A DNA stretch of 64,000 nt, from positions 1,922,001 through 1,986,000 of the forward strand of contig NZ_CP047957.1 in assembly GCF_014280035.1 (NCBI RefSeq), in the 5' to 3' direction. Below the pieces are notes generated by a model that was given only the letters and a program-made list of their open reading frames with translations, made no database searches and was not told the origin of the DNA. Positions 1 through 64,000 of this stretch are shown here, one piece after another. The position numbers and the translations under genes are program-made. The DNA is from Synechococcus sp. A18-25c (GTDB lineage Bacteria > Cyanobacteriota > Cyanobacteriia > PCC-6307 > Cyanobiaceae). Within the stretch, counting starts at the first letter, position 1; every line of letters begins with the position of its first letter.

Positions 1-108
1 GGCGCGCACCACTTCATGGCCACCACGCTCAAGTTGCGACTGAATCGCAGTGGCTGTTTCGACAGCCAATGGCTTGCCATCATTGACGATCAGTCCTACC
101 CGGGGCAC
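1..108 (-). CDS. nadK: NAD kinase, N-terminal part (cut by window edge)
   Basis: Reading leftward from a GTG at 108 gives 36 residues that begin with PRVGLIVNDGKPLAVETA and stay open to the window edge. This matches the N-terminus of cyanobacterial ATP-dependent NAD kinases, which phosphorylate NAD to NADP in the cytoplasm. The catalytic GGDG motif lies outside the window. The 262 bp between this start and the next gene at 371 hold the divergent promoters and a weak 6-bp hairpin at 219-235; I see no gene there. The GTG start is inferred from the conserved N-terminus. Confidence 0.8.
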   Translation of the reverse strand, partial: MPRVGLIVNDGKPLAVETATAIQSQLERGGHEVVRA

Positions 109-370
109 CGATCGCAGCCAGCAACAGCCCGATCAGTTTATGAGAACACTTCGTCTCTCGACCACAGACTAAGGATTTGTGATTCAGCGCCAGCAGGAAC
201 GCAGCAGTGACGCAAGAGGCGCCCACTGAGGGCGCACCTCCGCCGAAGTGTCGACAGCGAGCCTCGTCCCATGGTGCGCCCATCCGCCCGTGATTTCGAT
301 CGAAGTGTCGACCAACTCGTCATTTCATGTCTATGAAAGAAAAAGCACCGTCCTCGAAGCAGCGACCTCC

Positions 371-2383
371 ATGCAAGCCCTTAAAACCCTTGGACGCGCC
401 CTCGCCCTGAGTGCATTGGCTGTCGGGGCAGCAACAGGATCTGTCGAAGCCCTAGGGCATTCAACATTGAAAGGGCAGATCTCCCTGAAAGGTCAGCCGG
501 TGAGCGGCTCATCCATCACCCTCTGGCAAACCCAGGCCGGCCAATCCCCCAAACAACTGAGCACCCATCGCTCGACCAAAAGCGGTGCGTTCAGTGTCAA
601 GGTTCGAGCCACGCCAGGGGTCGTCCACTATCTCGTGGCCCAGGGGGGCGAGATCGGCGGATCCAGCGCCGACCAGCTCACCATGCTCACGGTGCTCGGA
701 GGAGATGAGAATCAGCAGGTGGCCATCAACGAGCTCACCACCGTTGGATCCGTTTGGCCCAATGCGCAGTTGCTTAAAGGCACAGCGTTGGAGGGGAGCC
801 AAAGCGCTTTAACGATCGGTTCGAGCCAAGTTGAGAACCTGGTGGATCAGAGCACAGGTCGCTTTGGTGCAACGTTGCTGAAAAGCACCAACCTGCTGAA
901 TTCCGAAACCGCGGCTCGGATGAATGTGCTCTCAGATCTGGTTGCTTTGTGCGGGCAACCGCAGCAATCGCAAGGGTGCTATCAGCTGCTAGCACTGACG
1001 AATTCAGAGAACACGCTCTCGGCAATGACATCCATTGCCCGTCAACCCTGGAAGAACACCAGCGCGCTCTATGAGCTGTTCCAAAGCTCCTACCCGATCA
1101 ACCAAGCCACGCAGCTGCGCACAACAGCTACGGCTCCCTATCTGCTGTTTCAACCCAAAAGCTTTTCCCTTTCCCTGGTTTTCGACGGTGGCGGCGCTTT
1201 AGCCCTCGGGAAGTTGATGTTTGACGGAAAAGGAAGCATGTGGAGTGGAACCAACTGGATGCCAGGCTCTCAATCCGGCGTGGTGAACAACATCGGCGGC
1301 GGCATGACCCACTTCGGCCCCGGTGGCACTCCCCTCTCACCCGCCATTAGCGGCTACAACGGCCAAGGCATCAACGGTGTGGGCTGGGGGACTGGAGTCT
1401 CAGACAAATACGCCTGGGTTGGTGCGTTCAACAACAGGGTCGGGGTGTTTGATCTCAAAAACGGCAACGCCCTCGGACCAGCCACCATTGACGGGGAAGT
1501 GGGTCAACTTCAAGGCGTCGCCACGGCGCGCAATGGCGACGTTTGGATCGCCGACAACACGGGTAACCACATGATTCAGTTCCCCGGTGGTGATTACACC
1601 CAAGGGAAGCGCCACATCATTGATGGACTGCAAGCCCCCTTCGGTGTCGCCGTTGACGCTCGGAACAGAGTCTGGGTGAGCAGCAGTTACAACAACAAAC
1701 TCACCGTGTTTCCAGGGGACGCTCCTGATCAGGCCAAAACAATCGAAGTGAACCTTGGGGCGCGTGGTGTGGCCATTGACTCAACAGGGCACGTTTGGAT
1801 TGCCCAACAATCCAATTCACCTCAAGGAGCACTTCCTCCAGGCGGAAAAATGCCACCCAATATCCCCGCCAACGCACCACAACCCAAAACCATCATGCAA
1901 GAGTTTGAGGCGGGAGCTGAGTTCTATCTCTACAACCCCAACCTCACTCAGGCTGGGATGGTTGGTTTGATTGCACCCGATCTAACAGTAGTGAAGCAAA
2001 ACATCGCCAAGGGCACCGCGTATGTTCCCTGGGGAGTGACAATTGACGGCAACGACAATGTCTGGGTCGGTAATTTGTATGGTCAAAGCTTGATTCACAT
2101 CTGCGGCATCAATCCCGCCAATTGCCCTGAAGGAAAAACCACTGGCGATGTGATTCACAACTACCAGAGTGGTGTCATTCAAATCACCACCGATGTGATC
2201 ATTGATGATGCTGGAAACCTTTGGAGTGCCAACAACTGGTTTGATGGTGATGTTGTCATCAACCCCACCTACACAGGCCGCACCTCCACATTTGGAGGGG
2301 GTCAAGGATTCGTTGTGACCTATGGCGTCGCTGGACCGGTTCAAAACCCCCTGATCGGGCCTGTACGCAGGCCCAATTTTTAA
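371..2383 (+). CDS. Secreted beta-propeller protein with NHL/Vgb-like repeats
   Basis: The protein has 670 residues. An ATG at 371 is preferred because it opens a clear signal peptide (K-containing start, a hydrophobic ALALSALAVGAATG stretch and a small-residue cleavage site near residue 27). The frame is also open upstream to 248. The first ~290 residues show an Ig/carboxypeptidase-regulatory-like beta stretch and a Ser/Gln-rich region. The last ~350 residues contain recurring blade motifs such as DVWIADNTGN, RVWVSSSYNN, HVWIAQQSN, NVWVGNLYG and NLWSANNW, typical of NHL or streptogramin-lyase (Vgb) propellers. It is probably exported and binds a ligand or polymer; no enzymatic residues can be assigned. 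A terminator hairpin is built into its last codons. Family placement is firm at fold level only. Confidence 0.7.
   Translation: MQALKTLGRALALSALAVGAATGSVEALGHSTLKGQISLKGQPVSGSSITLWQTQAGQSPKQLSTHRSTKSGAFSVKVRATPGVVHYLVAQGGEIGGSSADQLTMLTVLGGDENQQVAINELTTVGSVWPNAQLLKGTALEGSQSALTIGSSQVENLVDQSTGRFGATLLKSTNLLNSETAARMNVLSDLVALCGQPQQSQGCYQLLALTNSENTLSAMTSIARQPWKNTSALYELFQSSYPINQATQLRTTATAPYLLFQPKSFSLSLVFDGGGALALGKLMFDGKGSMWSGTNWMPGSQSGVVNNIGGGMTHFGPGGTPLSPAISGYNGQGINGVGWGTGVSDKYAWVGAFNNRVGVFDLKNGNALGPATIDGEVGQLQGVATARNGDVWIADNTGNHMIQFPGGDYTQGKRHIIDGLQAPFGVAVDARNRVWVSSSYNNKLTVFPGDAPDQAKTIEVNLGARGVAIDSTGHVWIAQQSNSPQGALPPGGKMPPNIPANAPQPKTIMQEFEAGAEFYLYNPNLTQAGMVGLIAPDLTVVKQNIAKGTAYVPWGVTIDGNDNVWVGNLYGQSLIHICGINPANCPEGKTTGDVIHNYQSGVIQITTDVIIDDAGNLWSANNWFDGDVVINPTYTGRTSTFGGGQGFVVTYGVAGPVQNPLIGPVRRPNF
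2357..2381 (+). terminator. Rho-independent terminator inside the end of the NHL gene
   Basis: A perfect 7-bp stem (GGGCCTG with CAGGCCC) closes a TACG loop and is followed by AATTTTT. It lies within the last codons of the upstream CDS, so the T-run overlaps the stop codon. Confidence 0.75.
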
Positions 2384-2391
2384 AGGATTGA

Positions 2392-3000
2392 TTAGCCAAC
2401 AGGGCTCAACGGTCTGTTGGGCCTGAGGTGACCAATCCAGCGGATCACCAGGAGAAGCACGGTGAATCCAAGGAAGGGAGCATAAAAATCAGTGGGGCCC
2501 TGCTTGATGTGGCTCACATAGGTGAGAAAAAATTGAGCCCAGAGCCAATAGGAGCCGATGACGTGCAGTCGCTTCCAGTGCTTCATCCCCATCCACCGCT
2601 GGGCGGCATTGGATGACGTCAGTGCCATCAGGGCAACAAAGAAATAGCCGACCCCTCCTAGCAGCCACTTGCCAGCCGACTGCTCACTGAGAAAGGGATC
2701 AGGGAAGTCAAACGACATTGTCACGATCAACGCCAGATGAATCGCATGGGACGACGCGAAACTCAATCCAATCCAACGCCGGTTTTGAAGCATCCATCGA
2801 CTGGCAGTCGATGGCCAGAGGCGATGCACACTCGAAGCCACAAAAGCCATCGAAAACAGTGCCAGGGAACTTCGGCCAGTGGCATCAATTCCTGCCTTCA
2901 CTGAGGTTGCCGTCCAACCAGAAACACCGAAATGCAAACCAAGCCCGGCTCCGATGACGAGGGTGGCCAAGGCCGTCAGCCGCCATCCAAGACGTGCCAT
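2392..3000 (-). CDS. Ferric-reductase-like transmembrane (haem b) protein
   Basis: The protein has 202 residues, with about five to six hydrophobic helices. Histidines occur in the second half of helical segments (SSHAIHLALI and WKRLHVIGSYW), the spacing expected for b-type haem ligands in the ferric-reductase-like transmembrane domain shared by MsrQ/YedZ and FRE/NOX proteins. There is no FAD or NAD domain, so any electron donor or acceptor must be another protein. It is convergent with the NHL gene, 8 nt away, and upstream of pheS on the same strand but 109 nt from it. A role in membrane electron transfer or methionine-sulfoxide repair is inference; no MsrP partner is visible in the window. 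Confidence 0.6.
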   Translation of the reverse strand: MARLGWRLTALATLVIGAGLGLHFGVSGWTATSVKAGIDATGRSSLALFSMAFVASSVHRLWPSTASRWMLQNRRWIGLSFASSHAIHLALIVTMSFDFPDPFLSEQSAGKWLLGGVGYFFVALMALTSSNAAQRWMGMKHWKRLHVIGSYWLWAQFFLTYVSHIKQGPTDFYAPFLGFTVLLLVIRWIGHLRPNRPLSPVG

Positions 3001-3109
3001 TGAGATTCACACAAAGGTCATTCCTAGGTGAATCGCTCAGTAATGCCAATGAATGTCAACAGCGAACCTGAGACGCATGAATGAGATCGAAACGAACGAT
3101 GAACGCCGC

Positions 3110-4117
3110 TTAAAACTGCTCAAGAAAGCGCAAATCACTGGTGTAAAGCCGGCGGATGTCATCAATGCCATGGCGCACCATGCAGAACCGCTCCACACCC
3201 AGGCCGGCCGCAAAACCGCTGTAACGCTCGGGATCCAGACCCAGACCCTCCAGCACAGCAGGATCGACCATGCCACAGCCCATCACTTCCAGCCAGCGGC
3301 CACGCCATTGCACATCCACCTCTGCGGAAGGCTCGGTGAAGGGGAAATAGCTGGCACGGAACCGCACCGGCAGATCACCGAAGAAGGCCTTGAGAAAGGC
3401 CATCACCGTGCCGCGCAGGTGGCTGAAATCCAAACCCTCATCGATCGCGAGCACCTCCACCTGGTGAAACACAGGGGAATGGGTGGCATCCACCGCATCA
3501 CGGCGATACACGCGGCCGGGAGCCACGATCCTTACCGGTGGTGCGTTGTTCTCAAGATGGCGGATCTGCACCGGTGAGGTGTGGGTGCGCAGCAGCAGGT
3601 TGTCTTTCAGATAAAAGGTGTCCTGCATGTCCCGGGCCGGATGGTCCGGTGGAATGTTCAGCGCGGTGAAATTGTGATGGTCGGTTTCCACCTCTGGGCC
3701 TTCCTCCACCTGATATCCCAGTCCGCAGAACAGATCAACGATCTCCTCTGTGGTGGAGATCAGGGGGTGACGGTGCCCCATCGGTGTTCCCTGGGCGGTC
3801 GCTGTGACATCCAGAGTTTCGGCAGCGATGCGCGCCTCCATGGCGGCCTGTTTCACCGCCTGCAAACGATCACCCAGCAATGACTGCACTTGGGTCTTGA
3901 GCACGTTCGCCCGCTGCCCTACCAAAGGCCGTTCATTGCCAGGCAACTTGCCCATCGCACCAAGCACACCGGAGAGCCGGCCCTTCTTGCCGAGCAAGCC
4001 GACACGCAACTGCTCAAGCGCCTCGGCATCCGCAGCTGCTGCAATGGCTTCGGCGGCCTCAGCTTCCAGCGCATCGAGCTGATCGGTGAGCTGCTGCAGG
4101 GTGATGGTGGCGCTCAC
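3110..4117 (-). CDS. pheS: Phenylalanyl-tRNA synthetase alpha subunit
   Basis: The protein has 335 residues, the normal length for a bacterial PheS. It charges tRNA-Phe with phenylalanine as an alpha2beta2 enzyme with PheT, which is not in the window. The N-terminal coiled-coil arm (about residues 1-85) is followed by the class II catalytic core, with motif 2 around [10 protein letters not shown] and [17 protein letters not shown] and motif 3 near [18 protein letters not shown]. The ATG at 4117 fits the usual N-terminus. surE is divergent with 74 nt between starts. Confidence 0.95.
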
Positions 4118-4191
4118 AGCTTTGGGAAGACGGCAGCTGACTGTAAGCAGTGGTCACGACTAGGTTCGCCCCACAGGCTCTTGCAACCCCG

Positions 4192-5001
4192 ATGGCCCCG
4201 CTGAGGATCCTGATCAGCAATGACGACGGCGTGTTTGCCGACGGCATCAAAGCCCTGGCCTTAGCCGCCGCCGGCCGTGGCCACCAAGTGACAGTGGTCT
4301 GTCCTGACAAGGAGCGCTCCGCCACTGGCCACGGGCTCACCCTGCAGCAACCGATCCGAGCCGAGCGCGCTGACCAGTTGTTTGGCAACGGCATCACCGC
4401 CTGGGCCTGCAGCGGCACACCAGCTGATTGTGTGAAGTTGGCACTGTTCGAACTTTTGGATGCACCACCAGACCTGGTGCTTTCGGGCATCAACCACGGT
4501 CCCAATCTCGGCACCGACGTGTTCTGTTCCGGCACCGTGGCTGCTGCCATGGAGGGTACGCTCGAGCAGCGGCCCGCCATGGCTGTGAGCAGCGCCTGCT
4601 TCAAGTGGCGCGATTTCGAGGGGGCCGCACAGATTGCTGTTGACGCCGCCGAATCAGCACTCCGGGAAGGCTGGCCAGAGAACCTCCTGCTCAATCTCAA
4701 CCTGCCGCCCTGCAGGGCGGAGACCATGGGACCGATGCGCTGGACCCGTCTGTCGATCCGTCGTTACGACGAACAGTTCAGCCCACGCAAAGACCCCCAG
4801 GGACGCACGTATTACTGGCTCGCCGGTGAAGTGGTGGAAGATCTGGAATCAGGCGGCGACGGCCCCCGTGATTGGCCCACGGATGTGGCTCAGATCGAAG
4901 CGAACGCCCCGTCACTCACCCCCATCCAGCCAGAGCTGTTCTGGCGCGGCTCCCTGGGCAGCCTTCCGCAACTGGAATTAGGAGGTCAGCGAGTGCGGTA
5001 A
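4192..5001 (+). CDS. surE: 5'/3'-nucleotidase SurE
   Basis: The protein has 269 residues when started at the ATG at 4192, so that it begins [13 protein letters not shown]; the frame is open to 4150. SurE is a divalent-metal-dependent nucleoside monophosphate phosphatase implicated in stationary-phase survival. The metal-binding NDDG motif at residues 10-13, SGINHGPN near residue 100 and GTVAAAMEG are all present. Its 3' end overlaps the convergent DUF3611 gene by 16 nt. Confidence 0.93.
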
Positions 5002-5546
5002 ATCCGCTGCAGCAACCACAGCGAGAACAACAAGCCGATCAGGTGCGCGAACAACACCTGGGTGTTGCTCAACACCGAAAGCATCTCCAGCGAGGTGATT
5101 GCCAGGTTTTCAGCCACTCCCTGGCCACCAATGGCAATGCCGGGGGTCTGCTGGGACGCTTGAACAAACAAGGCACCCGCGAGCGACTGATACCCCACTG
5201 CCGCGAACACCAAGCCGAGCAGATCGGCCAAGATTCCGCGCTTGATCAACCGACTGGCTTCGCCCCGGCTGGGACGCGCCCCACTGTCGAGTGCGCGACC
5301 TAGGCGCACGATCAGCCATCCCTGCCAGAGGCTGAACAGCAGCACCAAAAACGACAGGGTGGTGAGCGACAGGCCAGGGCTCAGGCCCACAGCCCGATCG
5401 GCATTGCGGGAGAGGCTGCCGCCGATGTTGTTGAACATCAGCACCCCGACCACCACCACGCCGAGGGCGGTCTGAATCCAGAAGCGGATCCAAGCGGTGC
5501 GGCGCAGGCCGAGGGCCAGCAACTGGAAGTCGAGCCGATCAGCCAT
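4986..5546 (-). CDS. DUF3611 family membrane protein (TIC21/PIC1-like)
   Basis: The protein has 186 residues and four predicted transmembrane helices (residues ~20-40, 60-80, 115-135 and 155-180). The [18 protein letters not shown] opening and the overall layout match DUF3611, the cyanobacterial family that includes chloroplast TIC21/PIC1, proposed to act in protein import or iron transport in the inner envelope. The function in cyanobacteria is unsettled. It is divergent from ribF (47 nt between starts) and overlaps the surE stop. Confidence 0.75.
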
Positions 5547-5593
5547 GCGGGCGTGGAGGTCTGTCGTCCAAACTTGCCATCAACCACCGCACC

Positions 5594-6532
5594 GTGCACG
5601 GCCCGTTGATCCCTCTCTGCTCGCCACAGCAGGCCTGCACGCCCACCGCCCTTGCTCTGGGCAGCTTCGATGGCCTGCATGCCGGACACCGGCGGGTGAT
5701 CGATGCCGTGTGCCGCGAGCCGGCCGGCGGCATCCCCACCGTGGTGAGCTTCTGGCCTCACCCCCGAGAGGTGCTGCATGGGGAGCCAAGACTGCGCCTC
5801 GACCTGCCTGAGGAAAAACTGAATCTTCTGGCCCCCCTGGGCATCCAGCAACTGGTGCTGGTGCCCTTCAACCGGGAGCTGGCGCAGCTGAGTGCCAGCC
5901 GCTTCGTGGAGGAGATGCTGATCGGAACTCTGCAGGCACGTCACATCGCTGTGGGGGCCAACTTCCGCTTTGGCCGCGGTCGCGAAGGCGGAGCCGAAAC
6001 ATTGAAGGCGCTGGCGGAAGCCGCCGGCGTGCGTGTAACCGTCGTGCCGATCCTGGAGGATCCAGGTGGCCGTATGAGCAGCAGCCGGATTCGCCAGGCC
6101 CTCAGCGAGGGTGACCTGATCACTGCGCGCGAGCTGCTCCAGCGGGCCTATCAATTTCAGGGAACCGTCGTTCAGGGCCGAGGCCTTGGCCATCAGCTCG
6201 GCTGGCCCACCGCCAATCTTCAGGTGGATGGGCGCAAGTTTTTACCGGGACTGGGGGTGTACGCGGCCTGGGCCTGGGTGGATGGTGAAAACGCTGCATT
6301 GCCCGCCGTAATGAACCTCGGACCGCAACCCACCGTCGACCCCGACTCGCCCTCCGCCGTGGAGGTGCATCTGCTCGACACAAGGCGGGACCTAGAGGGG
6401 CGCACCCTCAGGGTGGAGCCCGTGGAACGGCTGCGGGGCCAGTGCCGCTTCTCTGGCCTGGAGGAACTCAGTGCGCAGATCAGTCGCGATGCCCAGCAGG
6501 CACGAGAGCGACTTCAGGAAACGGCGGGGTAA
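5594..6532 (+). CDS. ribF: Bifunctional riboflavin kinase / FAD synthetase
   Basis: The protein has 312 residues from a GTG at 5594; an in-frame TTG at 5606 is an equally plausible start. The N-terminal FMN adenylyltransferase domain shows ALGSFDGLHAGHR, the nucleotidyl-transferase HxGH-type motif, and SSSRIRQAL. The C-terminal flavokinase domain (from ~185) shows GRGLGHQLGWPTANL. It converts riboflavin to FMN and then FAD in the cytosol. The 3' end overlaps a convergent small gene by 19 nt. Confidence 0.93.
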   Translation: MHGPLIPLCSPQQACTPTALALGSFDGLHAGHRRVIDAVCREPAGGIPTVVSFWPHPREVLHGEPRLRLDLPEEKLNLLAPLGIQQLVLVPFNRELAQLSASRFVEEMLIGTLQARHIAVGANFRFGRGREGGAETLKALAEAAGVRVTVVPILEDPGGRMSSSRIRQALSEGDLITARELLQRAYQFQGTVVQGRGLGHQLGWPTANLQVDGRKFLPGLGVYAAWAWVDGENAALPAVMNLGPQPTVDPDSPSAVEVHLLDTRRDLEGRTLRVEPVERLRGQCRFSGLEELSAQISRDAQQARERLQETAG

Positions 6533-6633
6533 GCGTTGGACAACCCCCAAACGATGAAGACGCCGATGCTGCCAAGCAGGATGATTCCCCAGACCAGCAC
6601 GTGCATCGTGCTTTCAGATCCACCGTTCTCCAT
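6514..6633 (-). CDS. Small single-helix membrane protein (39 aa)
   Basis: An ATG at 6633 gives 39 residues: a short polar start, one hydrophobic helix (VLVWGIILLGSIGVFIVWGL, residues ~12-31) and a short tail. The composition and length resemble small single-span membrane proteins common in picocyanobacteria. The gene is too short for family assignment. It overlaps the ribF 3' end by 19 nt and is divergent from thiE by 35 nt. The clean transmembrane segment and tight fit between genes support it being real. Confidence 0.6.
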   Translation of the reverse strand: MENGGSESTMHVLVWGIILLGSIGVFIVWGLSNAYPAVS

Positions 6634-6668
6634 CGCCGCCCCAGGCATGAGATTCTGCCCAGAGTGCC

Positions 6669-7730
6669 ATGGAACCGATGCCTGTCGCCCCCAGCACTGA
6701 GCCACGTGTTGCAAGGCTGATCGACGCCAACCTGGACAGGGCCCGTGAGGGACTGCGGGTGATCGAGGACTGGTGCCGCTTCGGGCTGGACCGCGAGGAC
6801 CTTGTGGTGCCCCTGAAAGATTGGCGCCAGCAGCTCGGATTGCTACATGCGGATTTGTATCGGCAGGCACGCTCCACCGCCACCGACACCGCTGCTGGCC
6901 TCAGCCACCCAGCGCAGCAGACACGCACGGACAGCAGCCAGGTGGTGAAGGCCAATGCCAGTCGTGTGCAGGAAGCCCTACGGGTGATCGAGGAGTTTGC
7001 CCGCACCACTGACGCCCCCCTGGCCGCCACAGCAGCCACGGTGCGTTACGCCCTCTATGACCTTGAAGTGCGCATCCTTGAGGCCTGCGCTTACAACCGT
7101 CGGCGTCAGCAGTTAGAGGGGGCCAAGCTCTGCTTGATCACCGACCCAGGTTTTGATGGCAACAGCAGCGCGATGCTGAAGCGGGTGGAGGCGGCTTTGA
7201 ACGCTGGCATCACCCTGGTGCAATACCGGAGAAAGCAGGGCGACGATCGGTTGCGACTTCAGGAGGCCAGGCAACTCGCTGAGTTGTGCCGCCGTCACCA
7301 AGCCCTGTTCATCGTCAACGACCGCATCGATCTTGCACTCCTGGTGAATGCCGATGGCGTGCATCTCGGCCAAGACGACCTGCCCCATGCAGAAGCGCGT
7401 GAGCTGCTGGGTAGCGACAAGCTGATTGGTCGCAGCACCCACCGGCTTGAGCATCTGATGAAGGCCCAAGACGACGGTGCTGACTACGTCGGAGTTGGGC
7501 CTGTGTTTGCCACCCGCACCAAAGCCGGCCGGACCCCTGCAGGACTCGATTGGGTGCGCAATGCCCATGCGGCCGCCACGGTGCCCTGGTTCGCCATCGG
7601 TGGCATTGACGCCAGCACGATTGCCGAAGTTCGTGCGGCCGGCGCCTCCCGCGTTGCCGTAGTGAGCGCGATCATGGCGGCTGATGACCCTGTAGAGGCC
7701 AGCCAGCAGCTGCTCCACCAGCTCGCCTGA
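6669..7730 (+). CDS. thiE: Thiamine-phosphate synthase, two-domain cyanobacterial type
   Basis: The protein has 353 residues, longer than the ~210 of a typical ThiE. The N-terminal ~135 residues form the helical domain seen in cyanobacterial enzymes (ARLIDANLDRAREGLRVIEDWCRF). The C-terminal part is the TIM-barrel thiamine-phosphate synthase, with TLVQYRRK, IVNDRIDLALLVNADGVHLGQDDL and a phosphate-binding AIGGIDAS. It joins the HMP-PP and thiazole-phosphate moieties. It is followed at 56 nt by thiS in the same direction. Confidence 0.93.
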   Translation: MEPMPVAPSTEPRVARLIDANLDRAREGLRVIEDWCRFGLDREDLVVPLKDWRQQLGLLHADLYRQARSTATDTAAGLSHPAQQTRTDSSQVVKANASRVQEALRVIEEFARTTDAPLAATAATVRYALYDLEVRILEACAYNRRRQQLEGAKLCLITDPGFDGNSSAMLKRVEAALNAGITLVQYRRKQGDDRLRLQEARQLAELCRRHQALFIVNDRIDLALLVNADGVHLGQDDLPHAEARELLGSDKLIGRSTHRLEHLMKAQDDGADYVGVGPVFATRTKAGRTPAGLDWVRNAHAAATVPWFAIGGIDASTIAEVRAAGASRVAVVSAIMAADDPVEASQQLLHQLA

Positions 7731-7786
7731 GCTGGCCCTTCACGGCTGCATACCCCTTTTCCTGCTCCATCCCTCAGGTCCGACCC

Positions 7787-7993
7787 ATGCAGCTCAAGGT
7801 GAATGGTGAACAGCGCAATCTCGATGCAGGCCTGACACGCCTCAACCAAGTGATCGAAGCCCTCGGCCATCACCCCAAGTTGGTGGTGGTGGAATTCAAC
7901 GGGTTGATCCTCACGCCGGATCTCTGGGCGCAGCAGGCTGTAAAGGATGGTGACAGCCTCGAGATCGTCACCATCGTGGGCGGGGGTTCCTAG
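7787..7993 (+). CDS. thiS: Sulfur carrier protein ThiS
   Basis: The protein has 68 residues with a ubiquitin-like fold pattern (MQLKVNGEQR start, DGDSLEIVTIVGGGS end). ThiS carries the thiazole sulfur as a C-terminal thiocarboxylate after adenylation of its diglycine. Here the GGG is followed by one serine before the TAG, so the glycine is not strictly terminal. It lies downstream of thiE. Confidence 0.88.
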   Translation: MQLKVNGEQRNLDAGLTRLNQVIEALGHHPKLVVVEFNGLILTPDLWAQQAVKDGDSLEIVTIVGGGS

Positions 7994-8018
7994 AGTCTTT
8001 AAAGCTCTTCCCGCTGTT

Positions 8019-8981
8019 TTGGCCGATTCGCCGAACCGCTCGACCCGTCGTCTGCTGCGCCGTTGGCTTTCGGGCCTGATGGTGCCTGTGCTCCTGATTG
8101 GACTGCTGGTGCTGATGCCACAGCCCAGCGAAGCAGCACGGGGTGGCCGCATCGGAGGTGGCAGCTTCCGCGCTCCCTCGATGCCGCGAAGCGGCGGCTA
8201 CGGAAGTGGTGGCATGGGCGGTGGCTACAGCCGCGGTTACGGCGGCGGCGGCTTCGGTTTCCCTTTCATCATTCCGATCTTTGGCCTCGGTGGCGGCGGC
8301 CTGCTGCCCTTCTTGTTGCTGATGGGCATCGTGGGGGTTCTGGTGAATGCGGCGCGGGGTGCAGGATCCGGGAGCCGCGTCGCCGTCGGTGGCTATGACA
8401 ATCCACGCGAAATCTCCGGTGGTCCGGTCTCGCTGCTGCAGCTCCAGATGGGCCTTCTGGCCAGTGCCAAGGATTTGCAAACCGACCTGCGACAGCTGGC
8501 GGCCAGTGCTGACACCAGCAGCTCCTCTGGACTGCAACGGGTCCTGCAGGACACCACCTTGGCCTTACTGCGGCAACCCGACCTCTGGGTTTACGCCAAT
8601 GTGGAATCAGGCAGCGTTCCGTTCAATGCAGCGGAATCCACCTTCAACCGTCTGTCGATGACCGAGCGCAGCAAGTTGCGCGAAGAACTCACAACCAATG
8701 TTGGTGGTGTTCGCTCATCCGCAGCGACACTGAGCAGTCGCGGCGATGCCGATGCCACCAACGAATTCATCGTGGTGACCGTGCTGGTGGCCAGCCGTCA
8801 GGCGGTGAACCTGAAAAAAGCCGACACCAGCGAACAACTGCGGGAATCACTGCGCATCCTCGGCTCAACCGCCTCCAGTGACCTCATGGCTCTGGAAGTG
8901 ATCTGGCAACCCGATGGCTCAGGAGATGTGCTCAGCGCCGAAGAACTCGTCACGGCCTATCCAAACCTTCAACACCTTTGA
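8019..8981 (+). CDS. DUF1517 family membrane protein
   Basis: The protein has about 320 residues. The start is uncertain: the frame extends from 7947 inside thiS, and a TTG at 8019 is a reasonable choice 25 nt after thiS. A first transmembrane segment (LMVPVLLIGLLVLMP) ends in a lumen-style QPSEAA. A Gly/Ser/Arg-rich linker, a second hydrophobic block (FPFIIPIFGLGGGGLLPFLLLMGIVGVLV) and a soluble C-terminal domain follow, as in the DUF1517 proteins of cyanobacteria and plastids. The function is unknown; the soluble domain resembles a protein-interaction module. Confidence 0.8.
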   Translation: MADSPNRSTRRLLRRWLSGLMVPVLLIGLLVLMPQPSEAARGGRIGGGSFRAPSMPRSGGYGSGGMGGGYSRGYGGGGFGFPFIIPIFGLGGGGLLPFLLLMGIVGVLVNAARGAGSGSRVAVGGYDNPREISGGPVSLLQLQMGLLASAKDLQTDLRQLAASADTSSSSGLQRVLQDTTLALLRQPDLWVYANVESGSVPFNAAESTFNRLSMTERSKLREELTTNVGGVRSSAATLSSRGDADATNEFIVVTVLVASRQAVNLKKADTSEQLRESLRILGSTASSDLMALEVIWQPDGSGDVLSAEELVTAYPNLQHL

Positions 8982-9035
8982 ATCTCCCTTCAGAAAGCCT
9001 TCGGATTCCAAGGAATTTCTTTGCATTCACGACTG

Positions 9036-9072
9036 CAATCTGTCGATACGTTGAATCCGTTTCGACAGATTG
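9036..9072. repeat. 11-bp perfect inverted repeat upstream of a small ORF
   Basis: CAATCTGTCGA (9036-9046) is matched by TCGACAGATTG (9062-9072) across a 15-nt spacer. The right arm ends 3 nt before the GTG of the following small ORF. No T-run follows, so it is not a standard terminator. It could be an operator or an mRNA hairpin over the start. Confidence 0.7.
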
Positions 9073-9075
9073 ATT

Positions 9076-9246
9076 GTGATTGCCGCGGCTTCACCCCCTG
9101 ATCCCCGTGTGATGCAGTGGCAGTCCAACGGGGAACTCGACCGTCGTGATCTATTTGATTTGCTGCGCATCCTTCAGACCGTGGAGCCGCCGATTCACAG
9201 CGATGAGCTGTCACGGCTAGGTGCCAAATGCAGTGTCAGCAGCTGA
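9076..9246 (+). CDS. Hypothetical small protein (56 aa)
   Basis: A GTG at 9076 gives 56 residues containing LDRRDLFDLLRILQTVEPPIHSDELSRLG, which looks like two amphipathic helices with good codon structure. An ATG at 9112 would give 44 residues. I do not recognise the family. The gene sits directly behind the inverted repeat at 9036-9072. Confidence 0.45.
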   Translation: MIAAASPPDPRVMQWQSNGELDRRDLFDLLRILQTVEPPIHSDELSRLGAKCSVSS

Positions 9247-9344
9247 TCCGGAGAACTGACCCGACACTCTGATCCGGAACCTCGACCGTCCCCCCTTGCT
9301 GCCTTCGTGGCGCTCCCCCATCCTGCAGAGATCGCACGGATTGC

Positions 9345-9524
9345 ATGGCCGCTCGATCTCCGCACTGGGTGAATTCAACGGTGCTGATGGAAGCCCTGCA
9401 GCGCTATGAGCAGAACACCCTTCCCAGGTCCATGCGCCTGTGGGTGGAAGCAACGCTGGAGCTGGATCCCACCCAGCCGAGCCAAGCGATGATGCCGGGC
9501 CAGGCTCACCCTCCTGCTCACTGA
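9345..9524 (+). CDS. Hypothetical small protein (59 aa)
   Basis: An ATG at 9345 gives 59 residues with an amphipathic segment (STVLMEALQRYEQNTLPRS) and a His/Pro-rich end. Its 3' end overlaps the convergent larB gene by 7 nt. No family is recognised. The residue composition is plausible for a protein, but it could also be a chance ORF. Confidence 0.35.
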   Translation: MAARSPHWVNSTVLMEALQRYEQNTLPRSMRLWVEATLELDPTQPSQAMMPGQAHPPAH

Positions 9525-10210
9525 GCGCGACTCGCCTCATCGCCACTGCCTTGTAACCCACGGCCCAGGAGGATGCGCAATGCGGCCATGGCAGCGCCAT
9601 AGCCATTGTCGATATTGACCACACTCAGGCCTGGAGCGCAGCTGGCCAGCATCCCGTCGAGAGCGGCACGACCACCAGCGCTGACGCCATAGCCCACCGA
9701 CACCGGCACACCAATCACAGGCTGCGGCACCAAGCCGGCAAGCACCGTGGGCAGGGCACCCTCCATGCCTGCGCAGGCGATCAGCACCGGCACCGCTTCG
9801 AGATCGGGCAACACCGCCAGCAAGCGATGCAAACCCGCCACGCCCACATCGAGGAAGGGCACGCTGGTGACGCCATGCACTCGCAACGCCAGCGCAGCCT
9901 CCTCCGCCACGCGGCGATCACTGGTGCCGCCACTGAGCACCGCCACCAACGGCTTGCCATCGCCTGGCGGCAGCTTGCCCAGGGTGAGGCAAGAGGCAGC
10001 CGCATGCACCTGAACCTCGGGGCAGCGGGCCTGCACGTCCGCAGCCTTCACGGGATCCACACGCGTCACAAACGCCAGTTCACCAGCGTGGTGCATGGTC
10101 TTGAGGATGGTCGCAATCTGAGCGGCAGTTTTGTGCTCACCCCAGACGGCCTCCACCATGCCGAGCCGCCGGCGGCGTTGCAGGTCCAATCGCGCCTCAA
10201 GTGCACTCAC
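9518..10210 (-). CDS. larB: Nickel-pincer cofactor biosynthesis protein LarB
   Basis: The protein has 230 residues from a GTG at 10210. The C-terminal half is PurE-like (VAVLSGGTSDRRVAEEAAL and the GYGVSAGGRAAL / VNIDNGYGAA motifs), as in LarB, which carboxylates and hydrolyses nicotinate adenine dinucleotide in the first step of the nickel-pincer nucleotide pathway. No larC, larE or larA is visible here. The start overlaps the preceding gene by 4 nt (GTGA). It is the last gene of the era-trmD-ispF run. Confidence 0.85.
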   Translation of the reverse strand: MSALEARLDLQRRRRLGMVEAVWGEHKTAAQIATILKTMHHAGELAFVTRVDPVKAADVQARCPEVQVHAAASCLTLGKLPPGDGKPLVAVLSGGTSDRRVAEEAALALRVHGVTSVPFLDVGVAGLHRLLAVLPDLEAVPVLIACAGMEGALPTVLAGLVPQPVIGVPVSVGYGVSAGGRAALDGMLASCAPGLSVVNIDNGYGAAMAALRILLGRGLQGSGDEASRAQ

Positions 10211-10647
10211 GCCGGCAGCAACTCGCCTTCAAACACCAAAGGGAACGGATTGCCCTCGGATTGACCGGTGGCCTCACGGGCCAGGCTTTCAAAGCGCTGC
10301 TGAACCGCTTCCACCTCCTCAACGGGGATCGCTTTCCAGGCATCCCGGCTGCTCCAACGGATCAGCAAGGTGCCTTCCTCGCTGTTGGGATCCCAAAGCA
10401 GATCCCGACCTAGGAACCCTGGCTGTTGCGCAAGCCAGGGTTCCCAGCTGCCGCGCTCGGCGTCCAGCCAGGCCTGACGGTCCTGACGCGGAACCTGAAT
10501 GCGCAGATGCTCGATCACAGCAACATCAACATGACCATCCGGACTGGACAACGCTTCAGCGCGACGATCGCCAAGACCTGAAAGCAGAACCAACACCGCC
10601 AGGCAGCACCCAACCACCGTAGAGAGACCTCTGCGCAGACGCGTCAT
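10207..10647 (-). CDS. TIGR03792-type cyanobacterial protein, ABM-like fold
   Basis: The protein has 146 residues: an N-terminal signal or anchor ([16 protein letters not shown], residues ~11-26) followed by a domain with [23 protein letters not shown], the pattern of the antibiotic-biosynthesis-monooxygenase-like family seen in cyanobacteria. The function is unknown. It overlaps both neighbours by 4 nt (ispF upstream and larB downstream), so it is translationally coupled. Confidence 0.7.
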
Positions 10648-11129
10648 GGCTTGCTCAGCAGAACCACAGCGTGGCAGGAGATGCCCTCCTCCCGTCCTTC
10701 AGGTCCCAGGGTCTCGTTGGTGGTGGCTTTGACCCCCACCTGATCGGGCGCGAGTCCCATGCTCTCAGCGATGGCGGTACGCATGGCCTCGATGTGGGGC
10801 TTGAGTTTGGGGCGTTCTGCGATTACGACGCTATCCACATTCACCACCTCCCAGCCACGGTCTTTCACAAGAGCCATCACCTGCTTCAGCAGCACCAAAC
10901 TGTCGGCCCCTTTCCACTGGGGATCAGTCGGGGGGAAGTATTTGCCGATATCTCCTAGGGACAGCGCTCCCAGTAAGGCATCCATGACGGCATGCACGAG
11001 CACATCGGCATCACTGTGGCCGTCCAGACCAAGACCGTCGGGATGCGACAGGCACTGACCACCCAGGATCAGCGGACGCCCCTGAACGAGGCGGTGGATG
11101 TCATAGCCATTGCCAATGCGGAGATTCAT
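10644..11129 (-). CDS. ispF: 2-C-methyl-D-erythritol 2,4-cyclodiphosphate synthase
   Basis: The protein has 161 residues, the usual length. It carries out the cyclisation step of the MEP isoprenoid pathway. The N-terminal [11 protein letters not shown] provides Asp and His zinc ligands, and [20 protein letters not shown] is the signature segment. The C-terminal [17 protein letters not shown] is also typical. It is in the minus-strand operon between trmD and a TIGR03792 gene. Confidence 0.95.
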
Positions 11130-11141
11130 GCGCGCGCTCGT

Positions 11142-11870
11142 TCAGGTCGTGGCTCCGGGGTCATTCTCGGCATCGGTGCGTTGCTTCCAGCGCTCCAGCA
11201 AATCCGGTCGGCGTTCAGCCGTGCGCTGCTCCCGTTGCTGCTGGCGCCAGCGGGCGATGGCGCCATGGTCGCCACTGCGCAGCACATCCGGCACGGTCAT
11301 CCCCCGGAACTCAGCCGGGCGCGTGTAGTGAGGATGCTCCAGCAGCCAATCGCTGTGGCTTTCCTCCACCAGCGATGCCGCGGTGCCGACCGTGCCCGGC
11401 AGCAGACGCACCACACCGTTGATGATCGTCATCGCTGGCAGCTCACCACCGGTGAGCACGAAATCCCCTAGCGACACCTCTTCATCCGCCAGAGAACGGA
11501 TGCGTTCGTCGAAGCCTTCGTAGTGGCCGCATAGCAGGACCAACTGGTCATGGTTCGCTGCCCAGCGCTGCAGGTCGGACTGGCGCAGCGGTCGGCCCTG
11601 AGGCGTCATCAGCAACACACGCCGCTTCGGATGCACGGGAATCGATTCGAAGGCGGCAAACACCGGTTCGGGCTTGAGCACCATGCCGGCGCCACCGCCG
11701 TAGGGCTCATCGTCGACCTTGCGGTAGCGATCGGTGGCGTGATCGCGGGGATTGTGCAGATAAAGCTCGGCGCGACTGGCGGCAAAGGCCCGACCGATCA
11801 CCCCCAGCTCCTGCAAGGGAGCGAACGCCTGCGGAGCGAGGCTCACCACATCCAGGCGATACGCGCTCAC
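11142..11870 (-). CDS. trmD: tRNA (guanine-N1)-methyltransferase
   Basis: The protein has 242 residues from a GTG at 11870, giving the N-terminus VSAYRLDVVSLAPQAF; the frame is open further upstream but lacks similarity there. The SPOUT knot is visible in LLCGHYEGFDERI and VSLGDFVLTGGELPAM. TrmD methylates G37 of tRNAs with G36, preventing frameshifts. It starts 4 nt downstream of the bilin lyase stop, and ispF follows. Confidence 0.93.
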   Translation of the reverse strand: MSAYRLDVVSLAPQAFAPLQELGVIGRAFAASRAELYLHNPRDHATDRYRKVDDEPYGGGAGMVLKPEPVFAAFESIPVHPKRRVLLMTPQGRPLRQSDLQRWAANHDQLVLLCGHYEGFDERIRSLADEEVSLGDFVLTGGELPAMTIINGVVRLLPGTVGTAASLVEESHSDWLLEHPHYTRPAEFRGMTVPDVLRSGDHGAIARWRQQQREQRTAERRPDLLERWKQRTDAENDPGATT

Positions 11871-11874
11871 CAGA

Positions 11875-12342
11875 TCAGGCCTGGGGTGCTGAGACACGCC
11901 GGATCTCGGAGCAGAAGCGCGCCTGCAGCGGTGTGCCATCGGCGGCCAGTGCTGTGGTGCTGCGCAACCGCAGGTTCGGCTTGATGAACCAGATGCGCTC
12001 CAGCACCTTCGCCTCTGCCTGGCCATCGCCAAGCTCCAGCTCGACACTGGCATCGGGCCGGAACTGCCAGCGGCCGTCGCGAGACCCCTCTCCAGACGTC
12101 ACGGCCAGAGCACCGTCCGGGGTGAACTGCAGCGCACTGCTCGGTCCTTCAGCCGGCTGCACCGCCAGCACCGAAGCACCGTCCTGATCACGGAAGGTCA
12201 CCGTTACCTCGCCGCGATCACTGGCATGCCAGTCGTCGTCGGACCCCTTGAAATCAAAGCGACTGCGCAGGCTCATCCAACGGCCTTCGCACAGCTGCAG
12301 AAAAGCCTTGAGATCGGCTGGAGGGAAAGCGGTTTCATCCAT
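11875..12342 (-). CDS. Phycobiliprotein lyase, CpcS/CpeS family
   Basis: The protein has 155 residues from the ATG at 12342. The LCEGRWMSLRSRF opening and the ERIWFIKPNLRLRST ... ARFCSEIRR C-terminal block match CpcS/CpeS lipocalin-like lyases, which attach bilins to cysteines of phycobiliproteins. Which subtype (S, U or a relative) cannot be decided by eye. It lies between era and trmD, away from any phycobilisome gene in this window. Confidence 0.75.
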   Translation of the reverse strand: MDETAFPPADLKAFLQLCEGRWMSLRSRFDFKGSDDDWHASDRGEVTVTFRDQDGASVLAVQPAEGPSSALQFTPDGALAVTSGEGSRDGRWQFRPDASVELELGDGQAEAKVLERIWFIKPNLRLRSTTALAADGTPLQARFCSEIRRVSAPQA

Positions 12343-12384
12343 GGACCCATCCTCGCAGGACACGGCGCAAGACACCGCAGCCCT

Positions 12385-13323
12385 TCAGACCCTCTCCTCG
12401 GCGTAACCGAGTTCGGCCAGCCGCTGCGGCTTACTGCGCCAATCAGGCACCACTTTCACGAACAGCTCGAGATAGACCGGTCCATCGATCAATGTTTGCA
12501 TCTGCAATCGGGCGCCCTGGCCAATGGTTTTGAGCATGGCACCGCCCTTCCCGATCAGAATCCCCTTCTGGCTTTTGCGCTCCACCAGAACAGTGGCCAG
12601 CACCGCCGTGCGCGCCTTGTTCTTGCCTCGCGCCGGCATCTCCTCCACCCGATTAATGCTCACCGCCACGCTGTGGGGCACCTCCTCGCGGGTGTGCATC
12701 AGCACTTGCTCGCGGATCAGTTCCGCCATCAGCAGCCGTTCGGGCTGATCACTCACCATCTCGGCGGGGTAAAGCCGAGGCCCCTCGGGCATCAACGCAC
12801 TGATAGCCGACACCAGTTCGGGGCAGCCGGCACCATCCAGCGCTGAGCAGTGATGCACGGGCCATTCAGTATCCGCCAACAACGCGCGATACGCCGCATC
12901 CGCCTCCGGCTTGCGATCCACAGGCACCAGATCCCATTTGTTCAGCACCACCTGCACTGGAAGACGCTGCTGCCGCAGCAAGTTGACGATGAAGGCATCA
13001 CCACGTCCCGGTGGCTGATGCCCCTCCAGCAGCAGCAGCACCTGATCCACCTCGCCGATGGCGGCGCGCGCGCTCTGCACCAGACGTTCCCCCAGCAAAT
13101 GATGCGGCTTATGGATCCCCGGGGTATCCACGAGGATCAACTGGGCTGTAGGGGTTGTGAGGATGGCGCGCAGACGATTGCGCGTGGTCTGCGCGACAGG
13201 GGAAGTGATCGCCACCTTGTCTCCCACCAACTGGTTCACCAGGGTGGATTTGCCGACATTGGGGCGGCCAATCAGAGCGATGAAACCGGAGCGGTGATTC
13301 TCCGGGAGTGGCGATGACTGCAT
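12385..13323 (-). CDS. era: GTPase Era
   Basis: The protein has 312 residues from the ATG at 13323 (the open frame reaches 13401). The G domain shows GRPNVGKST (G1), TTRNR (G2), DTPG (G3) and NKWD (G4). The C-terminal KH domain contains LIGKGGAMLKTIGQGAR. Era binds 16S rRNA and assists 30S assembly. It is the first gene of the minus-strand run and is divergent from the gene at 13400. Confidence 0.95.
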   Translation of the reverse strand: MQSSPLPENHRSGFIALIGRPNVGKSTLVNQLVGDKVAITSPVAQTTRNRLRAILTTPTAQLILVDTPGIHKPHHLLGERLVQSARAAIGEVDQVLLLLEGHQPPGRGDAFIVNLLRQQRLPVQVVLNKWDLVPVDRKPEADAAYRALLADTEWPVHHCSALDGAGCPELVSAISALMPEGPRLYPAEMVSDQPERLLMAELIREQVLMHTREEVPHSVAVSINRVEEMPARGKNKARTAVLATVLVERKSQKGILIGKGGAMLKTIGQGARLQMQTLIDGPVYLELFVKVVPDWRSKPQRLAELGYAEERV

Positions 13324-13399
13324 GGGATCAGTCTGCGCCGTCAGGGCGCGGCAGGCCTGGCATCGGCTCATAGCCTTGGGGGAGACGTTCTGCGCTGCC

Positions 13400-13921
13400 A
13401 TGGCGGATCAACAACCCACCTTCCAGCAGGCCATGGAAATCACAGCGACCTGGCTGCAGCAGTGGGACCAAGAGGAGATCAGCGACGAGGTGCTGGCAGA
13501 CCGGATCGGTGAATTGGTGGCCAGTCGGGATGGAGCCCGCGGCTTTTTTGTGGTGAGCCTGGCCGGAGACAGCGTGCTCATGGATCGCCTGCCTGAAGCC
13601 CTGGTGCTCAAACTGCGTGAAGCCGGAGATGGGGTGGTGGATCTGACCGCCCGGAACCTGGCGATGAGCGCCGCCATGGTGGTGCATCACCGCACCAACA
13701 GCGACGACGAGCAAGCAGCCGGCTCCGAACGGGTGAATCAGCGCTGCACGGAACTGCTGCGCCACCTGGATTCGCAACGGGTGAAAGATCGGCTGGAGGT
13801 GCTGCTGGAGGCCGCAAGACAGAATCAAGGCGACGATCTGGCCTTTCTCGAACGCTGGGGCTACGACGACCGGCAGAAACAGGCCATCGGCGATGCCGTC
13901 ATTGCTGTAGCCGAAGCTTGA
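13400..13921 (+). CDS. Conserved hypothetical cytosolic protein
   Basis: The protein has 173 residues from the ATG at 13400. It is acidic and mostly helical, without signal peptide or membrane segment. Segments such as DEVLADRIGELVASRDGARGFFVVSLAG and a helical C-terminus (RCTELLRHLDSQRVKDRLEVLLEAA) look well conserved in style, but I cannot name a family. It is divergent from era (76 nt). A terminator stands ~147 nt downstream of its stop. Confidence 0.6.
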   Translation: MADQQPTFQQAMEITATWLQQWDQEEISDEVLADRIGELVASRDGARGFFVVSLAGDSVLMDRLPEALVLKLREAGDGVVDLTARNLAMSAAMVVHHRTNSDDEQAAGSERVNQRCTELLRHLDSQRVKDRLEVLLEAARQNQGDDLAFLERWGYDDRQKQAIGDAVIAVAEA

Positions 13922-14067
13922 ACCAGCAGACACTAGACCTGGTGTTTCGCTTCATGAAGCGTTGGCTTGCAACACTATTAGGCCAATCTGAAGTTGAGAC
14001 ACCTTCTATTTCAACGCGCTTAGTCTTCCCGCACGGCCGGGTGATGGGGATCAACCGGCATTCACGC

Positions 14068-14094
14068 AACCTTGGGACCTTTCCGAGGTTTTTT
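14068..14094 (+). terminator. Rho-independent terminator (plus strand)
   Basis: AACCTTGG pairs with CCGAGGTT (one G-T wobble) around a 7-nt loop, followed by a run of six T. It would end transcripts from the plus strand. The 146 nt between the 13921 stop and this hairpin hold no ORF and could be a 3' UTR or a small RNA. Confidence 0.7.
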
Positions 14095-14123
14095 GATGTC
14101 AATCGCTCTGAAACGAAGGCAGC

Positions 14124-14150
14124 AAAAAGCCCCGGTTTGGCCGGGCCTTT
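14124..14150 (-). terminator. Rho-independent terminator (minus strand)
   Basis: A 10-bp stem with one mismatch (AAAGGCCCGG with CCGGGGCTTT as read on the minus strand) is followed by TTTTT on the minus strand. It lies ~30 nt past the stop of the Bax-inhibitor-like gene and probably ends the zipN-to-BI-1 run. Confidence 0.7.
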
Positions 14151-14181
14151 GTTGTGTTTCGTGCAACCCTGCTCGTGACAT

Positions 14182-14943
14182 TCAGTCGCGGCGACCACCG
14201 CCATTGAGGGCAATGATCAGACGCAAAACGAAGATGAACAGGTTGATAAATGTTAGATACATGCTGAGGGCACCAGCCAGGTATTGATCGTCCCGGTAGG
14301 TGCGAGGCATCGTGTAAAAGTCCACGAAGGCCATGCCCACAAACAGCACTGTTCCAAAACCGGAGATCAGCAGGTTGGTGGATTCGTAGAGGCCAGGGAT
14401 GAAGAAACTTCCGATCGCGATGCCAACCATCGCGATCAGAAGGCCCACCAAGCCGATGCCCACAACAGCGCTGAGAGCCTGACCGACACTCTCGCTCATG
14501 CGACTTCCGAAGAATGACGCAATCACGAAGGTGACGCCCGTGGCCAATGCCGCGATGCCGACGGCACCAACACCGGCGTAGGGATTGGCGGGGTTGGCAG
14601 AACCCACCACCTGAATGGCATAGCTCACCAGGCCGCTCAGGGTGAAACCACTGATGAGGCTGTAGAGCGACAACAACGGCAAAGCTGTGCCGTTGTCGCC
14701 CTTCATGGCGATGTTCTGCGCCACAAAGAACAAAACAAAGTTGCCGATGGCTGCGATCAAGAAGAGGGGCATGTAGAGCGCACTCCCCGATGCCAAAAGG
14801 GCCATCCCACCAAGAGCACCTCCGGCGGTCAGCACCATGCCGCCTCCCACATAGGGGAGGGCTTTCTTCACCACATTGGGCCCGACGAGGGCGCTGGATT
14901 GCGCCTCGCGAATGGCGTTTTGAAAATTGCTGCTGGCTGGCAT
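14182..14943 (-). CDS. Bax inhibitor-1 (TMBIM/UPF0005) family membrane protein
   Basis: The protein has 253 residues from the ATG at 14943; an ATG at 14967 is possible. It has seven hydrophobic helices with the family's closing pattern, including FGTVLFVGMAFVDFYTM and a terminal LTFINLFIFVLRLI. BI-1 relatives are inner-membrane proteins that act as pH-sensitive calcium leaks or stress modulators. It is the last gene of a minus-strand run after phoH. Confidence 0.85.
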   Translation of the reverse strand: MPASSNFQNAIREAQSSALVGPNVVKKALPYVGGGMVLTAGGALGGMALLASGSALYMPLFLIAAIGNFVLFFVAQNIAMKGDNGTALPLLSLYSLISGFTLSGLVSYAIQVVGSANPANPYAGVGAVGIAALATGVTFVIASFFGSRMSESVGQALSAVVGIGLVGLLIAMVGIAIGSFFIPGLYESTNLLISGFGTVLFVGMAFVDFYTMPRTYRDDQYLAGALSMYLTFINLFIFVLRLIIALNGGGRRD

Positions 14944-14995
14944 GTCGCCCCAGATCACTGGAGTCATCCTGCCAGCTCTGGCCGGGTTGTGGTCT

Positions 14996-16027
14996 TCAGC
15001 CTGGTGCGGATCTCCCCATCGAACGGCGATGGGGCGCGCCATCCCGACGTGGATGCGTTTTGTCTCGGCGCGCATAGGCCTCCACGACGCGCTGCACCAG
15101 GGGATGACGCACCACATCCGCGGCCGTCAAGCGGCAGACCGCCACACCTTCCACCCCATCCAGCACCTCAGAGGCCTCCACCAGACCGCTCAACTGACCG
15201 GACGGGAGATCCACCTGGGTGACATCACCGGTTACCACCATGCGCGAACGCTCCCCGAGCCGGGTCAGCACCATGCGCATCTGGGCCGGCGTGGTGTTCT
15301 GGGCTTCATCGAGGATCACAAAGGATTCAGCCAGGGTGCGGCCACGCATGTAAGCCAGTGGCGCCACCTCGATCACCCCCTTCTCCAGCAGAGCGGCGGT
15401 TTTTTCTGCCCCGAGCAGCAGATGCAGAGCGTCATAAAGGGGCCGCAGATAGGGATCCACTTTCTGCTGAAGGTCGCCTGGAAGAAATCCCAGGCGCTCC
15501 CCCGCTTCAACGGCAGGCCGAGTCAGCACCAAACGCTCCACCTTGCGCTCGGTCAACATGCGCACGGCCAGCACCGTGGCCAGAAAGGTTTTACCGGTTC
15601 CGGCCGGCCCGAGCGCGAAGGTGAGATCGTTGCGCTCCATCGCCTCGACGTAGGCCTTCTGACGGAGGGTGCGGGGTCGCAACAGATTGCCGCGCTGATT
15701 CTTAGCCAGCACCTGCTGGCCCATGGCTTCATGCTCACGGTCGCGGCCCGTGTCGAGCGCCTGGAGGGCCGATTGCAAATCAACCGGTGAAATCGACTCG
15801 CCTGCTTCCCAGAGCTTGCGCAACAGCTCCACAACGGCAGCCGTGCGTTCGAGCTGATTGGGCCTGCCGCTGATCTCTAGCTGAAGACCCCGCATCACCA
15901 GGGAGGTTCCGGTGAGAGCCTCCAGTTGACGCAGGGTCTGAGAGGAGGGACCGCCCGCGAGAGCGAGGGCAGCCTCCGTGTGGGGAAGATCAAAGGTGAA
16001 GCGACCGATGGAGGTGGCTTCGGACAT
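14996..16027 (-). CDS. phoH: PhoH-like ATPase
   Basis: The protein has 343 residues. An N-terminal KH-like region is followed by a P-loop (FALGPAGTGKTFLA) and a Walker B (SFVILDEAQNTT), with the RMVVTGDVTQVDLP motif of the PhoH family. This family binds ATP and is linked to RNA metabolism and phosphate starvation. It starts 9 nt downstream of the rpsP stop. Confidence 0.93.
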   Translation of the reverse strand: MSEATSIGRFTFDLPHTEAALALAGGPSSQTLRQLEALTGTSLVMRGLQLEISGRPNQLERTAAVVELLRKLWEAGESISPVDLQSALQALDTGRDREHEAMGQQVLAKNQRGNLLRPRTLRQKAYVEAMERNDLTFALGPAGTGKTFLATVLAVRMLTERKVERLVLTRPAVEAGERLGFLPGDLQQKVDPYLRPLYDALHLLLGAEKTAALLEKGVIEVAPLAYMRGRTLAESFVILDEAQNTTPAQMRMVLTRLGERSRMVVTGDVTQVDLPSGQLSGLVEASEVLDGVEGVAVCRLTAADVVRHPLVQRVVEAYARRDKTHPRRDGAPHRRSMGRSAPG

Positions 16028-16035
16028 GCTGTTGA

Positions 16036-16440
16036 TCAGCCTTCAGCAGCGGCTTCGTCGGCGGCGGGCTCTGCAGCAGCAGCCTTGGCTTCTGCTTCAG
16101 CAGCGGCTTTGGCTTCTGCAGCTTCTTTGGCGGCCTGCTTGGCATCAGCCTCACGCTTGGCAGCCTGCTTGGCCTTGCCGACGGTCTCAGCAGGACGGAT
16201 GGTCTTCTCCAGCAGACCACCCTTCTCGAGCAGAGTGCGCACCACATCGGTGGGCTGAGCACCTTGACTGAGTCGCTCACGCAGGGCCTCAGCATCCAGA
16301 CGCGTCTCCTTCGTGCGGGGGTTGTAATACCCGAGCTCCTGCAGGGGACGACCGTCGCGGCGCGAGGTGCTGTTGCAGGCCACGAGACGGAAGCTGGCTT
16401 CTCGCTTCTTACCGAACCGCTTCAGGCGGAGCTTGATCAT
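16036..16440 (-). CDS. rpsP: 30S ribosomal protein S16
   Basis: The protein has 134 residues from the ATG at 16440. Residues 1-80 are a standard S16 ([20 protein letters not shown], then [14 protein letters not shown]). The rest is a low-complexity Ala/Lys/Glu tail absent from most bacteria but of a kind seen in marine cyanobacteria. It is located between ffh and phoH. Confidence 0.95.
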
Positions 16441-16518
16441 CGTGGCGCTGGCTGGTGATTGGAACAGTTCGGCGCAGCTGACAGTCGCGCCAAACAACCA
16501 ACTTACCTTGCCGCCGGA

Positions 16519-18009
16519 TCAGAGATCTCCGAAGCCTTTCTTCTTCTTGACCGGGCGCTGACGCCGGGGCGCTCCGCCGCCACGTCCGCCACGACCTGCA
16601 GGCATGCCTCCTGGCATCCCACCAGGCATTCCAGGCATGCCTCCCATGCCCGGCATTCCACCCATGCCAGGGAAACCGCCCATACCCGGCATCCCGCCCA
16701 TTCCGGGCATCCCGCCTTTGGTCATCTGCTGCATGAAGCCTCGCATCTTCTGAAAGTCGGCGAGCACCTTGTCGACATCCGCGGGCTGGTGGCCACTGCC
16801 TCTGGCAATGCGACGACGACGGGAGGGCTCACTCGCCAGCAGATCAGGATTTTCGCGCTCCTGCTGGGTCATTGAACCGATCATCGCTTCGATCTTCTTG
16901 AGCTGCTGCTCGCCCTGCTTGAGCATGCCGTCATCAATCTTGTTCAAGCCCGGGATCATTTTCATGAGACCGCCGAGCGAGCCCATGCGCTTGATCAAGC
17001 GCATCTGCTGCACAAAATCGGAGAAATCAAACGTCGCCTCCTGCAGCTTCTTCTGCATCTTCTCGACGTCAGCGAGCTCCACCTCCTTCTGGGCCTTTTC
17101 CACCAGCGTGAGCACATCGCCCATGCCGAGAATGCGGCTGGCCATGCGTTCCGGGTGGAAGGGCTGCAACGCCTCCACCTTCTCGCCGGTTCCGATGAAC
17201 TTGATCGGCTGACCGCTCACCTTGCGGATCGAGAGTGCTGCACCCCCGCGGGAGTCGCCGTCCAACTTCGTCAGCACAGCTCCAGTGATGCCCACCTGGT
17301 CGTGGAAGGCCCGGGTGAGCTCAGCCGCCTCCTGGCCGATCATTGAATCCACCACCAGCAACACCTCATCGGGTTGCACAGCCGTGCGGATCCGCACCAT
17401 CTCCTCCATCATCTCGGTATCGATCTGGAGGCGACCGGCGGTGTCGACCAGCAGCGTGTCGAACCCTTCTGCCTTGGCCTTGGCCAGACCAGCCGCCGCA
17501 ATGTCTTCTGGCTTGGCTTCAGCCCCAAGACTGAAGACTTCCACATCGATTTGCTCACCGAGGGTTTTCAACTGCTCAATGGCAGCAGGCCGGTAAACGT
17601 CCGCACCCACCATCAGGGCACGACGGCCCTGATCCTTCAGATGCAGGCCCAGTTTGGCTGTCGCGGTGGTTTTACCGGCACCCTGGAGGCCAGCCATCAA
17701 CACAACGGTGGGCGCTTCGGCGGCCTTGGCCAGAGGCGCATTGTTGCCACCCATGACCTCCACCAGCTGTTCATGCACCACCTGGATGAACTTCTGGTCG
17801 GGGCTGACACCACGCACCACTTCGGAGCCAACGGCCTTCTCCCGGACCTCAGCCACGAACTCCTTCACCACAGGGAGGCTCACATCGGCTTCAAGCAGCG
17901 CTCGTCGAACGTCCTTCAGTGCACCCTCAACGTTGGTGTCGCTGATCTTGTCCTCACCTTTCAGGCCCTTGACGGCGTCTTCAAAGCGGGCTGACAGCTC
18001 GTCGAACAT
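16519..18009 (-). CDS. ffh: Signal recognition particle protein Ffh
   Basis: The protein has 496 residues with N, G and M domains. The G domain shows GLQGAGKTTATAKLG, DTAGRLQID and TKLDGDSRGGAAL. The M domain ends in a Met/Gly-rich tail with repeats of the GMGGMP type (~residues 425-475) and a basic end. It is a GTPase that binds SRP RNA and targets membrane proteins; the matching RNA gene is at ~55.85 kb in this window. Confidence 0.96.
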   Translation of the reverse strand: MFDELSARFEDAVKGLKGEDKISDTNVEGALKDVRRALLEADVSLPVVKEFVAEVREKAVGSEVVRGVSPDQKFIQVVHEQLVEVMGGNNAPLAKAAEAPTVVLMAGLQGAGKTTATAKLGLHLKDQGRRALMVGADVYRPAAIEQLKTLGEQIDVEVFSLGAEAKPEDIAAAGLAKAKAEGFDTLLVDTAGRLQIDTEMMEEMVRIRTAVQPDEVLLVVDSMIGQEAAELTRAFHDQVGITGAVLTKLDGDSRGGAALSIRKVSGQPIKFIGTGEKVEALQPFHPERMASRILGMGDVLTLVEKAQKEVELADVEKMQKKLQEATFDFSDFVQQMRLIKRMGSLGGLMKMIPGLNKIDDGMLKQGEQQLKKIEAMIGSMTQQERENPDLLASEPSRRRRIARGSGHQPADVDKVLADFQKMRGFMQQMTKGGMPGMGGMPGMGGFPGMGGMPGMGGMPGMPGGMPGGMPAGRGGRGGGAPRRQRPVKKKKGFGDL

Positions 18010-18095
18010 CGTCAGGGGATCGGTTTCAGATCACCGATCGTAAAAGTGGCCGGGCCGAGCAGGCTGAATCCAGCCACTGGCCACGCTCGCGCTTC

Positions 18096-20222
18096 TCAGC
18101 CGGGCCTGAAATCGAGCAAAAGCCACCGGCCATTGTCACGCCCGAGGATGTACGTGCGTTTGAGCGATTGCTGCTTGGTGCGTTTCACCACGGCACCCGC
18201 TGCATTCAAGGTTTCATCGCGGTACTCGACATCAGCCCGCAGCTCAATGCGCTTTGGACTGCGACTGACAACGCGCATGAAAGCGATCGTCGCCTCCACG
18301 TTCTGGGTAACACCTGCCGCCTGGTCGGCGGCACGCTGACGCTTCACCTGGGTGATCAAGCCAGCCCGGGCAATCGGTTGTAGTAGCTCCTGTGCCGAAT
18401 CAGCACCACGAAGCACAGTGGATTTGCGGTCCAACCAAGTCTGCAGTAAGGCTTCGAGCTCCGCTTCGGAGGGCGTCTCCACCCGCAGGGAAGGATCCCC
18501 GGCTTGTTCAGGCGCAGCCGTGATCACTGGCTCTGGCTGGACCAATTCCTCCTGTTTCACATCTGCAGGGCCGTCATCATCCGGGGATGGTGTCACGACC
18601 TCATCCGGCGAAACGCTCAGCTCAGCATCACGACGCAGACCCACCAGACTGAGGCCACCGATCACCAGCAGCAGGGCCACAAACGCGCCAGACCCGATCC
18701 AAACCGCACGACCCCCCGGCCGCGGCAGCTCAGGCATGGATGCCTTTGGCCGGGATGATCGCCGGAAGAAAGGCCATTGGAAGACCTTCGACGCCTTGGT
18801 GGTCTCACCACCACGATCGGCTTCTTTCCCATCGGATCTCAGCGGCGCGGATGGATCCGACGAGGACAGGGGCAGAGTTCCATCGGGATCGAGCGAAAGC
18901 GGCAACCCATCCCCCAGCAACCAGTTCTTGTCGTTCGTCTTGGTTGGGTCCTGACGGGTCTGCTGGCGCTCTAGCCGCTCCACAAAGGCCTGCACATCGC
19001 GATCAGCGAACCAGGTCTCCAGGTCGACCGCCTCGGCATCCACATCCCGATATCCGGGGAGCACATCCCGTGCCAGCCAGGTGCGGCAGTACTCGCAGAG
19101 CGACGCCAGGGTGTCGCCAGGGTGGTCCTTCATCCAGGCCTGCAATTCAGGATCGGTGCTGGCGGCGAAATGTCGCTCCGCCTGCTCCACATCACCAAGC
19201 AAAAGATCGAGGCAGCCCAACAGCGGCTTGGTGTCAAGGCCTTCGAGCACCAGCTCTTGTAGACGCTGACGCGCGTCCTGGATGCGTTCCGGCTTGCGCT
19301 GGGTGAAACCTGCAGCGGCCAAAGCCATCGCAGCGAGGAAGGACGCATCCATGGAGCCGGCCAGCTGCAGCCTGCCGTAAAGATCCACTTGCTCTTGAAC
19401 GGTCAAAAACCGGCGGATCTGCTGAAAAAACAGCTCGAAGGCTCCCTGATCCATGCCTGCGGGGAGGTCCGCTATCGCCAGGCCGTCCAGACCACTGCCC
19501 TCCAGTCCTCCTCGGACGCGGATGAACTCCTCCAGCATCGCCAGACCATCACGGCGAGCGGATTGTTCAGCCAGATCACGACTGAGTAAATCCAGGATCC
19601 TGAAGGGGAGGAGCTGAGAGAGATCGGTCTCCAGCAGAAGCCGCTGATCCGGCAGCTTGCCCATGCGCTGTAGCAGCTGCTCGCCGTCCTGCAGCAGGTT
19701 TGCAGCGGCCTCATAACGGCGTTGCTCCTGATCTTGACGGGCGGCATCACGACAAGCCAGAGCCGCCAGCAGTGACAGATCCGATTCACGACCGCTTCCC
19801 AGCGCGGGTGCCTGAGGGGGTTGCAGGGCCTGTCGGGCGAGCTGGAACGCTTCGTGGGGAGCATTGGCCTCCCACAACAGGATCAAGCCAGCAACCTCCC
19901 GGTTGAACGCCAGCTCGAGCCCAGCCGTCTCCCCGGGGTGATCCTGGCCCAACTCCATGAGCGCCCTTTCATAGTCACTCCGCCGAACCGCATCGGTGAG
20001 CAGATCTGCGGATAGGCGTAGAAGCTCAGCGCGCTGACTCAGGGCTTCGTGGGTGAAGCCCTGGTCTGGACAACGATCCAACCGCAGTTGAAGCGTTCGA
20101 AGCACAGCCTCTGGCTCCGCAGCCGGACTGACTCCCAACAGGCGGAAATGATCGATGGGAAGGTCCACCAGCAGCGCAGCTCTTGGCAGCAGACTGTAGG
20201 CAGTGTCAGGGGTTTTGCCCAT
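18096..20222 (-). CDS. Cell-division protein ZipN/Ftn2 (ARC6-like)
   Basis: The protein has 708 residues. The N-terminus has the DnaJ-like region ([20 protein letters not shown]), followed by a long helical region and, near residue 505, one transmembrane helix ([21 protein letters not shown]). The C-terminal ~115 residues form an IMS-type domain ending [22 protein letters not shown]. This is the layout of Ftn2/ZipN, the cyanobacterial homologue of chloroplast ARC6, which tethers FtsZ to the membrane. It is divergent from pdhA by 46 nt. Confidence 0.88.
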
Positions 20223-20268
20223 TCATCCGCCATCGACCCTTAAAGTTGGAGGCCAAACAGGTGGTGCC

Positions 20269-21369
20269 ATGGGTCAGGACATCGCAATGGGCACGGATGC
20301 ACAGAGCGCTGCAGCAGCAGGACCATCGCTGCTTGGAGCGCATGCAGAACGGCTCTCGACCCTGGTCACCTCCCAGCGGGCCAGCGTGGATCGGGACACG
20401 GGCCTAGCGCTTTATCGCGACATGACTCTGGGTCGGCGTTTTGAAGACAAGTGCGCGGAGATGTACTACCGCGGCAAGATGTTTGGTTTCGTGCACCTCT
20501 ACAACGGCCAAGAAGCCGTGAGCACCGGCGTGATTGGTGCGATGAAACGCCAACACGACTGGTTCTGCAGCACGTATCGCGACCACGTGCACGCCTTAAG
20601 CGCTGGCGTGCCCGCGCGCGAGGTGATGAGTGAGCTGTTCGGCAAGGCGACAGGTTGCAGCAAAGGCCGCGGCGGCTCCATGCATCTGTTTTCCAAGGAG
20701 CATCACCTCCTAGGTGGATACGCCTTCATTGGCGAAGGAATTCCCGTTGCCCTCGGCTCAGCCTTCACCAGCCGCTACAGGCGTGACGCACTGGGCGACT
20801 CCACCAGCAATGCGGTCACTGCGGCCTTCTTCGGGGATGGAACCTGCAACAACGGTCAGTTCTTCGAGTGCTTGAACATGGCGCAGCTCTGGAAGCTGCC
20901 GATCATCTTCGTCGTGGAAAACAACAAGTGGGCCATCGGCATGGCCCACGACCGAGCCACCAGTGACCCGGAGATCTGGCGCAAGGCCGGTGCCTTTGGT
21001 ATGGCGGGGGAAGAAGTCGACGGCATGGATGTGCTGGCGGTTCGCGCTGCGGCGCAACGGGCGATCGAACGCGCACGCGCCGGCGAAGGCCCCACTGTTC
21101 TGGAGTGCCTCACCTATCGCTTCCGCGGCCACTCCCTGGCTGATCCGGACGAACTGCGTGCGGAGGAGGAGAAGCAATTCTGGGCCAAGCGCGACCCGCT
21201 CAAGGCACTGGAGCGCGATCTCGTGGGTGCTGGCCTGGTCAGTGCTGACGATCTGCGGGCAATCGAGAAGGAGATCGATGCCGAGGTGCAGGACTGCGTG
21301 GACTTCGCCCTGAGTGCACCTGAGCCCGATGGTTCTGAACTCACCAACTACATCTGGGCCGAGGACTGA
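20269..21369 (+). CDS. pdhA: Pyruvate dehydrogenase E1 component, alpha subunit
   Basis: The protein has 366 residues from the ATG at 20269. The thiamine-diphosphate motif [20 protein letters not shown]...NN is complete, as are [18 protein letters not shown] and GRGGSMHLF. It decarboxylates pyruvate with PdhB and passes the acetyl group to E2. The E3 subunit (lpdA) is also in this window, at 34.6-36.0 kb. Confidence 0.95.
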
Positions 21370-21382
21370 GCTCAGGCGCGCC

Positions 21383-21403
21383 GCTCAGCCTGGGCGGCTG
21401 AGC
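21383..21403. terminator. Hairpin after pdhA, no T-run
   Basis: A perfect 8-bp stem (GCTCAGCC with GGCTGAGC) with a 5-nt loop lies between the pdhA stop and the convergent hydrolase. Without a T-tract on either strand it is only a candidate terminator or mRNA end structure. Confidence 0.4.
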
Positions 21404-21428
21404 TTCAACCCTCTAATCAAAGTCCACA

Positions 21429-22343
21429 TCAGAGCCCGTGCAAACGGGCCTGATCGGATGCCGCTCGGAACACCAGGGCATGACGCTTCACCAGAGGCGT
21501 CATGGCGTCGTAGCCGCCACCAATCACAGTGGCAATCGGGATGCCTCGTCTCAGACAAGCATCCAGCACCAGATGATCGCGCTGCAACAGGCCCATATCG
21601 GTCAGGCAGAGGCGACCCAGTCGATCCTCCTGATGAGGATCCACACCAGCGTTGTAGAGCACTAATTGGGGCTGCAACCTCTCCAAAAGCGCTGGGAGGC
21701 ACTCACCCACACGGGAGAGATAGTCCTGATCGCCCACTCCATCCTGGAAAGGCAGATCCAGATCACTGAGCTGCTTGCGAGCTGGAAAATTGGATGCTGC
21801 ATGGGCGGAAAACGTAAACACTCGCGTTTCGCCTTGAAAAATCAGCGCAGTGGCATCGCCCTGATGAACATCAAGGTCGACCACCAACACACGCTGCAAT
21901 CCCTCTTGCTCCAGCAACACCCGTGCCGTGATGGCCAGGTCGTTGAAAATGCAGAACCCACTGCCAAAGTCAGGAAAGGCGTGATGGGTGCCACCGGCCA
22001 GATGGCAAGCCACACCATGCCGGAGAGCCAGACGGGCCGTGAGCAGGGTCCCACCGACAGCGAGCCAAGTGCGTTGCACCAACGGCGTTGTGGCAGGCAA
22101 ACCGATGCGTCGCTGCGCCCGACGATCGAGCTGGTCGCGAGCAAAAGCCTGGTGATACCCACGTGGATGCACCAGTTCCAGCCAACGGCGGGGCACGGGC
22201 AACGGTCGGTGCATCTGCCCATCACTGGCAAGTCCCATATCGCGCAGACAACCCTCCAGCTGTCTGAACTTGGCCATCGGAAAACGATGGGTACTGGGAA
22301 GCGGTGCGCTGTAGGCCTCGTGATAGACGAGAGGGGGCTTCAA
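21429..22343 (-). CDS. Histone deacetylase-fold amidohydrolase (AcuC/HDAC superfamily)
   Basis: The protein has 304 residues. Zinc and catalytic motifs are present: GGTHHAF (His pair), VVDLDVHQGDATA (Asp and His ligands), NAGVDPHQEDRLG (third ligand) and GGGYD. Bacterial relatives deacetylate small molecules or lysines; the substrate is unknown here. It is 32 nt downstream of the sigma-factor start-side neighbour in the same direction. Confidence 0.88.
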   Translation of the reverse strand: MKPPLVYHEAYSAPLPSTHRFPMAKFRQLEGCLRDMGLASDGQMHRPLPVPRRWLELVHPRGYHQAFARDQLDRRAQRRIGLPATTPLVQRTWLAVGGTLLTARLALRHGVACHLAGGTHHAFPDFGSGFCIFNDLAITARVLLEQEGLQRVLVVDLDVHQGDATALIFQGETRVFTFSAHAASNFPARKQLSDLDLPFQDGVGDQDYLSRVGECLPALLERLQPQLVLYNAGVDPHQEDRLGRLCLTDMGLLQRDHLVLDACLRRGIPIATVIGGGYDAMTPLVKRHALVFRAASDQARLHGL

Positions 22344-22375
22344 TGATTCATGTCAGCCCCGATGAGTCTGGAGGA

Positions 22376-23317
22376 TCAGAAGCTCGGAGCGACGCGACGG
22401 GTGAGATTCCGGAGCTTTCGCAGCGCCTTCAGCTCAACCTGACGCACACGCTCACGAGACACTTCCAGCAAACGGCCGATCTCCGCCAGGGTGTGTCGCT
22501 CATGGCCATTGAGACCAAATCGCAGGGTGAGCACGTGCTGCTCCTGTTCGCTGAGATGACTCATCCAGCGGCCCAGCTGCTCGTGATGGATCCGCTGCTC
22601 CACCTTGTCGAGGGGTTCTCCGAGCGAGGAGTCGGCGATCAGATCACCAAGGAAACTGCGACCTTCCTCACCATTCACAGGAGCATCCAGGCTGCTGGTG
22701 GTCAGCGCTTGGCGCAGCAGGGAGTCGAGTTCCTCAACCGGCATGTCCATCGCTTCAGCGATCTCAATGCGGCTCGGCATGGCGCCGAGTTTGTGAGCTA
22801 AATCCAAGCTGACTTTACGAATGGTCGTGAGGCGCTCGCTCAAATGAACCGGCAAGCGAATCGTGCGTGACTGGCACGCAATTGCGCGCGTCATGCTCTG
22901 GCGAATCCACCAGAAGGCGTAAGTCGAAAATTTGTAACCGCGCGTTGGATCGAATTTCTCCACCGCACGTTCCAACCCAAGCGATCCCTCTTGAATGAGA
23001 TCGAGCAATTCAAGACCTTTTCCTTGATATTTCTTGGCAACGCTGACCACAAGCCTGAGATTGGCTTTCATCATGCGCTGCTTAGCCCGCAAACCGACGC
23101 GAATCATGCGTCGTTGTGGACCCGTGAAAGTATCGCTATCCGAGGCAATCGTTCCATCTTCCGTGAGCTGCATCAACTTTTGAACCTGGTTGCCGAGCTC
23201 AATCTCCTCAGCGGGAGTCAGCAGAGGAATCCGACCGATCGTGGCGAGATACCAACTGATCGGATCACTACTTCGCCGTCTTTGGGTTTCAGAAACCCCT
23301 GCTGCCGCTGAGACCAT
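22376..23317 (-). CDS. Group 2 RNA polymerase sigma-70 factor
   Basis: The protein has 313 residues, lacking region 1.1. Region 1.2 is DPISWYLATIGRIPLLTPAEE, region 2 includes GLELLDLIQEGSLGLERAVEKFD and YAFWWIRQSMTRAI, and region 4.2 is HTLAEIGRLLEVSRERVRQVELKALRKLR. Cyanobacteria carry several such non-essential sigma factors for stress or circadian responses; I cannot name the specific one. The 153-bp AT-rich gap upstream probably holds its promoter. Confidence 0.9.
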   Translation of the reverse strand: MVSAAAGVSETQRRRSSDPISWYLATIGRIPLLTPAEEIELGNQVQKLMQLTEDGTIASDSDTFTGPQRRMIRVGLRAKQRMMKANLRLVVSVAKKYQGKGLELLDLIQEGSLGLERAVEKFDPTRGYKFSTYAFWWIRQSMTRAIACQSRTIRLPVHLSERLTTIRKVSLDLAHKLGAMPSRIEIAEAMDMPVEELDSLLRQALTTSSLDAPVNGEEGRSFLGDLIADSSLGEPLDKVEQRIHHEQLGRWMSHLSEQEQHVLTLRFGLNGHERHTLAEIGRLLEVSRERVRQVELKALRKLRNLTRRVAPSF

Positions 23318-23470
23318 GGGGATAGATAACTAAGTGAAGCGACTTTCCTATGAATTTCCCTCTCAGCGATGTGTTTTCAGCAACCCTTCAGATTCATGCG
23401 TTGAAAACGACACAAAACCCCAGAAATCACAGCAAAAATCTTGAAACATGAACATTACTCTCGTTTTCTG

Positions 23471-25024
23471 TCAAAAACGCATCATTTTTCTCGTCATCGC
23501 AGCCAAATGGGGAACCACAGTTCCAGCACTGCTGCCCTGATCACAACGCTTGGCTGACTGGGCATGCATCAGCGCCGATGCCGCCAGATCAGCGGCATGC
23601 ACGGAACCAGCCGCCGCCAGACAGCGTGCCCCCCACCCCGCGGCATGCCCCGCTAGCAGGTCGCCGAAACCGGTGCGCGCCACCGCTGGGTCTGTATCGG
23701 TCAGCTGCCAAACCTCACCGGATGGAGCCGCCACAACACTGTGCGCGCCCTTCAACAACACCACAGCCCCTGACCGCGCCGCGGCCGCGGCAGCCTGCTC
23801 CGGCAGCGTGTCCCCGTGGCAGTCGGGAAATAAGCGAGCAAATTCACCGCCATGGGGAGTAATCCAGGTCGGGCCAGAACGCTTCAACAACCAGCGCCAC
23901 CCCTCGCTCGACCTCGCCAGCTGATTGAGGCCATCCGCATCGATCACCAGCAATCCCTTCAAACCCAAAAGCGGTTCTGCCCAGGGGTCCCACGGGGCCT
24001 CGATTCGACCCCAACCGGGTCCGATCAGCAGCGCATCCAACCGTGACCAATCCCGCGCCTCCATGGCGGCACCCCAGACCAAGGCTCCAGCAGCATCAGA
24101 GCGAAGCGACCCATCCAGCACCACTTCCGGAGCCAGCTGCCAGAGCTGCTCGGCCACCGCAGCTGGAACGCAGGCCTCCACACTGCCGATGCCACTGGCC
24201 ATGGCACCCTGCAGCGCGAGCAGGGCGGCGCCGCGATACCGATCACTTCCGGCAACGAGCAACAGCCTTCCCCGCTGGTATTTCATGGCCGTCGGCGACT
24301 GCTCAGGCCTCGGAAGCGTCGTGAGGTCACTGGGCATCAGGCGCCGCATCACTGGTGCCGGCAGCGCCGCACAGAGCCGCTCTGGCACACCGGGATCGAT
24401 GCGATGCAACCCACCCACAAAGTCCAGCGCTGAATCCTGAACGAGTCCACGCTTGATCAAACCGACGCACAGCGTGTCGGAAGCCCTGGCAGCCACTCCC
24501 TCCACGGGACATCCGGAGTCAGAGTGCAGTCCGGCAGGAACATCGAGGCTGATCAGCCGGCCCGGAGCCTGCCGGTGGCGGCGCTGGAGAAGATCAGCCA
24601 GATCCGATGGCAAGGGCCGCTTCTGCCCGAGACCAAACAGGGCATCGATCCAAAGGGCTGGATCCCCTGGTGCAGGCGGAGCCGTCAGCGGCGACACTCC
24701 GAGCCAGAGAAGGTGGCGCCAGTGCTCCTGTGTAAGCGATTGACGCAGCGGCAATGGTGCCCAGACACGCACGGCCACGCCGGCCTCCCGTAGCTTGCGG
24801 CCCAGCACCAATCCATCGCCACCGTTGTGACCGGGCCCGACCAGCACCAACACACCGTGTTGCAACCGTTCCGGTCGTTGCAGGCACCACTCAGCCATGC
24901 CCTGACCAACGCTTTCCATCAAAGCGGCCACCGGGAGACCACTGGCCAGCCATTGCTGCTCCAGCGTGAGCATCTGGTCAGCAGTGACCAGGAGATGGTC
25001 GGCATCGGCGGGTGGCCAGAGCAC
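23471..25024 (-). CDS. nnr: Bifunctional NAD(P)H-hydrate epimerase / dehydratase
   Basis: The protein has 517 residues from a GTG at 25024. The N-terminal YjeF_N epimerase domain has [16 protein letters not shown]. The C-terminal carbohydrate-kinase-like dehydratase domain has [16 protein letters not shown] and a closing [14 protein letters not shown]. It repairs hydrated NAD(P)H. It is divergent from mnmA across 58 nt that contain a 16-bp palindrome. Confidence 0.93.
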
Positions 25025-25028
25025 TACC

Positions 25029-25044
25029 AGGTCCCATGGGACCT
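25029..25044. promoter_or_regulatory. 16-bp perfect palindrome between nnr and mnmA
   Basis: AGGTCCCATGGGACCT is a complete dyad located 5 nt upstream of the nnr start and ~39 nt before mnmA. It is a candidate operator in a shared divergent promoter. One such palindrome is expected by chance in a window this size. Confidence 0.35.
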
Positions 25045-25082
25045 CACTATGGAAAGAGAATCCCGTTCACGCCCGTAGCTCC

Positions 25083-26252
25083 ATGACGGCTGCGTCATCC
25101 AGCATTGCTGCCACACCTGCCGGAGCACAGGCCTTGGAACGCCTGCAGGCCTGGCCGGGTGAGCATCGGGTGGCTGTGGGCTTGTCAGGCGGTGTGGACA
25201 GCTCCCTGACGGCCGCGTTGCTCGTGGAGGCCGGCTGGGACGTGGAAGGGGTCACGCTTTGGTTGATGAGCGGCAAAGGTGCCTGCTGTGCGGAAGGGCT
25301 GGTGGATGCCGCAGGCATTTGTGAACAGCTGGGGGTTCCCCATCACGTCGTCGATTCACGCGACACCTTCGTCCGCGAGATCGTGGATGGCCTGATCGAG
25401 GGCTACCAGGCCGGCATCACCCCTCTGCCCTGCTCCCGTTGTAATCGGGCGGTGAAGTTTGGCCCCATGCTCGATTGGGCACGCCAGGAACGGGGGCTGG
25501 AGCGCGTAGCCACCGGCCACTACGCCCGGATCCGGCTGGATGCCACGAGTGGGCGTTGGAAGCTGCTGCGTGGCCTCGACAGCCGCAAAGACCAGAGCTA
25601 CTTCCTCTATGACCTCAACCAGGACGTGCTCTCCCGCGTCGTGTTTCCCCTCGGGGAACTCACCAAGCCCGACACCCGCCTCGAAGCGGGCCGCCATGGT
25701 CTCCGCACTGCTGAAAAACCCGAAAGCCAGGACCTTTGCCTCGCCGATCACCATGGCTCGATGCGGGCCTTCCTGGATGCCTACCTCCCGCCACGCCAGG
25801 GGGAGATCGTGCTTCAGGACGGCACCGTCGTCGGTGAACACGATGGGATCGAACACTTCACCATCGGTCAGCGCAAAGGACTCGGCGTGGCCTGGAGCGA
25901 GCCGCTGCATGTCATCCGTCTGGATGCAGCCATGAATCGGGTGATCGTGGCGCCCCGCGCCGAAGCCGGTCGCAACGGCTGTGAGGTGGGTGCCGTCAAC
26001 TGGATCTCCATGGCACCCCCAGAGCCAGGCCAAAGTCTTGAAGTGCAGGTGCAGGTGCGCTACCGCAGCGCCCCTGTGATGGCACAACTCACCAGCATCG
26101 AGCCCTCCGATACCGATCGCGCTGGAGGCCGTCCCCATCGCTGCCGCCTCACCTTTACGGATGCGCAGTTCTCGATCACGCCTGGTCAGGCGGCGGTGTT
26201 TTACGACGGCGAAGCAGTGCTGGGGGGAGGCCTAATCCAGAGCTCGTTTTAA
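25083..26252 (+). CDS. mnmA: tRNA-specific 2-thiouridylase MnmA
   Basis: The protein has 389 residues from the ATG at 25083. The PP-loop [10 protein letters not shown], the cysteine motif [11 protein letters not shown] and the second catalytic cysteine in ESQDLC are present. It 2-thiolates U34 of tRNA-Lys, -Glu and -Gln. The last 77 nt overlap the 3' end of convergent lnt. Confidence 0.95.
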
Positions 26253-27687
26253 ACAGCGCCAGCACAGCAGCCAGAAGCGCCCACCAGAGCGGCCATTCCC
26301 GCCAGCGCACGTACAACGTGACGCCGTCGGTGGGTTGCAACACAGCCTGAAGCAGACCAGGACGCATCGAGGCCAGGGAGTCGGTGACCTGGCCGTGCGT
26401 CGTGATCATGGCCGTGGGCCCTGTGTTGGCAACGGAGGCCACCGGTCGTGCGGTTTCCAGACTGCGCAAACCAGCCAGGGCCAGAAACTGACGCTGTAGG
26501 AGCTGTGGATAGGGATCCAGATTGGCCGCAGCCAGAATCCACTGCCCCCCATCCGCCACGGCACGGGCTAGGGCTGTGCCATTGCTGATCTCGTAGCAGA
26601 TGGCCACCGCTGCAGGAGGACCGCCCCATGGCCACAACCGCGAAGCGGGCCCAGCTTCCAGCCCACCCACAGCTGAGAGACCACTGAGCCCAGGCCATGA
26701 GGGAACCCATTCCCCCAAAGGGACCAACCGGTGCTTGTCAATCGCCTTGGGCGGACCCGAACTCTGGGGGTCGAGCAGGAGGAGTGCGCTGCGTTGCTGA
26801 CCGGCCACCCAACGAAAGCCTCCACTCATCACGAGCAGCGCGTTGCCCTCGAACCGACGCCGATCCAGGGGCAGCATCCCTTCCGGCGCCAGCAACAGCT
26901 CCGCCCCATCACGCTGCGCGCGAGCCTCGACCGCGCGCAAACGCCCAGGAAGCTCGGCCTGGCGACGATCACTAAATTTCTCTCGCGTGGGAATCGCCGG
27001 CTGCCAAAGGGCCAAGGAGATGACATCACCCGAGGGCTGCCCAGCAGCTCCGGCGTAGAAAGCCAACGCCCCGACGGCGTGCACCACCGTCAGAGCCAGC
27101 GCCACCAGGCTCCACCAGCGCCACGACAAGCCGGCGTGCGACCTGGACCACAGCCAGAGCTTCCAGAGCCCCCATCCCAGGATCAATTGCACCGTTGCCA
27201 GGCCGCCGGCACCCATCCAGCGGGAGAGTCCAGCCAGCCAGGGATCTCCAGGCAACACGCTGCTGCCCACACCAATCCAGAAGAGCGGTGCTCGGGCCAG
27301 CAGCGTTTCCATCAGCCCCCAGATCAGCGCTAGCACCAGGGCATGCGGGAGGGTGCCTGGGGATGGCAAGCAACGGCCGACAACACTCCAGGCCCCGGTC
27401 AGCACAGCAGCAGCCAGCGCGCAGATCAGCCACACCGCTATCGCCAAAGGGAGGCTGAGCAGACCCGGCACCCCCAGCCAAGTGAGGGGGTGGAGCGCCA
27501 GCAGCCAGCTGTGGCTGATGGCGATGGCCACTGCACCCCAGAGCGCTGCCGCCCACGGAGAACGCGCCGATGACCACAGCAGTGCTAAAGCAGGCAGCAT
27601 CCACCAGGGCCCAGACCAGCAGAGACCGAGGCCCGCCAGCACACCCCCGGCAAGCCCCTGCAGCAGCAGGGATCGGTCATTGCCCAT
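26176..27687 (-). CDS. lnt: Apolipoprotein N-acyltransferase
   Basis: The protein has 503 residues from the ATG at 27687; an ATG at 27699 would add four. Six or more membrane helices surround a nitrilase domain with the catalytic triad in LLAPEGML (Glu), [13 protein letters not shown] (Lys) and VAICYEIS (Cys). It adds the third acyl chain to lipoproteins in the plasma membrane. It overlaps mnmA by 77 nt at the 3' end. Confidence 0.92.
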
Positions 27688-27741
27688 GGTCAGCCCCATT
27701 GGATCCCGTCATCCTGAACTGAGACTGAACCGCGATGCGCG

Positions 27742-28071
27742 ATGGAGACCGCCAATCCCTTGCAACAGCTGCTGCTCCGCGGCCTGGGAACCACCACGCT
27801 GGTGGCTGATCGCTTGCGCGATGTCACCCAGGAGTGGGTGCGCAGCGGACGCCTGGATGCCACCCATGCCTCCGCCCTCGTGGATGACGTCTTAAAGGCA
27901 CTGCGCGGCGAAACCCCTGAGTTGGAGCAGCAGATGGGGCGCAACCTGGAGCGCAACCGCGACAATCTTCTTCAGGATCTCGGGCTGGCCAGCCAAAAGG
28001 AACTCGACGAACTGCGTGGCCGAATTGACAGGCTGGAGCAGCAACTGCGACAACGGGAGCGTCAGGAATGA
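27742..28071 (+). CDS. Phasin-like helical protein
   Basis: The protein has 109 residues. It has a helical N-terminus (NPLQQLLLRGLGTTTLVADRL) and a coiled-coil end (KELDELRGRIDRLEQQLRQRE). This resembles the short phasin-like / PhaF-type proteins annotated in cyanobacteria, but no PHA genes are nearby, so the function is open. It is divergent from lnt by 54 nt. Confidence 0.6.
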   Translation: METANPLQQLLLRGLGTTTLVADRLRDVTQEWVRSGRLDATHASALVDDVLKALRGETPELEQQMGRNLERNRDNLLQDLGLASQKELDELRGRIDRLEQQLRQRERQE

Positions 28072-28106
28072 ACCTGCCAGAATTGCGCTGAACGAACCGA
28101 CCTTCA

Positions 28107-28715
28107 GTGCGCGACATCCTGATCAGTTCCGCCGTCTGCATTGCCTGTTTGCTGGTGGCCCTGGTGAGCCAGATCGTGGCTCCCTCCACCGTGGTGGCCG
28201 CTGTGCCTGCACCCGCCGCGCAACCAGCAGCGGTTCAGACCGCCGATCTGACCGCCAACTCCAGCCCGATGGAGCTGGATCCTGAAGAGACCAATCCCAC
28301 CCTTTTCGCCATGGCTCCTGACTCCAACCAGGCTGACGCCTCCGCGCTCGGCGGCCCCATGAGTGCTGAAAAGTCGCAACTCACCGCCAGCGGCCTGCGC
28401 ATCACTGACATCGAAGTTGGCGACGGCGCTGAAGCCACCGCCGGTCAAACCGTGGTGGTGCACTACCGCGGCACCCTCGAAGACGGCACCCAATTCGATG
28501 CCAGCTACGACCGTGGCAAGCCCTTCAGCTTTCCCCTGGGGGCAGGCCGCGTGATCAAAGGCTGGGACGAAGGTGTCCAGGGCATGAAAGTGGGAGGCAA
28601 GCGCAAGCTGGTGATTCCCCCAGACCTCGGTTACGGCGCACGCGGTGCTGGTGGTGTGATTCCTCCCAACGCCACCTTGATCTTTGACGTCGAGCTCCTA
28701 GACATCAAGTCTTGA
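28107..28715 (+). CDS. FKBP-type peptidyl-prolyl cis-trans isomerase
   Basis: The protein has 202 residues from a GTG at 28107. An N-terminal signal or anchor ([20 protein letters not shown]) and an Ala/Pro-rich linker precede a C-terminal FKBP domain (~95-202: [44 protein letters not shown]). It is likely a lumenal or periplasmic folding catalyst. It is 43 nt upstream of sodN in the same direction. Confidence 0.92.
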
Positions 28716-28758
28716 GCGCCAGTTAGGCTGTAGCAACGGCAGTTGATGACCCACCCGA

Positions 28759-29232
28759 ATGTTCCGCACGGCACTTTCAGACTTCTTCCAAGCCCTGCCT
28801 GCTGAGGCAGTGCAGGCCCACTGCGACGGCCCTTGCGGCGTCTATGACCCGGCATCCGCTCGCGTTGCAGCGGAAGCCGTTCTCTCCATGACCAAGAAAC
28901 TCAAGGGCATGGAGGCTCCTGCAGCTGGTGATGCTGCTGCATTGGCGACCTACAACAACACCTTTTCGCGTTATGTCGCGATCAAGGAAGAGGAAGCCGC
29001 AAAGGCCAAGAAGGAGCTGATGATCCTCTGGACCGACTACTTCAAGCCTGATCACCTCGCCACCTTCCCTGATCTCCACGACACCTTCTGGAAAGCAGCC
29101 AAACTCTGCAGTGCCTGCAAGGTGAACATCGATCAGGCCAAAGCTGAGGAATTGATGACTGCCGTTGAGAAAGTCCACGGCATGTTTTGGCAGTCCAAAG
29201 GCCGCAACGACGCCTGGGTGACGGCATCCTGA
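28759..29232 (+). CDS. sodN: Nickel superoxide dismutase
   Basis: The protein has 157 residues. A 20-residue leader ends in ...EAVQA, then the mature N-terminus HCDGPCGVYDP, the nickel hook with His21, Cys22 and Cys26 as ligands. The four-helix bundle follows. It dismutates superoxide; it is the main SOD in many marine picocyanobacteria. Leader removal needs SodX, encoded just downstream. Confidence 0.97.
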   Translation: MFRTALSDFFQALPAEAVQAHCDGPCGVYDPASARVAAEAVLSMTKKLKGMEAPAAGDAAALATYNNTFSRYVAIKEEEAAKAKKELMILWTDYFKPDHLATFPDLHDTFWKAAKLCSACKVNIDQAKAEELMTAVEKVHGMFWQSKGRNDAWVTAS

Positions 29233-29597
29233 CCACACCGTTCAAGCTGGCCCCATCTCTCCCAGCAGCAGGTCCTAAGGATCTGCTGCTGTTTTTTTTG
29301 GGACGACGACGCCTGTTCGAAGTGCAGGGACCCTCGATGTTGCCAGCGCTGAACCCAGGGCAGCGACTGCTGGTGAAGCCGCATCGACTGGGTCAAGCGC
29401 TGCCCCAGACCGGATCGATCGTGGTCTGCAGGCATCCCACCAAGCCTGATCTCATCATCACCAAACGCCTGTCTGGATGCACCGATCAGCAGCTGGACTT
29501 GCGCGGTGATAATTCACAGGCCAGCACCGACAGCCGGCACTTCGGCCCTGTGCCCGTGGAAAGCCTGATCGGCGTAGCCACGGCGATCGTGACCTGA
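29187..29597 (+). CDS. sodX: NiSOD maturation protease SodX (signal-peptidase-like)
   Basis: The maximal frame from an ATG inside sodN gives 136 residues. The S26-type active-site region (FEVQGPSMLPALNPGQRLLV with Ser, and ITKRLSG with the Lys) is clear, and GDNSQASTDSRHFGPV is the usual C-terminal box. The start is uncertain: the N-terminal ~40 codons run through a terminator hairpin, and TTG at 29298 would begin just after it. It processes the SodN leader. Confidence 0.85.
   Translation: MAVQRPQRRLGDGILTTPFKLAPSLPAAGPKDLLLFFLGRRRLFEVQGPSMLPALNPGQRLLVKPHRLGQALPQTGSIVVCRHPTKPDLIITKRLSGCTDQQLDLRGDNSQASTDSRHFGPVPVESLIGVATAIVT
29263..29299 (+). terminator. Strong intrinsic terminator between sodN and sodX
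   Basis: A 13-bp stem (CAGCAGCAGGTCC with GGATCTGCTGCTG, one G-T wobble) closes a TAA loop and is followed by eight T (29292-29299). It begins 30 nt after the sodN stop and lies within the open frame of sodX. Confidence 0.85.
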
Positions 29598-29637
29598 TCA
29601 AGCGCTGCCATACGATCGCCTCGTAGTGGAGACGGTA

Positions 29638-30000
29638 ATGGAACTGTCACCCGTCGCTCCAATCGGAGCGGCACTGATCACCTGCCTGATTGGCCTGGGG
29701 GGCTTTGCGATGCGCCAGAGCCTGCTGTCCAAACTGTTTTCGATCGATGTGGCTGCAACCGGGGTGATCACCCTGTTCATCGTGGTGGCCTCACGCACCG
29801 GGCTGGTGCCGCCGATTATCAGCCTTCAAAACGAGGTCTCACCCTTCATCGCCGATCCCTTCCCCCAGGGGGTGATTCTCACGGCGATCGTGATCGGGTT
29901 CTCGGTGGAAGCCCTGGCGCTGGTGCTGCTCCGCCACATGGCACGAGAGCATCCACTGCTGCGCGTTGATGACTTTGATCGTGAAGTCACAGGGCCATGA
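29638..30000 (+). CDS. mrpC: Mrp antiporter subunit C (MnhC/NuoK-like)
   Basis: The protein has 120 residues from an ATG at 29638 (GTG at 29626 is possible). It has three transmembrane helices in NuoK style (ALITCLIGLGGFAMRQ, TGVITLFIVVASRTG, ILTAIVIGFSVEALALVLL). It is the first gene of the Mrp operon and overlaps mrpD by 4 nt. Confidence 0.85.
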   Translation: MELSPVAPIGAALITCLIGLGGFAMRQSLLSKLFSIDVAATGVITLFIVVASRTGLVPPIISLQNEVSPFIADPFPQGVILTAIVIGFSVEALALVLLRHMAREHPLLRVDDFDREVTGP

Positions 30001-31487
30001 CAGCAGCCAGCCTGATCCTGGGATGGCTGTTGCTTCCAGCCATCGCGGCCTTTCTGGCCGCACTGCTACCCAAGCTCGGGCGTGGGTTGTTGTTCGCGAT
30101 GCCAGGCCTAAGCCTGTTGGTCGCCGCTTGTTATCTGGGGCCTCAGGCATCCCTGCTGCCACTCACCATCAGCGTGAATCCGGCCGTCACCCTGCAGCTC
30201 GACACACCGCAACTGCCCTTTGTGCTGCTGAATGCGCTGGTGCTGTTGGCGATCGCTTTGCAGGAAACCCAGCAACACAGCCGTCACCTGCGCGTGGTGT
30301 TGCTGCTGGTGCTGCATGGGGCCCTCAACTCGATTTATCTGGCAGCCGATCTGGTCAGCATCTATGTGGCAATAGAGCTGATCTCGATCGTCAGTTTCCT
30401 GCTGATGGTGGATCTCAAGCATCGAGCCAGCCTCTGGGTCGCGTTTCGCTATCTGCTGCTTGGCGATCTGGCGATGCAACTCTTCCTCTTGGGAGTTCTG
30501 ATCGTCTACGCCACCTCGGGATCCTTTGCCATCAACGCTGCCGCGGGCGCTCCTGGTGTCGCCATCGTCATGATGGTGGTGGGTTTACTGATCAAATCCG
30601 AAGCCTTCCTGCCGGGGTTTTGGCTGCCAAAAACCCATGCGGCCATTTCAGCCGATATGTCAGCGCTGCTCTCTGGAAGTGTGGTGACCGCTGGCATCGC
30701 CCCCCTCAGCCAATTAGGCCTCATCAACGCGCAGGCAGCGCAACTGATGCTGATTTTTGGCCTGTTGAGCGTGGTGATTGGCGGGGTCGGGGCCTTGGTG
30801 CAAGACGACATCAAACGCCTGCTGGCCTGGAGCACGGTGTCGCAGATGGGTTTCGCGCTTCTGGTTCCTACGGCGGCCGGCCTGTATGCCCTGGCCCATG
30901 GTCTCGGGAAAGCCGCGCTGTTTCTTGGGGTCGGGGGACTGCCGACGCGCTCGATTCGATCCCTGCAACAACAGAACATCCCAGGCCGAATCGGTTGGCC
31001 GATGCTGCTGGCAGGCCTATCCCTGATCGGCCTGCCGATCAGTCTTGGCTACGGCGCCAAAGAGGCCCTGGTCCAAGCATTGCCGCCACCGGTGGCCGCT
31101 GTGGTGGGCTGGCTCGGACTGATCACAGCTTTGGTTCTGGTGAAACTGCTGCCGGATCGCTGGTCAAGCCAACCAGCACTCGCGGAAACCCGATCCCGTG
31201 ACATCCCTGCCATCCCAGTCACCGGCATCTGGGTGCTGTGCGGAACCTTGTACGTCCTCACTGCCGTGCTGAATCAACCCCTCGGATTGAGTGGAACACC
31301 GTTGCTGAAAACTGCCCTGGTGCTTGGTCTGGCAGTGATCGGTGAACGCATGGTGCGTCCATCACTGCGCGGCTGGAGGCCTCCGGACCTGGAACGTTTC
31401 AGAGCCATCGTGGTGGCCACAGGACTCACCTTGCTGCTGGCAACGGTGATCAGCAACACCTTTTCAATGGGAGCCGCCCTGCCATGA
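29997..31487 (+). CDS. mrpD: Mrp antiporter subunit D (NuoM/NdhD-like)
   Basis: The protein has 496 residues with ~14 helices. Key proton-path residues are visible: Glu in IYVAIELISIVSF, Lys in LIKSEAFLPGFWLPKTHAA and Lys in DDIKRLLAWSTVSQMG. It is the ion-conducting subunit of the cation/proton antiporter. This is the only large NuoL/M/N-type subunit in the operon. Confidence 0.92.
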   Translation: MTAASLILGWLLLPAIAAFLAALLPKLGRGLLFAMPGLSLLVAACYLGPQASLLPLTISVNPAVTLQLDTPQLPFVLLNALVLLAIALQETQQHSRHLRVVLLLVLHGALNSIYLAADLVSIYVAIELISIVSFLLMVDLKHRASLWVAFRYLLLGDLAMQLFLLGVLIVYATSGSFAINAAAGAPGVAIVMMVVGLLIKSEAFLPGFWLPKTHAAISADMSALLSGSVVTAGIAPLSQLGLINAQAAQLMLIFGLLSVVIGGVGALVQDDIKRLLAWSTVSQMGFALLVPTAAGLYALAHGLGKAALFLGVGGLPTRSIRSLQQQNIPGRIGWPMLLAGLSLIGLPISLGYGAKEALVQALPPPVAAVVGWLGLITALVLVKLLPDRWSSQPALAETRSRDIPAIPVTGIWVLCGTLYVLTAVLNQPLGLSGTPLLKTALVLGLAVIGERMVRPSLRGWRPPDLERFRAIVVATGLTLLLATVISNTFSMGAALP

Positions 31488-31879
31488 AACGATCCGCCAG
31501 CCCCCTTCAGATCGCCGCAATCCTGGCGGCCTGGCTGCTGCTCAGTTCCAGCCTGAGCGTTCTCAATGTGTTGATTGGCCTGGGAGTTGCCCTGCTGATG
31601 CCGCCGTTGAACCAGCGCAAAACCAATCGCAGCAACCTGATCGCCATGCTCCGGATGATTCCGACAACAACGGTTCAAGGCCTCAAAGAAGGTCTCTTAC
31701 TCCCATTCCAAGGTTTGCAGAGCCGGCCCGAGGTTCAGGACGACCCATGGCCTCCATGGGCCGGGCGCGATCCACTGCTGAGATTTAGCTGGCTTGTGAT
31801 GGTCTGCTTCACGCCCACAACACTCGTTCTGAAAACCACCCGCGAGTCCGTGCGAACCCATCTGGAGCAACTGCCATGA
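31484..31879 (+). CDS. mrpE: Mrp antiporter subunit E
   Basis: The protein has 131 residues with an N-terminal pair of helices (IAAILAAWLLLSSSLSVLNVLIGLGVALL) and a cytoplasmic tail, as in MnhE. It is required for complex assembly in studied systems. It overlaps both neighbours by 4 nt. Confidence 0.85.
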   Translation: MKRSASPLQIAAILAAWLLLSSSLSVLNVLIGLGVALLMPPLNQRKTNRSNLIAMLRMIPTTTVQGLKEGLLLPFQGLQSRPEVQDDPWPPWAGRDPLLRFSWLVMVCFTPTTLVLKTTRESVRTHLEQLP

Positions 31880-32130
31880 CCGCCGCAGAGCTCGCCCTCG
31901 ACCTCATGGAAGTGGCAGCACTGCTGGCCACGCTGGCCCTGATCCAGACGGGTTGCCGCATGTCGCGGATCGCCTGCTTGGGAAGTCTGTCGGTGCGACT
32001 GCCAGTGATTCTTCTTGTGCTGTCCGTACTGCGCGACGACTGGATGCTGGGCCTAGTCGCTGTGGTGACCTTGATCAGTGGCGATGCTGGCCTTGTGCTC
32101 TTAGCGCGTTGGGCAGGAGACGCACCATGA
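31876..32130 (+). CDS. mrpF: Mrp antiporter subunit F
   Basis: The protein has 84 residues and about three short helices, the size and layout of MrpF/MnhF. Its position between mrpE and mrpG, with 4-nt overlaps at both ends, supports the call more than sequence does. Confidence 0.8.
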   Translation: MTAAELALDLMEVAALLATLALIQTGCRMSRIACLGSLSVRLPVILLVLSVLRDDWMLGLVAVVTLISGDAGLVLLARWAGDAP

Positions 32131-32462
32131 ACGCCCTGCTCTCAACCCCTGTCTTGCCGAGCTTGGCATGGGGCCTGATTGGCCTTGGCATCCTGCTGTG
32201 GTTCTGGGGAACGCTGCCGCTGCTGCTGCGGCGATCGATCTTTTTTCGACTGCACGCGCTCACGGTCGCCGACACGATCGGATCGCTGTCGATCGTGAGC
32301 GGACTGCTGCTGCTCAGAAGTCGCGAATGGCCGTTGCTGCTGCTCAGCCTGATCAGCTTGGTGCTCTGGAACTCCACCTTCAGCATTGTGCTCAGCCGAC
32401 TGGCGGCAGACCAAGCCACGGATCCGCAAACCGGCGTTCTGCATGAGGAGGCGATCCGATGA
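32127..32462 (+). CDS. mrpG: Mrp antiporter subunit G
   Basis: The protein has 111 residues from an ATG that overlaps the mrpF stop (ATGA). It has three helices with RLHALTVADTIG after helix 1, the characteristic segment of MnhG/MrpG. Confidence 0.88.
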   Translation: MNALLSTPVLPSLAWGLIGLGILLWFWGTLPLLLRRSIFFRLHALTVADTIGSLSIVSGLLLLRSREWPLLLLSLISLVLWNSTFSIVLSRLAADQATDPQTGVLHEEAIR

Positions 32463-32965
32463 CTCCGACCTATGTCCTGCCCCCTTTACTGGGCATCCCC
32501 CTGATTGGTCTGGCACTGGTGCGCTGTGATGACCCCTGGAAAGCCTTGGTGCTGCGTAGCGCTCTCGGGGGCTTTGCTTCCCTGTTGTTCGCCACCTACG
32601 GCGCCGTCGATGTGGCACTCACCGAAGCTCTCGTTGGCACCTTGTTGTCCACCCTCCTGTATTCGGTGGCGATCAAACACACCACCACATTCCGACTTCT
32701 GCAGGATCCACAGGCGCCGATGCCGCTGGAGCAGAAGGAACAACTCAAACGCTTGCTCACAACGGTGGGGCTGCAACTCGAGCTGGTCGACACAGCACCT
32801 GCCAAGGACAAGGGAGATTTGCATGCCACCTGGATTGGCGACGCAAACGAGCACCCCAGCGTTCGGATGCGACACCGATCCCTGCTTGACGCACTCATGA
32901 CCCAAGACCCCGCCACGGCGAAGGCCATGAATCTTGTTTTGGATCCTTCTCTGACAAGCCAATGA
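32459..32965 (+). CDS. Short MrpA-like / MbhD-type subunit (DUF4040)
   Basis: The protein has 168 residues. Three N-terminal helices contain VLRSALGGFASLLFATYGAVDVALTEALVGT, the MbhD/DUF4040 module that in other bacteria is the C-terminal part of MrpA. The NuoL-like bulk of MrpA is missing, and a soluble tail of ~85 residues follows. It is coupled by 4-nt overlaps. Confidence 0.8.
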   Translation: MTPTYVLPPLLGIPLIGLALVRCDDPWKALVLRSALGGFASLLFATYGAVDVALTEALVGTLLSTLLYSVAIKHTTTFRLLQDPQAPMPLEQKEQLKRLLTTVGLQLELVDTAPAKDKGDLHATWIGDANEHPSVRMRHRSLLDALMTQDPATAKAMNLVLDPSLTSQ

Positions 32966-33645
32966 CGCGCTTTTTCTTGCCCTTGCTGGCGCTGATGGGC
33001 TTCGTGATCACGCTGGTCAACGCCGGATGCGGGCTGGTCGAAGGGATGAACCAGGTGGTCCCCGGTCCACTGTCAGCAACAGCGCTGGTGGATCAATTCG
33101 GTGTGCCCAACGTGGTGACACCGATTGTTCTCGATCTGAGGCTTTACGACACGGTGGGGGAAGTGATCGTGTTCACGCTGGCCTCAATGGGTGTTCACCA
33201 GCTGCTTCACGACGAAGTCGCCAGCGAACAACTGAAACCCGCCGATGATGAAGCAGTGGTGATGTTGTTTCGCATCGCCACCGTTCTCAATACGTTGATC
33301 GCCGTTGAACTGGCTGTGCGAGGACACCTGAGTCCGGGTGGTGGATTTGCAGCAGGGGTGGCCGGCGGAACAGCTCTGGCGCTGGTGCTTCTCTTCGGTG
33401 GCTCCGCAGAGGCGATGCGGGCTTATCGATCCATGCGGGCCGAAGTGCTTGAAGAGAGCGCTGTGCTGCTGTTCATCGTGCTCAGCTTGCTCCTTCTGGA
33501 GGGCATCAATCTGCCGACCGGCGATTACGGAGCTGTGCTTAGTGGAGGGTTGCTCCCCATCCTCAACATCCTCGTCGGGATGAAGGTGACCCTGGGGTCC
33601 TGGGGAATGATTCAGCGCTTTTTAAGCACCAATCAACTCCATTAA
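32962..33645 (+). CDS. mrpB: Mrp antiporter subunit B
   Basis: The protein has 227 residues. The N-terminal third resembles the MbhE-like extension ([26 protein letters not shown]). The rest is the MnhB domain with [20 protein letters not shown] and INLPTGDYG. Its TAA overlaps the TAA of convergent trpC in a TTAA palindrome. Confidence 0.88.
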
Positions 33646-34526
33646 CCCTGAACCAACTGGCGCAAACCCGCCTCAACATCCGGCTGACGCATCAGCGCCT
33701 CCCCCACCAGCACCGCTCCGGACCCGGCTTGCTGCACCCGATCCAGATCAGGTCGCGCAAACAGACCTGACTCGCTGACCAGCAGGGCACCTTGCTGACG
33801 CAGTCGCTCACCAAAACGCTCCATCAACCGCTCGGTGGTGGCCAGATCCGTCTCAAAACTGGTGAGATCCCGATTGTTGATACCAATCAGGGGGAATTCT
33901 CCGATGGTCAGCACCCGCTCCAGCTCCTGCTCGTCGTGCACTTCCACCAGCACCGTGAGACCGAGCGTCTTGGCCACTTTGCGCAGGTAAGCCAGATCCT
34001 GATCCGAGAGGATCGCCGCAATCAGCAGTGCAGCATCGGCGCCGGCGGCGCGGGCCTGATACAGCTGATGAGGGCTCAGGATGAAGTCTTTGCAGAGCAG
34101 GGGCAGATCGACGGCCTCACGCACAGCAATCAGCACATCAAACCCACCCTGGAAAAAGGTCTTGTCGGTGAGCACGGAAAGGCAGCTGGCACCACCAGCG
34201 GCGTAGGCACGCGCAATCGCCACTGGGTCAAAATCCTCGCGGATGACCCCTTTGCTGGGACTGGCCTTTTTCACCTCGGCAATCACCGCCGGCATCACCG
34301 GCGCCGCACGTAAGGCCCCAAGAAAATCCCGCGGTGCAGGCAGCTTTGCGACCCGGGCCTTCAGCTGCGCCAGCGGCATGCGCTGACGGGCTGTCTCGAT
34401 TTCCCGGTCTTTTTCCCAGACGATCTTTTCGAGGATGTTGCGCGGTTCGCTGTCCTCATGCGGGATCGCGTATTCGAGATGAGCCACCTGAACCTTGGGG
34501 TTGGGTGGGCGACGACGAATCTCCAT
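33642..34526 (-). CDS. trpC: Indole-3-glycerol phosphate synthase
   Basis: The protein has 294 residues from the ATG at 34526 (an ATG at 34538 is possible). The TIM-barrel motifs [50 protein letters not shown] and LVSESGL are complete. It makes the indole ring in tryptophan biosynthesis. It stands alone, 25 nt downstream of lpdA. Confidence 0.96.
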
Positions 34527-34550
34527 GGCTGGTAGCAACGCGAATTGAAC

Positions 34551-35999
34551 TCAGGCAGCGGCGAGAAGCGCAGCTGCAGCCTGCTTGTAGGCCACTTCAA
34601 CGACTTCGCTGAGGGTGGGATGGGTGTGAACCTCCGTAGCCAGCTGACGCACGCTCTGACGGCGGGCCACAGCGTTGGACACCTCCTGGATCAGATCAGC
34701 GGCATGCAGCCCATAGATGTGCGCTCCCAGCACCTCACCAGTGACCTTGTTGAACAGCAGCTTCATCAACCCTTCGCTCTCCAGCTCGGCCAGAGCCTTG
34801 GAGTTGGCCTTGAAGTAGCTGCGGACAACACCCAACTCGAAGCCCTGATCGACCGCTTCCTGCTTGGCATCCGCTTCACTCAGACCGACCGAGCTGATCT
34901 CGGGGTGGGTGAAGGTCGCCGCAGGGATGCTGCGGTAGTCGATCTCCCGGTTGTGGCCAAGGATGTTGTCGATGGCAACGGTGCCCTGAGCAGCAGCGGT
35001 GTGGGCCAGCATCAACTTGCCAGTGACATCACCGACCGCCCAAAGATGGTCCACGGGCTGATCGTTGGCCAGCACACGCATCCGGTCGTCAATGGGCACG
35101 AAACCCCGGTTGGTTTCAACGCCAAATGCCTCAAGGTTGAGATCCTTGCTGCTGGGAACACGGCCCGTCGCCACCAGCACCGCATCCACCTCCAAGGTTT
35201 CCACAGGGTTGCGGGTCTCCATGTCGACCAACTCGATCTGGACAGGAGCGCCAGGCTTGATCGACTTGGCCAACACGCCGGAACGGGCATCGATATCCCG
35301 CCCATCGATCAACTTGCGAGCCGCCAGTTTGGCAATGTCTGGATCGAAGGTGGGCATCACCCGATCCAGGGCCTCGATCATGGTCACCTCGCAACCCAAC
35401 GCGGTGTACACATCCGCAAATTCCAGACCGATATAACCGCTGCCAATGATGGCGATCCAGCGCGGCAGCCACTCAAGATTCACCGCCTCATCACTGGTGA
35501 ACACACTGCGACCGTCGGTTTCAATCCCAGGGGGCACAAAGGGATCAGACCCCGTTGCCAGAATCACATCACGGGCTGTGAGCACCCGATCCACTCCACT
35601 GACCTCACGGACACCCACCTGTTGAGGGCCCGCCAGCCGTCCCTTGCCGCGAATGATGGTGACACCGGCCCGTTCGAGGGTCTTGGTGAGGTTGCTGCGG
35701 ATCGTGGCCACCAGATCATTGGCATGGTCCGCGATCTTCTGGCGCTCAAACCGGACCGGCGCTGCATGAATACCGAAACTGGACAGATGCTCAGCATCGG
35801 CAAGCTCACGAACCCGGCCGGACGCCGCCAGCAACGCTTTGGAGGGAACACAGCCGCGATTGACGCAGGTCCCGCCCATGTCTCGGGATTCGATGATCGC
35901 AACTTTCAGACCATGTTCAGCGGCGTGTTTGGCCGCATCGAAACCGCCGTAGCCGGCACCGATCACGATCACATCGAAGTCGAAACTGGCGTCGCTCAC
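34551..35999 (-). CDS. lpdA: Dihydrolipoyl dehydrogenase (E3)
   Basis: The protein has 482 residues. The FAD-binding GAGYGGFDAA, the redox pair GGTCVNRGCVPSKALL, the NAD-binding GSGYIGLEFA and the C-terminal His-Glu dyad in HTHPTLSE are present. It serves the pyruvate dehydrogenase and glycine-cleavage complexes. It overlaps the upstream methyltransferase gene by 4 nt. Confidence 0.95.
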   Translation of the reverse strand: MSDASFDFDVIVIGAGYGGFDAAKHAAEHGLKVAIIESRDMGGTCVNRGCVPSKALLAASGRVRELADAEHLSSFGIHAAPVRFERQKIADHANDLVATIRSNLTKTLERAGVTIIRGKGRLAGPQQVGVREVSGVDRVLTARDVILATGSDPFVPPGIETDGRSVFTSDEAVNLEWLPRWIAIIGSGYIGLEFADVYTALGCEVTMIEALDRVMPTFDPDIAKLAARKLIDGRDIDARSGVLAKSIKPGAPVQIELVDMETRNPVETLEVDAVLVATGRVPSSKDLNLEAFGVETNRGFVPIDDRMRVLANDQPVDHLWAVGDVTGKLMLAHTAAAQGTVAIDNILGHNREIDYRSIPAATFTHPEISSVGLSEADAKQEAVDQGFELGVVRSYFKANSKALAELESEGLMKLLFNKVTGEVLGAHIYGLHAADLIQEVSNAVARRQSVRQLATEVHTHPTLSEVVEVAYKQAAAALLAAA

Positions 36000-36871
36000 C
36001 CGGAGTGTTGCGTGGAAGCGGTCATTGTCGCCCGTCGACGTTCCAGAAGGAGAGGAACCGCTGCAGCTGCCACATTCAACGACTCCAACCGAGGGCTATG
36101 GGGCAGGGTCACACCATGGCTGCAACAGGCTTGGAGCAATGGATGCAGGCCTGATCCTTCATTGCCGAGCACCAACACCGTGGGTTGGCACCAATCCAGT
36201 TCCCAATAAGGGATGACAGAACACTCGGCTGCAGCGTCGGGCACCAGGGTGCCCACTACCTGAAGGCCTCGCTTTCGGGCCTGACGGAGTTGCAAGGCGA
36301 GTTGTTCCACGCCGACATCGTGGGTGGGCCCGAAGCGTCGGAAGGGCACACGCAGCACAGCGCCGACCGCTGAACGCAGCACTTTCGGAGCAAGCGGGTC
36401 AGCACCCGCCGCCAGCCACACCTGCTCCACATCAGCCCCAAGGGCAGTGCGCAGCAAAGTGCCCAGATTGCCGGGGTCCTGAACACGATCAAGCGCCAAC
36501 ACAAACGATGGTGTTGACCCAGGCGTTGGCAACCGCTCGAGAGGGAGAAGACAGGCCACACCGTCCGGATTCACCGTGGACAAGGCCGCCTTCAGGGCAA
36601 CGTCCGACATCGGTTGCACACGAATAAAACCCGACAGTCGCTGCAGAAAGGCCGTATGGGCGTCGAGCCAATCCGTCGTAGCGAACACCTGAACTGGCTC
36701 TGGGAGCTGGTCCTTCAGAGCCATCAGTTCTTGGAGTTGGTGGGTGCCTTCGAGCAACAGATGACCGTCCTGCTGTCGGCCAGACGGCGAAGACAGCATT
36801 CGCAGACGCCGGATCAACGGATTGCGACGACTGGAGATCAGATCAGCCGCCTGTTCCGCCAAGGGGCTCAC
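35996..36871 (-). CDS. SpoU-type RNA 2'-O-methyltransferase
   Basis: The protein has 291 residues. An N-terminal substrate-binding region (ISSRRNPLIRRLRML, LLEGTHQLQELM) precedes the SPOUT domain with LDRVQDPGNLGTLLRTA, VLGNEGSGL and ESLNVAAAAVPLL. It methylates rRNA or tRNA; the target is not predictable. It is 1 nt from the next gene downstream of the small hypothetical at 36873. Confidence 0.9.
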   Translation of the reverse strand: MSPLAEQAADLISSRRNPLIRRLRMLSSPSGRQQDGHLLLEGTHQLQELMALKDQLPEPVQVFATTDWLDAHTAFLQRLSGFIRVQPMSDVALKAALSTVNPDGVACLLPLERLPTPGSTPSFVLALDRVQDPGNLGTLLRTALGADVEQVWLAAGADPLAPKVLRSAVGAVLRVPFRRFGPTHDVGVEQLALQLRQARKRGLQVVGTLVPDAAAECSVIPYWELDWCQPTVLVLGNEGSGLHPLLQACCSHGVTLPHSPRLESLNVAAAAVPLLLERRRATMTASTQHSG

Positions 36872-36872
36872 C

Positions 36873-37121
36873 TCAAAAGCTGGCGTGTTTCCGCACTTTC
36901 AACCCTTCATGAAGGCTCAGCTCTTTGCCTTCAATATCCATGCCATTCACAGCAGCGATCTCGCCTTTAATTCCTTCGGCTGCGAGATTCTCAACCAACT
37001 TTTTGATCACCTGATCTTCAACAGCCGACTGGTCGATGTTGTCGGGCGTGAGAAATTCCAGAAACTTTCCGACCTTGGAAGCCACCACCTCCGATGAGTT
37101 GGAGATCTTCAAAACAATCAT
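36873..37121 (-). CDS. Conserved hypothetical small protein
   Basis: The protein has 82 residues from the ATG at 37121 (MIVLKISNSSEVVASKVGKFLE...). It is soluble and alpha/beta in style. I recall similar proteins across marine picocyanobacteria, but with no assigned function. It lies between tRNA-Leu and the methyltransferase gene on the same strand. Confidence 0.7.
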   Translation of the reverse strand: MIVLKISNSSEVVASKVGKFLEFLTPDNIDQSAVEDQVIKKLVENLAAEGIKGEIAAVNGMDIEGKELSLHEGLKVRKHASF

Positions 37122-37156
37122 GGCCGGTTGTCGGAGATTGACTCCAACAAGATAGT

Positions 37157-37239
37157 GCGGATGGGGAGACTTGAACTCCCACGACATTGCTGCCACTAGT
37201 ACCTGAAACTAGCGCGTCTACCAATTCCGCCACATCCGC
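37157..37239 (-). tRNA. tRNA-Leu (anticodon CAG)
   Basis: Read on the minus strand, the 83-nt sequence starts GCGGATG and ends CATCCGC, with a class II long variable arm. The anticodon loop TTCAGGT gives CAG, and the T-loop is TTCAAGT. CCA is not encoded. Confidence 0.95.
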
Positions 37240-37385
37240 TGGCGTGCGTCGACCAAGCGACCTGTGAAACATACGACATCGCCACGCTGCTCTGGCTCCA
37301 GCCCAAAAGCCACTTTGAGGGCCGGCCGTCTAGACGGTCTCAGACCTTCTGGCCAAGATGGGCGTTCCTCCAGAAATCCCAAGGA

Positions 37386-38678
37386 ATGACAGTCGCGGCT
37401 CCCGCGTCTCAAGACATTCTCAAGCCGCACCTTGAGATCGATGGAGGGCACCGACTAGAGGGTGAATTGCGCGTCAGTGGAGCCAAGAATTCCGCCTTGG
37501 TGCTGATGACAGCGGCTCTGCTCACCGATGAGCCCCTGACGCTGCACAACGTGCCGCCGCTCACTGACATCGATGGGATGGCGAAAATCCTGATGTCGAT
37601 GGGCGTGGCCGTCGAGCGCAGCCATGAAACGGTGCGACTTCACGCCGCCACCCTGACCAGTGCAGAGCCGCCCTACGAGCTGGTGAACGGCCTCCGTGCC
37701 AGCTTCTTCGCCATCGGCTCCATCTTGGCTCGCTTAGGCCACGCCAAGGTCCCCCTGCCAGGTGGCTGCCGCATCGGAGCGCGTCCTGTGGTGGAGCACA
37801 TCCGAGGCCTCAAGGCACTCGGAGCCATGGTGACCGTTGAACATGGGGTGGTCACGGCCGCTGTTCCCGGTAAGAGCCAACGCTTAAAAGGCAATTCGAT
37901 TGTTCTGGACTGCCCGAGCGTCGGCGCCACCGAAACCATCCTGATGGCCGCCACGCTGGCCGATGGCACCAGCGTGATCGAAAACGCCGCGCAGGAGCCT
38001 GAGGTTCAAGACCTAGCCAATCTGCTCAACGCCATGGGCGCCTGCATCAGCGGCGCCGGCGGTCCGACGATCACGATCCAAGGTGTCGAACGCTTGCAGG
38101 GTTGCGACTACACGGTGATTCCTGACCGAATCGAGGCCGGAACATTTCTATTGGCAGCAGCCATCACCCGCTCCGCCCTGCGGGTCGCGCCGGTGATTCC
38201 CGACCATCTCAGCGCTGTGCTGCAGAAGCTGAAAGATTGCGGTTGCAAGCTGGAGTTCGACGGCGACGGCATCGTGATCACTCCTGGTGAAATCCAGGGC
38301 ATTGACATCACTACACAACCCTTCCCTGGCTTCCCTACCGATCTCCAGGCACCGTTCATGGCTCTGCTGGCCACCGCGAAAGGCACCAGCGTGATCACCG
38401 AAAAGATCTACGAAAACCGCATGCAGCATGTGGCGGAACTCCAGCGCATGGGCGCAGCGATCCGCGTTCAAGGCAACAGCGCCGTGGTGGAGGGTGTGCC
38501 CTGCCTAAGCGGAGCACCGGTGAAAGGAACCGACTTGAGAGCCTCAGCGGCAATGGTGCTGGCGGGCCTTGTGGCTCAGGGCAAAACACAAGTGAGCGGC
38601 CTCAATCACCTGGATCGGGGCTATGCCGGAATCGAGGCCAAGCTCAAAGGAAGCGGCGCACGACTTGAGCGCTGCTAA
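37386..38678 (+). CDS. murA: UDP-N-acetylglucosamine 1-carboxyvinyltransferase
   Basis: The protein has 430 residues. The catalytic cysteine is in [13 protein letters not shown], and [11 protein letters not shown] and [16 protein letters not shown] frame the two EPSP-synthase-like domains. It performs the first committed step of peptidoglycan synthesis. A 222-bp gap after it contains only a weak 43-codon frame (38729-38860) that I do not call. Confidence 0.96.
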
Positions 38679-38900
38679 TGCTGAGCCGGAAGGGTCGTCA
38701 ATCGGCAAAAAGACAGGGTTGAAGATCGCATGAGCACCCGCTCAGGTTGCATCGGGATGGATCGATGCATCGACGGTGAGTTCTGCAATCGAAGTGAAGG
38801 AATTCGGCGGGCAAATGCCACGGAAGACACACCACTTGGCGAACAATCCGTGCCGTGTTGATGACGGGCTGCCAGCGTGTAGCATCCATCCAAACCACGT

Positions 38901-38982
38901 GCAGGCGTGGCGGAATTGGTAGACGCAGCGCACTCAAAATGCGCCGGGGCAACTCTTGTCGGTTCAAGTCCGACCGCCTGTA
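38901..38982 (+). tRNA. tRNA-Leu (anticodon CAA)
   Basis: The 82-nt class II tRNA begins GCAGGCG. The anticodon loop CTCAAAA gives CAA. The long variable arm and T-loop TTCAAGT are present, and acceptor pairing is complete apart from a G-T pair at position 1. Confidence 0.95.
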
Positions 38983-39424
38983 TTGAAGCCACCATGCAGA
39001 GCTTGACTGATCAAGCTGTCGCGTGAATTCCTCAGCGTCAGCACTGGGGTGATGCGCAACACCCTCCAACGGGGATGGTGGTCAAGCAACGTTCAGCCAA
39101 CGTCGCCGATCGATGGCTTGCCTTCAAGATCGAATGATCGTCCCAGCCATTGGCGGCAAAGGGCAAGAAGACTCGCAACAGCATCCATCTCCCAGAAGCT
39201 CAGGTCGAATGCTGAACAAACGGCGACGAACCGCCATGGCGCGAATCAGGCACCTGCAAACGGGAGGATGGTGTCATCCGTCACGGCAATCCTGAAGCTT
39301 GCCATGGTTTGGTGATTGAGTTACGACCGTAAAAGCATCAAGCGTTAAGCATCAATGCGAAGCCTTCGGAAAACATTCGATCACAGGTTAGAAAGCCTAT
39401 TCACCACCAAAGAGAATTAATTAT
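38983..39424. other. 442-bp gap with a possible gene remnant
   Basis: No intact recognised gene is seen. On the minus strand a frame from ATG at 39305 reads 19 codons to a TGA (39246-39248) and then stays open for 50 further codons to 39093 with protein-like content (SFWEMDAVASLLALCRQWLG). This could be a decayed gene. The plus strand carries an 88-codon open frame (39049-39315) of unconvincing composition. Confidence 0.35.
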
Positions 39425-39919
39425 ATGAAGTGGTTGCTTTCAATCCTTGGAATAGCAAATAAAAAAAAGAGGTCGGCCGATCCAAAAATCGGAGATAATT
39501 CGTTTTTTGCGACCAAACAAACATCTGGAGCCCTGCGCTGCCAGTGGCAGCTCAGATCAGAAACGAGAGCAATGATCGACCGAGAGTTTGGCTCCACACT
39601 CTTTATCAGAATTCGGGACATCTCAGGGGATCAGTCCATCGCCTCCAAAACAATCGAGGTGCGATCCAATCAGACGGAAGCCTCGATTAACCTCCCAGCG
39701 GAAACCGGCAAGATCCTGGTGGACCTTGGCTATCGGTTCGGCGCTGACTTCATCTCCCTTGAGTACCAAATCCTGAATTTTGGGAAAAAAGTGATCCAGA
39801 TGCCGCGCTACACCGACTGGTTCACTCAGGAATCACCCAACATCCATCAAGAGATGTACGACTTAGCGTCCGCAGGTCGGTCCTTGGGAGGATCGGAGAT
39901 GGTGCAAAAGGAGGCCTAG
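39425..39919 (+). CDS. DUF4912-like protein
   Basis: The protein has 164 residues. After a short basic start, residues ~35-120 read as a DUF4912-type beta domain (CQWQL, LFIRIRDISGD, EASINLPAETGKILVDLGYRFG). The coding sequence and its upstream flank are AT-richer than neighbours. The function is unknown; DUF4912 proteins in other bacteria are often surface-associated or polysaccharide-linked. It stands alone near a tRNA-Leu. Confidence 0.6.
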   Translation: MKWLLSILGIANKKKRSADPKIGDNSFFATKQTSGALRCQWQLRSETRAMIDREFGSTLFIRIRDISGDQSIASKTIEVRSNQTEASINLPAETGKILVDLGYRFGADFISLEYQILNFGKKVIQMPRYTDWFTQESPNIHQEMYDLASAGRSLGGSEMVQKEA

Positions 39920-39979
39920 TGCGAGCTCAATAATCCACAGACGCGTCTCAGACGAGGCGTCGGCGTTGTCCAAGATGCG

Positions 39980-40123
39980 CTAGGCAGCCTCAGCGCCAGA
40001 CTCTTCGTACAACGCTTTCAACTGATCCAATTCAGACATCAAGTAACGGATTTCAAGCCAATCCGTTGAGAGATCGATATCTGTCTCGAGTCGCTCAATC
40101 TGACGCTTAAGAAGCTCGGACAT
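39980..40123 (-). CDS. Small coiled-coil protein (47 aa)
   Basis: Reading left from an ATG at 40123 gives 47 residues: SELLKRQIERLETDIDLST, then WLEIRYLMSELDQLKALYEE. The heptad-like leucines and charged residues indicate a helical hairpin or coiled coil. The clean start and stop and strong residue bias support a real gene. The family is not recognised. Confidence 0.65.
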   Translation of the reverse strand: MSELLKRQIERLETDIDLSTDWLEIRYLMSELDQLKALYEESGAEAA

Positions 40124-40344
40124 GCCAGCGCAGGCAACTGTATTGGTGCCATGAAACCGCGCCGAAGCTGCATTGCAAGCAATTGGTGAATTCCTGACAA
40201 GTCGAGGTGAAGCCGCACCTACGAACCAAGCGATGGTTGGGTTTCAATTTCAAGGTTGGATGACTGATTTCAAGGCATCCGGGAGGGTGCTGCGGGAGAA
40301 TGGCACCACGTTCGTTCCCCTCTGGGACCAGCCCTTACAGATCC

Positions 40345-41565
40345 ATGGTGGATGCCTCGCCAGTGACTCCGTCAGCCGCGGTGATGGGCACATACAACCG
40401 CTTCCCGATCGCCTTGCTCCGGGGCAAAGGATGCTGGGTCTGGGATGACCAGAGCCGGCGCCATCTGGATGCTGTCGCCGGGATCGCCACCTGCACCCTG
40501 GGCCACAGCAACCGTGCGATACGTAAAGCCCTGACGGGTCAGTTGAGCAAGCTTCAGCACGTCTCGAACCTGTACCAAATTCCGGAACAAGAACAACTGG
40601 CAGCCTGGCTAGTGAAGAACAGCTGCGCCGACAGCGTCTTCTTCTGCAATTCCGGTGCTGAAGCCAATGAGGCCGCCATCAAGCTGGCCCGCAAGCACGG
40701 TCATCAGAAGCGAGGCATCGAGCGTCCGGTGATTATCACCGCGGCCGCCAGCTTCCACGGACGCACACTCGCCGCCGTCAGCGCCACAGGCCAACCTCGC
40801 TATCACCAGGGCTTCGAGCCCATGGTCGAAGGGTTCGAGTTCTTCACCTACAACGACCTCACAGAGTTCGAACAGTTGCTCGAACGTCTTGAACAGAACG
40901 GTCCACGCGTGGCTGCCGTGCTGATCGAACCTCTGCAGGGTGAGGGCGGCGTGAACCCGGGTGATCCTGACGTGATGAAGGCGATCCGCCGACACTGTGA
41001 TGCCCGCAACATTCTGTTGATCTTTGATGAGGTGCAGGTGGGCATGGGTCGCACCGGCACGCTTTGGGGCTATGAACAGCTCGGTGTGGTCCCTGACGCG
41101 CTGACGCTGGCCAAAGGCCTAGGAGGTGGCCATGCCGTGGGAGCGCTCATGGTGCGGAGCAACGCGGATGTGTTCGAACCCGGGGACCATGCGAGCACTT
41201 TCGGAGGCAACCCCTTCGCCTGTCGTGCGGGGCTGACAGTGGCCAGCGAAATCGCACGACGCAATCTGCTCAGGAATGTGCGCCAACGCGGCGATCAATT
41301 GCGAGCCGGTCTGAACCGACTGGTCGAGCGTTATCCAGATCAGCTGGCTGGTAGCCGTGGCTGGGGCCTTCTGCAGGGACTCGTGCTGAAAGACGACTGC
41401 GGCATCCAGGCCGTTGATGTGGTGAAAGCAGCGCTGGAAGAACAGTTGCTGTTGGTGCCCGCTGGTGCCCAGGTGGTTCGGATGGTGCCGGCCTTGGTGA
41501 TCAGCTCCCGCGAAGTGCAGATCCTGCTCACCAGGCTGGAACGAGCCCTGGTCCGCGTGACCTGA
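40345..41565 (+). CDS. argD: Acetylornithine aminotransferase
   Basis: The protein has 406 residues from the ATG at 40345; the frame extends to 40300. The PLP-lysine lies in LTLAKGLGGGHAVGA, with FCNSGAEANEAAIKLAR, FHGRTL and IFDEVQVGMGRTG. It transaminates N-acetylglutamate semialdehyde in arginine synthesis. folC starts immediately after its stop. Confidence 0.92.
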   Translation: MVDASPVTPSAAVMGTYNRFPIALLRGKGCWVWDDQSRRHLDAVAGIATCTLGHSNRAIRKALTGQLSKLQHVSNLYQIPEQEQLAAWLVKNSCADSVFFCNSGAEANEAAIKLARKHGHQKRGIERPVIITAAASFHGRTLAAVSATGQPRYHQGFEPMVEGFEFFTYNDLTEFEQLLERLEQNGPRVAAVLIEPLQGEGGVNPGDPDVMKAIRRHCDARNILLIFDEVQVGMGRTGTLWGYEQLGVVPDALTLAKGLGGGHAVGALMVRSNADVFEPGDHASTFGGNPFACRAGLTVASEIARRNLLRNVRQRGDQLRAGLNRLVERYPDQLAGSRGWGLLQGLVLKDDCGIQAVDVVKAALEEQLLLVPAGAQVVRMVPALVISSREVQILLTRLERALVRVT

Positions 41566-42804
41566 GTGGAGCGATCGTCGTCATCCCATCCGCAGGACTT
41601 GAGTGACCTGCTGCCGCGATTTGATCTGCGGGGCATGGATCTGTCCCTGGAGCGGATGCAGTTGGCACTGAAACATCTGCAGAGCCCTGCAGGATCGATC
41701 CCCGCCGTTCAGGTGGTGGGCACCAATGGCAAAGGATCGATCGCCTGTTTGATCCATCACGGCCTAATGGCGGCGGGCCTTCGTTCCGGCCTGACCACCT
41801 CACCCCATCTCGTGAGCTGGTGCGAACGCATCCGGGTCGATGACGCTCTCATCAGGATTGAAACGCTGCGCAAGATCCTGGAATCACTGCAGCCTGTGGT
41901 CGAAGAGCATCGTCTGACGCCCTTCGAACAACTGATCTGCGCCGCCCTCGTGCATTTCGATCAACAACAGCCCGACTGGCTGGTGCTGGAGGCTGGGCTG
42001 GGCGGTCGACTGGATGCCACCACCGCCCACCCACAACGGCCCTTGATCGCCGTGGGCTCCATTGGTCTCGACCATCGCGAGCATCTCGGACCCACCCTGC
42101 AGGCCATCGCTGCCGAGAAAGCCGCGGCCATCGGTCCTGGAGCTCACGTTGTGAGTGGTCCGCAAGAGGCCGCTGTACAGGAGGTGCTCGAACAGCGGGT
42201 GAAGGCCATGGCGGGAACCCTGGACTGGGTGGACCCGCTGGATGACACCTGGACTTTGGGGCTGCCAGGCCTCTGGCAACAAGGCAACGCAGCTGTGGCC
42301 GCCGCTGCCCTGCAATGGATGGGGAGGGACTCAGGCGCGATCCCCGATGCGGCAATCCGTGAGGGATTGGCAGCGGCCCGATGGCCAGGGAGGCTGCAGT
42401 GGATGCGCTGGCAAGGACTGCGCGTGCGCGTGGATGGTGCCCACAACCCACCAGCGGCCGTGCAACTCGACCAGGAACGCCGCCGCTGGTCAGCCGACAG
42501 AACGCCACAGACCTGGATCCTGGCGATCCAGGCACACAAACAAGCCCCAGAGATGCTCAACCAGCTTCTGCATCCCGGTGATCAGGCTTGGATCGTGCCG
42601 GTACCCGGTCACACGAGCTGGAGTGCAGAGCAACTGAAAGCGCACTGTCCGCATCAGGCCGAGCAGTTGAAATCAGCGGTGAATGCAGCGGAGGCCCTGC
42701 GGCAGCTGCAGGCTGAAGGATGGCCGCCCACCGCTCCCGTGATCGCCGGATCTCTTTATTTGATCGGTCAGCTCATGGAAACCGGCTTGGTGCAGGCAGA
42801 GTGA
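41566..42804 (+). CDS. folC: Folylpolyglutamate / dihydrofolate synthase
   Basis: The protein has 412 residues from a GTG directly after the argD TGA. The Mur-ligase-like ATP site VVGTNGKGSIACL, LEAGLGGRLDATT and the C-terminal VDGAHNPPAAVQL are conserved. It adds glutamate to folates. It is coupled to argD (0-nt gap) and to the next gene (4-nt overlap). Confidence 0.92.
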   Translation: MERSSSSHPQDLSDLLPRFDLRGMDLSLERMQLALKHLQSPAGSIPAVQVVGTNGKGSIACLIHHGLMAAGLRSGLTTSPHLVSWCERIRVDDALIRIETLRKILESLQPVVEEHRLTPFEQLICAALVHFDQQQPDWLVLEAGLGGRLDATTAHPQRPLIAVGSIGLDHREHLGPTLQAIAAEKAAAIGPGAHVVSGPQEAAVQEVLEQRVKAMAGTLDWVDPLDDTWTLGLPGLWQQGNAAVAAAALQWMGRDSGAIPDAAIREGLAAARWPGRLQWMRWQGLRVRVDGAHNPPAAVQLDQERRRWSADRTPQTWILAIQAHKQAPEMLNQLLHPGDQAWIVPVPGHTSWSAEQLKAHCPHQAEQLKSAVNAAEALRQLQAEGWPPTAPVIAGSLYLIGQLMETGLVQAE

Positions 42805-43352
42805 AGGCCATGCCGCTCCTCCATGCCATGCACGCGCTGCTGAAGGCCCTCGCCGCATTCGCTCTGATGCTCTGGTTGATGCCGGTGTCGGCCATCGCCC
42901 TCGACACCTCGGCAGGGGTGGGGCTGCAAGATCGAGCCCTGTTCCAGGAACGGGTCGACTACACCCTGACCAACCAAAGCGACGTGGACTTCCACGGACA
43001 GCAGCTCACCAATACCTCCTTCGCCGGTGCCGTCGGCCGTGGGGCTGATTTCAGCGACACCAACCTTTCGGGCGCAATTTTTACCCAAGGGGCCTTTGCG
43101 GATGCCAATTTTCATGGCGCCGACCTCAGTGATGCCCTGATGGATCGTGCCGACTTCACCGGGACGGATCTGCGCGATGCCCTGCTGGTGGGCGTGATTG
43201 CCTCCGGCAGCAGCTTCGCCGGAGCGCAAGTGGAAGGGGCTGATTTCAGTGATGCCCTCCTGGACCGCGATGATCAACGCCGCCTCTGTCAGGAAGCCGA
43301 AGGTGTCAACCCGGTGACTGGGGTGTTGACCCGCGACAGCCTCAACTGCTGA
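42801..43352 (+). CDS. Pentapeptide-repeat protein with signal peptide
   Basis: The protein has 183 residues from a GTG overlapping the folC stop; ATG at 42810 is the alternative. A signal peptide (ALLKALAAFALMLWLMPVSAIAL) is followed by A(D/N)LXX-type pentapeptides across residues ~70-150 (GADFSDTNLSGAIF, DALMDRADFTGTDL), which form a beta-helix. It is probably thylakoid-lumenal or periplasmic. Its 3' end overlaps the next gene by 11 nt. Confidence 0.85.
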   Translation: MKAMPLLHAMHALLKALAAFALMLWLMPVSAIALDTSAGVGLQDRALFQERVDYTLTNQSDVDFHGQQLTNTSFAGAVGRGADFSDTNLSGAIFTQGAFADANFHGADLSDALMDRADFTGTDLRDALLVGVIASGSSFAGAQVEGADFSDALLDRDDQRRLCQEAEGVNPVTGVLTRDSLNC

Positions 43353-44673
43353 ACCCGCCAAGCTTGCCTGGATTCAGCAATCCGGCCGGATCGAAACGGT
43401 GCTTCGTGGCCACCTGATCGCCATCGATCACTCCGAGGCCACCGCCCTCCACCGTGAGCTCATGGGGGTTGAAGATCAGCGCGCCTTGATCGCGGCATTG
43501 CTGGATCAGGCGCTCCAGCGCTTCTGCCCCTCGCCAACGCACCAGAGGCAGGGCCGCTAACCGCTGGGCCCCCTGCTGACGCACACCTTCCAGATGCCAC
43601 AGCAGATCGTCTCCCCAGGACTGTTTCAAGCTGTCCAAAAAGGCGAGCTCAGGCTGGGGCAACAGCATCTGCAAGTAGGTCCAGGCGGAATCCCGTTGCC
43701 GGAGATGCAAGGTGGTGTGGTTCCAGGTGAGCTCCTTCAAACCATTGCCGTGCCGATCGGCCTCGGAGCCCAGGTGGGTGACGACGGCTCCTGCTGCTGT
43801 CGCCAATCGGTGCACAGTGCTGACCGCATCAGGCGCCACAAGCAGCAACAAACGATCTTTCGCTGACACCGGCAGATCCCACTGGGGCAGCTGCTCCACC
43901 ACCGCTGCCTCCAACACCGTGCACAGGTGCAGGTCAATAGCCGCTGCACAGCAACGGCGCGCCAGCTCCACGGCCGTGGACCAATCAGGGCAGTCGACCA
44001 CCAGTTCCTGCCAAGCAATGCTCGGAGCAGTGGCCAACGTGAGAGCCGTCAGGATGCCGTTGGTGCCGTAGGCATGGTTGAGAGCTTCAGCTTCGGAGGC
44101 CTCGAGTTGAAGCACCCGGGGCTCCCGCTCCAGGGTCACCACCTCCAGCCCGAGCAAGTGCCCGGGATCGCGGAGAAATCCCCAGCGAACAGAACCAATG
44201 CCACCGGAGCCGCCAGCGATGAATCCACCGATCGTGGCGCTGCGCCAAGTGCTCGGCATCAACCGCAGCTGACGCCCCTGGGCCACAAGCTCGCGGTTCA
44301 GATCCTTCAGCAGACAACCGCACTCCACCGTGACGTCGCCTGTGACCGGGTCGATGGCACGCACGGACCGGAGATGGCTCATCAGCATCACCACACCGGC
44401 CTCGAGCGGAACACACTGGCCGTAATTGCCAGTGCCCGAACCACGCAGCGTGAGCGGCACGCCATTGCGCCGGCAGAGCCCCGCGACCTGCACCACCGCA
44501 TCGACGCTGTCAGGGCGCACCACCACATCGGCCCGACAATCCGCCAATCGCTCCCGCAGCACCGGCGAATAGTCGTAGGCATCGCGGGAATAACGCTCCA
44601 GGTCATCCGGCTCAGTCAGCACGCTCAGACCAGAGATGGCGGTCAGCTCGCTTCGCATGGCATTGGTCAGCAT
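43342..44673 (-). CDS. FAD-binding oxidoreductase (GlcD-like)
   Basis: The protein has 443 residues. The PCMH-type FAD site (DVVVRPDSVDAVVQVAGLCRRNGVPLTLRGSGTGNYGQ, split here by residue runs) and ATIGGFIAGGSGGIGSVRWG are clear. The C-terminus ends with a typical DPAGLLNPGKLG. It probably oxidises a 2-hydroxyacid, as glycolate oxidase subunit D does, but the substrate is unknown. Confidence 0.8.
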   Translation of the reverse strand: MLTNAMRSELTAISGLSVLTEPDDLERYSRDAYDYSPVLRERLADCRADVVVRPDSVDAVVQVAGLCRRNGVPLTLRGSGTGNYGQCVPLEAGVVMLMSHLRSVRAIDPVTGDVTVECGCLLKDLNRELVAQGRQLRLMPSTWRSATIGGFIAGGSGGIGSVRWGFLRDPGHLLGLEVVTLEREPRVLQLEASEAEALNHAYGTNGILTALTLATAPSIAWQELVVDCPDWSTAVELARRCCAAAIDLHLCTVLEAAVVEQLPQWDLPVSAKDRLLLLVAPDAVSTVHRLATAAGAVVTHLGSEADRHGNGLKELTWNHTTLHLRQRDSAWTYLQMLLPQPELAFLDSLKQSWGDDLLWHLEGVRQQGAQRLAALPLVRWRGAEALERLIQQCRDQGALIFNPHELTVEGGGLGVIDGDQVATKHRFDPAGLLNPGKLGGFSS

Positions 44674-44727
44674 CAGGCTCCCCCCTCACGCACGGTCGAT
44701 TGAATCTGAAACCGGCTGATCTTCAAC

Positions 44728-44812
44728 CCACTGTTGTTTAATCCACTGCTGTTTAACCCACTGTCCCTGAACCTACGGTCCCTGAACCTACGGTCCCTGA
44801 ACCCACTCTCCC
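44728..44812. repeat. 15-bp tandem repeat (five units plus a partial)
   Basis: Units begin at 44728, 44743, 44758, 44773 and 44788, with a partial sixth from 44803. Units four and five are identical (CTACGGTCCCTGAAC); the others differ at a few positions. The unit length is a multiple of three. Units four and five each carry CTA, a stop (TAG) on the minus strand in frame with the amidohydrolase. Confidence 0.85.
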
Positions 44813-46044
44813 CCAGCCAGCACACCCCGCGCGCTGGGAATGGCCAGCAATTCCGGCCAGCCCCCTTGCTGGAGATGGATCAGATCCGCTGGAGCACCGA
44901 TGCGCAGCACGCCATCCCAAGCGAGTCCCATCAGCTGAGCCGCATCGGTCGTGAAGGGCTTCAAACCATGGTGATCCCAGGGAGCGAGCTGCGCGAGGGG
45001 CAGGCTCATGGCCATCAACGCCAACGGATCAAGCTGCCCACCGGGGAACCAGGGATCCTGAACGTTGTCGCCACCGACCGCCACACGCAAACCAGCAGTC
45101 TGCAGCTGTCGGATCGGTGCCAACGGTCGACGCAGAGGGGTGTTGTCGCCTTGGCGACCGAGCAGCCAGCCATTGGTGAGCGGCAGGGCGACCACCTGCA
45201 GCTGCTGACGCGCCATCCGATCGCTCAGATGCCGCAGAGGGCCATCACGCAGAAGCGCCAGGCTGCTGGCATGGCTACAGGTCACCGGGACCGACACCTC
45301 CATGCTTTCCATCACCCGCAGAAGCTGACGCATTCCTGCAGCCGGATGTGAGGAGGCCTCATCGATATGAAGATCGACAGGGCACCCAAGCTGATTCGCC
45401 AGCTCCAGCAGCCGTCGCAGGCCACGTCGTTCTTGTCGACCTCGACAAGGAGGCTGGATAAAACCACCGAGGGCACCACCGGCCGCAGCAACCGTGGCCG
45501 CCAGCTGCTCACCATCGCGGGTCGACCAATGCTCCACCGGCACAAGTGCCACGAGTTGCAGCTCCAGACGATCAAGCCATTGCTGGCGCAGGGCGGTGAG
45601 CGCCTCCCAACTGCAGGCAGCACCGGGCCCGACACTGTCGATATGGCTACGAATGGCTCTCAGACCATGACGCCACGCCAACTGAAGCGCACGCTCGCCG
45701 CGGGCCTGCACCTGTTGGAGGGTGCGCGTCTGATGCTCTCGGTAGTTGGCCGCTAAAGCCGCCGCAAACGTGCCGTCGGGGTTGGGATGGTCCTTCCAGG
45801 AAAAGGCTTTATCCAGGTGAGCATGGGGCTCCACCAGCCGCGGCAGCACCAGGCCCTCGGCTTCCGGCACAGGATCGACCGCATCGATCACCCCTTCTCG
45901 CCAACGGATCGAGACGGGAATCAGGCCATCTGATCCCGCGGCTGTCGGCACATCAACGGAGTTCCCGAGGGCGGTCTCAAGAAGCAACCGGGGGCAGCGA
46001 GCCTTCAGTGCACCGGAGCGAGATGTCTGCAGCATTGAACTCAT
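44788..46044 (-). CDS. CodA-like amidohydrolase (cytosine deaminase family)
   Basis: The protein has 418 residues. Metal-site motifs RLVEPHAHLDKAF, DLHIDEASSH, VTCSHASS and GGDNVQDPW fit the cytosine deaminase branch of the amidohydrolase superfamily; the substrate could be a pyrimidine or related cyclic amide. Its stop codon is inside the 15-bp repeat. It overlaps the DUF4359 gene by 4 nt. Confidence 0.78.
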   Translation of the reverse strand: MSSMLQTSRSGALKARCPRLLLETALGNSVDVPTAAGSDGLIPVSIRWREGVIDAVDPVPEAEGLVLPRLVEPHAHLDKAFSWKDHPNPDGTFAAALAANYREHQTRTLQQVQARGERALQLAWRHGLRAIRSHIDSVGPGAACSWEALTALRQQWLDRLELQLVALVPVEHWSTRDGEQLAATVAAAGGALGGFIQPPCRGRQERRGLRRLLELANQLGCPVDLHIDEASSHPAAGMRQLLRVMESMEVSVPVTCSHASSLALLRDGPLRHLSDRMARQQLQVVALPLTNGWLLGRQGDNTPLRRPLAPIRQLQTAGLRVAVGGDNVQDPWFPGGQLDPLALMAMSLPLAQLAPWDHHGLKPFTTDAAQLMGLAWDGVLRIGAPADLIHLQQGGWPELLAIPSARGVLAGGEWVQGP

Positions 46045-46469
46045 TCGCGATCGCCATCCTTGGAGTAGGCATTCAGCATCAGAAACTGACCGGCAATGCC
46101 CAGAGTGGTGACGCGATAGCTCGGAAGGCGCAGGCTGGGGAGAAGATCCTGACCGCCAACCTCAGTCACATAAACACTGGCCAGTCCGAGATTCCAACGT
46201 CGGGTGAATTGATCGGCCAGAGTTGCCAAGACTGTTTGTTGATCAGCGATCAGACGCGGACAATCACTGATCCACAGCTGAAGCACCAAGGGCAGCACTT
46301 GCCTCTGGCAGATTTCTTCGGTGGCCAGGCTGACCAACTGACGGCCGGCAAAAGCGCTGTAGTCCGATCGGCTCGGGTTGGAGAGGGCAAGCGCAGCACC
46401 ACTTCCGGCCAGCAGCAGCGCTGATGCAACGAGAGTTGCGGAAGGCCAGCGCCTGCGAGGCGAAGACAT
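46041..46469 (-). CDS. DUF4359 family protein
   Basis: The protein has 142 residues. An N-terminal membrane anchor (ATLVASALLLAGSGAALAL) is followed by a domain with YSAFAGRQLV and a closing LPSYRVTTLGIAGQFLM, as in the cyanobacterial DUF4359 family. The function is unknown. It is the first gene of a two-gene unit with the amidohydrolase. Confidence 0.75.
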   Translation of the reverse strand: MSSPRRRWPSATLVASALLLAGSGAALALSNPSRSDYSAFAGRQLVSLATEEICQRQVLPLVLQLWISDCPRLIADQQTVLATLADQFTRRWNLGLASVYVTEVGGQDLLPSLRLPSYRVTTLGIAGQFLMLNAYSKDGDRE

Positions 46470-46512
46470 GCGCTTGGCCAGTGAAGATGAATTGGTAGAT
46501 TCTTACCGACGC

Positions 46513-46586
46513 GGCGGGCGTCGCCAAGTGGTTAAGGCAGCGGCTTGTGGCGCCGCTATTCGGGGGTTCGAATCCCCTCGCTCGCC
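46513..46586 (+). tRNA. tRNA-His (anticodon GTG)
   Basis: The 74-nt gene includes the extra 5' G at 46513 paired with C73. The anticodon loop TTGTGGC gives GTG, and the T-loop is TTCGAAT. All stems pair with single wobbles. Confidence 0.95.
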
Positions 46587-46608
46587 CTTTCACCTCATCA
46601 CCTTGGGG

Positions 46609-47670
46609 TCATGGGGTCATCAAGGCTTCCAGTAGACCATCCGCTCCATGACGGATCGGATCTCTGCAGACCAATCCGAGTTGATCACTGAGCTGTTGAC
46701 TGAGGACAGTGGCCTCGGATTCGTCCAAACGCGCGGTGTTCAGGGCCAGCGCCCGCACTTTCGGTGGGGGTTCACCGCCGACTGGACGGCCGATCGCAGC
46801 CAAGGACTCACAGAGCGCAATCAGCTCCTGCAGCGGTGGCAAGGGAATCTGCGGGACCCGTTCGATGCGCGTCTGCTGCGCCCGATGCACCATCAACAAG
46901 GCCGTCGGCTGGCTGCCTCGAAGCAACGGCAGGGTGGCCGTGGAGCCTGGATGGCAGAGGGACCCTTGCCCTTCCACGAGCACCAGCCCGGTGTCAGGCA
47001 GCGTCGACGCGGCAGCCGTCACCGCAGCTTCAACCGCCCCAGCGGCGTAATCCACGCGCACCGCATCCAAAGGAACGCCCGTCCCACTGATCAGGATCCC
47101 AGCCTGACCGGTGCCGACAAAGGCTGAGGGCACGCCGGCACGAAGCGCCGCCTCATGCACAGCCAAACAGGCACTCATCTTGCCGACGGCCATGTCCGAA
47201 CCAACGGCCAGTACGCGCTTGCAGGGCAGATCGGCAGCGCGCGCTTGCGCCACCTGAAGAACCGCGGGTTCCCGGCGCAGATCCCAGATCCAACGTCCAG
47301 GCTGCACCGCTGCATGCAGCACTGGGTCATCGTCTAGCCGGGTGTGAAGACCACTCGCGAGGGACAAGCCGGCCTCAAGGGCGGCCAGCACATCCGCACG
47401 CATCGCCTCTGGAAGCACCCCACCGGAGGGAGCCAAACCCACCACCGCAACGCGGGGGCCATAGGGCAGCGCAGCAGCCAAGTCCGCCACCACTGGCACG
47501 GACCGGGCAATGCCGGTGACGTCTTGAAGCCGTTCGCCGGCATGGGCGGGGTCGATGACCGCCACAATCGGTCCCTGCCGGTACCGCAGCATCGCCAACC
47601 CCGTTTTGCCGGTGAGGCTGTCGAGTCCACCGTGCTGAAGCAACACCACGGGATCCTGCGCCTTCAGCAT
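46609..47670 (-). CDS. DUF1611 protein, DgcN-like (putative D-glutamate N-acetyltransferase)
   Basis: The protein has 353 residues. A Rossmann-like N-terminus is followed by the P-loop-like DUF1611 domain (VLAVGSDMAVGKMSACLAVHEA, GTGQAGILISG, LVEGQGSLCHP). DUF1611 proteins of this type paired with a dipeptide-epimerase-like partner are named DgcN and are linked to D-glutamate catabolism in marine bacteria. The pair here overlaps by 7 nt. The role is inferred from family and pairing. Confidence 0.72.
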   Translation of the reverse strand: MLKAQDPVVLLQHGGLDSLTGKTGLAMLRYRQGPIVAVIDPAHAGERLQDVTGIARSVPVVADLAAALPYGPRVAVVGLAPSGGVLPEAMRADVLAALEAGLSLASGLHTRLDDDPVLHAAVQPGRWIWDLRREPAVLQVAQARAADLPCKRVLAVGSDMAVGKMSACLAVHEAALRAGVPSAFVGTGQAGILISGTGVPLDAVRVDYAAGAVEAAVTAAASTLPDTGLVLVEGQGSLCHPGSTATLPLLRGSQPTALLMVHRAQQTRIERVPQIPLPPLQELIALCESLAAIGRPVGGEPPPKVRALALNTARLDESEATVLSQQLSDQLGLVCRDPIRHGADGLLEALMTP

Positions 47671-48752
47671 CCCCGTCCCTCGTGAAGATCAATGCCGAGC
47701 CCAGGGGCGGCGGGAACCCTGAGCCGATCCTCATCGAGCTGAAGGCCCGAGTAGGGATCATCAACGAGATTCAGATGGCTGTCGAGATCAGGCCAGCGAA
47801 TGAACGGCAGCAACTGGGCCGCTGCTCCATTCAGCAGCGAACTGTCGGAATAACAGCCCACCATCAGATCGAGCTTGAGCCGCTGGGCCACGCGGGCCAT
47901 CAGCAAGGCTTCCGACAAACCTCCTGTTTTCAGCAGCTTGAGATTGACTCCATCGACATGGGGCGCGAGGCGCAGCAAATCCTCAAGCGACCAACAGCTT
48001 TCATCGGCCACCAGCGGCATGGGGCAATGCGGTTGCAGGGCCGCAAAACCCGCGGCATCACGTTCAGGGTCCCGTTGGGCAGCCAACGGCTGCTCAAGCA
48101 GCACCACATCGGCACGCATCAGATCAGTGACCATGGCTTTCGCTTGATCCAACGTCCAACCACCGTTGGCATCGACCTGAAGCTCCACAGCCCCACCGGT
48201 TGACTGCCGCCGGCTCTCCAGCGACTGGGCAACAGCGACCAGCAGAGCGCGATCGTGATCCAGCCCATCTGGACTGCCGAGCTTCAACTTGATGCGGGTG
48301 GCAGGCACTTGGTCCCACCAGCGCTGGAGGCGCTGCAGCACCGCCTCAACCGGTGCCAGCCCCAACGTGACGCTGGTGGCGACGGCCACCGATCCATCCA
48401 GGGCACAGAGCCGCCAGATCGGTTGCTGCAACGACTTGCCCCACCAGTCCCAGAGGGCCAGATCCACCGCACAGCATGCAGGCGGCGACAAGCCGCGCAA
48501 GCAGGCATCAAAGCCATGGCGATCGCGAGGGTTGAGCGCATTGAGCCTGGGCAACAAGGCCTGAAGCTCCGCTTCGATGCCCGCCAGCTGGTAAGTGCGG
48601 TGGCCGGTGTCGAGGCCACCTGTTTCACCCCGACCGATGACGCCGTCATGGTCGAGGCGCAGCTCCAGTCGTTCAACCGCTGCGGTGGCGCCCCGGCTGA
48701 TGGCCAAAGGGACCGCTTTGGTGAGCGGAAACCGACGCAGTCTCCAAGCCAT
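47664..48752 (-). CDS. Enolase-superfamily epimerase, DgcA-like / L-Ala-D/L-Glu epimerase
   Basis: The protein has 362 residues from the ATG at 48752. The catalytic lysines in TRIKLKLG and later LKLLKTGG, and the metal ligands in LQVDANGGW, LLEQP and ADES, follow the muconate-lactonising subgroup. Relatives are dipeptide epimerases or, when next to DgcN, N-acetyl-D-glutamate racemases. It is upstream of and coupled to the DUF1611 gene. Confidence 0.78.
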   Translation of the reverse strand: MAWRLRRFPLTKAVPLAISRGATAAVERLELRLDHDGVIGRGETGGLDTGHRTYQLAGIEAELQALLPRLNALNPRDRHGFDACLRGLSPPACCAVDLALWDWWGKSLQQPIWRLCALDGSVAVATSVTLGLAPVEAVLQRLQRWWDQVPATRIKLKLGSPDGLDHDRALLVAVAQSLESRRQSTGGAVELQVDANGGWTLDQAKAMVTDLMRADVVLLEQPLAAQRDPERDAAGFAALQPHCPMPLVADESCWSLEDLLRLAPHVDGVNLKLLKTGGLSEALLMARVAQRLKLDLMVGCYSDSSLLNGAAAQLLPFIRWPDLDSHLNLVDDPYSGLQLDEDRLRVPAAPGLGIDLHEGRGC

Positions 48753-48882
48753 GGCGGGCTTGCACCAATCCTCAAGCTGGCATGCGAATGATGCAACCAG
48801 CAAATCAGTTACGGAAGAGACAGACCAGCCGCTTTTCCAGCAGTGAGATCAATCAACTTCCTTTTAAGCATCCCCCACATCC

Positions 48883-50715
48883 ATGGGAAACCGCGTGGTG
48901 AACTCCTCGGCAATTCAGCAAATCATGGAGGATGTTCATGCACGCTTCAGAGATCTTCGCGACGGTCGGCCAGCTGACTACATCCCTGAATTAGCCAAGG
49001 CCAATCCCGACGATTTCGGCATCGTCATCGCCACCACCGATGGTCGCCTTTACGAAGTAGGAGATACAGCGAAGGACTTCACGATTCAGTCGATCTCCAA
49101 ACCATTTGCGTTTGGGCTAGCCCTGAAGCTCCTCTCCTCAGAACACATGCTCGCGAAGGTGGGAGTTGAGCCTTCGGGAGATGCCTTCAACGCCATCAGC
49201 CTTCATCCGGTCACGGGGATTCCCCGCAACCCGATGATTAATGCCGGCGCCATTGCCACCACTGCCCTGATCTGGGCCCACGATCCCGAACGAGCGGAAT
49301 CGCTCCTACTGGATTTCCTCTCCGATATGGCTGGTAACCGCCTTTCTGTTGACGAAGACGTATTCCGCTCCGAGCGAGACACCGGACACCGCAACCGGGC
49401 AATCGGGTACCTGCTGCGCAACTCCGATGTGATCACATCTTCACCAGAGCAAGCGCTGGAGCTGTATTTCCGACAGTGTGCAGTGTCGGTGAGCTGCCGC
49501 GATCTTGCTGTTATGGCGGCCACTCTTGCCTGTCAAGGGCGAAATCCCATCACGAACGTGGTGGGTCTTGATGCCATGTGCAACACCGATGTCCTCGCGG
49601 TGATGGGCAGCTGCGGCATGTACGACTACACAGGCCAGTGGCTCTACAACGTGGGCATGCCTGCGAAGAGTGGTGTCGGCGGTGGCGTGATGGCCGTCGT
49701 GCCTGGGCGCCTTGGCATTGCTGTCTACTCACCGCCCCTGGATACCTACGGCAACTCCTGCCGAGGCATCGCTGTTTGTGAGGAGCTGTCGAAACGACTC
49801 GAACTGCACCTCTTTAACCAGCCCAATCGCGCTGGAACGGTCATTCGTTCCTCCACCAATGGCCAAAAGCGCTATTCGCGGCGCTGGAGAAGCAAAGTCG
49901 ATTTAGATCTCCTGAAAGAGCACGGCGAGAAGATCAAGGTGATGCAGGTTCAAGGGGTTCTTGACTTTGCAGCCGTAGAAGAACTGCTGGCCCACCTCGA
50001 AGGCAGCACGACGAATGAGTCGTTCGTCGTGCTCGACCTGGCCCAAGTGTTGGCGTTACCGAAAGTCAGTATCCGATTACTTCGCGATGCCCTCAGCAAC
50101 CTGCAAAAGCAAGGCATTTATTGCCTGGCATGTCGAGGCGAACACCTCAAAAATTTCTGGCCAACGAAGGAAAGCGAAGCCGAGGGCTGGTTCGAAAGCC
50201 TCGATAGGGCACTGGAAACGGTCGAGAACCGCCTCCTAGAGCAGCTGCACTCCACACAGGGTGGCGAACGACTCCCCAACAACTCCATCACCTTGTTGGC
50301 AGACCTCGGCGAGCAAACCAGGTCTCGTTTGATGGAGCTCCTGGAGCGACGCCATTACAGCCGCAACGATCTGCTGTGCCGCAAAGGTGATGCAGGATCG
50401 GAACTCTTTTTAGTGGAGACGGGCCTTATCAGTGCAGGAATCAACAGTTCGAAAGCAAGCAAACGGATCCGCTTCGCCACATTCAGCTCAGGTGTGTGCA
50501 TCGGTGAAATTGCCTTTCTCAACAACCTGCCCCGCACCGCCGACCTCGTGGCTGATGAGGACAGCACCTGCCTTGTGCTCCACCGCGACACCTTCGAGCA
50601 ACTTCAGCACGAGGAGCCGGAAGTTGCGATCGACATGCTCTTGGCCCTCCACCGCGACGTAGCACGCAAGGTGGATCGCGCCAATCAACAGCTCAGCCTT
50701 CTGGAGCAGCGATGA
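48883..50715 (+). CDS. glsA: Glutaminase with STAS and cyclic-nucleotide-binding domains
   Basis: The protein has 610 residues in three parts. Residues 1-~315 are a beta-lactamase-fold glutaminase with the SISK motif (Ser70, Lys73), MINAGAI and [13 protein letters not shown]. Residues ~345-455 are a STAS domain ([11 protein letters not shown]..., [13 protein letters not shown]). Residues ~480-600 are a cNMP-binding domain ([37 protein letters not shown]). It hydrolyses glutamine to glutamate and ammonia, probably under nucleotide or partner control. miaB follows closely. Confidence 0.92.
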
Positions 50716-50747
50716 CCTTGGGCGGGCCAATGTCCGAGACTGGCATC

Positions 50748-52151
50748 ATGACAGTTTCATCGTTAACGAAACCACTGGCTGGAGCCGCATCATCTCCCTC
50801 CAACCGAGGCAGCTACTGGATCACCACCTTCGGCTGCCAGATGAACAAGGCGGATTCCGAGCGGATGGCGGGGATTCTGCAATCCATGGGCTACCGGGAG
50901 GCGAGCGCCGAACTGGATGCCGATCTGGTGCTGTACAACACCTGCACGATTCGCGACAACGCCGAGCAGAAGGTCTACAGCTATCTGGGCCGTCAAGCGC
51001 AACGCAAACGGACGAACCCGAATCTCACCCTGGTGGTGGCCGGCTGTGTGGCTCAGCAAGAGGGCGAATCCCTCCTCAGGCGAGTGCCAGAGCTGGATCT
51101 GGTGATGGGGCCGCAGCATGCCAACCGACTGGAGACCCTGCTGGAACAGGTGGACAGCGGCCAGCAGGTGGTCGCCACCGAAGAGCACCACATCCTTGAA
51201 GACATCACCACCGCCCGGCGCGACAGCAGCATCTGCGGCTGGGTGAACGTGATTTACGGCTGCAACGAGCGCTGCACCTACTGCGTCGTGCCCTCGGTCC
51301 GAGGCAAGGAGCAGTCACGACTTCCAGAGGCCATCAAGCTGGAGATGGAAGGACTTGCGGCCCAGGGCTACAAGGAAATCACCTTGCTAGGGCAGAACAT
51401 CGATGCCTACGGGCGAGATCTGCCGGGCATCACCCCGGAAGGACGCCGGCAGCACACGCTCACCGATCTGCTCCATCACGTGCATGACGTGGAGGGGCTT
51501 GAACGCATCCGTTTTGCCACGAGCCACCCGCGCTATTTCACCAATCGCTTGATTGATGCCTGCGCCGAGCTCCCGAAGTTGTGCGAGCACTTCCACATCC
51601 CCTTCCAGAGCGGCGACAACGACGTGCTGCAGGCCATGGCTCGGGGCTACACGGTAGAACGTTATCGACGGATCATCGATTACATCCGCGAACGGATGCC
51701 CAATGCGGCATTGAGCGCCGATGTGATCGTGGCCTTCCCAGGTGAAACCGACGCGCAATACCGACGCACCCTGGATCTGATCGAGGCGATTGGCTTCGAT
51801 CAGGTGAACACGGCTGCGTACTCCCCTCGCCCCAACACACCAGCAGCGAACTGGAACAACCAACTACCGGAAGAGGTGAAGGTGGCTCGGCTGAAGGAGA
51901 TCAACGCCCTGGTGGAGCAGTGCGCCCGCAAGGCGAATGCCCGCTACCAGGGCCGCACCGAGGAAGTGCTGGCGGAAGGCATCAACCCGAAGGACCCCAC
52001 CCAGCTCATGGGACGGACCCGCACCAACCGACTCACCTTTTTCAGTGCAACCGGAGCTGACGGCCAGCGTTACCAGGCCGGTGATCTGGTGAACGTGCAC
52101 ATCGATGCCGTGCGCTCCTTCTCCCTCAGTGGCACTCCCATGCACAGCTGA
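50748..52151 (+). CDS. miaB: tRNA-i6A37 methylthiotransferase MiaB
   Basis: The protein has 467 residues from ATG 50748; ATGs at 50712 (overlapping the glsA stop) and 50730 are alternatives. The MTTase domain with [14 protein letters not shown], the radical-SAM cluster [11 protein letters not shown] and a C-terminal TRAM domain are intact. It adds a methylthio group at tRNA position 37. Confidence 0.95.
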
Positions 52152-52189
52152 TACCTTTCAGGTTCGCTTGTTGAGTCAACGGCCAGACC

Positions 52190-53251
52190 ATGCCGACTTC
52201 CCTTCTCCGCGTTGGCGTGGTGTTCGGAGGGGCATCCGGTGAACATGACGTGTCGATCCGATCGGCAACAACCGTGATCCGGGGCCTGTCCGACCCGATC
52301 CATCAAGAGCGGTTCCAGGTGATCCCCATCTACATCGACCGCGAGGGTCGTTGGTGGCCTGAATCCGTGGCCCAACAGGTGCTGGACCAAGGGCGAGCGC
52401 TTGCGGCCGAGGAACTCCCCGAACCACTTCCCGCTCCTGGGCTGCGCCAGATTCCTGTGGATGCCAACAGCATCGACGTCTGGTATCCGGTGTTGCATGG
52501 GCCCAACGGTGAAGACGGCACGGTGCAGGGCCTCTTCACCCTGATGCAACAGCCGTTTGTCGGATCCGGCGTTCTGGGTTCCGCCGTTGGCATGGACAAA
52601 CTGGCGATGAAAGCCGCCTTTGCCGCGGCTGGAATTCCCCAGGTTCCTTACCTGGGACTGAATGCTTCCGAATTGCAGGATCCCGAGCTTTTAGAGCGGC
52701 TACTGAACCGCCTGGAGAACGACCTGGGCTACCCCTGCTTCGTAAAGCCCGCCAATCTCGGTTCATCCGTCGGCATCAGCAAAGTGCGCAACCGCGATGA
52801 ACTGCTGGAAGGCCTGCATCAGGCTGCAAGGCTCGATCCCCGTGTGGTGGTCGAGCAAGGCGTGAATGCACGGGAGCTTGAATGTGCCGTGCTTGGCCGC
52901 AGCACGCTCAAATCATCGGTGGTGGGTGAAGTGCGCTTCGACTCCGACTGGTACGACTACGAGACGAAATACACCGAAGGGCTCAGCCACACGCTGATCC
53001 CAGCGCCACTGCCAGCCTCGGTGACGCAACACATTCAGGCCATGGCCATCCGTGCCTGCCGGGCGGTCCATGCCTACGGCCAAGCCCGGGTTGATGTGTT
53101 CTACGACGAAGAGGAGGGCCACATCTGGCTCAATGAGATCAACACCCTTCCTGGGTTCACCTCTCAGAGCATGTACCCCACGTTGTGGGAAGCCTCTGGC
53201 ATTGGTTTGCCACAGCTGGTGGCGGAGCTGGTGGAGTCAGCGCGAGAATGA
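52190..53251 (+). CDS. ddl: D-alanine--D-alanine ligase
   Basis: The protein has 353 residues. [44 protein letters not shown] and [16 protein letters not shown] are the diagnostic ATP-grasp motifs. It supplies D-Ala-D-Ala for peptidoglycan. It opens a ddl-hypothetical-ftsQ-ftsZ run. Confidence 0.96.
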
Positions 53252-53276
53252 GCCGACCGCCGCTGGTGCCGCCGCA

Positions 53277-53687
53277 ATGATGCATGGCTTGCTCTGGATC
53301 CCGCTGCTGCTGGCGTTCGTGATGCTGGCCGCTCTGGGCTGGCTGGAACGTCGGCGCCAGAACCTCTTCCGGGTGTGGAGCGACTCCGCAGAACTGGCCA
53401 AGCTCGACGGCTGTGGCGCCGCCAAACTCAAGGATGGGGAATTGTGCTGGAGCAGTTTCCACGCAGGCAGTTTCAAAGAGGAAGGGCGCTTCGTCATCAA
53501 CAGCTTGGAGGTGGTGGAGCTGATGTCGCTCGCCTCCGGCGAAGCCCCACTGGCGGATGAATCCCAAGGGCAATGCCGACTGCGCTTGATCGGCGAAAAC
53601 CAGCAGATGGATGTTCCTTTCTCCGATGCGGACCGGGCTCGAGGCTGGATGAATCAATTAATGATGAAGGCTCGCTGCGATCTGTGA
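53277..53687 (+). CDS. Hypothetical protein with N-terminal anchor
   Basis: The protein has 136 residues from the first of two adjacent ATGs. One N-terminal helix (LLWIPLLLAFVMLAALGWL) is followed by a small soluble domain with LCWSSFHAGSFKEEGRFVI and RLRLIGENQQMDVPFSD. Its stop overlaps the ftsQ start (TGATG). Location suggests a division or envelope link; no family is recognised. Confidence 0.7.
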   Translation: MMHGLLWIPLLLAFVMLAALGWLERRRQNLFRVWSDSAELAKLDGCGAAKLKDGELCWSSFHAGSFKEEGRFVINSLEVVELMSLASGEAPLADESQGQCRLRLIGENQQMDVPFSDADRARGWMNQLMMKARCDL

Positions 53688-54541
53688 TGGCGCGAACCAA
53701 GCCAGGAACGCGTGAGCCCCGAAGCACAGGTCCTATGCCTCCTGGCGTGGAGCGTCGCCGCCGGCTTCGCCAGGAACGACGACGCGACCGGCTGATTCAG
53801 ATCTGGAGGATCACGGTGTTCAGTGGCAGCGCTGCGGCACTGGCATGGCTATTGGTTGGTGCCGGCTGGAGTTTGCGATCACCGAAGCAGATCTCCGTTC
53901 AGGGGAGCGCCCGCTTGGGCACTGATGCGGTCGTCCAGGCCGCCGGTTTGCGCTTCCCACGCCCACTGATCACGCTCGAACCCGCACGGTTGGAACAGCG
54001 GCTGATGGCGGAACTCCCCGTTCAATCGGTCTCCGTGCAACGTCGCCTGCTGCCTCCGGGCCTTGACATTGCCCTTGAAGACCGGCGCCCGATTGCCGCC
54101 GCCAGCCGAACCGGCGCTCGCGGCAGGGAGCAAGGCATGGTGGATCGAGAGGGCAACTGGATGCCGCTCACGGTGGCGCGCCAGGGGGAAGCGCCTGCCA
54201 CGGCGGTTCGCGTCGAGGGTTGGATTCCGAGTCGACGCGCTGTCATCGCGTCTGTGCTGGAGCGTCAAGATCAGCTGGGCAGTCCCCTGCTGTTGATCCA
54301 GATCGCCCCCGATGGGGACATCAGCCTGCGCACCAAAGCGCTGGGCCTGATCAAGCTCGGTTCCAATCAACAGCTGCTGGACCGGCAGCTGAATACCATC
54401 GCTCTGCTGTCCAGCAGCCTGCCGGACAACCTGCGCGGTCAGACCAGTAATGCCATTGATCTTTCGGATCCCTCGAAGCCGGAACTGCAACTGAAACCGG
54501 AACCCAAGGCAGCAGAGGAAGCGAAAACGAGCAAACCCTGA
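53687..54541 (+). CDS. ftsQ: Cell-division protein FtsQ
   Basis: The protein has 284 residues. A basic cytosolic tail (ERRRRLRQERRRDRL) and one transmembrane helix (ITVFSGSAAALAWLLVGAGWSL) are followed by a POTRA domain (RSPKQISVQGSARLGTDAVVQAAGL) and a beta domain. It links FtsZ to the periplasmic division machinery. The Lys/Glu/Pro-rich C-terminus is species-specific. Confidence 0.85.
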   Translation: MARTKPGTREPRSTGPMPPGVERRRRLRQERRRDRLIQIWRITVFSGSAAALAWLLVGAGWSLRSPKQISVQGSARLGTDAVVQAAGLRFPRPLITLEPARLEQRLMAELPVQSVSVQRRLLPPGLDIALEDRRPIAAASRTGARGREQGMVDREGNWMPLTVARQGEAPATAVRVEGWIPSRRAVIASVLERQDQLGSPLLLIQIAPDGDISLRTKALGLIKLGSNQQLLDRQLNTIALLSSSLPDNLRGQTSNAIDLSDPSKPELQLKPEPKAAEEAKTSKP

Positions 54542-54613
54542 CCCCCGGTTGCAGATTTCAGAATCAGCAACGAGTGTGTTTTGAACTCGGCGATTGTCAT
54601 CCGCAGGGACATA

Positions 54614-55774
54614 ATGCACACGCACCTGAATGGTTCAAAGCCGACGATGGAGATGGTGAGCGGTCAGATGTCCTCTTCTCCTGAATCAGCGGGGATCAGT
54701 CCCAGCCAGTCAGCCCGAATCGAGGTGATCGGTGTTGGCGGTGGTGGCAGCAATGCCGTGAACCGAATGATCCAGAGCGACCTGGAGGGCGTGGCCTACC
54801 GGGTGCTCAACACGGATGCTCAGGCTCTGTTGCAGTCATCAGCGCAGAACCGCGTCCAGCTCGGCCAGACCTTGACCCGCGGCCTGGGTGCCGGCGGCAA
54901 TCCCAGCATCGGTCAGAAAGCTGCGGAAGAGTCCCGTGCTGATCTTCAACAGGCGCTCCAGGGCGCAGACCTGGTGTTTATCGCAGCCGGCATGGGTGGC
55001 GGCACCGGCACCGGAGCAGCACCAGTGGTGGCCGAAGTCGCCAAGGAAAGCGGTGCGCTCACCGTCGGCATCGTCACAAAGCCCTTTGGATTCGAAGGAC
55101 GCCGGCGCATGCGTCAGGCCGATGAAGGCATTGCCCGACTGGCCGAGCACGTGGACACGCTGATCGTGATCCCCAACGATCGACTCCGCGATGCCATCGG
55201 CAGCGCCCCTCTGCAGGAAGCCTTCCGCAGCGCGGACGATGTCCTGCGGATGGGTGTGAAAGGCATCACCGACATCATCACCTGCCCTGGCCTGGTGAAT
55301 GTTGACTTCGCCGATGTGCGCTCGGTGATGACCGAAGCCGGCACAGCCCTTCTCGGCATCGGTGTGGGATCAGGCCGCTCCCGTGCCATCGAAGCGGCTC
55401 AGACCGCAATCAACAGTCCCTTGCTGGAGGCAGCCCGCATCGATGGCGCCAAGGGATGTGTGATCAACATCAGTGGCGGCCGAGACATGACCCTCGAGGA
55501 CATGACCACCGCCTCGGAAGTGATCTACGACGTGGTCGATCCTGAAGCCAACATCATTGTTGGCGCGGTGGTGGATGAGAGCCTCGAAGGTGAGATTCAC
55601 GTAACGGTGATCGCCACCGGGTTCGAGAACGGTCAGCCCTATCGCACAGATCGCAGCGTTGCCCGTTCAGCGGCATCGTCGTTCGCCGCAGCCGATTCGC
55701 AAGATTCCGGCGCTCGCATTCCCGAATTTCTGCGGCAGCGTCAGCAAAGGAATGACGCCGATCCGATCAAGTGA
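54614..55774 (+). CDS. ftsZ: Cell-division GTPase FtsZ
   Basis: The protein has 386 residues from the ATG at 54614; ATG at 54647 (375 residues) is possible. The tubulin motif [14 protein letters not shown], the switch [13 protein letters not shown] and the T7 segment [12 protein letters not shown] are intact. The C-terminal peptide [12 protein letters not shown] is the partner-binding tail. It forms the Z ring; its cyanobacterial tether ZipN is also in this window. Confidence 0.96.
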
Positions 55775-55800
55775 TCGCGACCCAAATCAAACGAATCAGG

Positions 55801-55830
55801 CTCTGAACCCACCACGCGTGGGGTCCAGAG
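55801..55830. terminator. Hairpin between ftsZ and ffs
   Basis: CTCTGAACCC...GGGTCCAGAG forms a long stem with a mismatch and a bulge, followed by TTT on the plus strand. It could end ftsZ transcripts and, on the other strand, ffs transcripts. Confidence 0.45.
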
Positions 55831-55840
55831 TTTGAATGTG

Positions 55841-55932
55841 GTGACCCGGAGTCCAGGCCTGTCCTGAGCATCCCGTGTGGCTGCTGCCTTCCGGTTCTGA
55901 CCAGGTTTGGGCGTCCGAACCGCATGGGTCCG
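55841..55932 (-). ncRNA. ffs: Signal recognition particle RNA (4.5S type)
   Basis: On the minus strand the sequence contains GGTCAGAACCGGAAGGCAGC and AGCC, the universally conserved SRP RNA apical loop region, flanked by complementary arms (GACCC near the 5' end with GGGTC near the 3' end). The ends are approximate. Its protein partner Ffh is encoded at 16.5-18.0 kb. Confidence 0.92.
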
Positions 55933-55980
55933 AGTCGCTTGCAATGCTAGCAATGGACGTCCGCTGGTTCGAACACTCGG

Positions 55981-56799
55981 TTGCGCGCCTCCGACCTGAT
56001 CCGGTTCAAGCAGACCGGGCAAACGATCACCATTCTCACGGCCTGGGATGCCCTGAGCTCATCCCTTGTGGAGGCGGCCGGCGCTGATGTGGTGTTGGTG
56101 GGCGACTCCCTCGCCATGGTCAGCCTTGGTCACAGCACCACACTGCCGGTCACGCTCGAGCAGATGCTGCTACACACGCAGGCGGTCTGCCGGGGCTTTC
56201 GGAAAGCACTGGCGGATCAACCGCTCGTGATCACCGATCTGCCGTTCCTGAGCTATCAGTGCGGTCTTGATCGCGCTGTTGCTGCTGCAGGCAGCCTGCT
56301 GAAGCAGTCCGACGCTGCCGGTGTGAAGGTGGAAGGTGCCGAACCGGAGACTGTGGCCGTCATCGAACGGTTGGTCCGCACCGGTATCCCCGTGATGGGC
56401 CATCTGGGCCTCACACCTCAGGCCGTTCACCGTTTGGGTTACAGGCGACAAGCCCAGGATCCCCGCAGCCAAGACCGCCTCCTCCAGCAAGCCATGGAAC
56501 TGGAATCAGCCGGGTGCTTCGCCTTGGTGCTGGAACACGTTCCAACGGAGCTTGCCGGCCGCGTCAGGCGTCAACTGAGCATCCCCGTGATCGGCATTGG
56601 CGCGGGGCCGGATTGTGATGGCCAGGTCTGCGTGACAGCAGATCTTCTTGGTCTCACAGCCTCACAACCCCCCTTCAGCCAGGCACGAATGGATGGTCGT
56701 GGCCTTGGCATCAACGCCCTGCGGAGCTGGCTGGAGGAACAGCGTCAACAGACACCTCCTCCCACCACGCCACCAGCTCCACCAGCACCGCATTGCTGA
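55981..56799 (+). CDS. panB: 3-methyl-2-oxobutanoate hydroxymethyltransferase
   Basis: The protein has 272 residues from a TTG at 55981. [47 protein letters not shown] and [13 protein letters not shown] match PanB, the first step of the pantothenate pathway. A Pro/Thr-rich C-terminus lies in the 89 nt shared with convergent hemW. Confidence 0.93.
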
Positions 56800-57976
56800 C
56801 GGCCATGCCCAAAGGATCGGTCAGACGCCACCTCGATCCATGGCATTGCATCAAGCCGGCCTGCCGAAATGGCTCCCATCGCTGCTCCAGTGAGGGCAAC
56901 CAACGACGACAGTCCGCTGCGCTCCAACCGCAGCAGCTTGCCTGGCGGATGAGATCGACACCTTCATGCCGCCTCAGGCCCACCAGCAAACGATCCTCCA
57001 GAGACAGCGGTGAGGCCGTGGCCTGCACCAATGAGCGATCCGGGCCTTGAAGGCGCTGCTCTTGCAGCCAGTCCCCATAGGCCTCACGCGTACGAGGACG
57101 GGCCAAGCGTTCTCCCCAAGGAGCACTGGTGGCCCCCAGCCCAAAAGCCCACCAACCGGCGCCGCTCCAATACACCCGGTTGTGACGGGAGGCGTGACCA
57201 GGCAAAGCAAAATTGGAAATTTCGTAGCGGCAATAGCCAGCCCGTGACAGCCGCTCGCTGGTGGCAGCAATGCGATCCGCCGCACCATCCTCATCGGGCA
57301 TCTGCAGATCGCCGCGCTGTTCCAGACGGGAAAACACCGTGCCGGGCTCCAAGCTGAGGTCGTAAATCGAAAGATGTGGAGCCTTCGACGCCAGTGCCTG
57401 GTCCAACTGATCCGCCCAAGCAACATCGGTCTGATCAGGCAGGTTGCGGATCAGATCAAGACTCCAGCTAACGAGACAACCCTGAACCACCGCTGCTTGC
57501 AACCAACCGCAAGCCTCCAGCAGATCCGCACGGCGATGGCGACGCCCCAAAGAGGCGAGGACCTCATCGTCAAAGCTCTGTCCACCCAGGCTCACCCGAT
57601 TGACCCCCTGCTGGGCGAGAGCGTTGAGATCCAGCCGTTCAAAACTGGCGGGGTCCATTTCCAGACTGATCTCCGCTCCCTTTTGCAGCCCAAAGCGCTG
57701 ACGCAGGGCTTGGAGCACCTGACCCACCTGGTCGGGTGTGAGCAGCGATGGTGTACCGCCCCCGATGTACACCGTGGCCAGGGGTGGTCCTGCAGGCGAT
57801 AGATCGATCTCCTCAAGCAACTGGTCGAGGTACAGCGCGATCGAACGGCTGCCGGGCCCTCCAGCAGCGTCGGCCTGATCACCCAGCGGAACCACGGCGA
57901 AGTCGCAGTAAAAGCAGCGCCGATGGCAGAAGGGGATGTGGATGTAGGCGCTTCGAGGCGCGGGTGCGGTCATCAT
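56711..57976 (-). CDS. hemW: Haem chaperone HemW (radical SAM, HemN-like)
   Basis: The protein has 421 residues. The cluster motif [37 protein letters not shown] and a HemN C-terminal domain identify the family. It is often mislabelled coproporphyrinogen oxidase; HemW proteins bind and hand on haem. Its 3' end overlaps panB by 89 nt. Confidence 0.88.
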
Positions 57977-58044
57977 CCCGAGCCAATAGAGAGAAGATGG
58001 TGCATGCTGCCTGCAAGTCGACTGAGCAGCGAGAACCGACGGCC

Positions 58045-59199
58045 ATGGTTGAAGCGCTCATCATCATTTTGTTTCTGATTTCCGGTGCAGCCACCGGATG
58101 GATGGGCGTGCACCTGCTCCCGCAGGAACTTTTGGATGACGTCAATCCTCAAGAGGTGCGTTTGGGCTTGAGCGCTGCCGGCGCCGTGGTGGGTCTAATC
58201 GCGGGTCGGGTGTTCCGCGGACTGCGCCAGCAACTGATGAATCAGGTGCGGACCATGCCCACCGATTTGCTCGTCAGCAGGGCCGTGGGTTTGATTCTCG
58301 GCCTACTTGTCGCCAATCTGCTGCTGGCGCCCATCCTGCTGCTGCCCCTCGCCGGCGCCAGTTCTCTGGTCAAACCGCTCGCCGCCATTCTGAGCAATGT
58401 GTTTTTCGGCGTGCTGGGTTACAACCTCGCTGAGGTGCATGGCCGCACCTTGCTGCGTCTGTTCAACCCCACCTCAACCGAAGCTCTGCTGGTGGCGGAT
58501 GGAGTGCTGACGCCTGCCACGGCCAAGATCCTCGACACGAGTGTGATCATCGATGGCCGCATTCGCGGAATGATCGGTTGTGGCCTGCTGGAAGGAAAGG
58601 TGATTGTGGCGGAAACGGTCATCGACGAGATGCAACAGCTGGCCGACTCCAACAACCTGGAAAAACGCGGCAAAGGCCGACGCGGACTCAAGCTGCTCAA
58701 TGAGCTGCGAGAGGCCTACGACAAACGCCTGGTGATCAACACCACCCGTTACGACGGCGCCGGCACCGACGACCGTCTGCTTCAGCTCACAGAAGACACC
58801 GGCGGCACCTTGGTCACCGCAGATTTCAACCTGGCCCAGGTGGCTCGCGTCAAAAAGCTCAAGGTGATGAATCTGAGCGAACTGGTTATCGCCCTGAGGC
58901 CCGAGGTGCAACCCGGCGATGAGCTGAATCTCAAGATTGTCAGGGAAGGCAAGGAAGACCATCAGGGGGTGGCTTACCTCGAAGACGGCACGATGGTGGT
59001 GGTGGAAAACGCCCGCGAGGCCATCGGAGAACGTCGCTCGGTGATCATTACCGGCGCCCTTCAGAACCCCAGTGGCCGCATGGTGTTCGGCCGTCTCGAC
59101 CAGGAGGGAACACCGGTCAGCTCCGCCAAGGGGACAGCCACGGGAAAAACCGCCCGTAAAACCAAGCGCAATGAACGTCCAACCTCAGGATCCCGCTAG
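58045..59199 (+). CDS. Membrane-anchored PIN/TRAM domain protein (YacL-like)
   Basis: The protein has 384 residues from the ATG at 58045. It has four N-terminal transmembrane helices, then a PIN nuclease-fold domain (ILDTSVIIDGRIRGM..., VIDEMQQLADS, GTLVTADFNLAQVARV) and a TRAM domain (~300-355). A basic low-complexity tail ends the protein. It is probably a membrane-tethered ribonuclease or RNA-binding protein. Confidence 0.85.
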   Translation: MVEALIIILFLISGAATGWMGVHLLPQELLDDVNPQEVRLGLSAAGAVVGLIAGRVFRGLRQQLMNQVRTMPTDLLVSRAVGLILGLLVANLLLAPILLLPLAGASSLVKPLAAILSNVFFGVLGYNLAEVHGRTLLRLFNPTSTEALLVADGVLTPATAKILDTSVIIDGRIRGMIGCGLLEGKVIVAETVIDEMQQLADSNNLEKRGKGRRGLKLLNELREAYDKRLVINTTRYDGAGTDDRLLQLTEDTGGTLVTADFNLAQVARVKKLKVMNLSELVIALRPEVQPGDELNLKIVREGKEDHQGVAYLEDGTMVVVENAREAIGERRSVIITGALQNPSGRMVFGRLDQEGTPVSSAKGTATGKTARKTKRNERPTSGSR

Positions 59200-59228
59200 G
59201 CTCCATCGACCCAAGGCGGTGCCCTCGG

Positions 59229-59900
59229 ATGACCACATCAGCTCCCTACTACGGCGATTCATCGGTGATGCGGACCCCGCCTCCAGACCTGCCGTCTCTG
59301 TTGCTGAAAGAGCGGATTGTGTATCTCGGTCTGCCCTTGTTCTCTGATGACAACACCAAGCGTCAGGTCGGTTTGGATGTCACTGAGCTGATCATTGCTC
59401 AGTTGCTGTATCTGGAATTCGACAATCCGGAAAAACCGATTTACTTCTATATCAACTCCACAGGCACCAGCTGGTACACCGGCGATGCCATCGGCTTCGA
59501 GACCGAAGCGTTCGCCATCTGCGACACCCTCCGTTACATCAAACCCCCCATTCACACCATCTGCATCGGTCAGGCCATGGGCACCGCTGCAGTGATCCTT
59601 TCCGCTGGAACCAAAGGTCAGCGTGCTGCGCTGCCTCACGCCTCCATCGTGTTGCACCAACCGCGCAGTGGTGCCCAGGGCCAAGCCACGGACATTCAGA
59701 TCCGCGCCAAAGAAGTGCTCCATAACAAGCGGGCCATGCTGGAAATCCTGTCCGCCAACACCGGACGGAGCGTTGAGGAACTCTCGAAAGACTCCGACCG
59801 GATGAGCTATCTCACCCCCGAGCAGGCCAAGGACTACGGCCTCATTGATCGCGTGCTCAGCAGCCGCAAAGAGCTGCCGGCTCCGGTGCCTGCCGCCTGA
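59229..59900 (+). CDS. clpR: ClpR, non-catalytic Clp protease subunit
   Basis: The protein has 223 residues. It is ClpP-like, but the nucleophile region reads ICIGQAMGTAAVIL, without the catalytic serine found in active ClpP. His remains in SIVLHQPRSG. In cyanobacteria ClpR forms a mixed heptameric core with ClpP3. clpP follows at 57 nt. Confidence 0.92.
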   Translation: MTTSAPYYGDSSVMRTPPPDLPSLLLKERIVYLGLPLFSDDNTKRQVGLDVTELIIAQLLYLEFDNPEKPIYFYINSTGTSWYTGDAIGFETEAFAICDTLRYIKPPIHTICIGQAMGTAAVILSAGTKGQRAALPHASIVLHQPRSGAQGQATDIQIRAKEVLHNKRAMLEILSANTGRSVEELSKDSDRMSYLTPEQAKDYGLIDRVLSSRKELPAPVPAA

Positions 59901-59957
59901 TCCGACGCCACCCCTGTTTCAGCTTTTCCCCGACCCACAGCACTCACACCAACAGCC

Positions 59958-60560
59958 ATGCCCATCGGAACCCCCAGCGTGCCCTACCGACTTCCTGGTA
60001 GCCAGATGGAGCGCTGGGTTGACATCTACACACGTCTTGGCGTCGAACGCATCCTGTTCCTCGGATCGGAGGTCAACGATGCGATCGCCAACAGCCTCGT
60101 GGCCCAGATGCTCTACCTCGATTCAGAGGACAGCAGCAAGCCGATCTATCTCTACATCAATTCCCCCGGGGGTTCGGTGACGGCTGGTCTGGCCATCTAC
60201 GACACCATGCAGTACGTCAAAAGTGACGTGGTCACCATCTGTGTGGGATTGGCTGCGTCGATGGGTGCCTTCCTGCTCGCTGCAGGCACCAAAGGCAAGC
60301 GCTTGGCCCTGCCCCACAGCCGCATCATGATTCACCAACCCCTGGGTGGCACTGCGCAGCGCCAGGCGAGTGACATCGAAATCGAAGCGCGCGAAATTCT
60401 GCGGATGAAGGAAATGCTCAACCGTTCGATGGCGGAAATGAGCGGGCAGAGCTTCGACAAGATCGAGAAAGACACTGACCGTGACTACTTTCTCAGCAGC
60501 GAGGAAGCCAAAGACTATGGACTGATCGATCGTGTGATCTCCCATCCCAACGAAGCTTGA
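59958..60560 (+). CDS. clpP: ATP-dependent Clp protease proteolytic subunit (ClpP3-like)
   Basis: The protein has 200 residues. The catalytic Ser101 is in [10 protein letters not shown] and His126 in [11 protein letters not shown], with Asp in the C-terminal third. It is the active partner of ClpR directly upstream; this pairing is the conserved ClpP3/R arrangement. Confidence 0.94.
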
Positions 60561-60580
60561 TCGAACAGGCGCTTGCGTAA

Positions 60581-61612
<1,032 letters not shown>

Positions 61613-61627
61613 GCCTGAGTCAACCCA

Positions 61628-61658
61628 GCGAAGCTGGTGCAAGATGCGCCAGCTTCGC
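61628..61658. terminator. 13-bp hairpin after ilvC
   Basis: GCGAAGCTGGTGC pairs with GCGCCAGCTTCGC (one T-G wobble) around a 5-nt loop, 16 nt after the ilvC stop. No T-run follows. It may protect the 3' end of the ilvC mRNA or act as an unusual terminator. Confidence 0.5.
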
Positions 61659-61704
61659 AACGACCAAGACCACTCGCGGGGATCAGCACGCGGCAAGGTG
61701 ATCG

Positions 61705-61962
61705 ATGAGTGATGCTTCGATCAAGTCGACGATGAACGCCAGGTTGCCGGCACCAACGCTGCGGCTCCCCTTCGCTGTGCTGCTGTTTCTGAACGGGGAG
61801 ATGCCAGCAGTCGACGATGTTGCCCGAGTGGAGTGGATGACACCACTGGGCGGTGAGCGTACGCGCTGGCAGGTGCTCGGCCTGTCGGGGGCCTCGCCAC
61901 TGGTGTGCGCAGGGTTCATCGCTCTGAGCATCACGAAGGGCCAACGGGCAACACAGGCATGA
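61705..61962 (+). CDS. Small hypothetical membrane protein
   Basis: The protein has 85 residues (an ATG at 61732 would give 76), with two hydrophobic stretches (LRLPFAVLLFLNG and SPLVCAGFIALSI). It overlaps the cbiB start by 4 nt (ATGA), so it is probably translationally coupled to it. The family is not recognised. Confidence 0.6.
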   Translation: MSDASIKSTMNARLPAPTLRLPFAVLLFLNGEMPAVDDVARVEWMTPLGGERTRWQVLGLSGASPLVCAGFIALSITKGQRATQA

Positions 61963-63011
61963 GCGTGCAAGCGTCAACACTGGCGGCAGCAGGCATTGTT
62001 CTTGCGGCGTTGCTGGATCGCGGCATTGGCGATCCAGCCGGCTGGTTGCATCCCGTGGTGGTGATGGGGTGGGGCATCAAACAGATGCGTCTACGGGCCG
62101 AGAGTTGGGCGACGGACAGCCCTCTCAAGCTGTCGATCGCCGGTGTCTTGATCACCGTCACGCTGGTGCTGACCAGCGGGTTCTGTGGTTGGCTCTTGGA
62201 ACAAATTGTGCTGAGACCACTGCTGCTGGGAGAGAGTGACGGCGGCCATGGCTGGATCAACAGCATCGCCAGCGTGTGCTGGGTTCTGGGACTGGCCAGT
62301 GCACTGGCCGGAAAAAGCCTGGAAGACGGAGTTCGCGTTGTGCTTTTAGCGCTTCCTGCCGACCCCAGTGAGGAGCCTCTCGAGGCCCGTCAACGCCTGA
62401 GCTGGATCGTGGGACGTGACACCACGGAGCTCAACGTGAATGAAATCCTGCGCGCCACAGCGGAAACGGCGAGTGAAAATGCCGTGGATGGTCTATTCGC
62501 CCCCATGTTCTGGATGCTCGTGGGGGCTGGCTTCTGGTCAGCAGGACTGATCAACGCGCCGGGGCCGCTCGCTCTGGCCTGGGCGTTCAAAGCAGCCAGC
62601 ACGTTGGATTCCATGTTGGGGTATCGCAAGGGACGCCTGCGCTGGCTGGGCACCGCGGGTGCACGTCTGGACGATTGCCTCACATGGATCCCCTGCCGAC
62701 TGGTGATGCTGACGCTGCCGCTGGTGAGTCAGCCCATCGGTCGGTGGGCCTCACTCGTCATGGCTGCAGAACACGAGGGGCAACATGACCCTTCTCCCAA
62801 TGCAGGGCGCTCCGAAGCGATCTATGCCCACTGCGCAGAAGTGCAACTCGGAGGGCGAAACCGATACGGAGCGCGCTGGGTCGACAAACCATTGCTCGGT
62901 GGTAGCTACCAGAGCCCCACTAAAGACAATGTGGAAGCCATCCTCAATCTCACCAGGAGATTGGAAGTGCTTTGGCTGCTGATGGCCGTGGGATGCAATC
63001 TCTGGATCTAA
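61959..63011 (+). CDS. cbiB: Adenosylcobinamide-phosphate synthase
   Basis: The protein has 350 residues from the ATG at 61959. It is a membrane protein with LLDRGIGDPAGWLHPVVVMGWGI, ATAETASENAVDGLFAPMFW and SLVMAAEHEGQHDPSPNAGRSEA, the family signature. It attaches aminopropanol (phosphate) to adenosylcobyric acid in cobalamin-type cofactor synthesis. Confidence 0.93.
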   Translation: MSVQASTLAAAGIVLAALLDRGIGDPAGWLHPVVVMGWGIKQMRLRAESWATDSPLKLSIAGVLITVTLVLTSGFCGWLLEQIVLRPLLLGESDGGHGWINSIASVCWVLGLASALAGKSLEDGVRVVLLALPADPSEEPLEARQRLSWIVGRDTTELNVNEILRATAETASENAVDGLFAPMFWMLVGAGFWSAGLINAPGPLALAWAFKAASTLDSMLGYRKGRLRWLGTAGARLDDCLTWIPCRLVMLTLPLVSQPIGRWASLVMAAEHEGQHDPSPNAGRSEAIYAHCAEVQLGGRNRYGARWVDKPLLGGSYQSPTKDNVEAILNLTRRLEVLWLLMAVGCNLWI

Positions 63012-63053
63012 GAAGCCGATGTCAGCCCGAGAGATCGGGGGACACCATGCTGA

Positions 63054-63812
63054 TCAGTAAGCACCTCGATCCATTGGGAGGAGCAACACGCCAAACGTGC
63101 GCAGGATGATGGCCAGGTCGAGCAAAACTGAACGACCACGGGCATAGGCCAGATCCAAGCGAACACGTTTTGGGTAGCTGAGGTTGTTGCGTCCACTCAC
63201 CTGCCACAAGCCGGTCAACCCCGGTCGCACTGACAACACCTCATCCATATATTCGCCATAACGCTCGATCTCTTTGGCAACAATCGGGCGGGGGCCAACC
63301 ACACTCATCTCACCGCGCAAAACATTCAGAAACTGAGGAAGCTCATCCAGGCTGGAGCGCCGTAGGAAACGACCGATTGGGGTTATTCGTGGGTCATCGC
63401 GCAGCTTGAAATCACGCTCAAATTCCTCGCGCAGGGAGGGAGATCGCTCGAGCACTTGGGCTAATACAGCGTCTGCATCAGGGCGCATGGTGCGGAACTT
63501 GATGCAACCGAAGCGGCGGTAACCCCGTCCGACACGCTTTTGCACGTAAAAAACAGGACCCGGAGAGCTGAGCTTGACCAGACCAACGAGGAGAAGAAAA
63601 AGGGGGGAGCCAATCCCGAGAACAGCCAAAGAGAACAACACATCTCCGGCTCGCTTCAGGGAACGACCCAGGCGACTTTGACGGCGCACCAGCGAAACAG
63701 CCGGAAGACTCGAAGGAGGCGCCGAGATCAACTGAAGATGACGTCTGGATGCCTGACGCTTCAGCTTGCTACGAGACGTCGGAAGACTATTGCGACGCAA
63801 GGAACTCACCAA
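63054..63812 (-). CDS. Polyprenyl-phosphate sugar-1-phosphate transferase
   Basis: The protein has 252 residues. One membrane segment (LFSLAVLGIGSPLFLLLVGLVKL) is followed by the PglC-type core with KFRTMRPDAD, RFLRRSSLDELPQFLNVLRGEMSVVGPRP and RPGLTGLWQVSGRN. It starts lipid-linked sugar chains for exopolysaccharide or O-antigen. The basic N-terminus (~45 residues) is a short extension. Confidence 0.9.
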   Translation of the reverse strand: MVSSLRRNSLPTSRSKLKRQASRRHLQLISAPPSSLPAVSLVRRQSRLGRSLKRAGDVLFSLAVLGIGSPLFLLLVGLVKLSSPGPVFYVQKRVGRGYRRFGCIKFRTMRPDADAVLAQVLERSPSLREEFERDFKLRDDPRITPIGRFLRRSSLDELPQFLNVLRGEMSVVGPRPIVAKEIERYGEYMDEVLSVRPGLTGLWQVSGRNNLSYPKRVRLDLAYARGRSVLLDLAIILRTFGVLLLPMDRGAY

Positions 63813-63839
63813 AAAACAGTCGCTCCCGTCTCACACCAA

Positions 63840-63950
63840 TCAACTGCAACGGCGTCCATCCGTCAGCGGAGGAGGGTCAGAAAGCGCAACGGCACAGGCG
63901 AAAAGCCAACCAAGACCAAGATCCAACAAGGTCTCAAAACGCGACCGCAT
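63840..63950 (-). CDS. Possible small or partial ORF at the window end
   Basis: On the minus strand a frame is open from the window edge (64000) to a TGA at 63840-63842. From an ATG at 63950 it gives 36 residues with a hydrophobic stretch (DLGLGWLFACAVAL). It could be the end of a gene beyond the window, a small protein, or chance. Nothing else is recognisable in 63813-64000. Confidence 0.25.
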   Translation of the reverse strand: MRSRFETLLDLGLGWLFACAVALSDPPPLTDGRRCS

Positions 63951-64000
63951 AATCAAGAAGTTTCTCAGGCCGTTGCCGTCAGGCGCCCGGATCACGAAGC

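Follow-up and report, generated by a model that had tools for sequence, protein, structure and literature searches.

A conserved cyanobacterial gene pair with sequence homology to DgcN-DgcA and its possible action on D-glutamate

Introduction

D-Glutamate, a cell-wall amino acid, is found in the dissolved organic matter of the sea. The two-enzyme system DgcN-DgcA, by which bacteria convert it into a usable L-form, was reportedly described by Yu et al. in 2023. DgcN, a D-glutamate N-acetyltransferase (EC 2.3.1.312), is represented by the NCBIfam model NF041892 and by the crystal structure 7xrj, titled N-acetyltransferase DgcN-25328, and its partner DgcA, an N-acetyl-D-glutamate racemase (EC 5.1.1.25), by the model NF042940. 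In the five annotated dgcN-dgcA loci that we read, dgcN is the first gene, and a LysR gene is present in four of them. The L-Ala-D/L-Glu epimerases (YcjG from E. coli, 1jpm, 3ijq) are another closely related group. As for the DUF1611 family, the structure of Ava_3511 from Anabaena variabilis (2obn) was released in 2007 under the title DUF1611 family protein, which gives no function. Our search found no paper tying DgcN, DUF1611, N-acetyl-D-Glu, these structures or D-glutamate use to cyanobacteria; this is a weak negative, as the search covered little of the subscription literature.

Here we analysed a 64,000-nucleotide stretch from Synechococcus sp. A18-25c, referred to as the window. A sequence-only reading had proposed that a DUF1611 gene and an epimerase gene in the window, arranged as in dgcN-dgcA, form a salvage locus for D-Glu and Gln together with a divergent, regulated glutaminase gene.

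Results

Organization of the locus

The features of the locus are as follows.

46609-47670, minus strand: DUF1611 gene (353 aa), encoding a DgcN-like P-loop protein with DUF1611_N and DUF1611_C domains
47176-47202, minus strand: Walker-A-like loop GSDMAVGKM, DUF1611 residues 157-165 (from alignment)
47664-47670, minus strand: overlap of 7 nt between the epimerase stop and the DUF1611 start (from sequence)
47664-48752, minus strand: gene for an epimerase/racemase of the enolase superfamily, MLE subgroup (362 aa), with MR_MLE domains
47781-47789, minus strand: epimerase DxD motif, Asp322/Asp324 (DLDSH in the cyanobacterial type; from alignment)
48282-48290, minus strand: epimerase KxK motif, Lys155/Lys157 (from alignment)
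48693-48695, minus strand: codon of epimerase Arg20, the equivalent of YcjG Arg24 (from alignment)
48753-48882, no strand: divergent spacer of 130 nt between the epimerase and glutaminase starts (from sequence)
48883-50715, plus strand: gene for a glutaminase A with STAS and cyclic-nucleotide-binding domains (610 aa; TIGR03814)
50712-52151, plus strand: miaB (TIGR01574, 447.4 bits, above the cut-off of 355.3)

The reading frame of the epimerase is open up to 48803, and the starts of its relatives match the ATG at 48752. Placing the start there makes the overlap 7 nt long and leaves 130 nt before the glutaminase ATG (48883), two values that had been noted before and were confirmed. The proposed likeness to dgcN-dgcA held for the overlapping, adjacent genes of two homologues, but the gene order is reversed with respect to the five annotated loci: in the window the epimerase comes first and DUF1611 second. 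Unlike in four of those loci, no LysR gene was present among the seven neighbours that were scanned. We also searched for the NtcA box, GTAN8TAC. It was absent upstream of the epimerase and from the window as a whole (0 occurrences); at other loci, 3 of the 89 upstream stretches had one.

The pair is retained or lost as a unit

Among 194 genomes of the phylum, 55 held both genes, one the epimerase only, none DUF1611 only and 138 neither (Fisher p 5e-48, uncorrected for phylogeny). Short DUF1611 matches were excluded from this count; four genomes (G160, G161, G171 and G183) have such matches just above the Pfam cut-off and no epimerase. All 55 genomes with a substantial DUF1611 thus also carried the epimerase, which was located near the DUF1611 gene in about 50 of them, as judged by eye. 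In five of the 55, the genes were apart yet both retained. Within the genus, both were present in 24 of 31 genomes, and neither was found intact without the other in any. Remnants of both genes were observed in two genomes (G027 and G028) and of the epimerase in a third (G012); remnants of the pair decay together across genomes.

When 80 named loci were compared, the epimerase was found at most 200 nt upstream of DUF1611 in 62, from Cyanobacteriota but also from Planctomycetota, Myxococcota, Bacteroidota and Pseudomonadota, and 13 had no nearby epimerase. The genes overlapped by 1-20 nt in 55 of 67 named loci, with starts chosen by script. In the 55 of the 80 loci outside Cyanobiaceae, no neighbour besides the pair occurred in more than 15; the commonest neighbour cluster, seen in 15 of the 55, lies on the opposite strand and looks like Nostocales synteny. 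The clustering split the epimerase itself (main cluster, 29 of 55), and other genes may have been missed too. As the pair recurs across the phylum, its arrangement is beyond chance, and we regard it as an old module that is retained or lost as a unit across cyanobacteria.

The glutaminase is an optional neighbour

The divergent gene product matched glutaminase (379.1 bits), STAS (25.3 bits, cut-off 22.6) and cNMP_binding (61.6 bits) domains, confirming the domain composition read from the sequence, and residues 12-311 matched the glutaminase A model TIGR03814 with 345.6 bits (cut-off 255.4). We considered whether the three genes constitute one glutamate-salvage locus, the regulated glutaminase being co-expressed with the pair from a divergent promoter. 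In 14 of 300 genomes of the family, from eight genera, the glutaminase gene does adjoin the epimerase in divergent orientation (in one of them, G405, the match covered the glutaminase part alone), and two genes with class III cyclase domains are present, so that cyclic nucleotides may exist. However, its distribution does not follow that of the pair: the glutaminase is present in only 1 of the 31 genus genomes and the pair in 24, and 53 of the 67 family genomes (of 300) that hold a glutaminase have it away from the epimerase. Moreover, the gene overlaps miaB (by 4 nt) rather than the pair, and is inferred to be cotranscribed with it. Its recurrence at this position is accounted for by its place in a vertically conserved gene block that also includes miaB and ddl. 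The ddl gene, previously described as distant, starts only 1.5 kb past the glutaminase, after miaB.

Taking these results together, a three-gene D-Glu and Gln salvage locus is poorly supported and we consider it very improbable. Of the co-occurrence that this proposal called for, only that of the pair was found. The glutaminase was rejected as a third member on its distribution in spite of the 14 recurrences. The module does not require it, and it is an optional neighbour whose position is conserved.

The DUF1611 protein

Domain searches identified DUF1611_N (95.9 bits) and DUF1611_C (220.8 bits) in the window protein. Its best NCBIfam model was DgcN (221.6 bits, E 1.3e-65, residues 63-350), at under half of the cut-off of 480, which the DgcN from Vibrio pelagius, used as a control, exceeded with 507.7 bits. 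The predicted structure (pLDDT 94.8) resembled 7xrj with a Z of 37.5 (rmsd 2.9, 329 residues, 35% identity), so that the protein has the DgcN fold, and 2obn with a Z of 48.1 (51% identity).

In the alignment, 32 positions were common to all DUF1611 groups, among which the loop residues G157, D159, G163 and K164 were kept in every group. A further 10 positions were common to the cyanobacterial type and the DgcN proteins paired with a racemase, but not fully to a second type described below, and seven fixed residue differences separate the cyanobacterial type from paired DgcN. Met165 was found in 28 of 28 aligned rows with an enolase-type epimerase adjoining or in the same locus; P-loops usually have Ser or Thr at this position. 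In a quick tree, whose deep branches are weak, the window protein fell in a clade of 32 rows (98), separate from a DgcN-like clade of nine rows (100).

The epimerase

The window epimerase contains MR_MLE_C (102.2 bits) and MR_MLE_N (27.3 bits) domains. Its best NCBIfam model was DgcA with 160.6 bits, again under half of the cut-off (400), and its identity to DgcA was 28-31%. The models for L-Ala-D/L-Glu epimerases gave lower scores, NF011708 (YcjG) 105.4 bits against a cut-off of 343 and NF041118 (Thermotoga) 82.1 against 500. Cut-offs were discarded as a means to tell DgcA from dipeptide epimerases, as a Vibrio DgcA (416.2 bits on the DgcA model) and E. coli YcjG (424.1) each passed both the DgcA and the YcjG models. 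Nor did fold comparison discriminate, since the predicted structure (pLDDT 94.8) matched dipeptide epimerases, muconate cycloisomerases and N-acylamino acid racemases alike, with Z values of about 40-45.

A comparison of active sites had been suggested to separate DgcA from dipeptide epimerases. The alignment indicated that the window epimerase retains the catalytic positions of DgcA (KxK, NxK, the metal ligands, DxD and the Arg), but YcjG has them equally. With the same positions in the window protein, annotated DgcA and YcjG, active sites cannot decide the substrate, and with YcjG also above the DgcA cut-off, neither can homology. The equivalent of Arg20 was Arg in 29 of 30 alignment rows (Tyr in L122), and in a wider alignment was present in all 36 rows covering that stretch, one of the 37 rows being truncated. 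The corresponding Arg24 of YcjG binds the side-chain carboxylate of Glu. The DLD residues were invariant, and the two residues after them are SH in proteins of the cyanobacterial type, GP in both DgcA and YcjG, and GH in L075 and L076; the cyanobacterial type combines GCYSDS with DLDSH where DgcA and YcjG have GCM..(S/T) and DLDGP. In the tree, YcjG grouped with two Vibrio DgcA rows (SH-aLRT 87) and the window clade fell outside, so that DgcA was not grouped more closely with it than with a dipeptide epimerase.

These results bring up the possibility that the enzyme is an L-Ala-D/L-Glu epimerase acting on murein dipeptides in peptidoglycan turnover, and that the DUF1611 protein either has another compound from murein as its substrate or is a ligase-like enzyme that depends on ATP. 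Consistent with this are the positions identical to those of YcjG including DxD and Arg20, the overlap of the NCBI DgcA and YcjG models, 3jva, a dipeptide epimerase, as the top PDB sequence match, and 3ijq from B. thetaiotaomicron, a dipeptide epimerase with L-Ala-D-Glu, among the nearby folds (Z 42.5). The P-loop domain of the DUF1611 protein also resembles dethiobiotin synthetase (3of5, Z 13.2). On the other hand, Met after GK is, as a general rule, unusual in a P-loop that uses ATP. The epimerase strictly co-occurs with a DgcN homologue, whereas DUF1611 was not matched in the control genome of E. coli, an organism with YcjG. None of the seven scanned neighbours encodes a murein peptidase or amidase, and both dipeptide epimerase models scored below DgcA and far under their own cut-offs. 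We therefore consider this function rather unlikely.

Another possibility is that the pair acylates and racemizes a different acidic D-amino acid or uses a different acyl donor, with succinyl-CoA, propionyl-CoA, D-Asp and D-Gln as candidates. The clade differs from DgcN and DgcA at fixed positions, and 2p88, an N-succinyl-Arg/Lys racemase, is among the best epimerase folds (Z 44.2). In addition, a second type of DUF1611 (type 2), found in Phaeobacter, Vibrio cyclitrophicus and three Cyanobiaceae genomes, is encoded directly before, and overlapping, an ornithine-racemase-like gene, so that members of the DUF1611 family differ in their partners and probably also in their substrates. Against this stands the retention of Arg20, whose YcjG equivalent binds the Glu side chain, in 29 of 30 relatives, and we judge a different substrate or donor to be distinctly unlikely.

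Discussion

For the DUF1611-epimerase pair we observed homology to the known enzymes and a shared fold, conservation of the catalytic residues, coupling of the two genes and their inheritance together. We propose, with confidence evenly balanced, that it is a self-contained metabolic module acting like DgcN-DgcA on D-glutamate, of which the glutaminase is no required part; we infer the substrate, as well as which acyl donor is used, in which direction the reaction runs and what becomes of the product. Weighing against the proposal are the low DgcN and DgcA scores, the tree that places YcjG rather than the window clade with DgcA, the fixed sequence differences from both enzymes, the four genomes with a short DUF1611 match but no epimerase, and the absence of an NtcA box. 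The DUF1611 protein would N-acylate D-glutamate, most likely by acetylation. One lysine of the epimerase would then take the alpha proton of N-acyl-D-Glu and a second would return a proton on the opposite face, giving N-acyl-L-Glu, which may be deacylated to L-Glu or enter arginine synthesis. The latter is possible owing to the presence of ArgJ in the genome, where a gene of the Asp/Glu-racemase family was also found.

A more specific and unlikely version is an ancient cyanobacterial D-Glu shunt, in which N-acetyl-L-Glu produced by DUF1611 acetylation and the epimerase would pass directly to the arginine pathway. D-Glu from the cell wall or dissolved matter would thus supply arginine, and reserve polymers, bypassing free L-Glu, and the DUF1611 residue after GK (Met, Lys or Arg) would mark the racemase partner.

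Should the module act on D-glutamate, this would assign a testable role to 2obn and to a pair that 55 of the 194 genomes sampled from the cyanobacterial phylum carry, and phototrophs would join the recyclers of D-glutamate. A further implication would be that acyltransferase activity is the role of DUF1611 proteins, with racemases of several families as their partners.

Comparison with known systems

Ava_3511 is of the same type as the window DUF1611 protein (phmmer, 340 bits). Type 2 is more remote, forming a distant clade with a GKR loop, unlike the GKM of the window, and its partner belongs to a PLP-type racemase family (Ala_racemase_N; Orr model, 295.1 and 269.1 bits, cut-off 480). The window protein and DgcN agree in their DUF1611 fold along almost the entire chain, and have in common a GTDxxVGKM-type loop, TGQ and EGQGSL among other invariant positions, as well as an adjacent racemase partner; the window protein differs in its score below the cut-off, its own clade and the seven fixed residues. 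The epimerase has in common with DgcA the MLE subgroup of the enolase superfamily, the catalytic Lys residues, metal ligands, DxD and Arg, and differs in GCYSDS and DLDSH, in its score below the cut-off and in its position outside the group of DgcA and YcjG. L-Ala-D/L-Glu epimerases have the same fold, and their catalytic and substrate-positioning residues, compared for YcjG alone, equal those of the window epimerase. The identification of the pair as DgcN and DgcA therefore stands for homology and for the best NCBIfam model of each, and not for membership, given scores under half of the cut-offs, separate clades, reversed gene order and no LysR gene in the scanned neighbours. Judged from their sequences, one protein is homologous to DgcN and the other to DgcA, and the pair probably works like DgcN-DgcA.

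Organization of the locus

The DUF1611 and epimerase genes lie together on one strand of a 2.51-Mb genome (single contig), as follows:

46514-46587, tRNA-His, inside the nine-gene block around the pair
46609-47670, minus strand, DUF1611 gene (Pfam DUF1611_N and DUF1611_C)
47664-48752, minus strand, epimerase gene (Pfam MR_MLE_N and MR_MLE_C), overlapping the DUF1611 gene by 7 nt
48883-50715, plus strand, glutaminase gene (Pfam glutaminase, STAS and cNMP_binding), 130 nt from the epimerase start

These coordinates and domains bear out the three-gene layout described in the sequence-only reading. The open frame of the epimerase extends to 48803, and the starts of its relatives correspond to the ATG at 48752. 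The nine genes around the pair (43342-54541), which include a GlcD-like FAD oxidase and a cytosine-deaminase-like amidohydrolase, largely keep their order in Cyanobiaceae.

Co-inheritance of the two genes

We examined the co-occurrence of the pair across genomes, a check that the earlier reading proposed for all three genes. In a phylum sample of 194 genomes, counting the epimerase at E≤1e-30 and DUF1611 where its domain was substantial, the two were present in 56 and 55 genomes, respectively. Both genes occurred in 55 genomes, DUF1611 alone in none and the epimerase alone in one (G083) (Fisher P=5e-48, with no correction for common ancestry). Weak epimerase matches in six genomes, and short or weak DUF1611 matches in another count of six, were omitted. 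Of the genomes omitted for DUF1611, four (G160, G161, G171 and G183) narrowly pass the Pfam cut-off of 25 bits (26-31 bits with neighbouring pieces added) and have no epimerase; including them gives 4 exceptions in 59. In one of the 55 genomes, DUF1611 is split over two frames (G203:C1:2888875-2889475) with the epimerase frame still open. Judged by eye from coordinates, 50 of the 55 genomes had the two genes some 3 kb or less from each other on a single contig, and five had them apart (G041, G063, G075, G090 and G214). Within the genus, 24 of 31 genomes carried both, on a common strand and about 1.1 kb apart or less (by eye), counting the 58% complete G014 with its epimerase in two pieces at contig ends. 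The exceptions were two genomes with remnants of both genes (G027 and G028), one with an epimerase remnant (G012), and four in which neither gene was found (G013, G016, G017 and G025).

Among the best 80 of at least 580 confirmed relatives at named loci, a set that favours close relatives and includes Planctomycetota, Myxococcota, Flavobacteriaceae and Pseudomonadota, the epimerase was less than 200 nt upstream in 62 and further off in 5, and was not found in the examined stretch of 13. With script-chosen starts, 55 of these 67 epimerase genes overlapped DUF1611 by 1-20 nt. Two loci from another family of the phylum (L075 and L076) have DUF1611 followed by the epimerase, unlike the window.

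Position of the glutaminase

The glutaminase was present in 1 of 31 genus, 64 of 194 phylum and 67 of 300 family genomes, and was not found in G023, the closest relative holding the pair (93% epimerase identity). It adjoined the epimerase divergently in 14 of the 300 family genomes, from 8 genera (13 by script and G298 from its locus; G405 matched in the glutaminase part only). Its position is no chance insertion. The surrounding block (FAD oxidase, amidohydrolase, DUF4359, DUF1611, epimerase, optional glutaminase, miaB, ddl and an FtsQ-type POTRA gene) is retained both with and without it. All 22 listed stretches of at least 12 kb contain miaB; 19 of them also contain the amidohydrolase and the FAD oxidase, which were not found in L088, L095 and L096. 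As the block is kept either way, the place of the glutaminase is as uninformative on function as that of miaB. We rejected the glutaminase as a third member of the module on its distribution, and the proposed three-gene locus salvaging D-Glu and Gln was not upheld.

In two genomes of another genus (L195/G465 and L197/G389), a 93-94% identical glutaminase lies far from the pair and has a stub of miaB, its initial 56 codons, at its end; their own miaB (residues 26-477 aligned) adjoins their own pair. This arrangement is a sign that the glutaminase moved out of a locus like that of the window by horizontal transfer.

Relation to DgcN and DgcA

The top NCBIfam models for the two proteins were DgcN (221.6 bits, curated cut-off 480) and DgcA (160.6 bits, cut-off 400), and both proteins thus fail to qualify as NCBI equivalogs. 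As a control, Vibrio pelagius DgcN and DgcA scored 507.7 and 416.2 bits, both over the cut-offs. The Escherichia coli dipeptide epimerase YcjG also passed the DgcA cut-off (424.1 bits), and Vibrio DgcA that of the YcjG model (365.2 against 343), so that the two activities cannot be told apart by these models. In a quick epimerase tree, YcjG grouped with two Vibrio DgcA rows (support 87), and the cyanobacterial type formed a separate group. Given this grouping and the mutual passing of cut-offs (L077 3431-4396 and L057 4845-5810), the line drawn in annotation between DgcA and dipeptide epimerases seems unreliable.

A quick DUF1611 tree placed the window protein in a 32-row clade (support 98) apart from the DgcN-like clade (support 100) and from the type-2 proteins, which adjoin ornithine-racemase-like genes; its nearest named row was the MAG Synechococcus sp. 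MED650, which points to a marine Synechococcus as the likely source of the window. The predicted DUF1611 structure (pLDDT 94.8) matched 2obn (Anabaena Ava_3511; Z 48.1, 51% identity), 2g0t (Thermotoga TM0796; Z 37.9) and 7xrj, titled N-acetyltransferase DgcN-25328 (Z 37.5, rmsd 2.9, 329 residues, 35% identity), with the next P-loop proteins only at Z about 13.

In the epimerase, Arg20, Lys155, Lys157, Asp194, Glu220, Asp250, Lys272, Asp322 and Asp324 are common to the window protein, DgcA and YcjG, and the active-site comparison therefore does not tell the substrates apart. The only exceptions in both alignment sets were Tyr for Arg20 in L122 and a truncation before Arg20 in L062. By alignment, Arg20 corresponds to YcjG Arg24, which binds the Glu side chain, and the lysines to the acid-base pair. 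The cyanobacterial type carries GCYSDS and DLDSH, whereas DgcA and YcjG carry GCM..(S/T) and DLDGP; Bacteroidota and Pseudomonadota relatives have GCM.ES with DLDSH.

Each of the 28 rows partnered by an enolase-type epimerase had Met as the residue following GK in the DUF1611 loop (residue 165; 47176-47178); 19 of these rows are of the cyanobacterial type, 2 are from the other family and 7 are DgcN, three Vibrio rows among the last being close kin. The residue was Lys in all four DgcN-like rows without an adjacent epimerase (one, L062, has a dipeptide epimerase gene three genes upstream) and Arg in all four beside an ornithine-racemase-like gene; L060 (Arg) and L192 (Met), with no known partner, were left out. 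This residue may track the racemase partner; as clades and residues coincide, it is no more than a lead. Type-2 DUF1611 genes directly precede ornithine-racemase-like genes in L068 (G003), L069 (G022), L071 (G204), L061 (Phaeobacter) and L194 (Vibrio cyclitrophicus). The four racemase-like genes tested against Pfam carry Ala_racemase_N, and Orr was the best NCBIfam model in the two tested. DUF1611 proteins thus appear to have partners from unrelated racemase families.

Predicted function and comparison with known systems

Homology, residues, gene coupling and co-inheritance are observed for the pair, and we infer its substrate, acyl donor, direction and product fate as follows. The DUF1611 protein would convert acyl-CoA and D-Glu to N-acyl-D-Glu. 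By two-lysine 1,1-proton transfer with the carboxylate on Mg2+, the mechanism of the superfamily, the epimerase would then yield N-acyl-L-Glu, which might be deacylated or enter arginine synthesis. The genome encodes ArgJ, as well as an Asp/Glu-racemase-family gene that could supply D-Glu for the wall.

In another bacterium, DgcN and DgcA could convert D-Glu to N-acetyl-L-Glu (PMC11747546), and in Shewanella psychrophila WP2 they are very likely the main route of D-Glu use (PMC10845958). One article gives dgcN the key role in an irreversible racemisation pathway, and the carriers named in the part cited here do not include cyanobacteria (PMC12363236). Ala-Glu epimerase genes have been noted in cyanobacteria (PMC3605383).

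A D-amino-acid transaminase gene lies 3' of dgcA in L189 (5311-6168, annotated) and L063 (5850-6767; 380 bits against NF005209, cut-off 320). In all five annotated dgcN-dgcA loci (plasmids, Vibrio and Sphingobium), dgcN is the first gene, with a LysR gene ahead of it in four, whereas the window pair has the opposite order, epimerase then DUF1611. Of the DgcN/DgcA-like arrangement first proposed, the homologues and overlapping genes stand and the gene order does not. The pair is a sister variant of DgcN-DgcA in which the two genes are co-inherited unusually strictly, and it is likely to have a DgcN-DgcA-like function.
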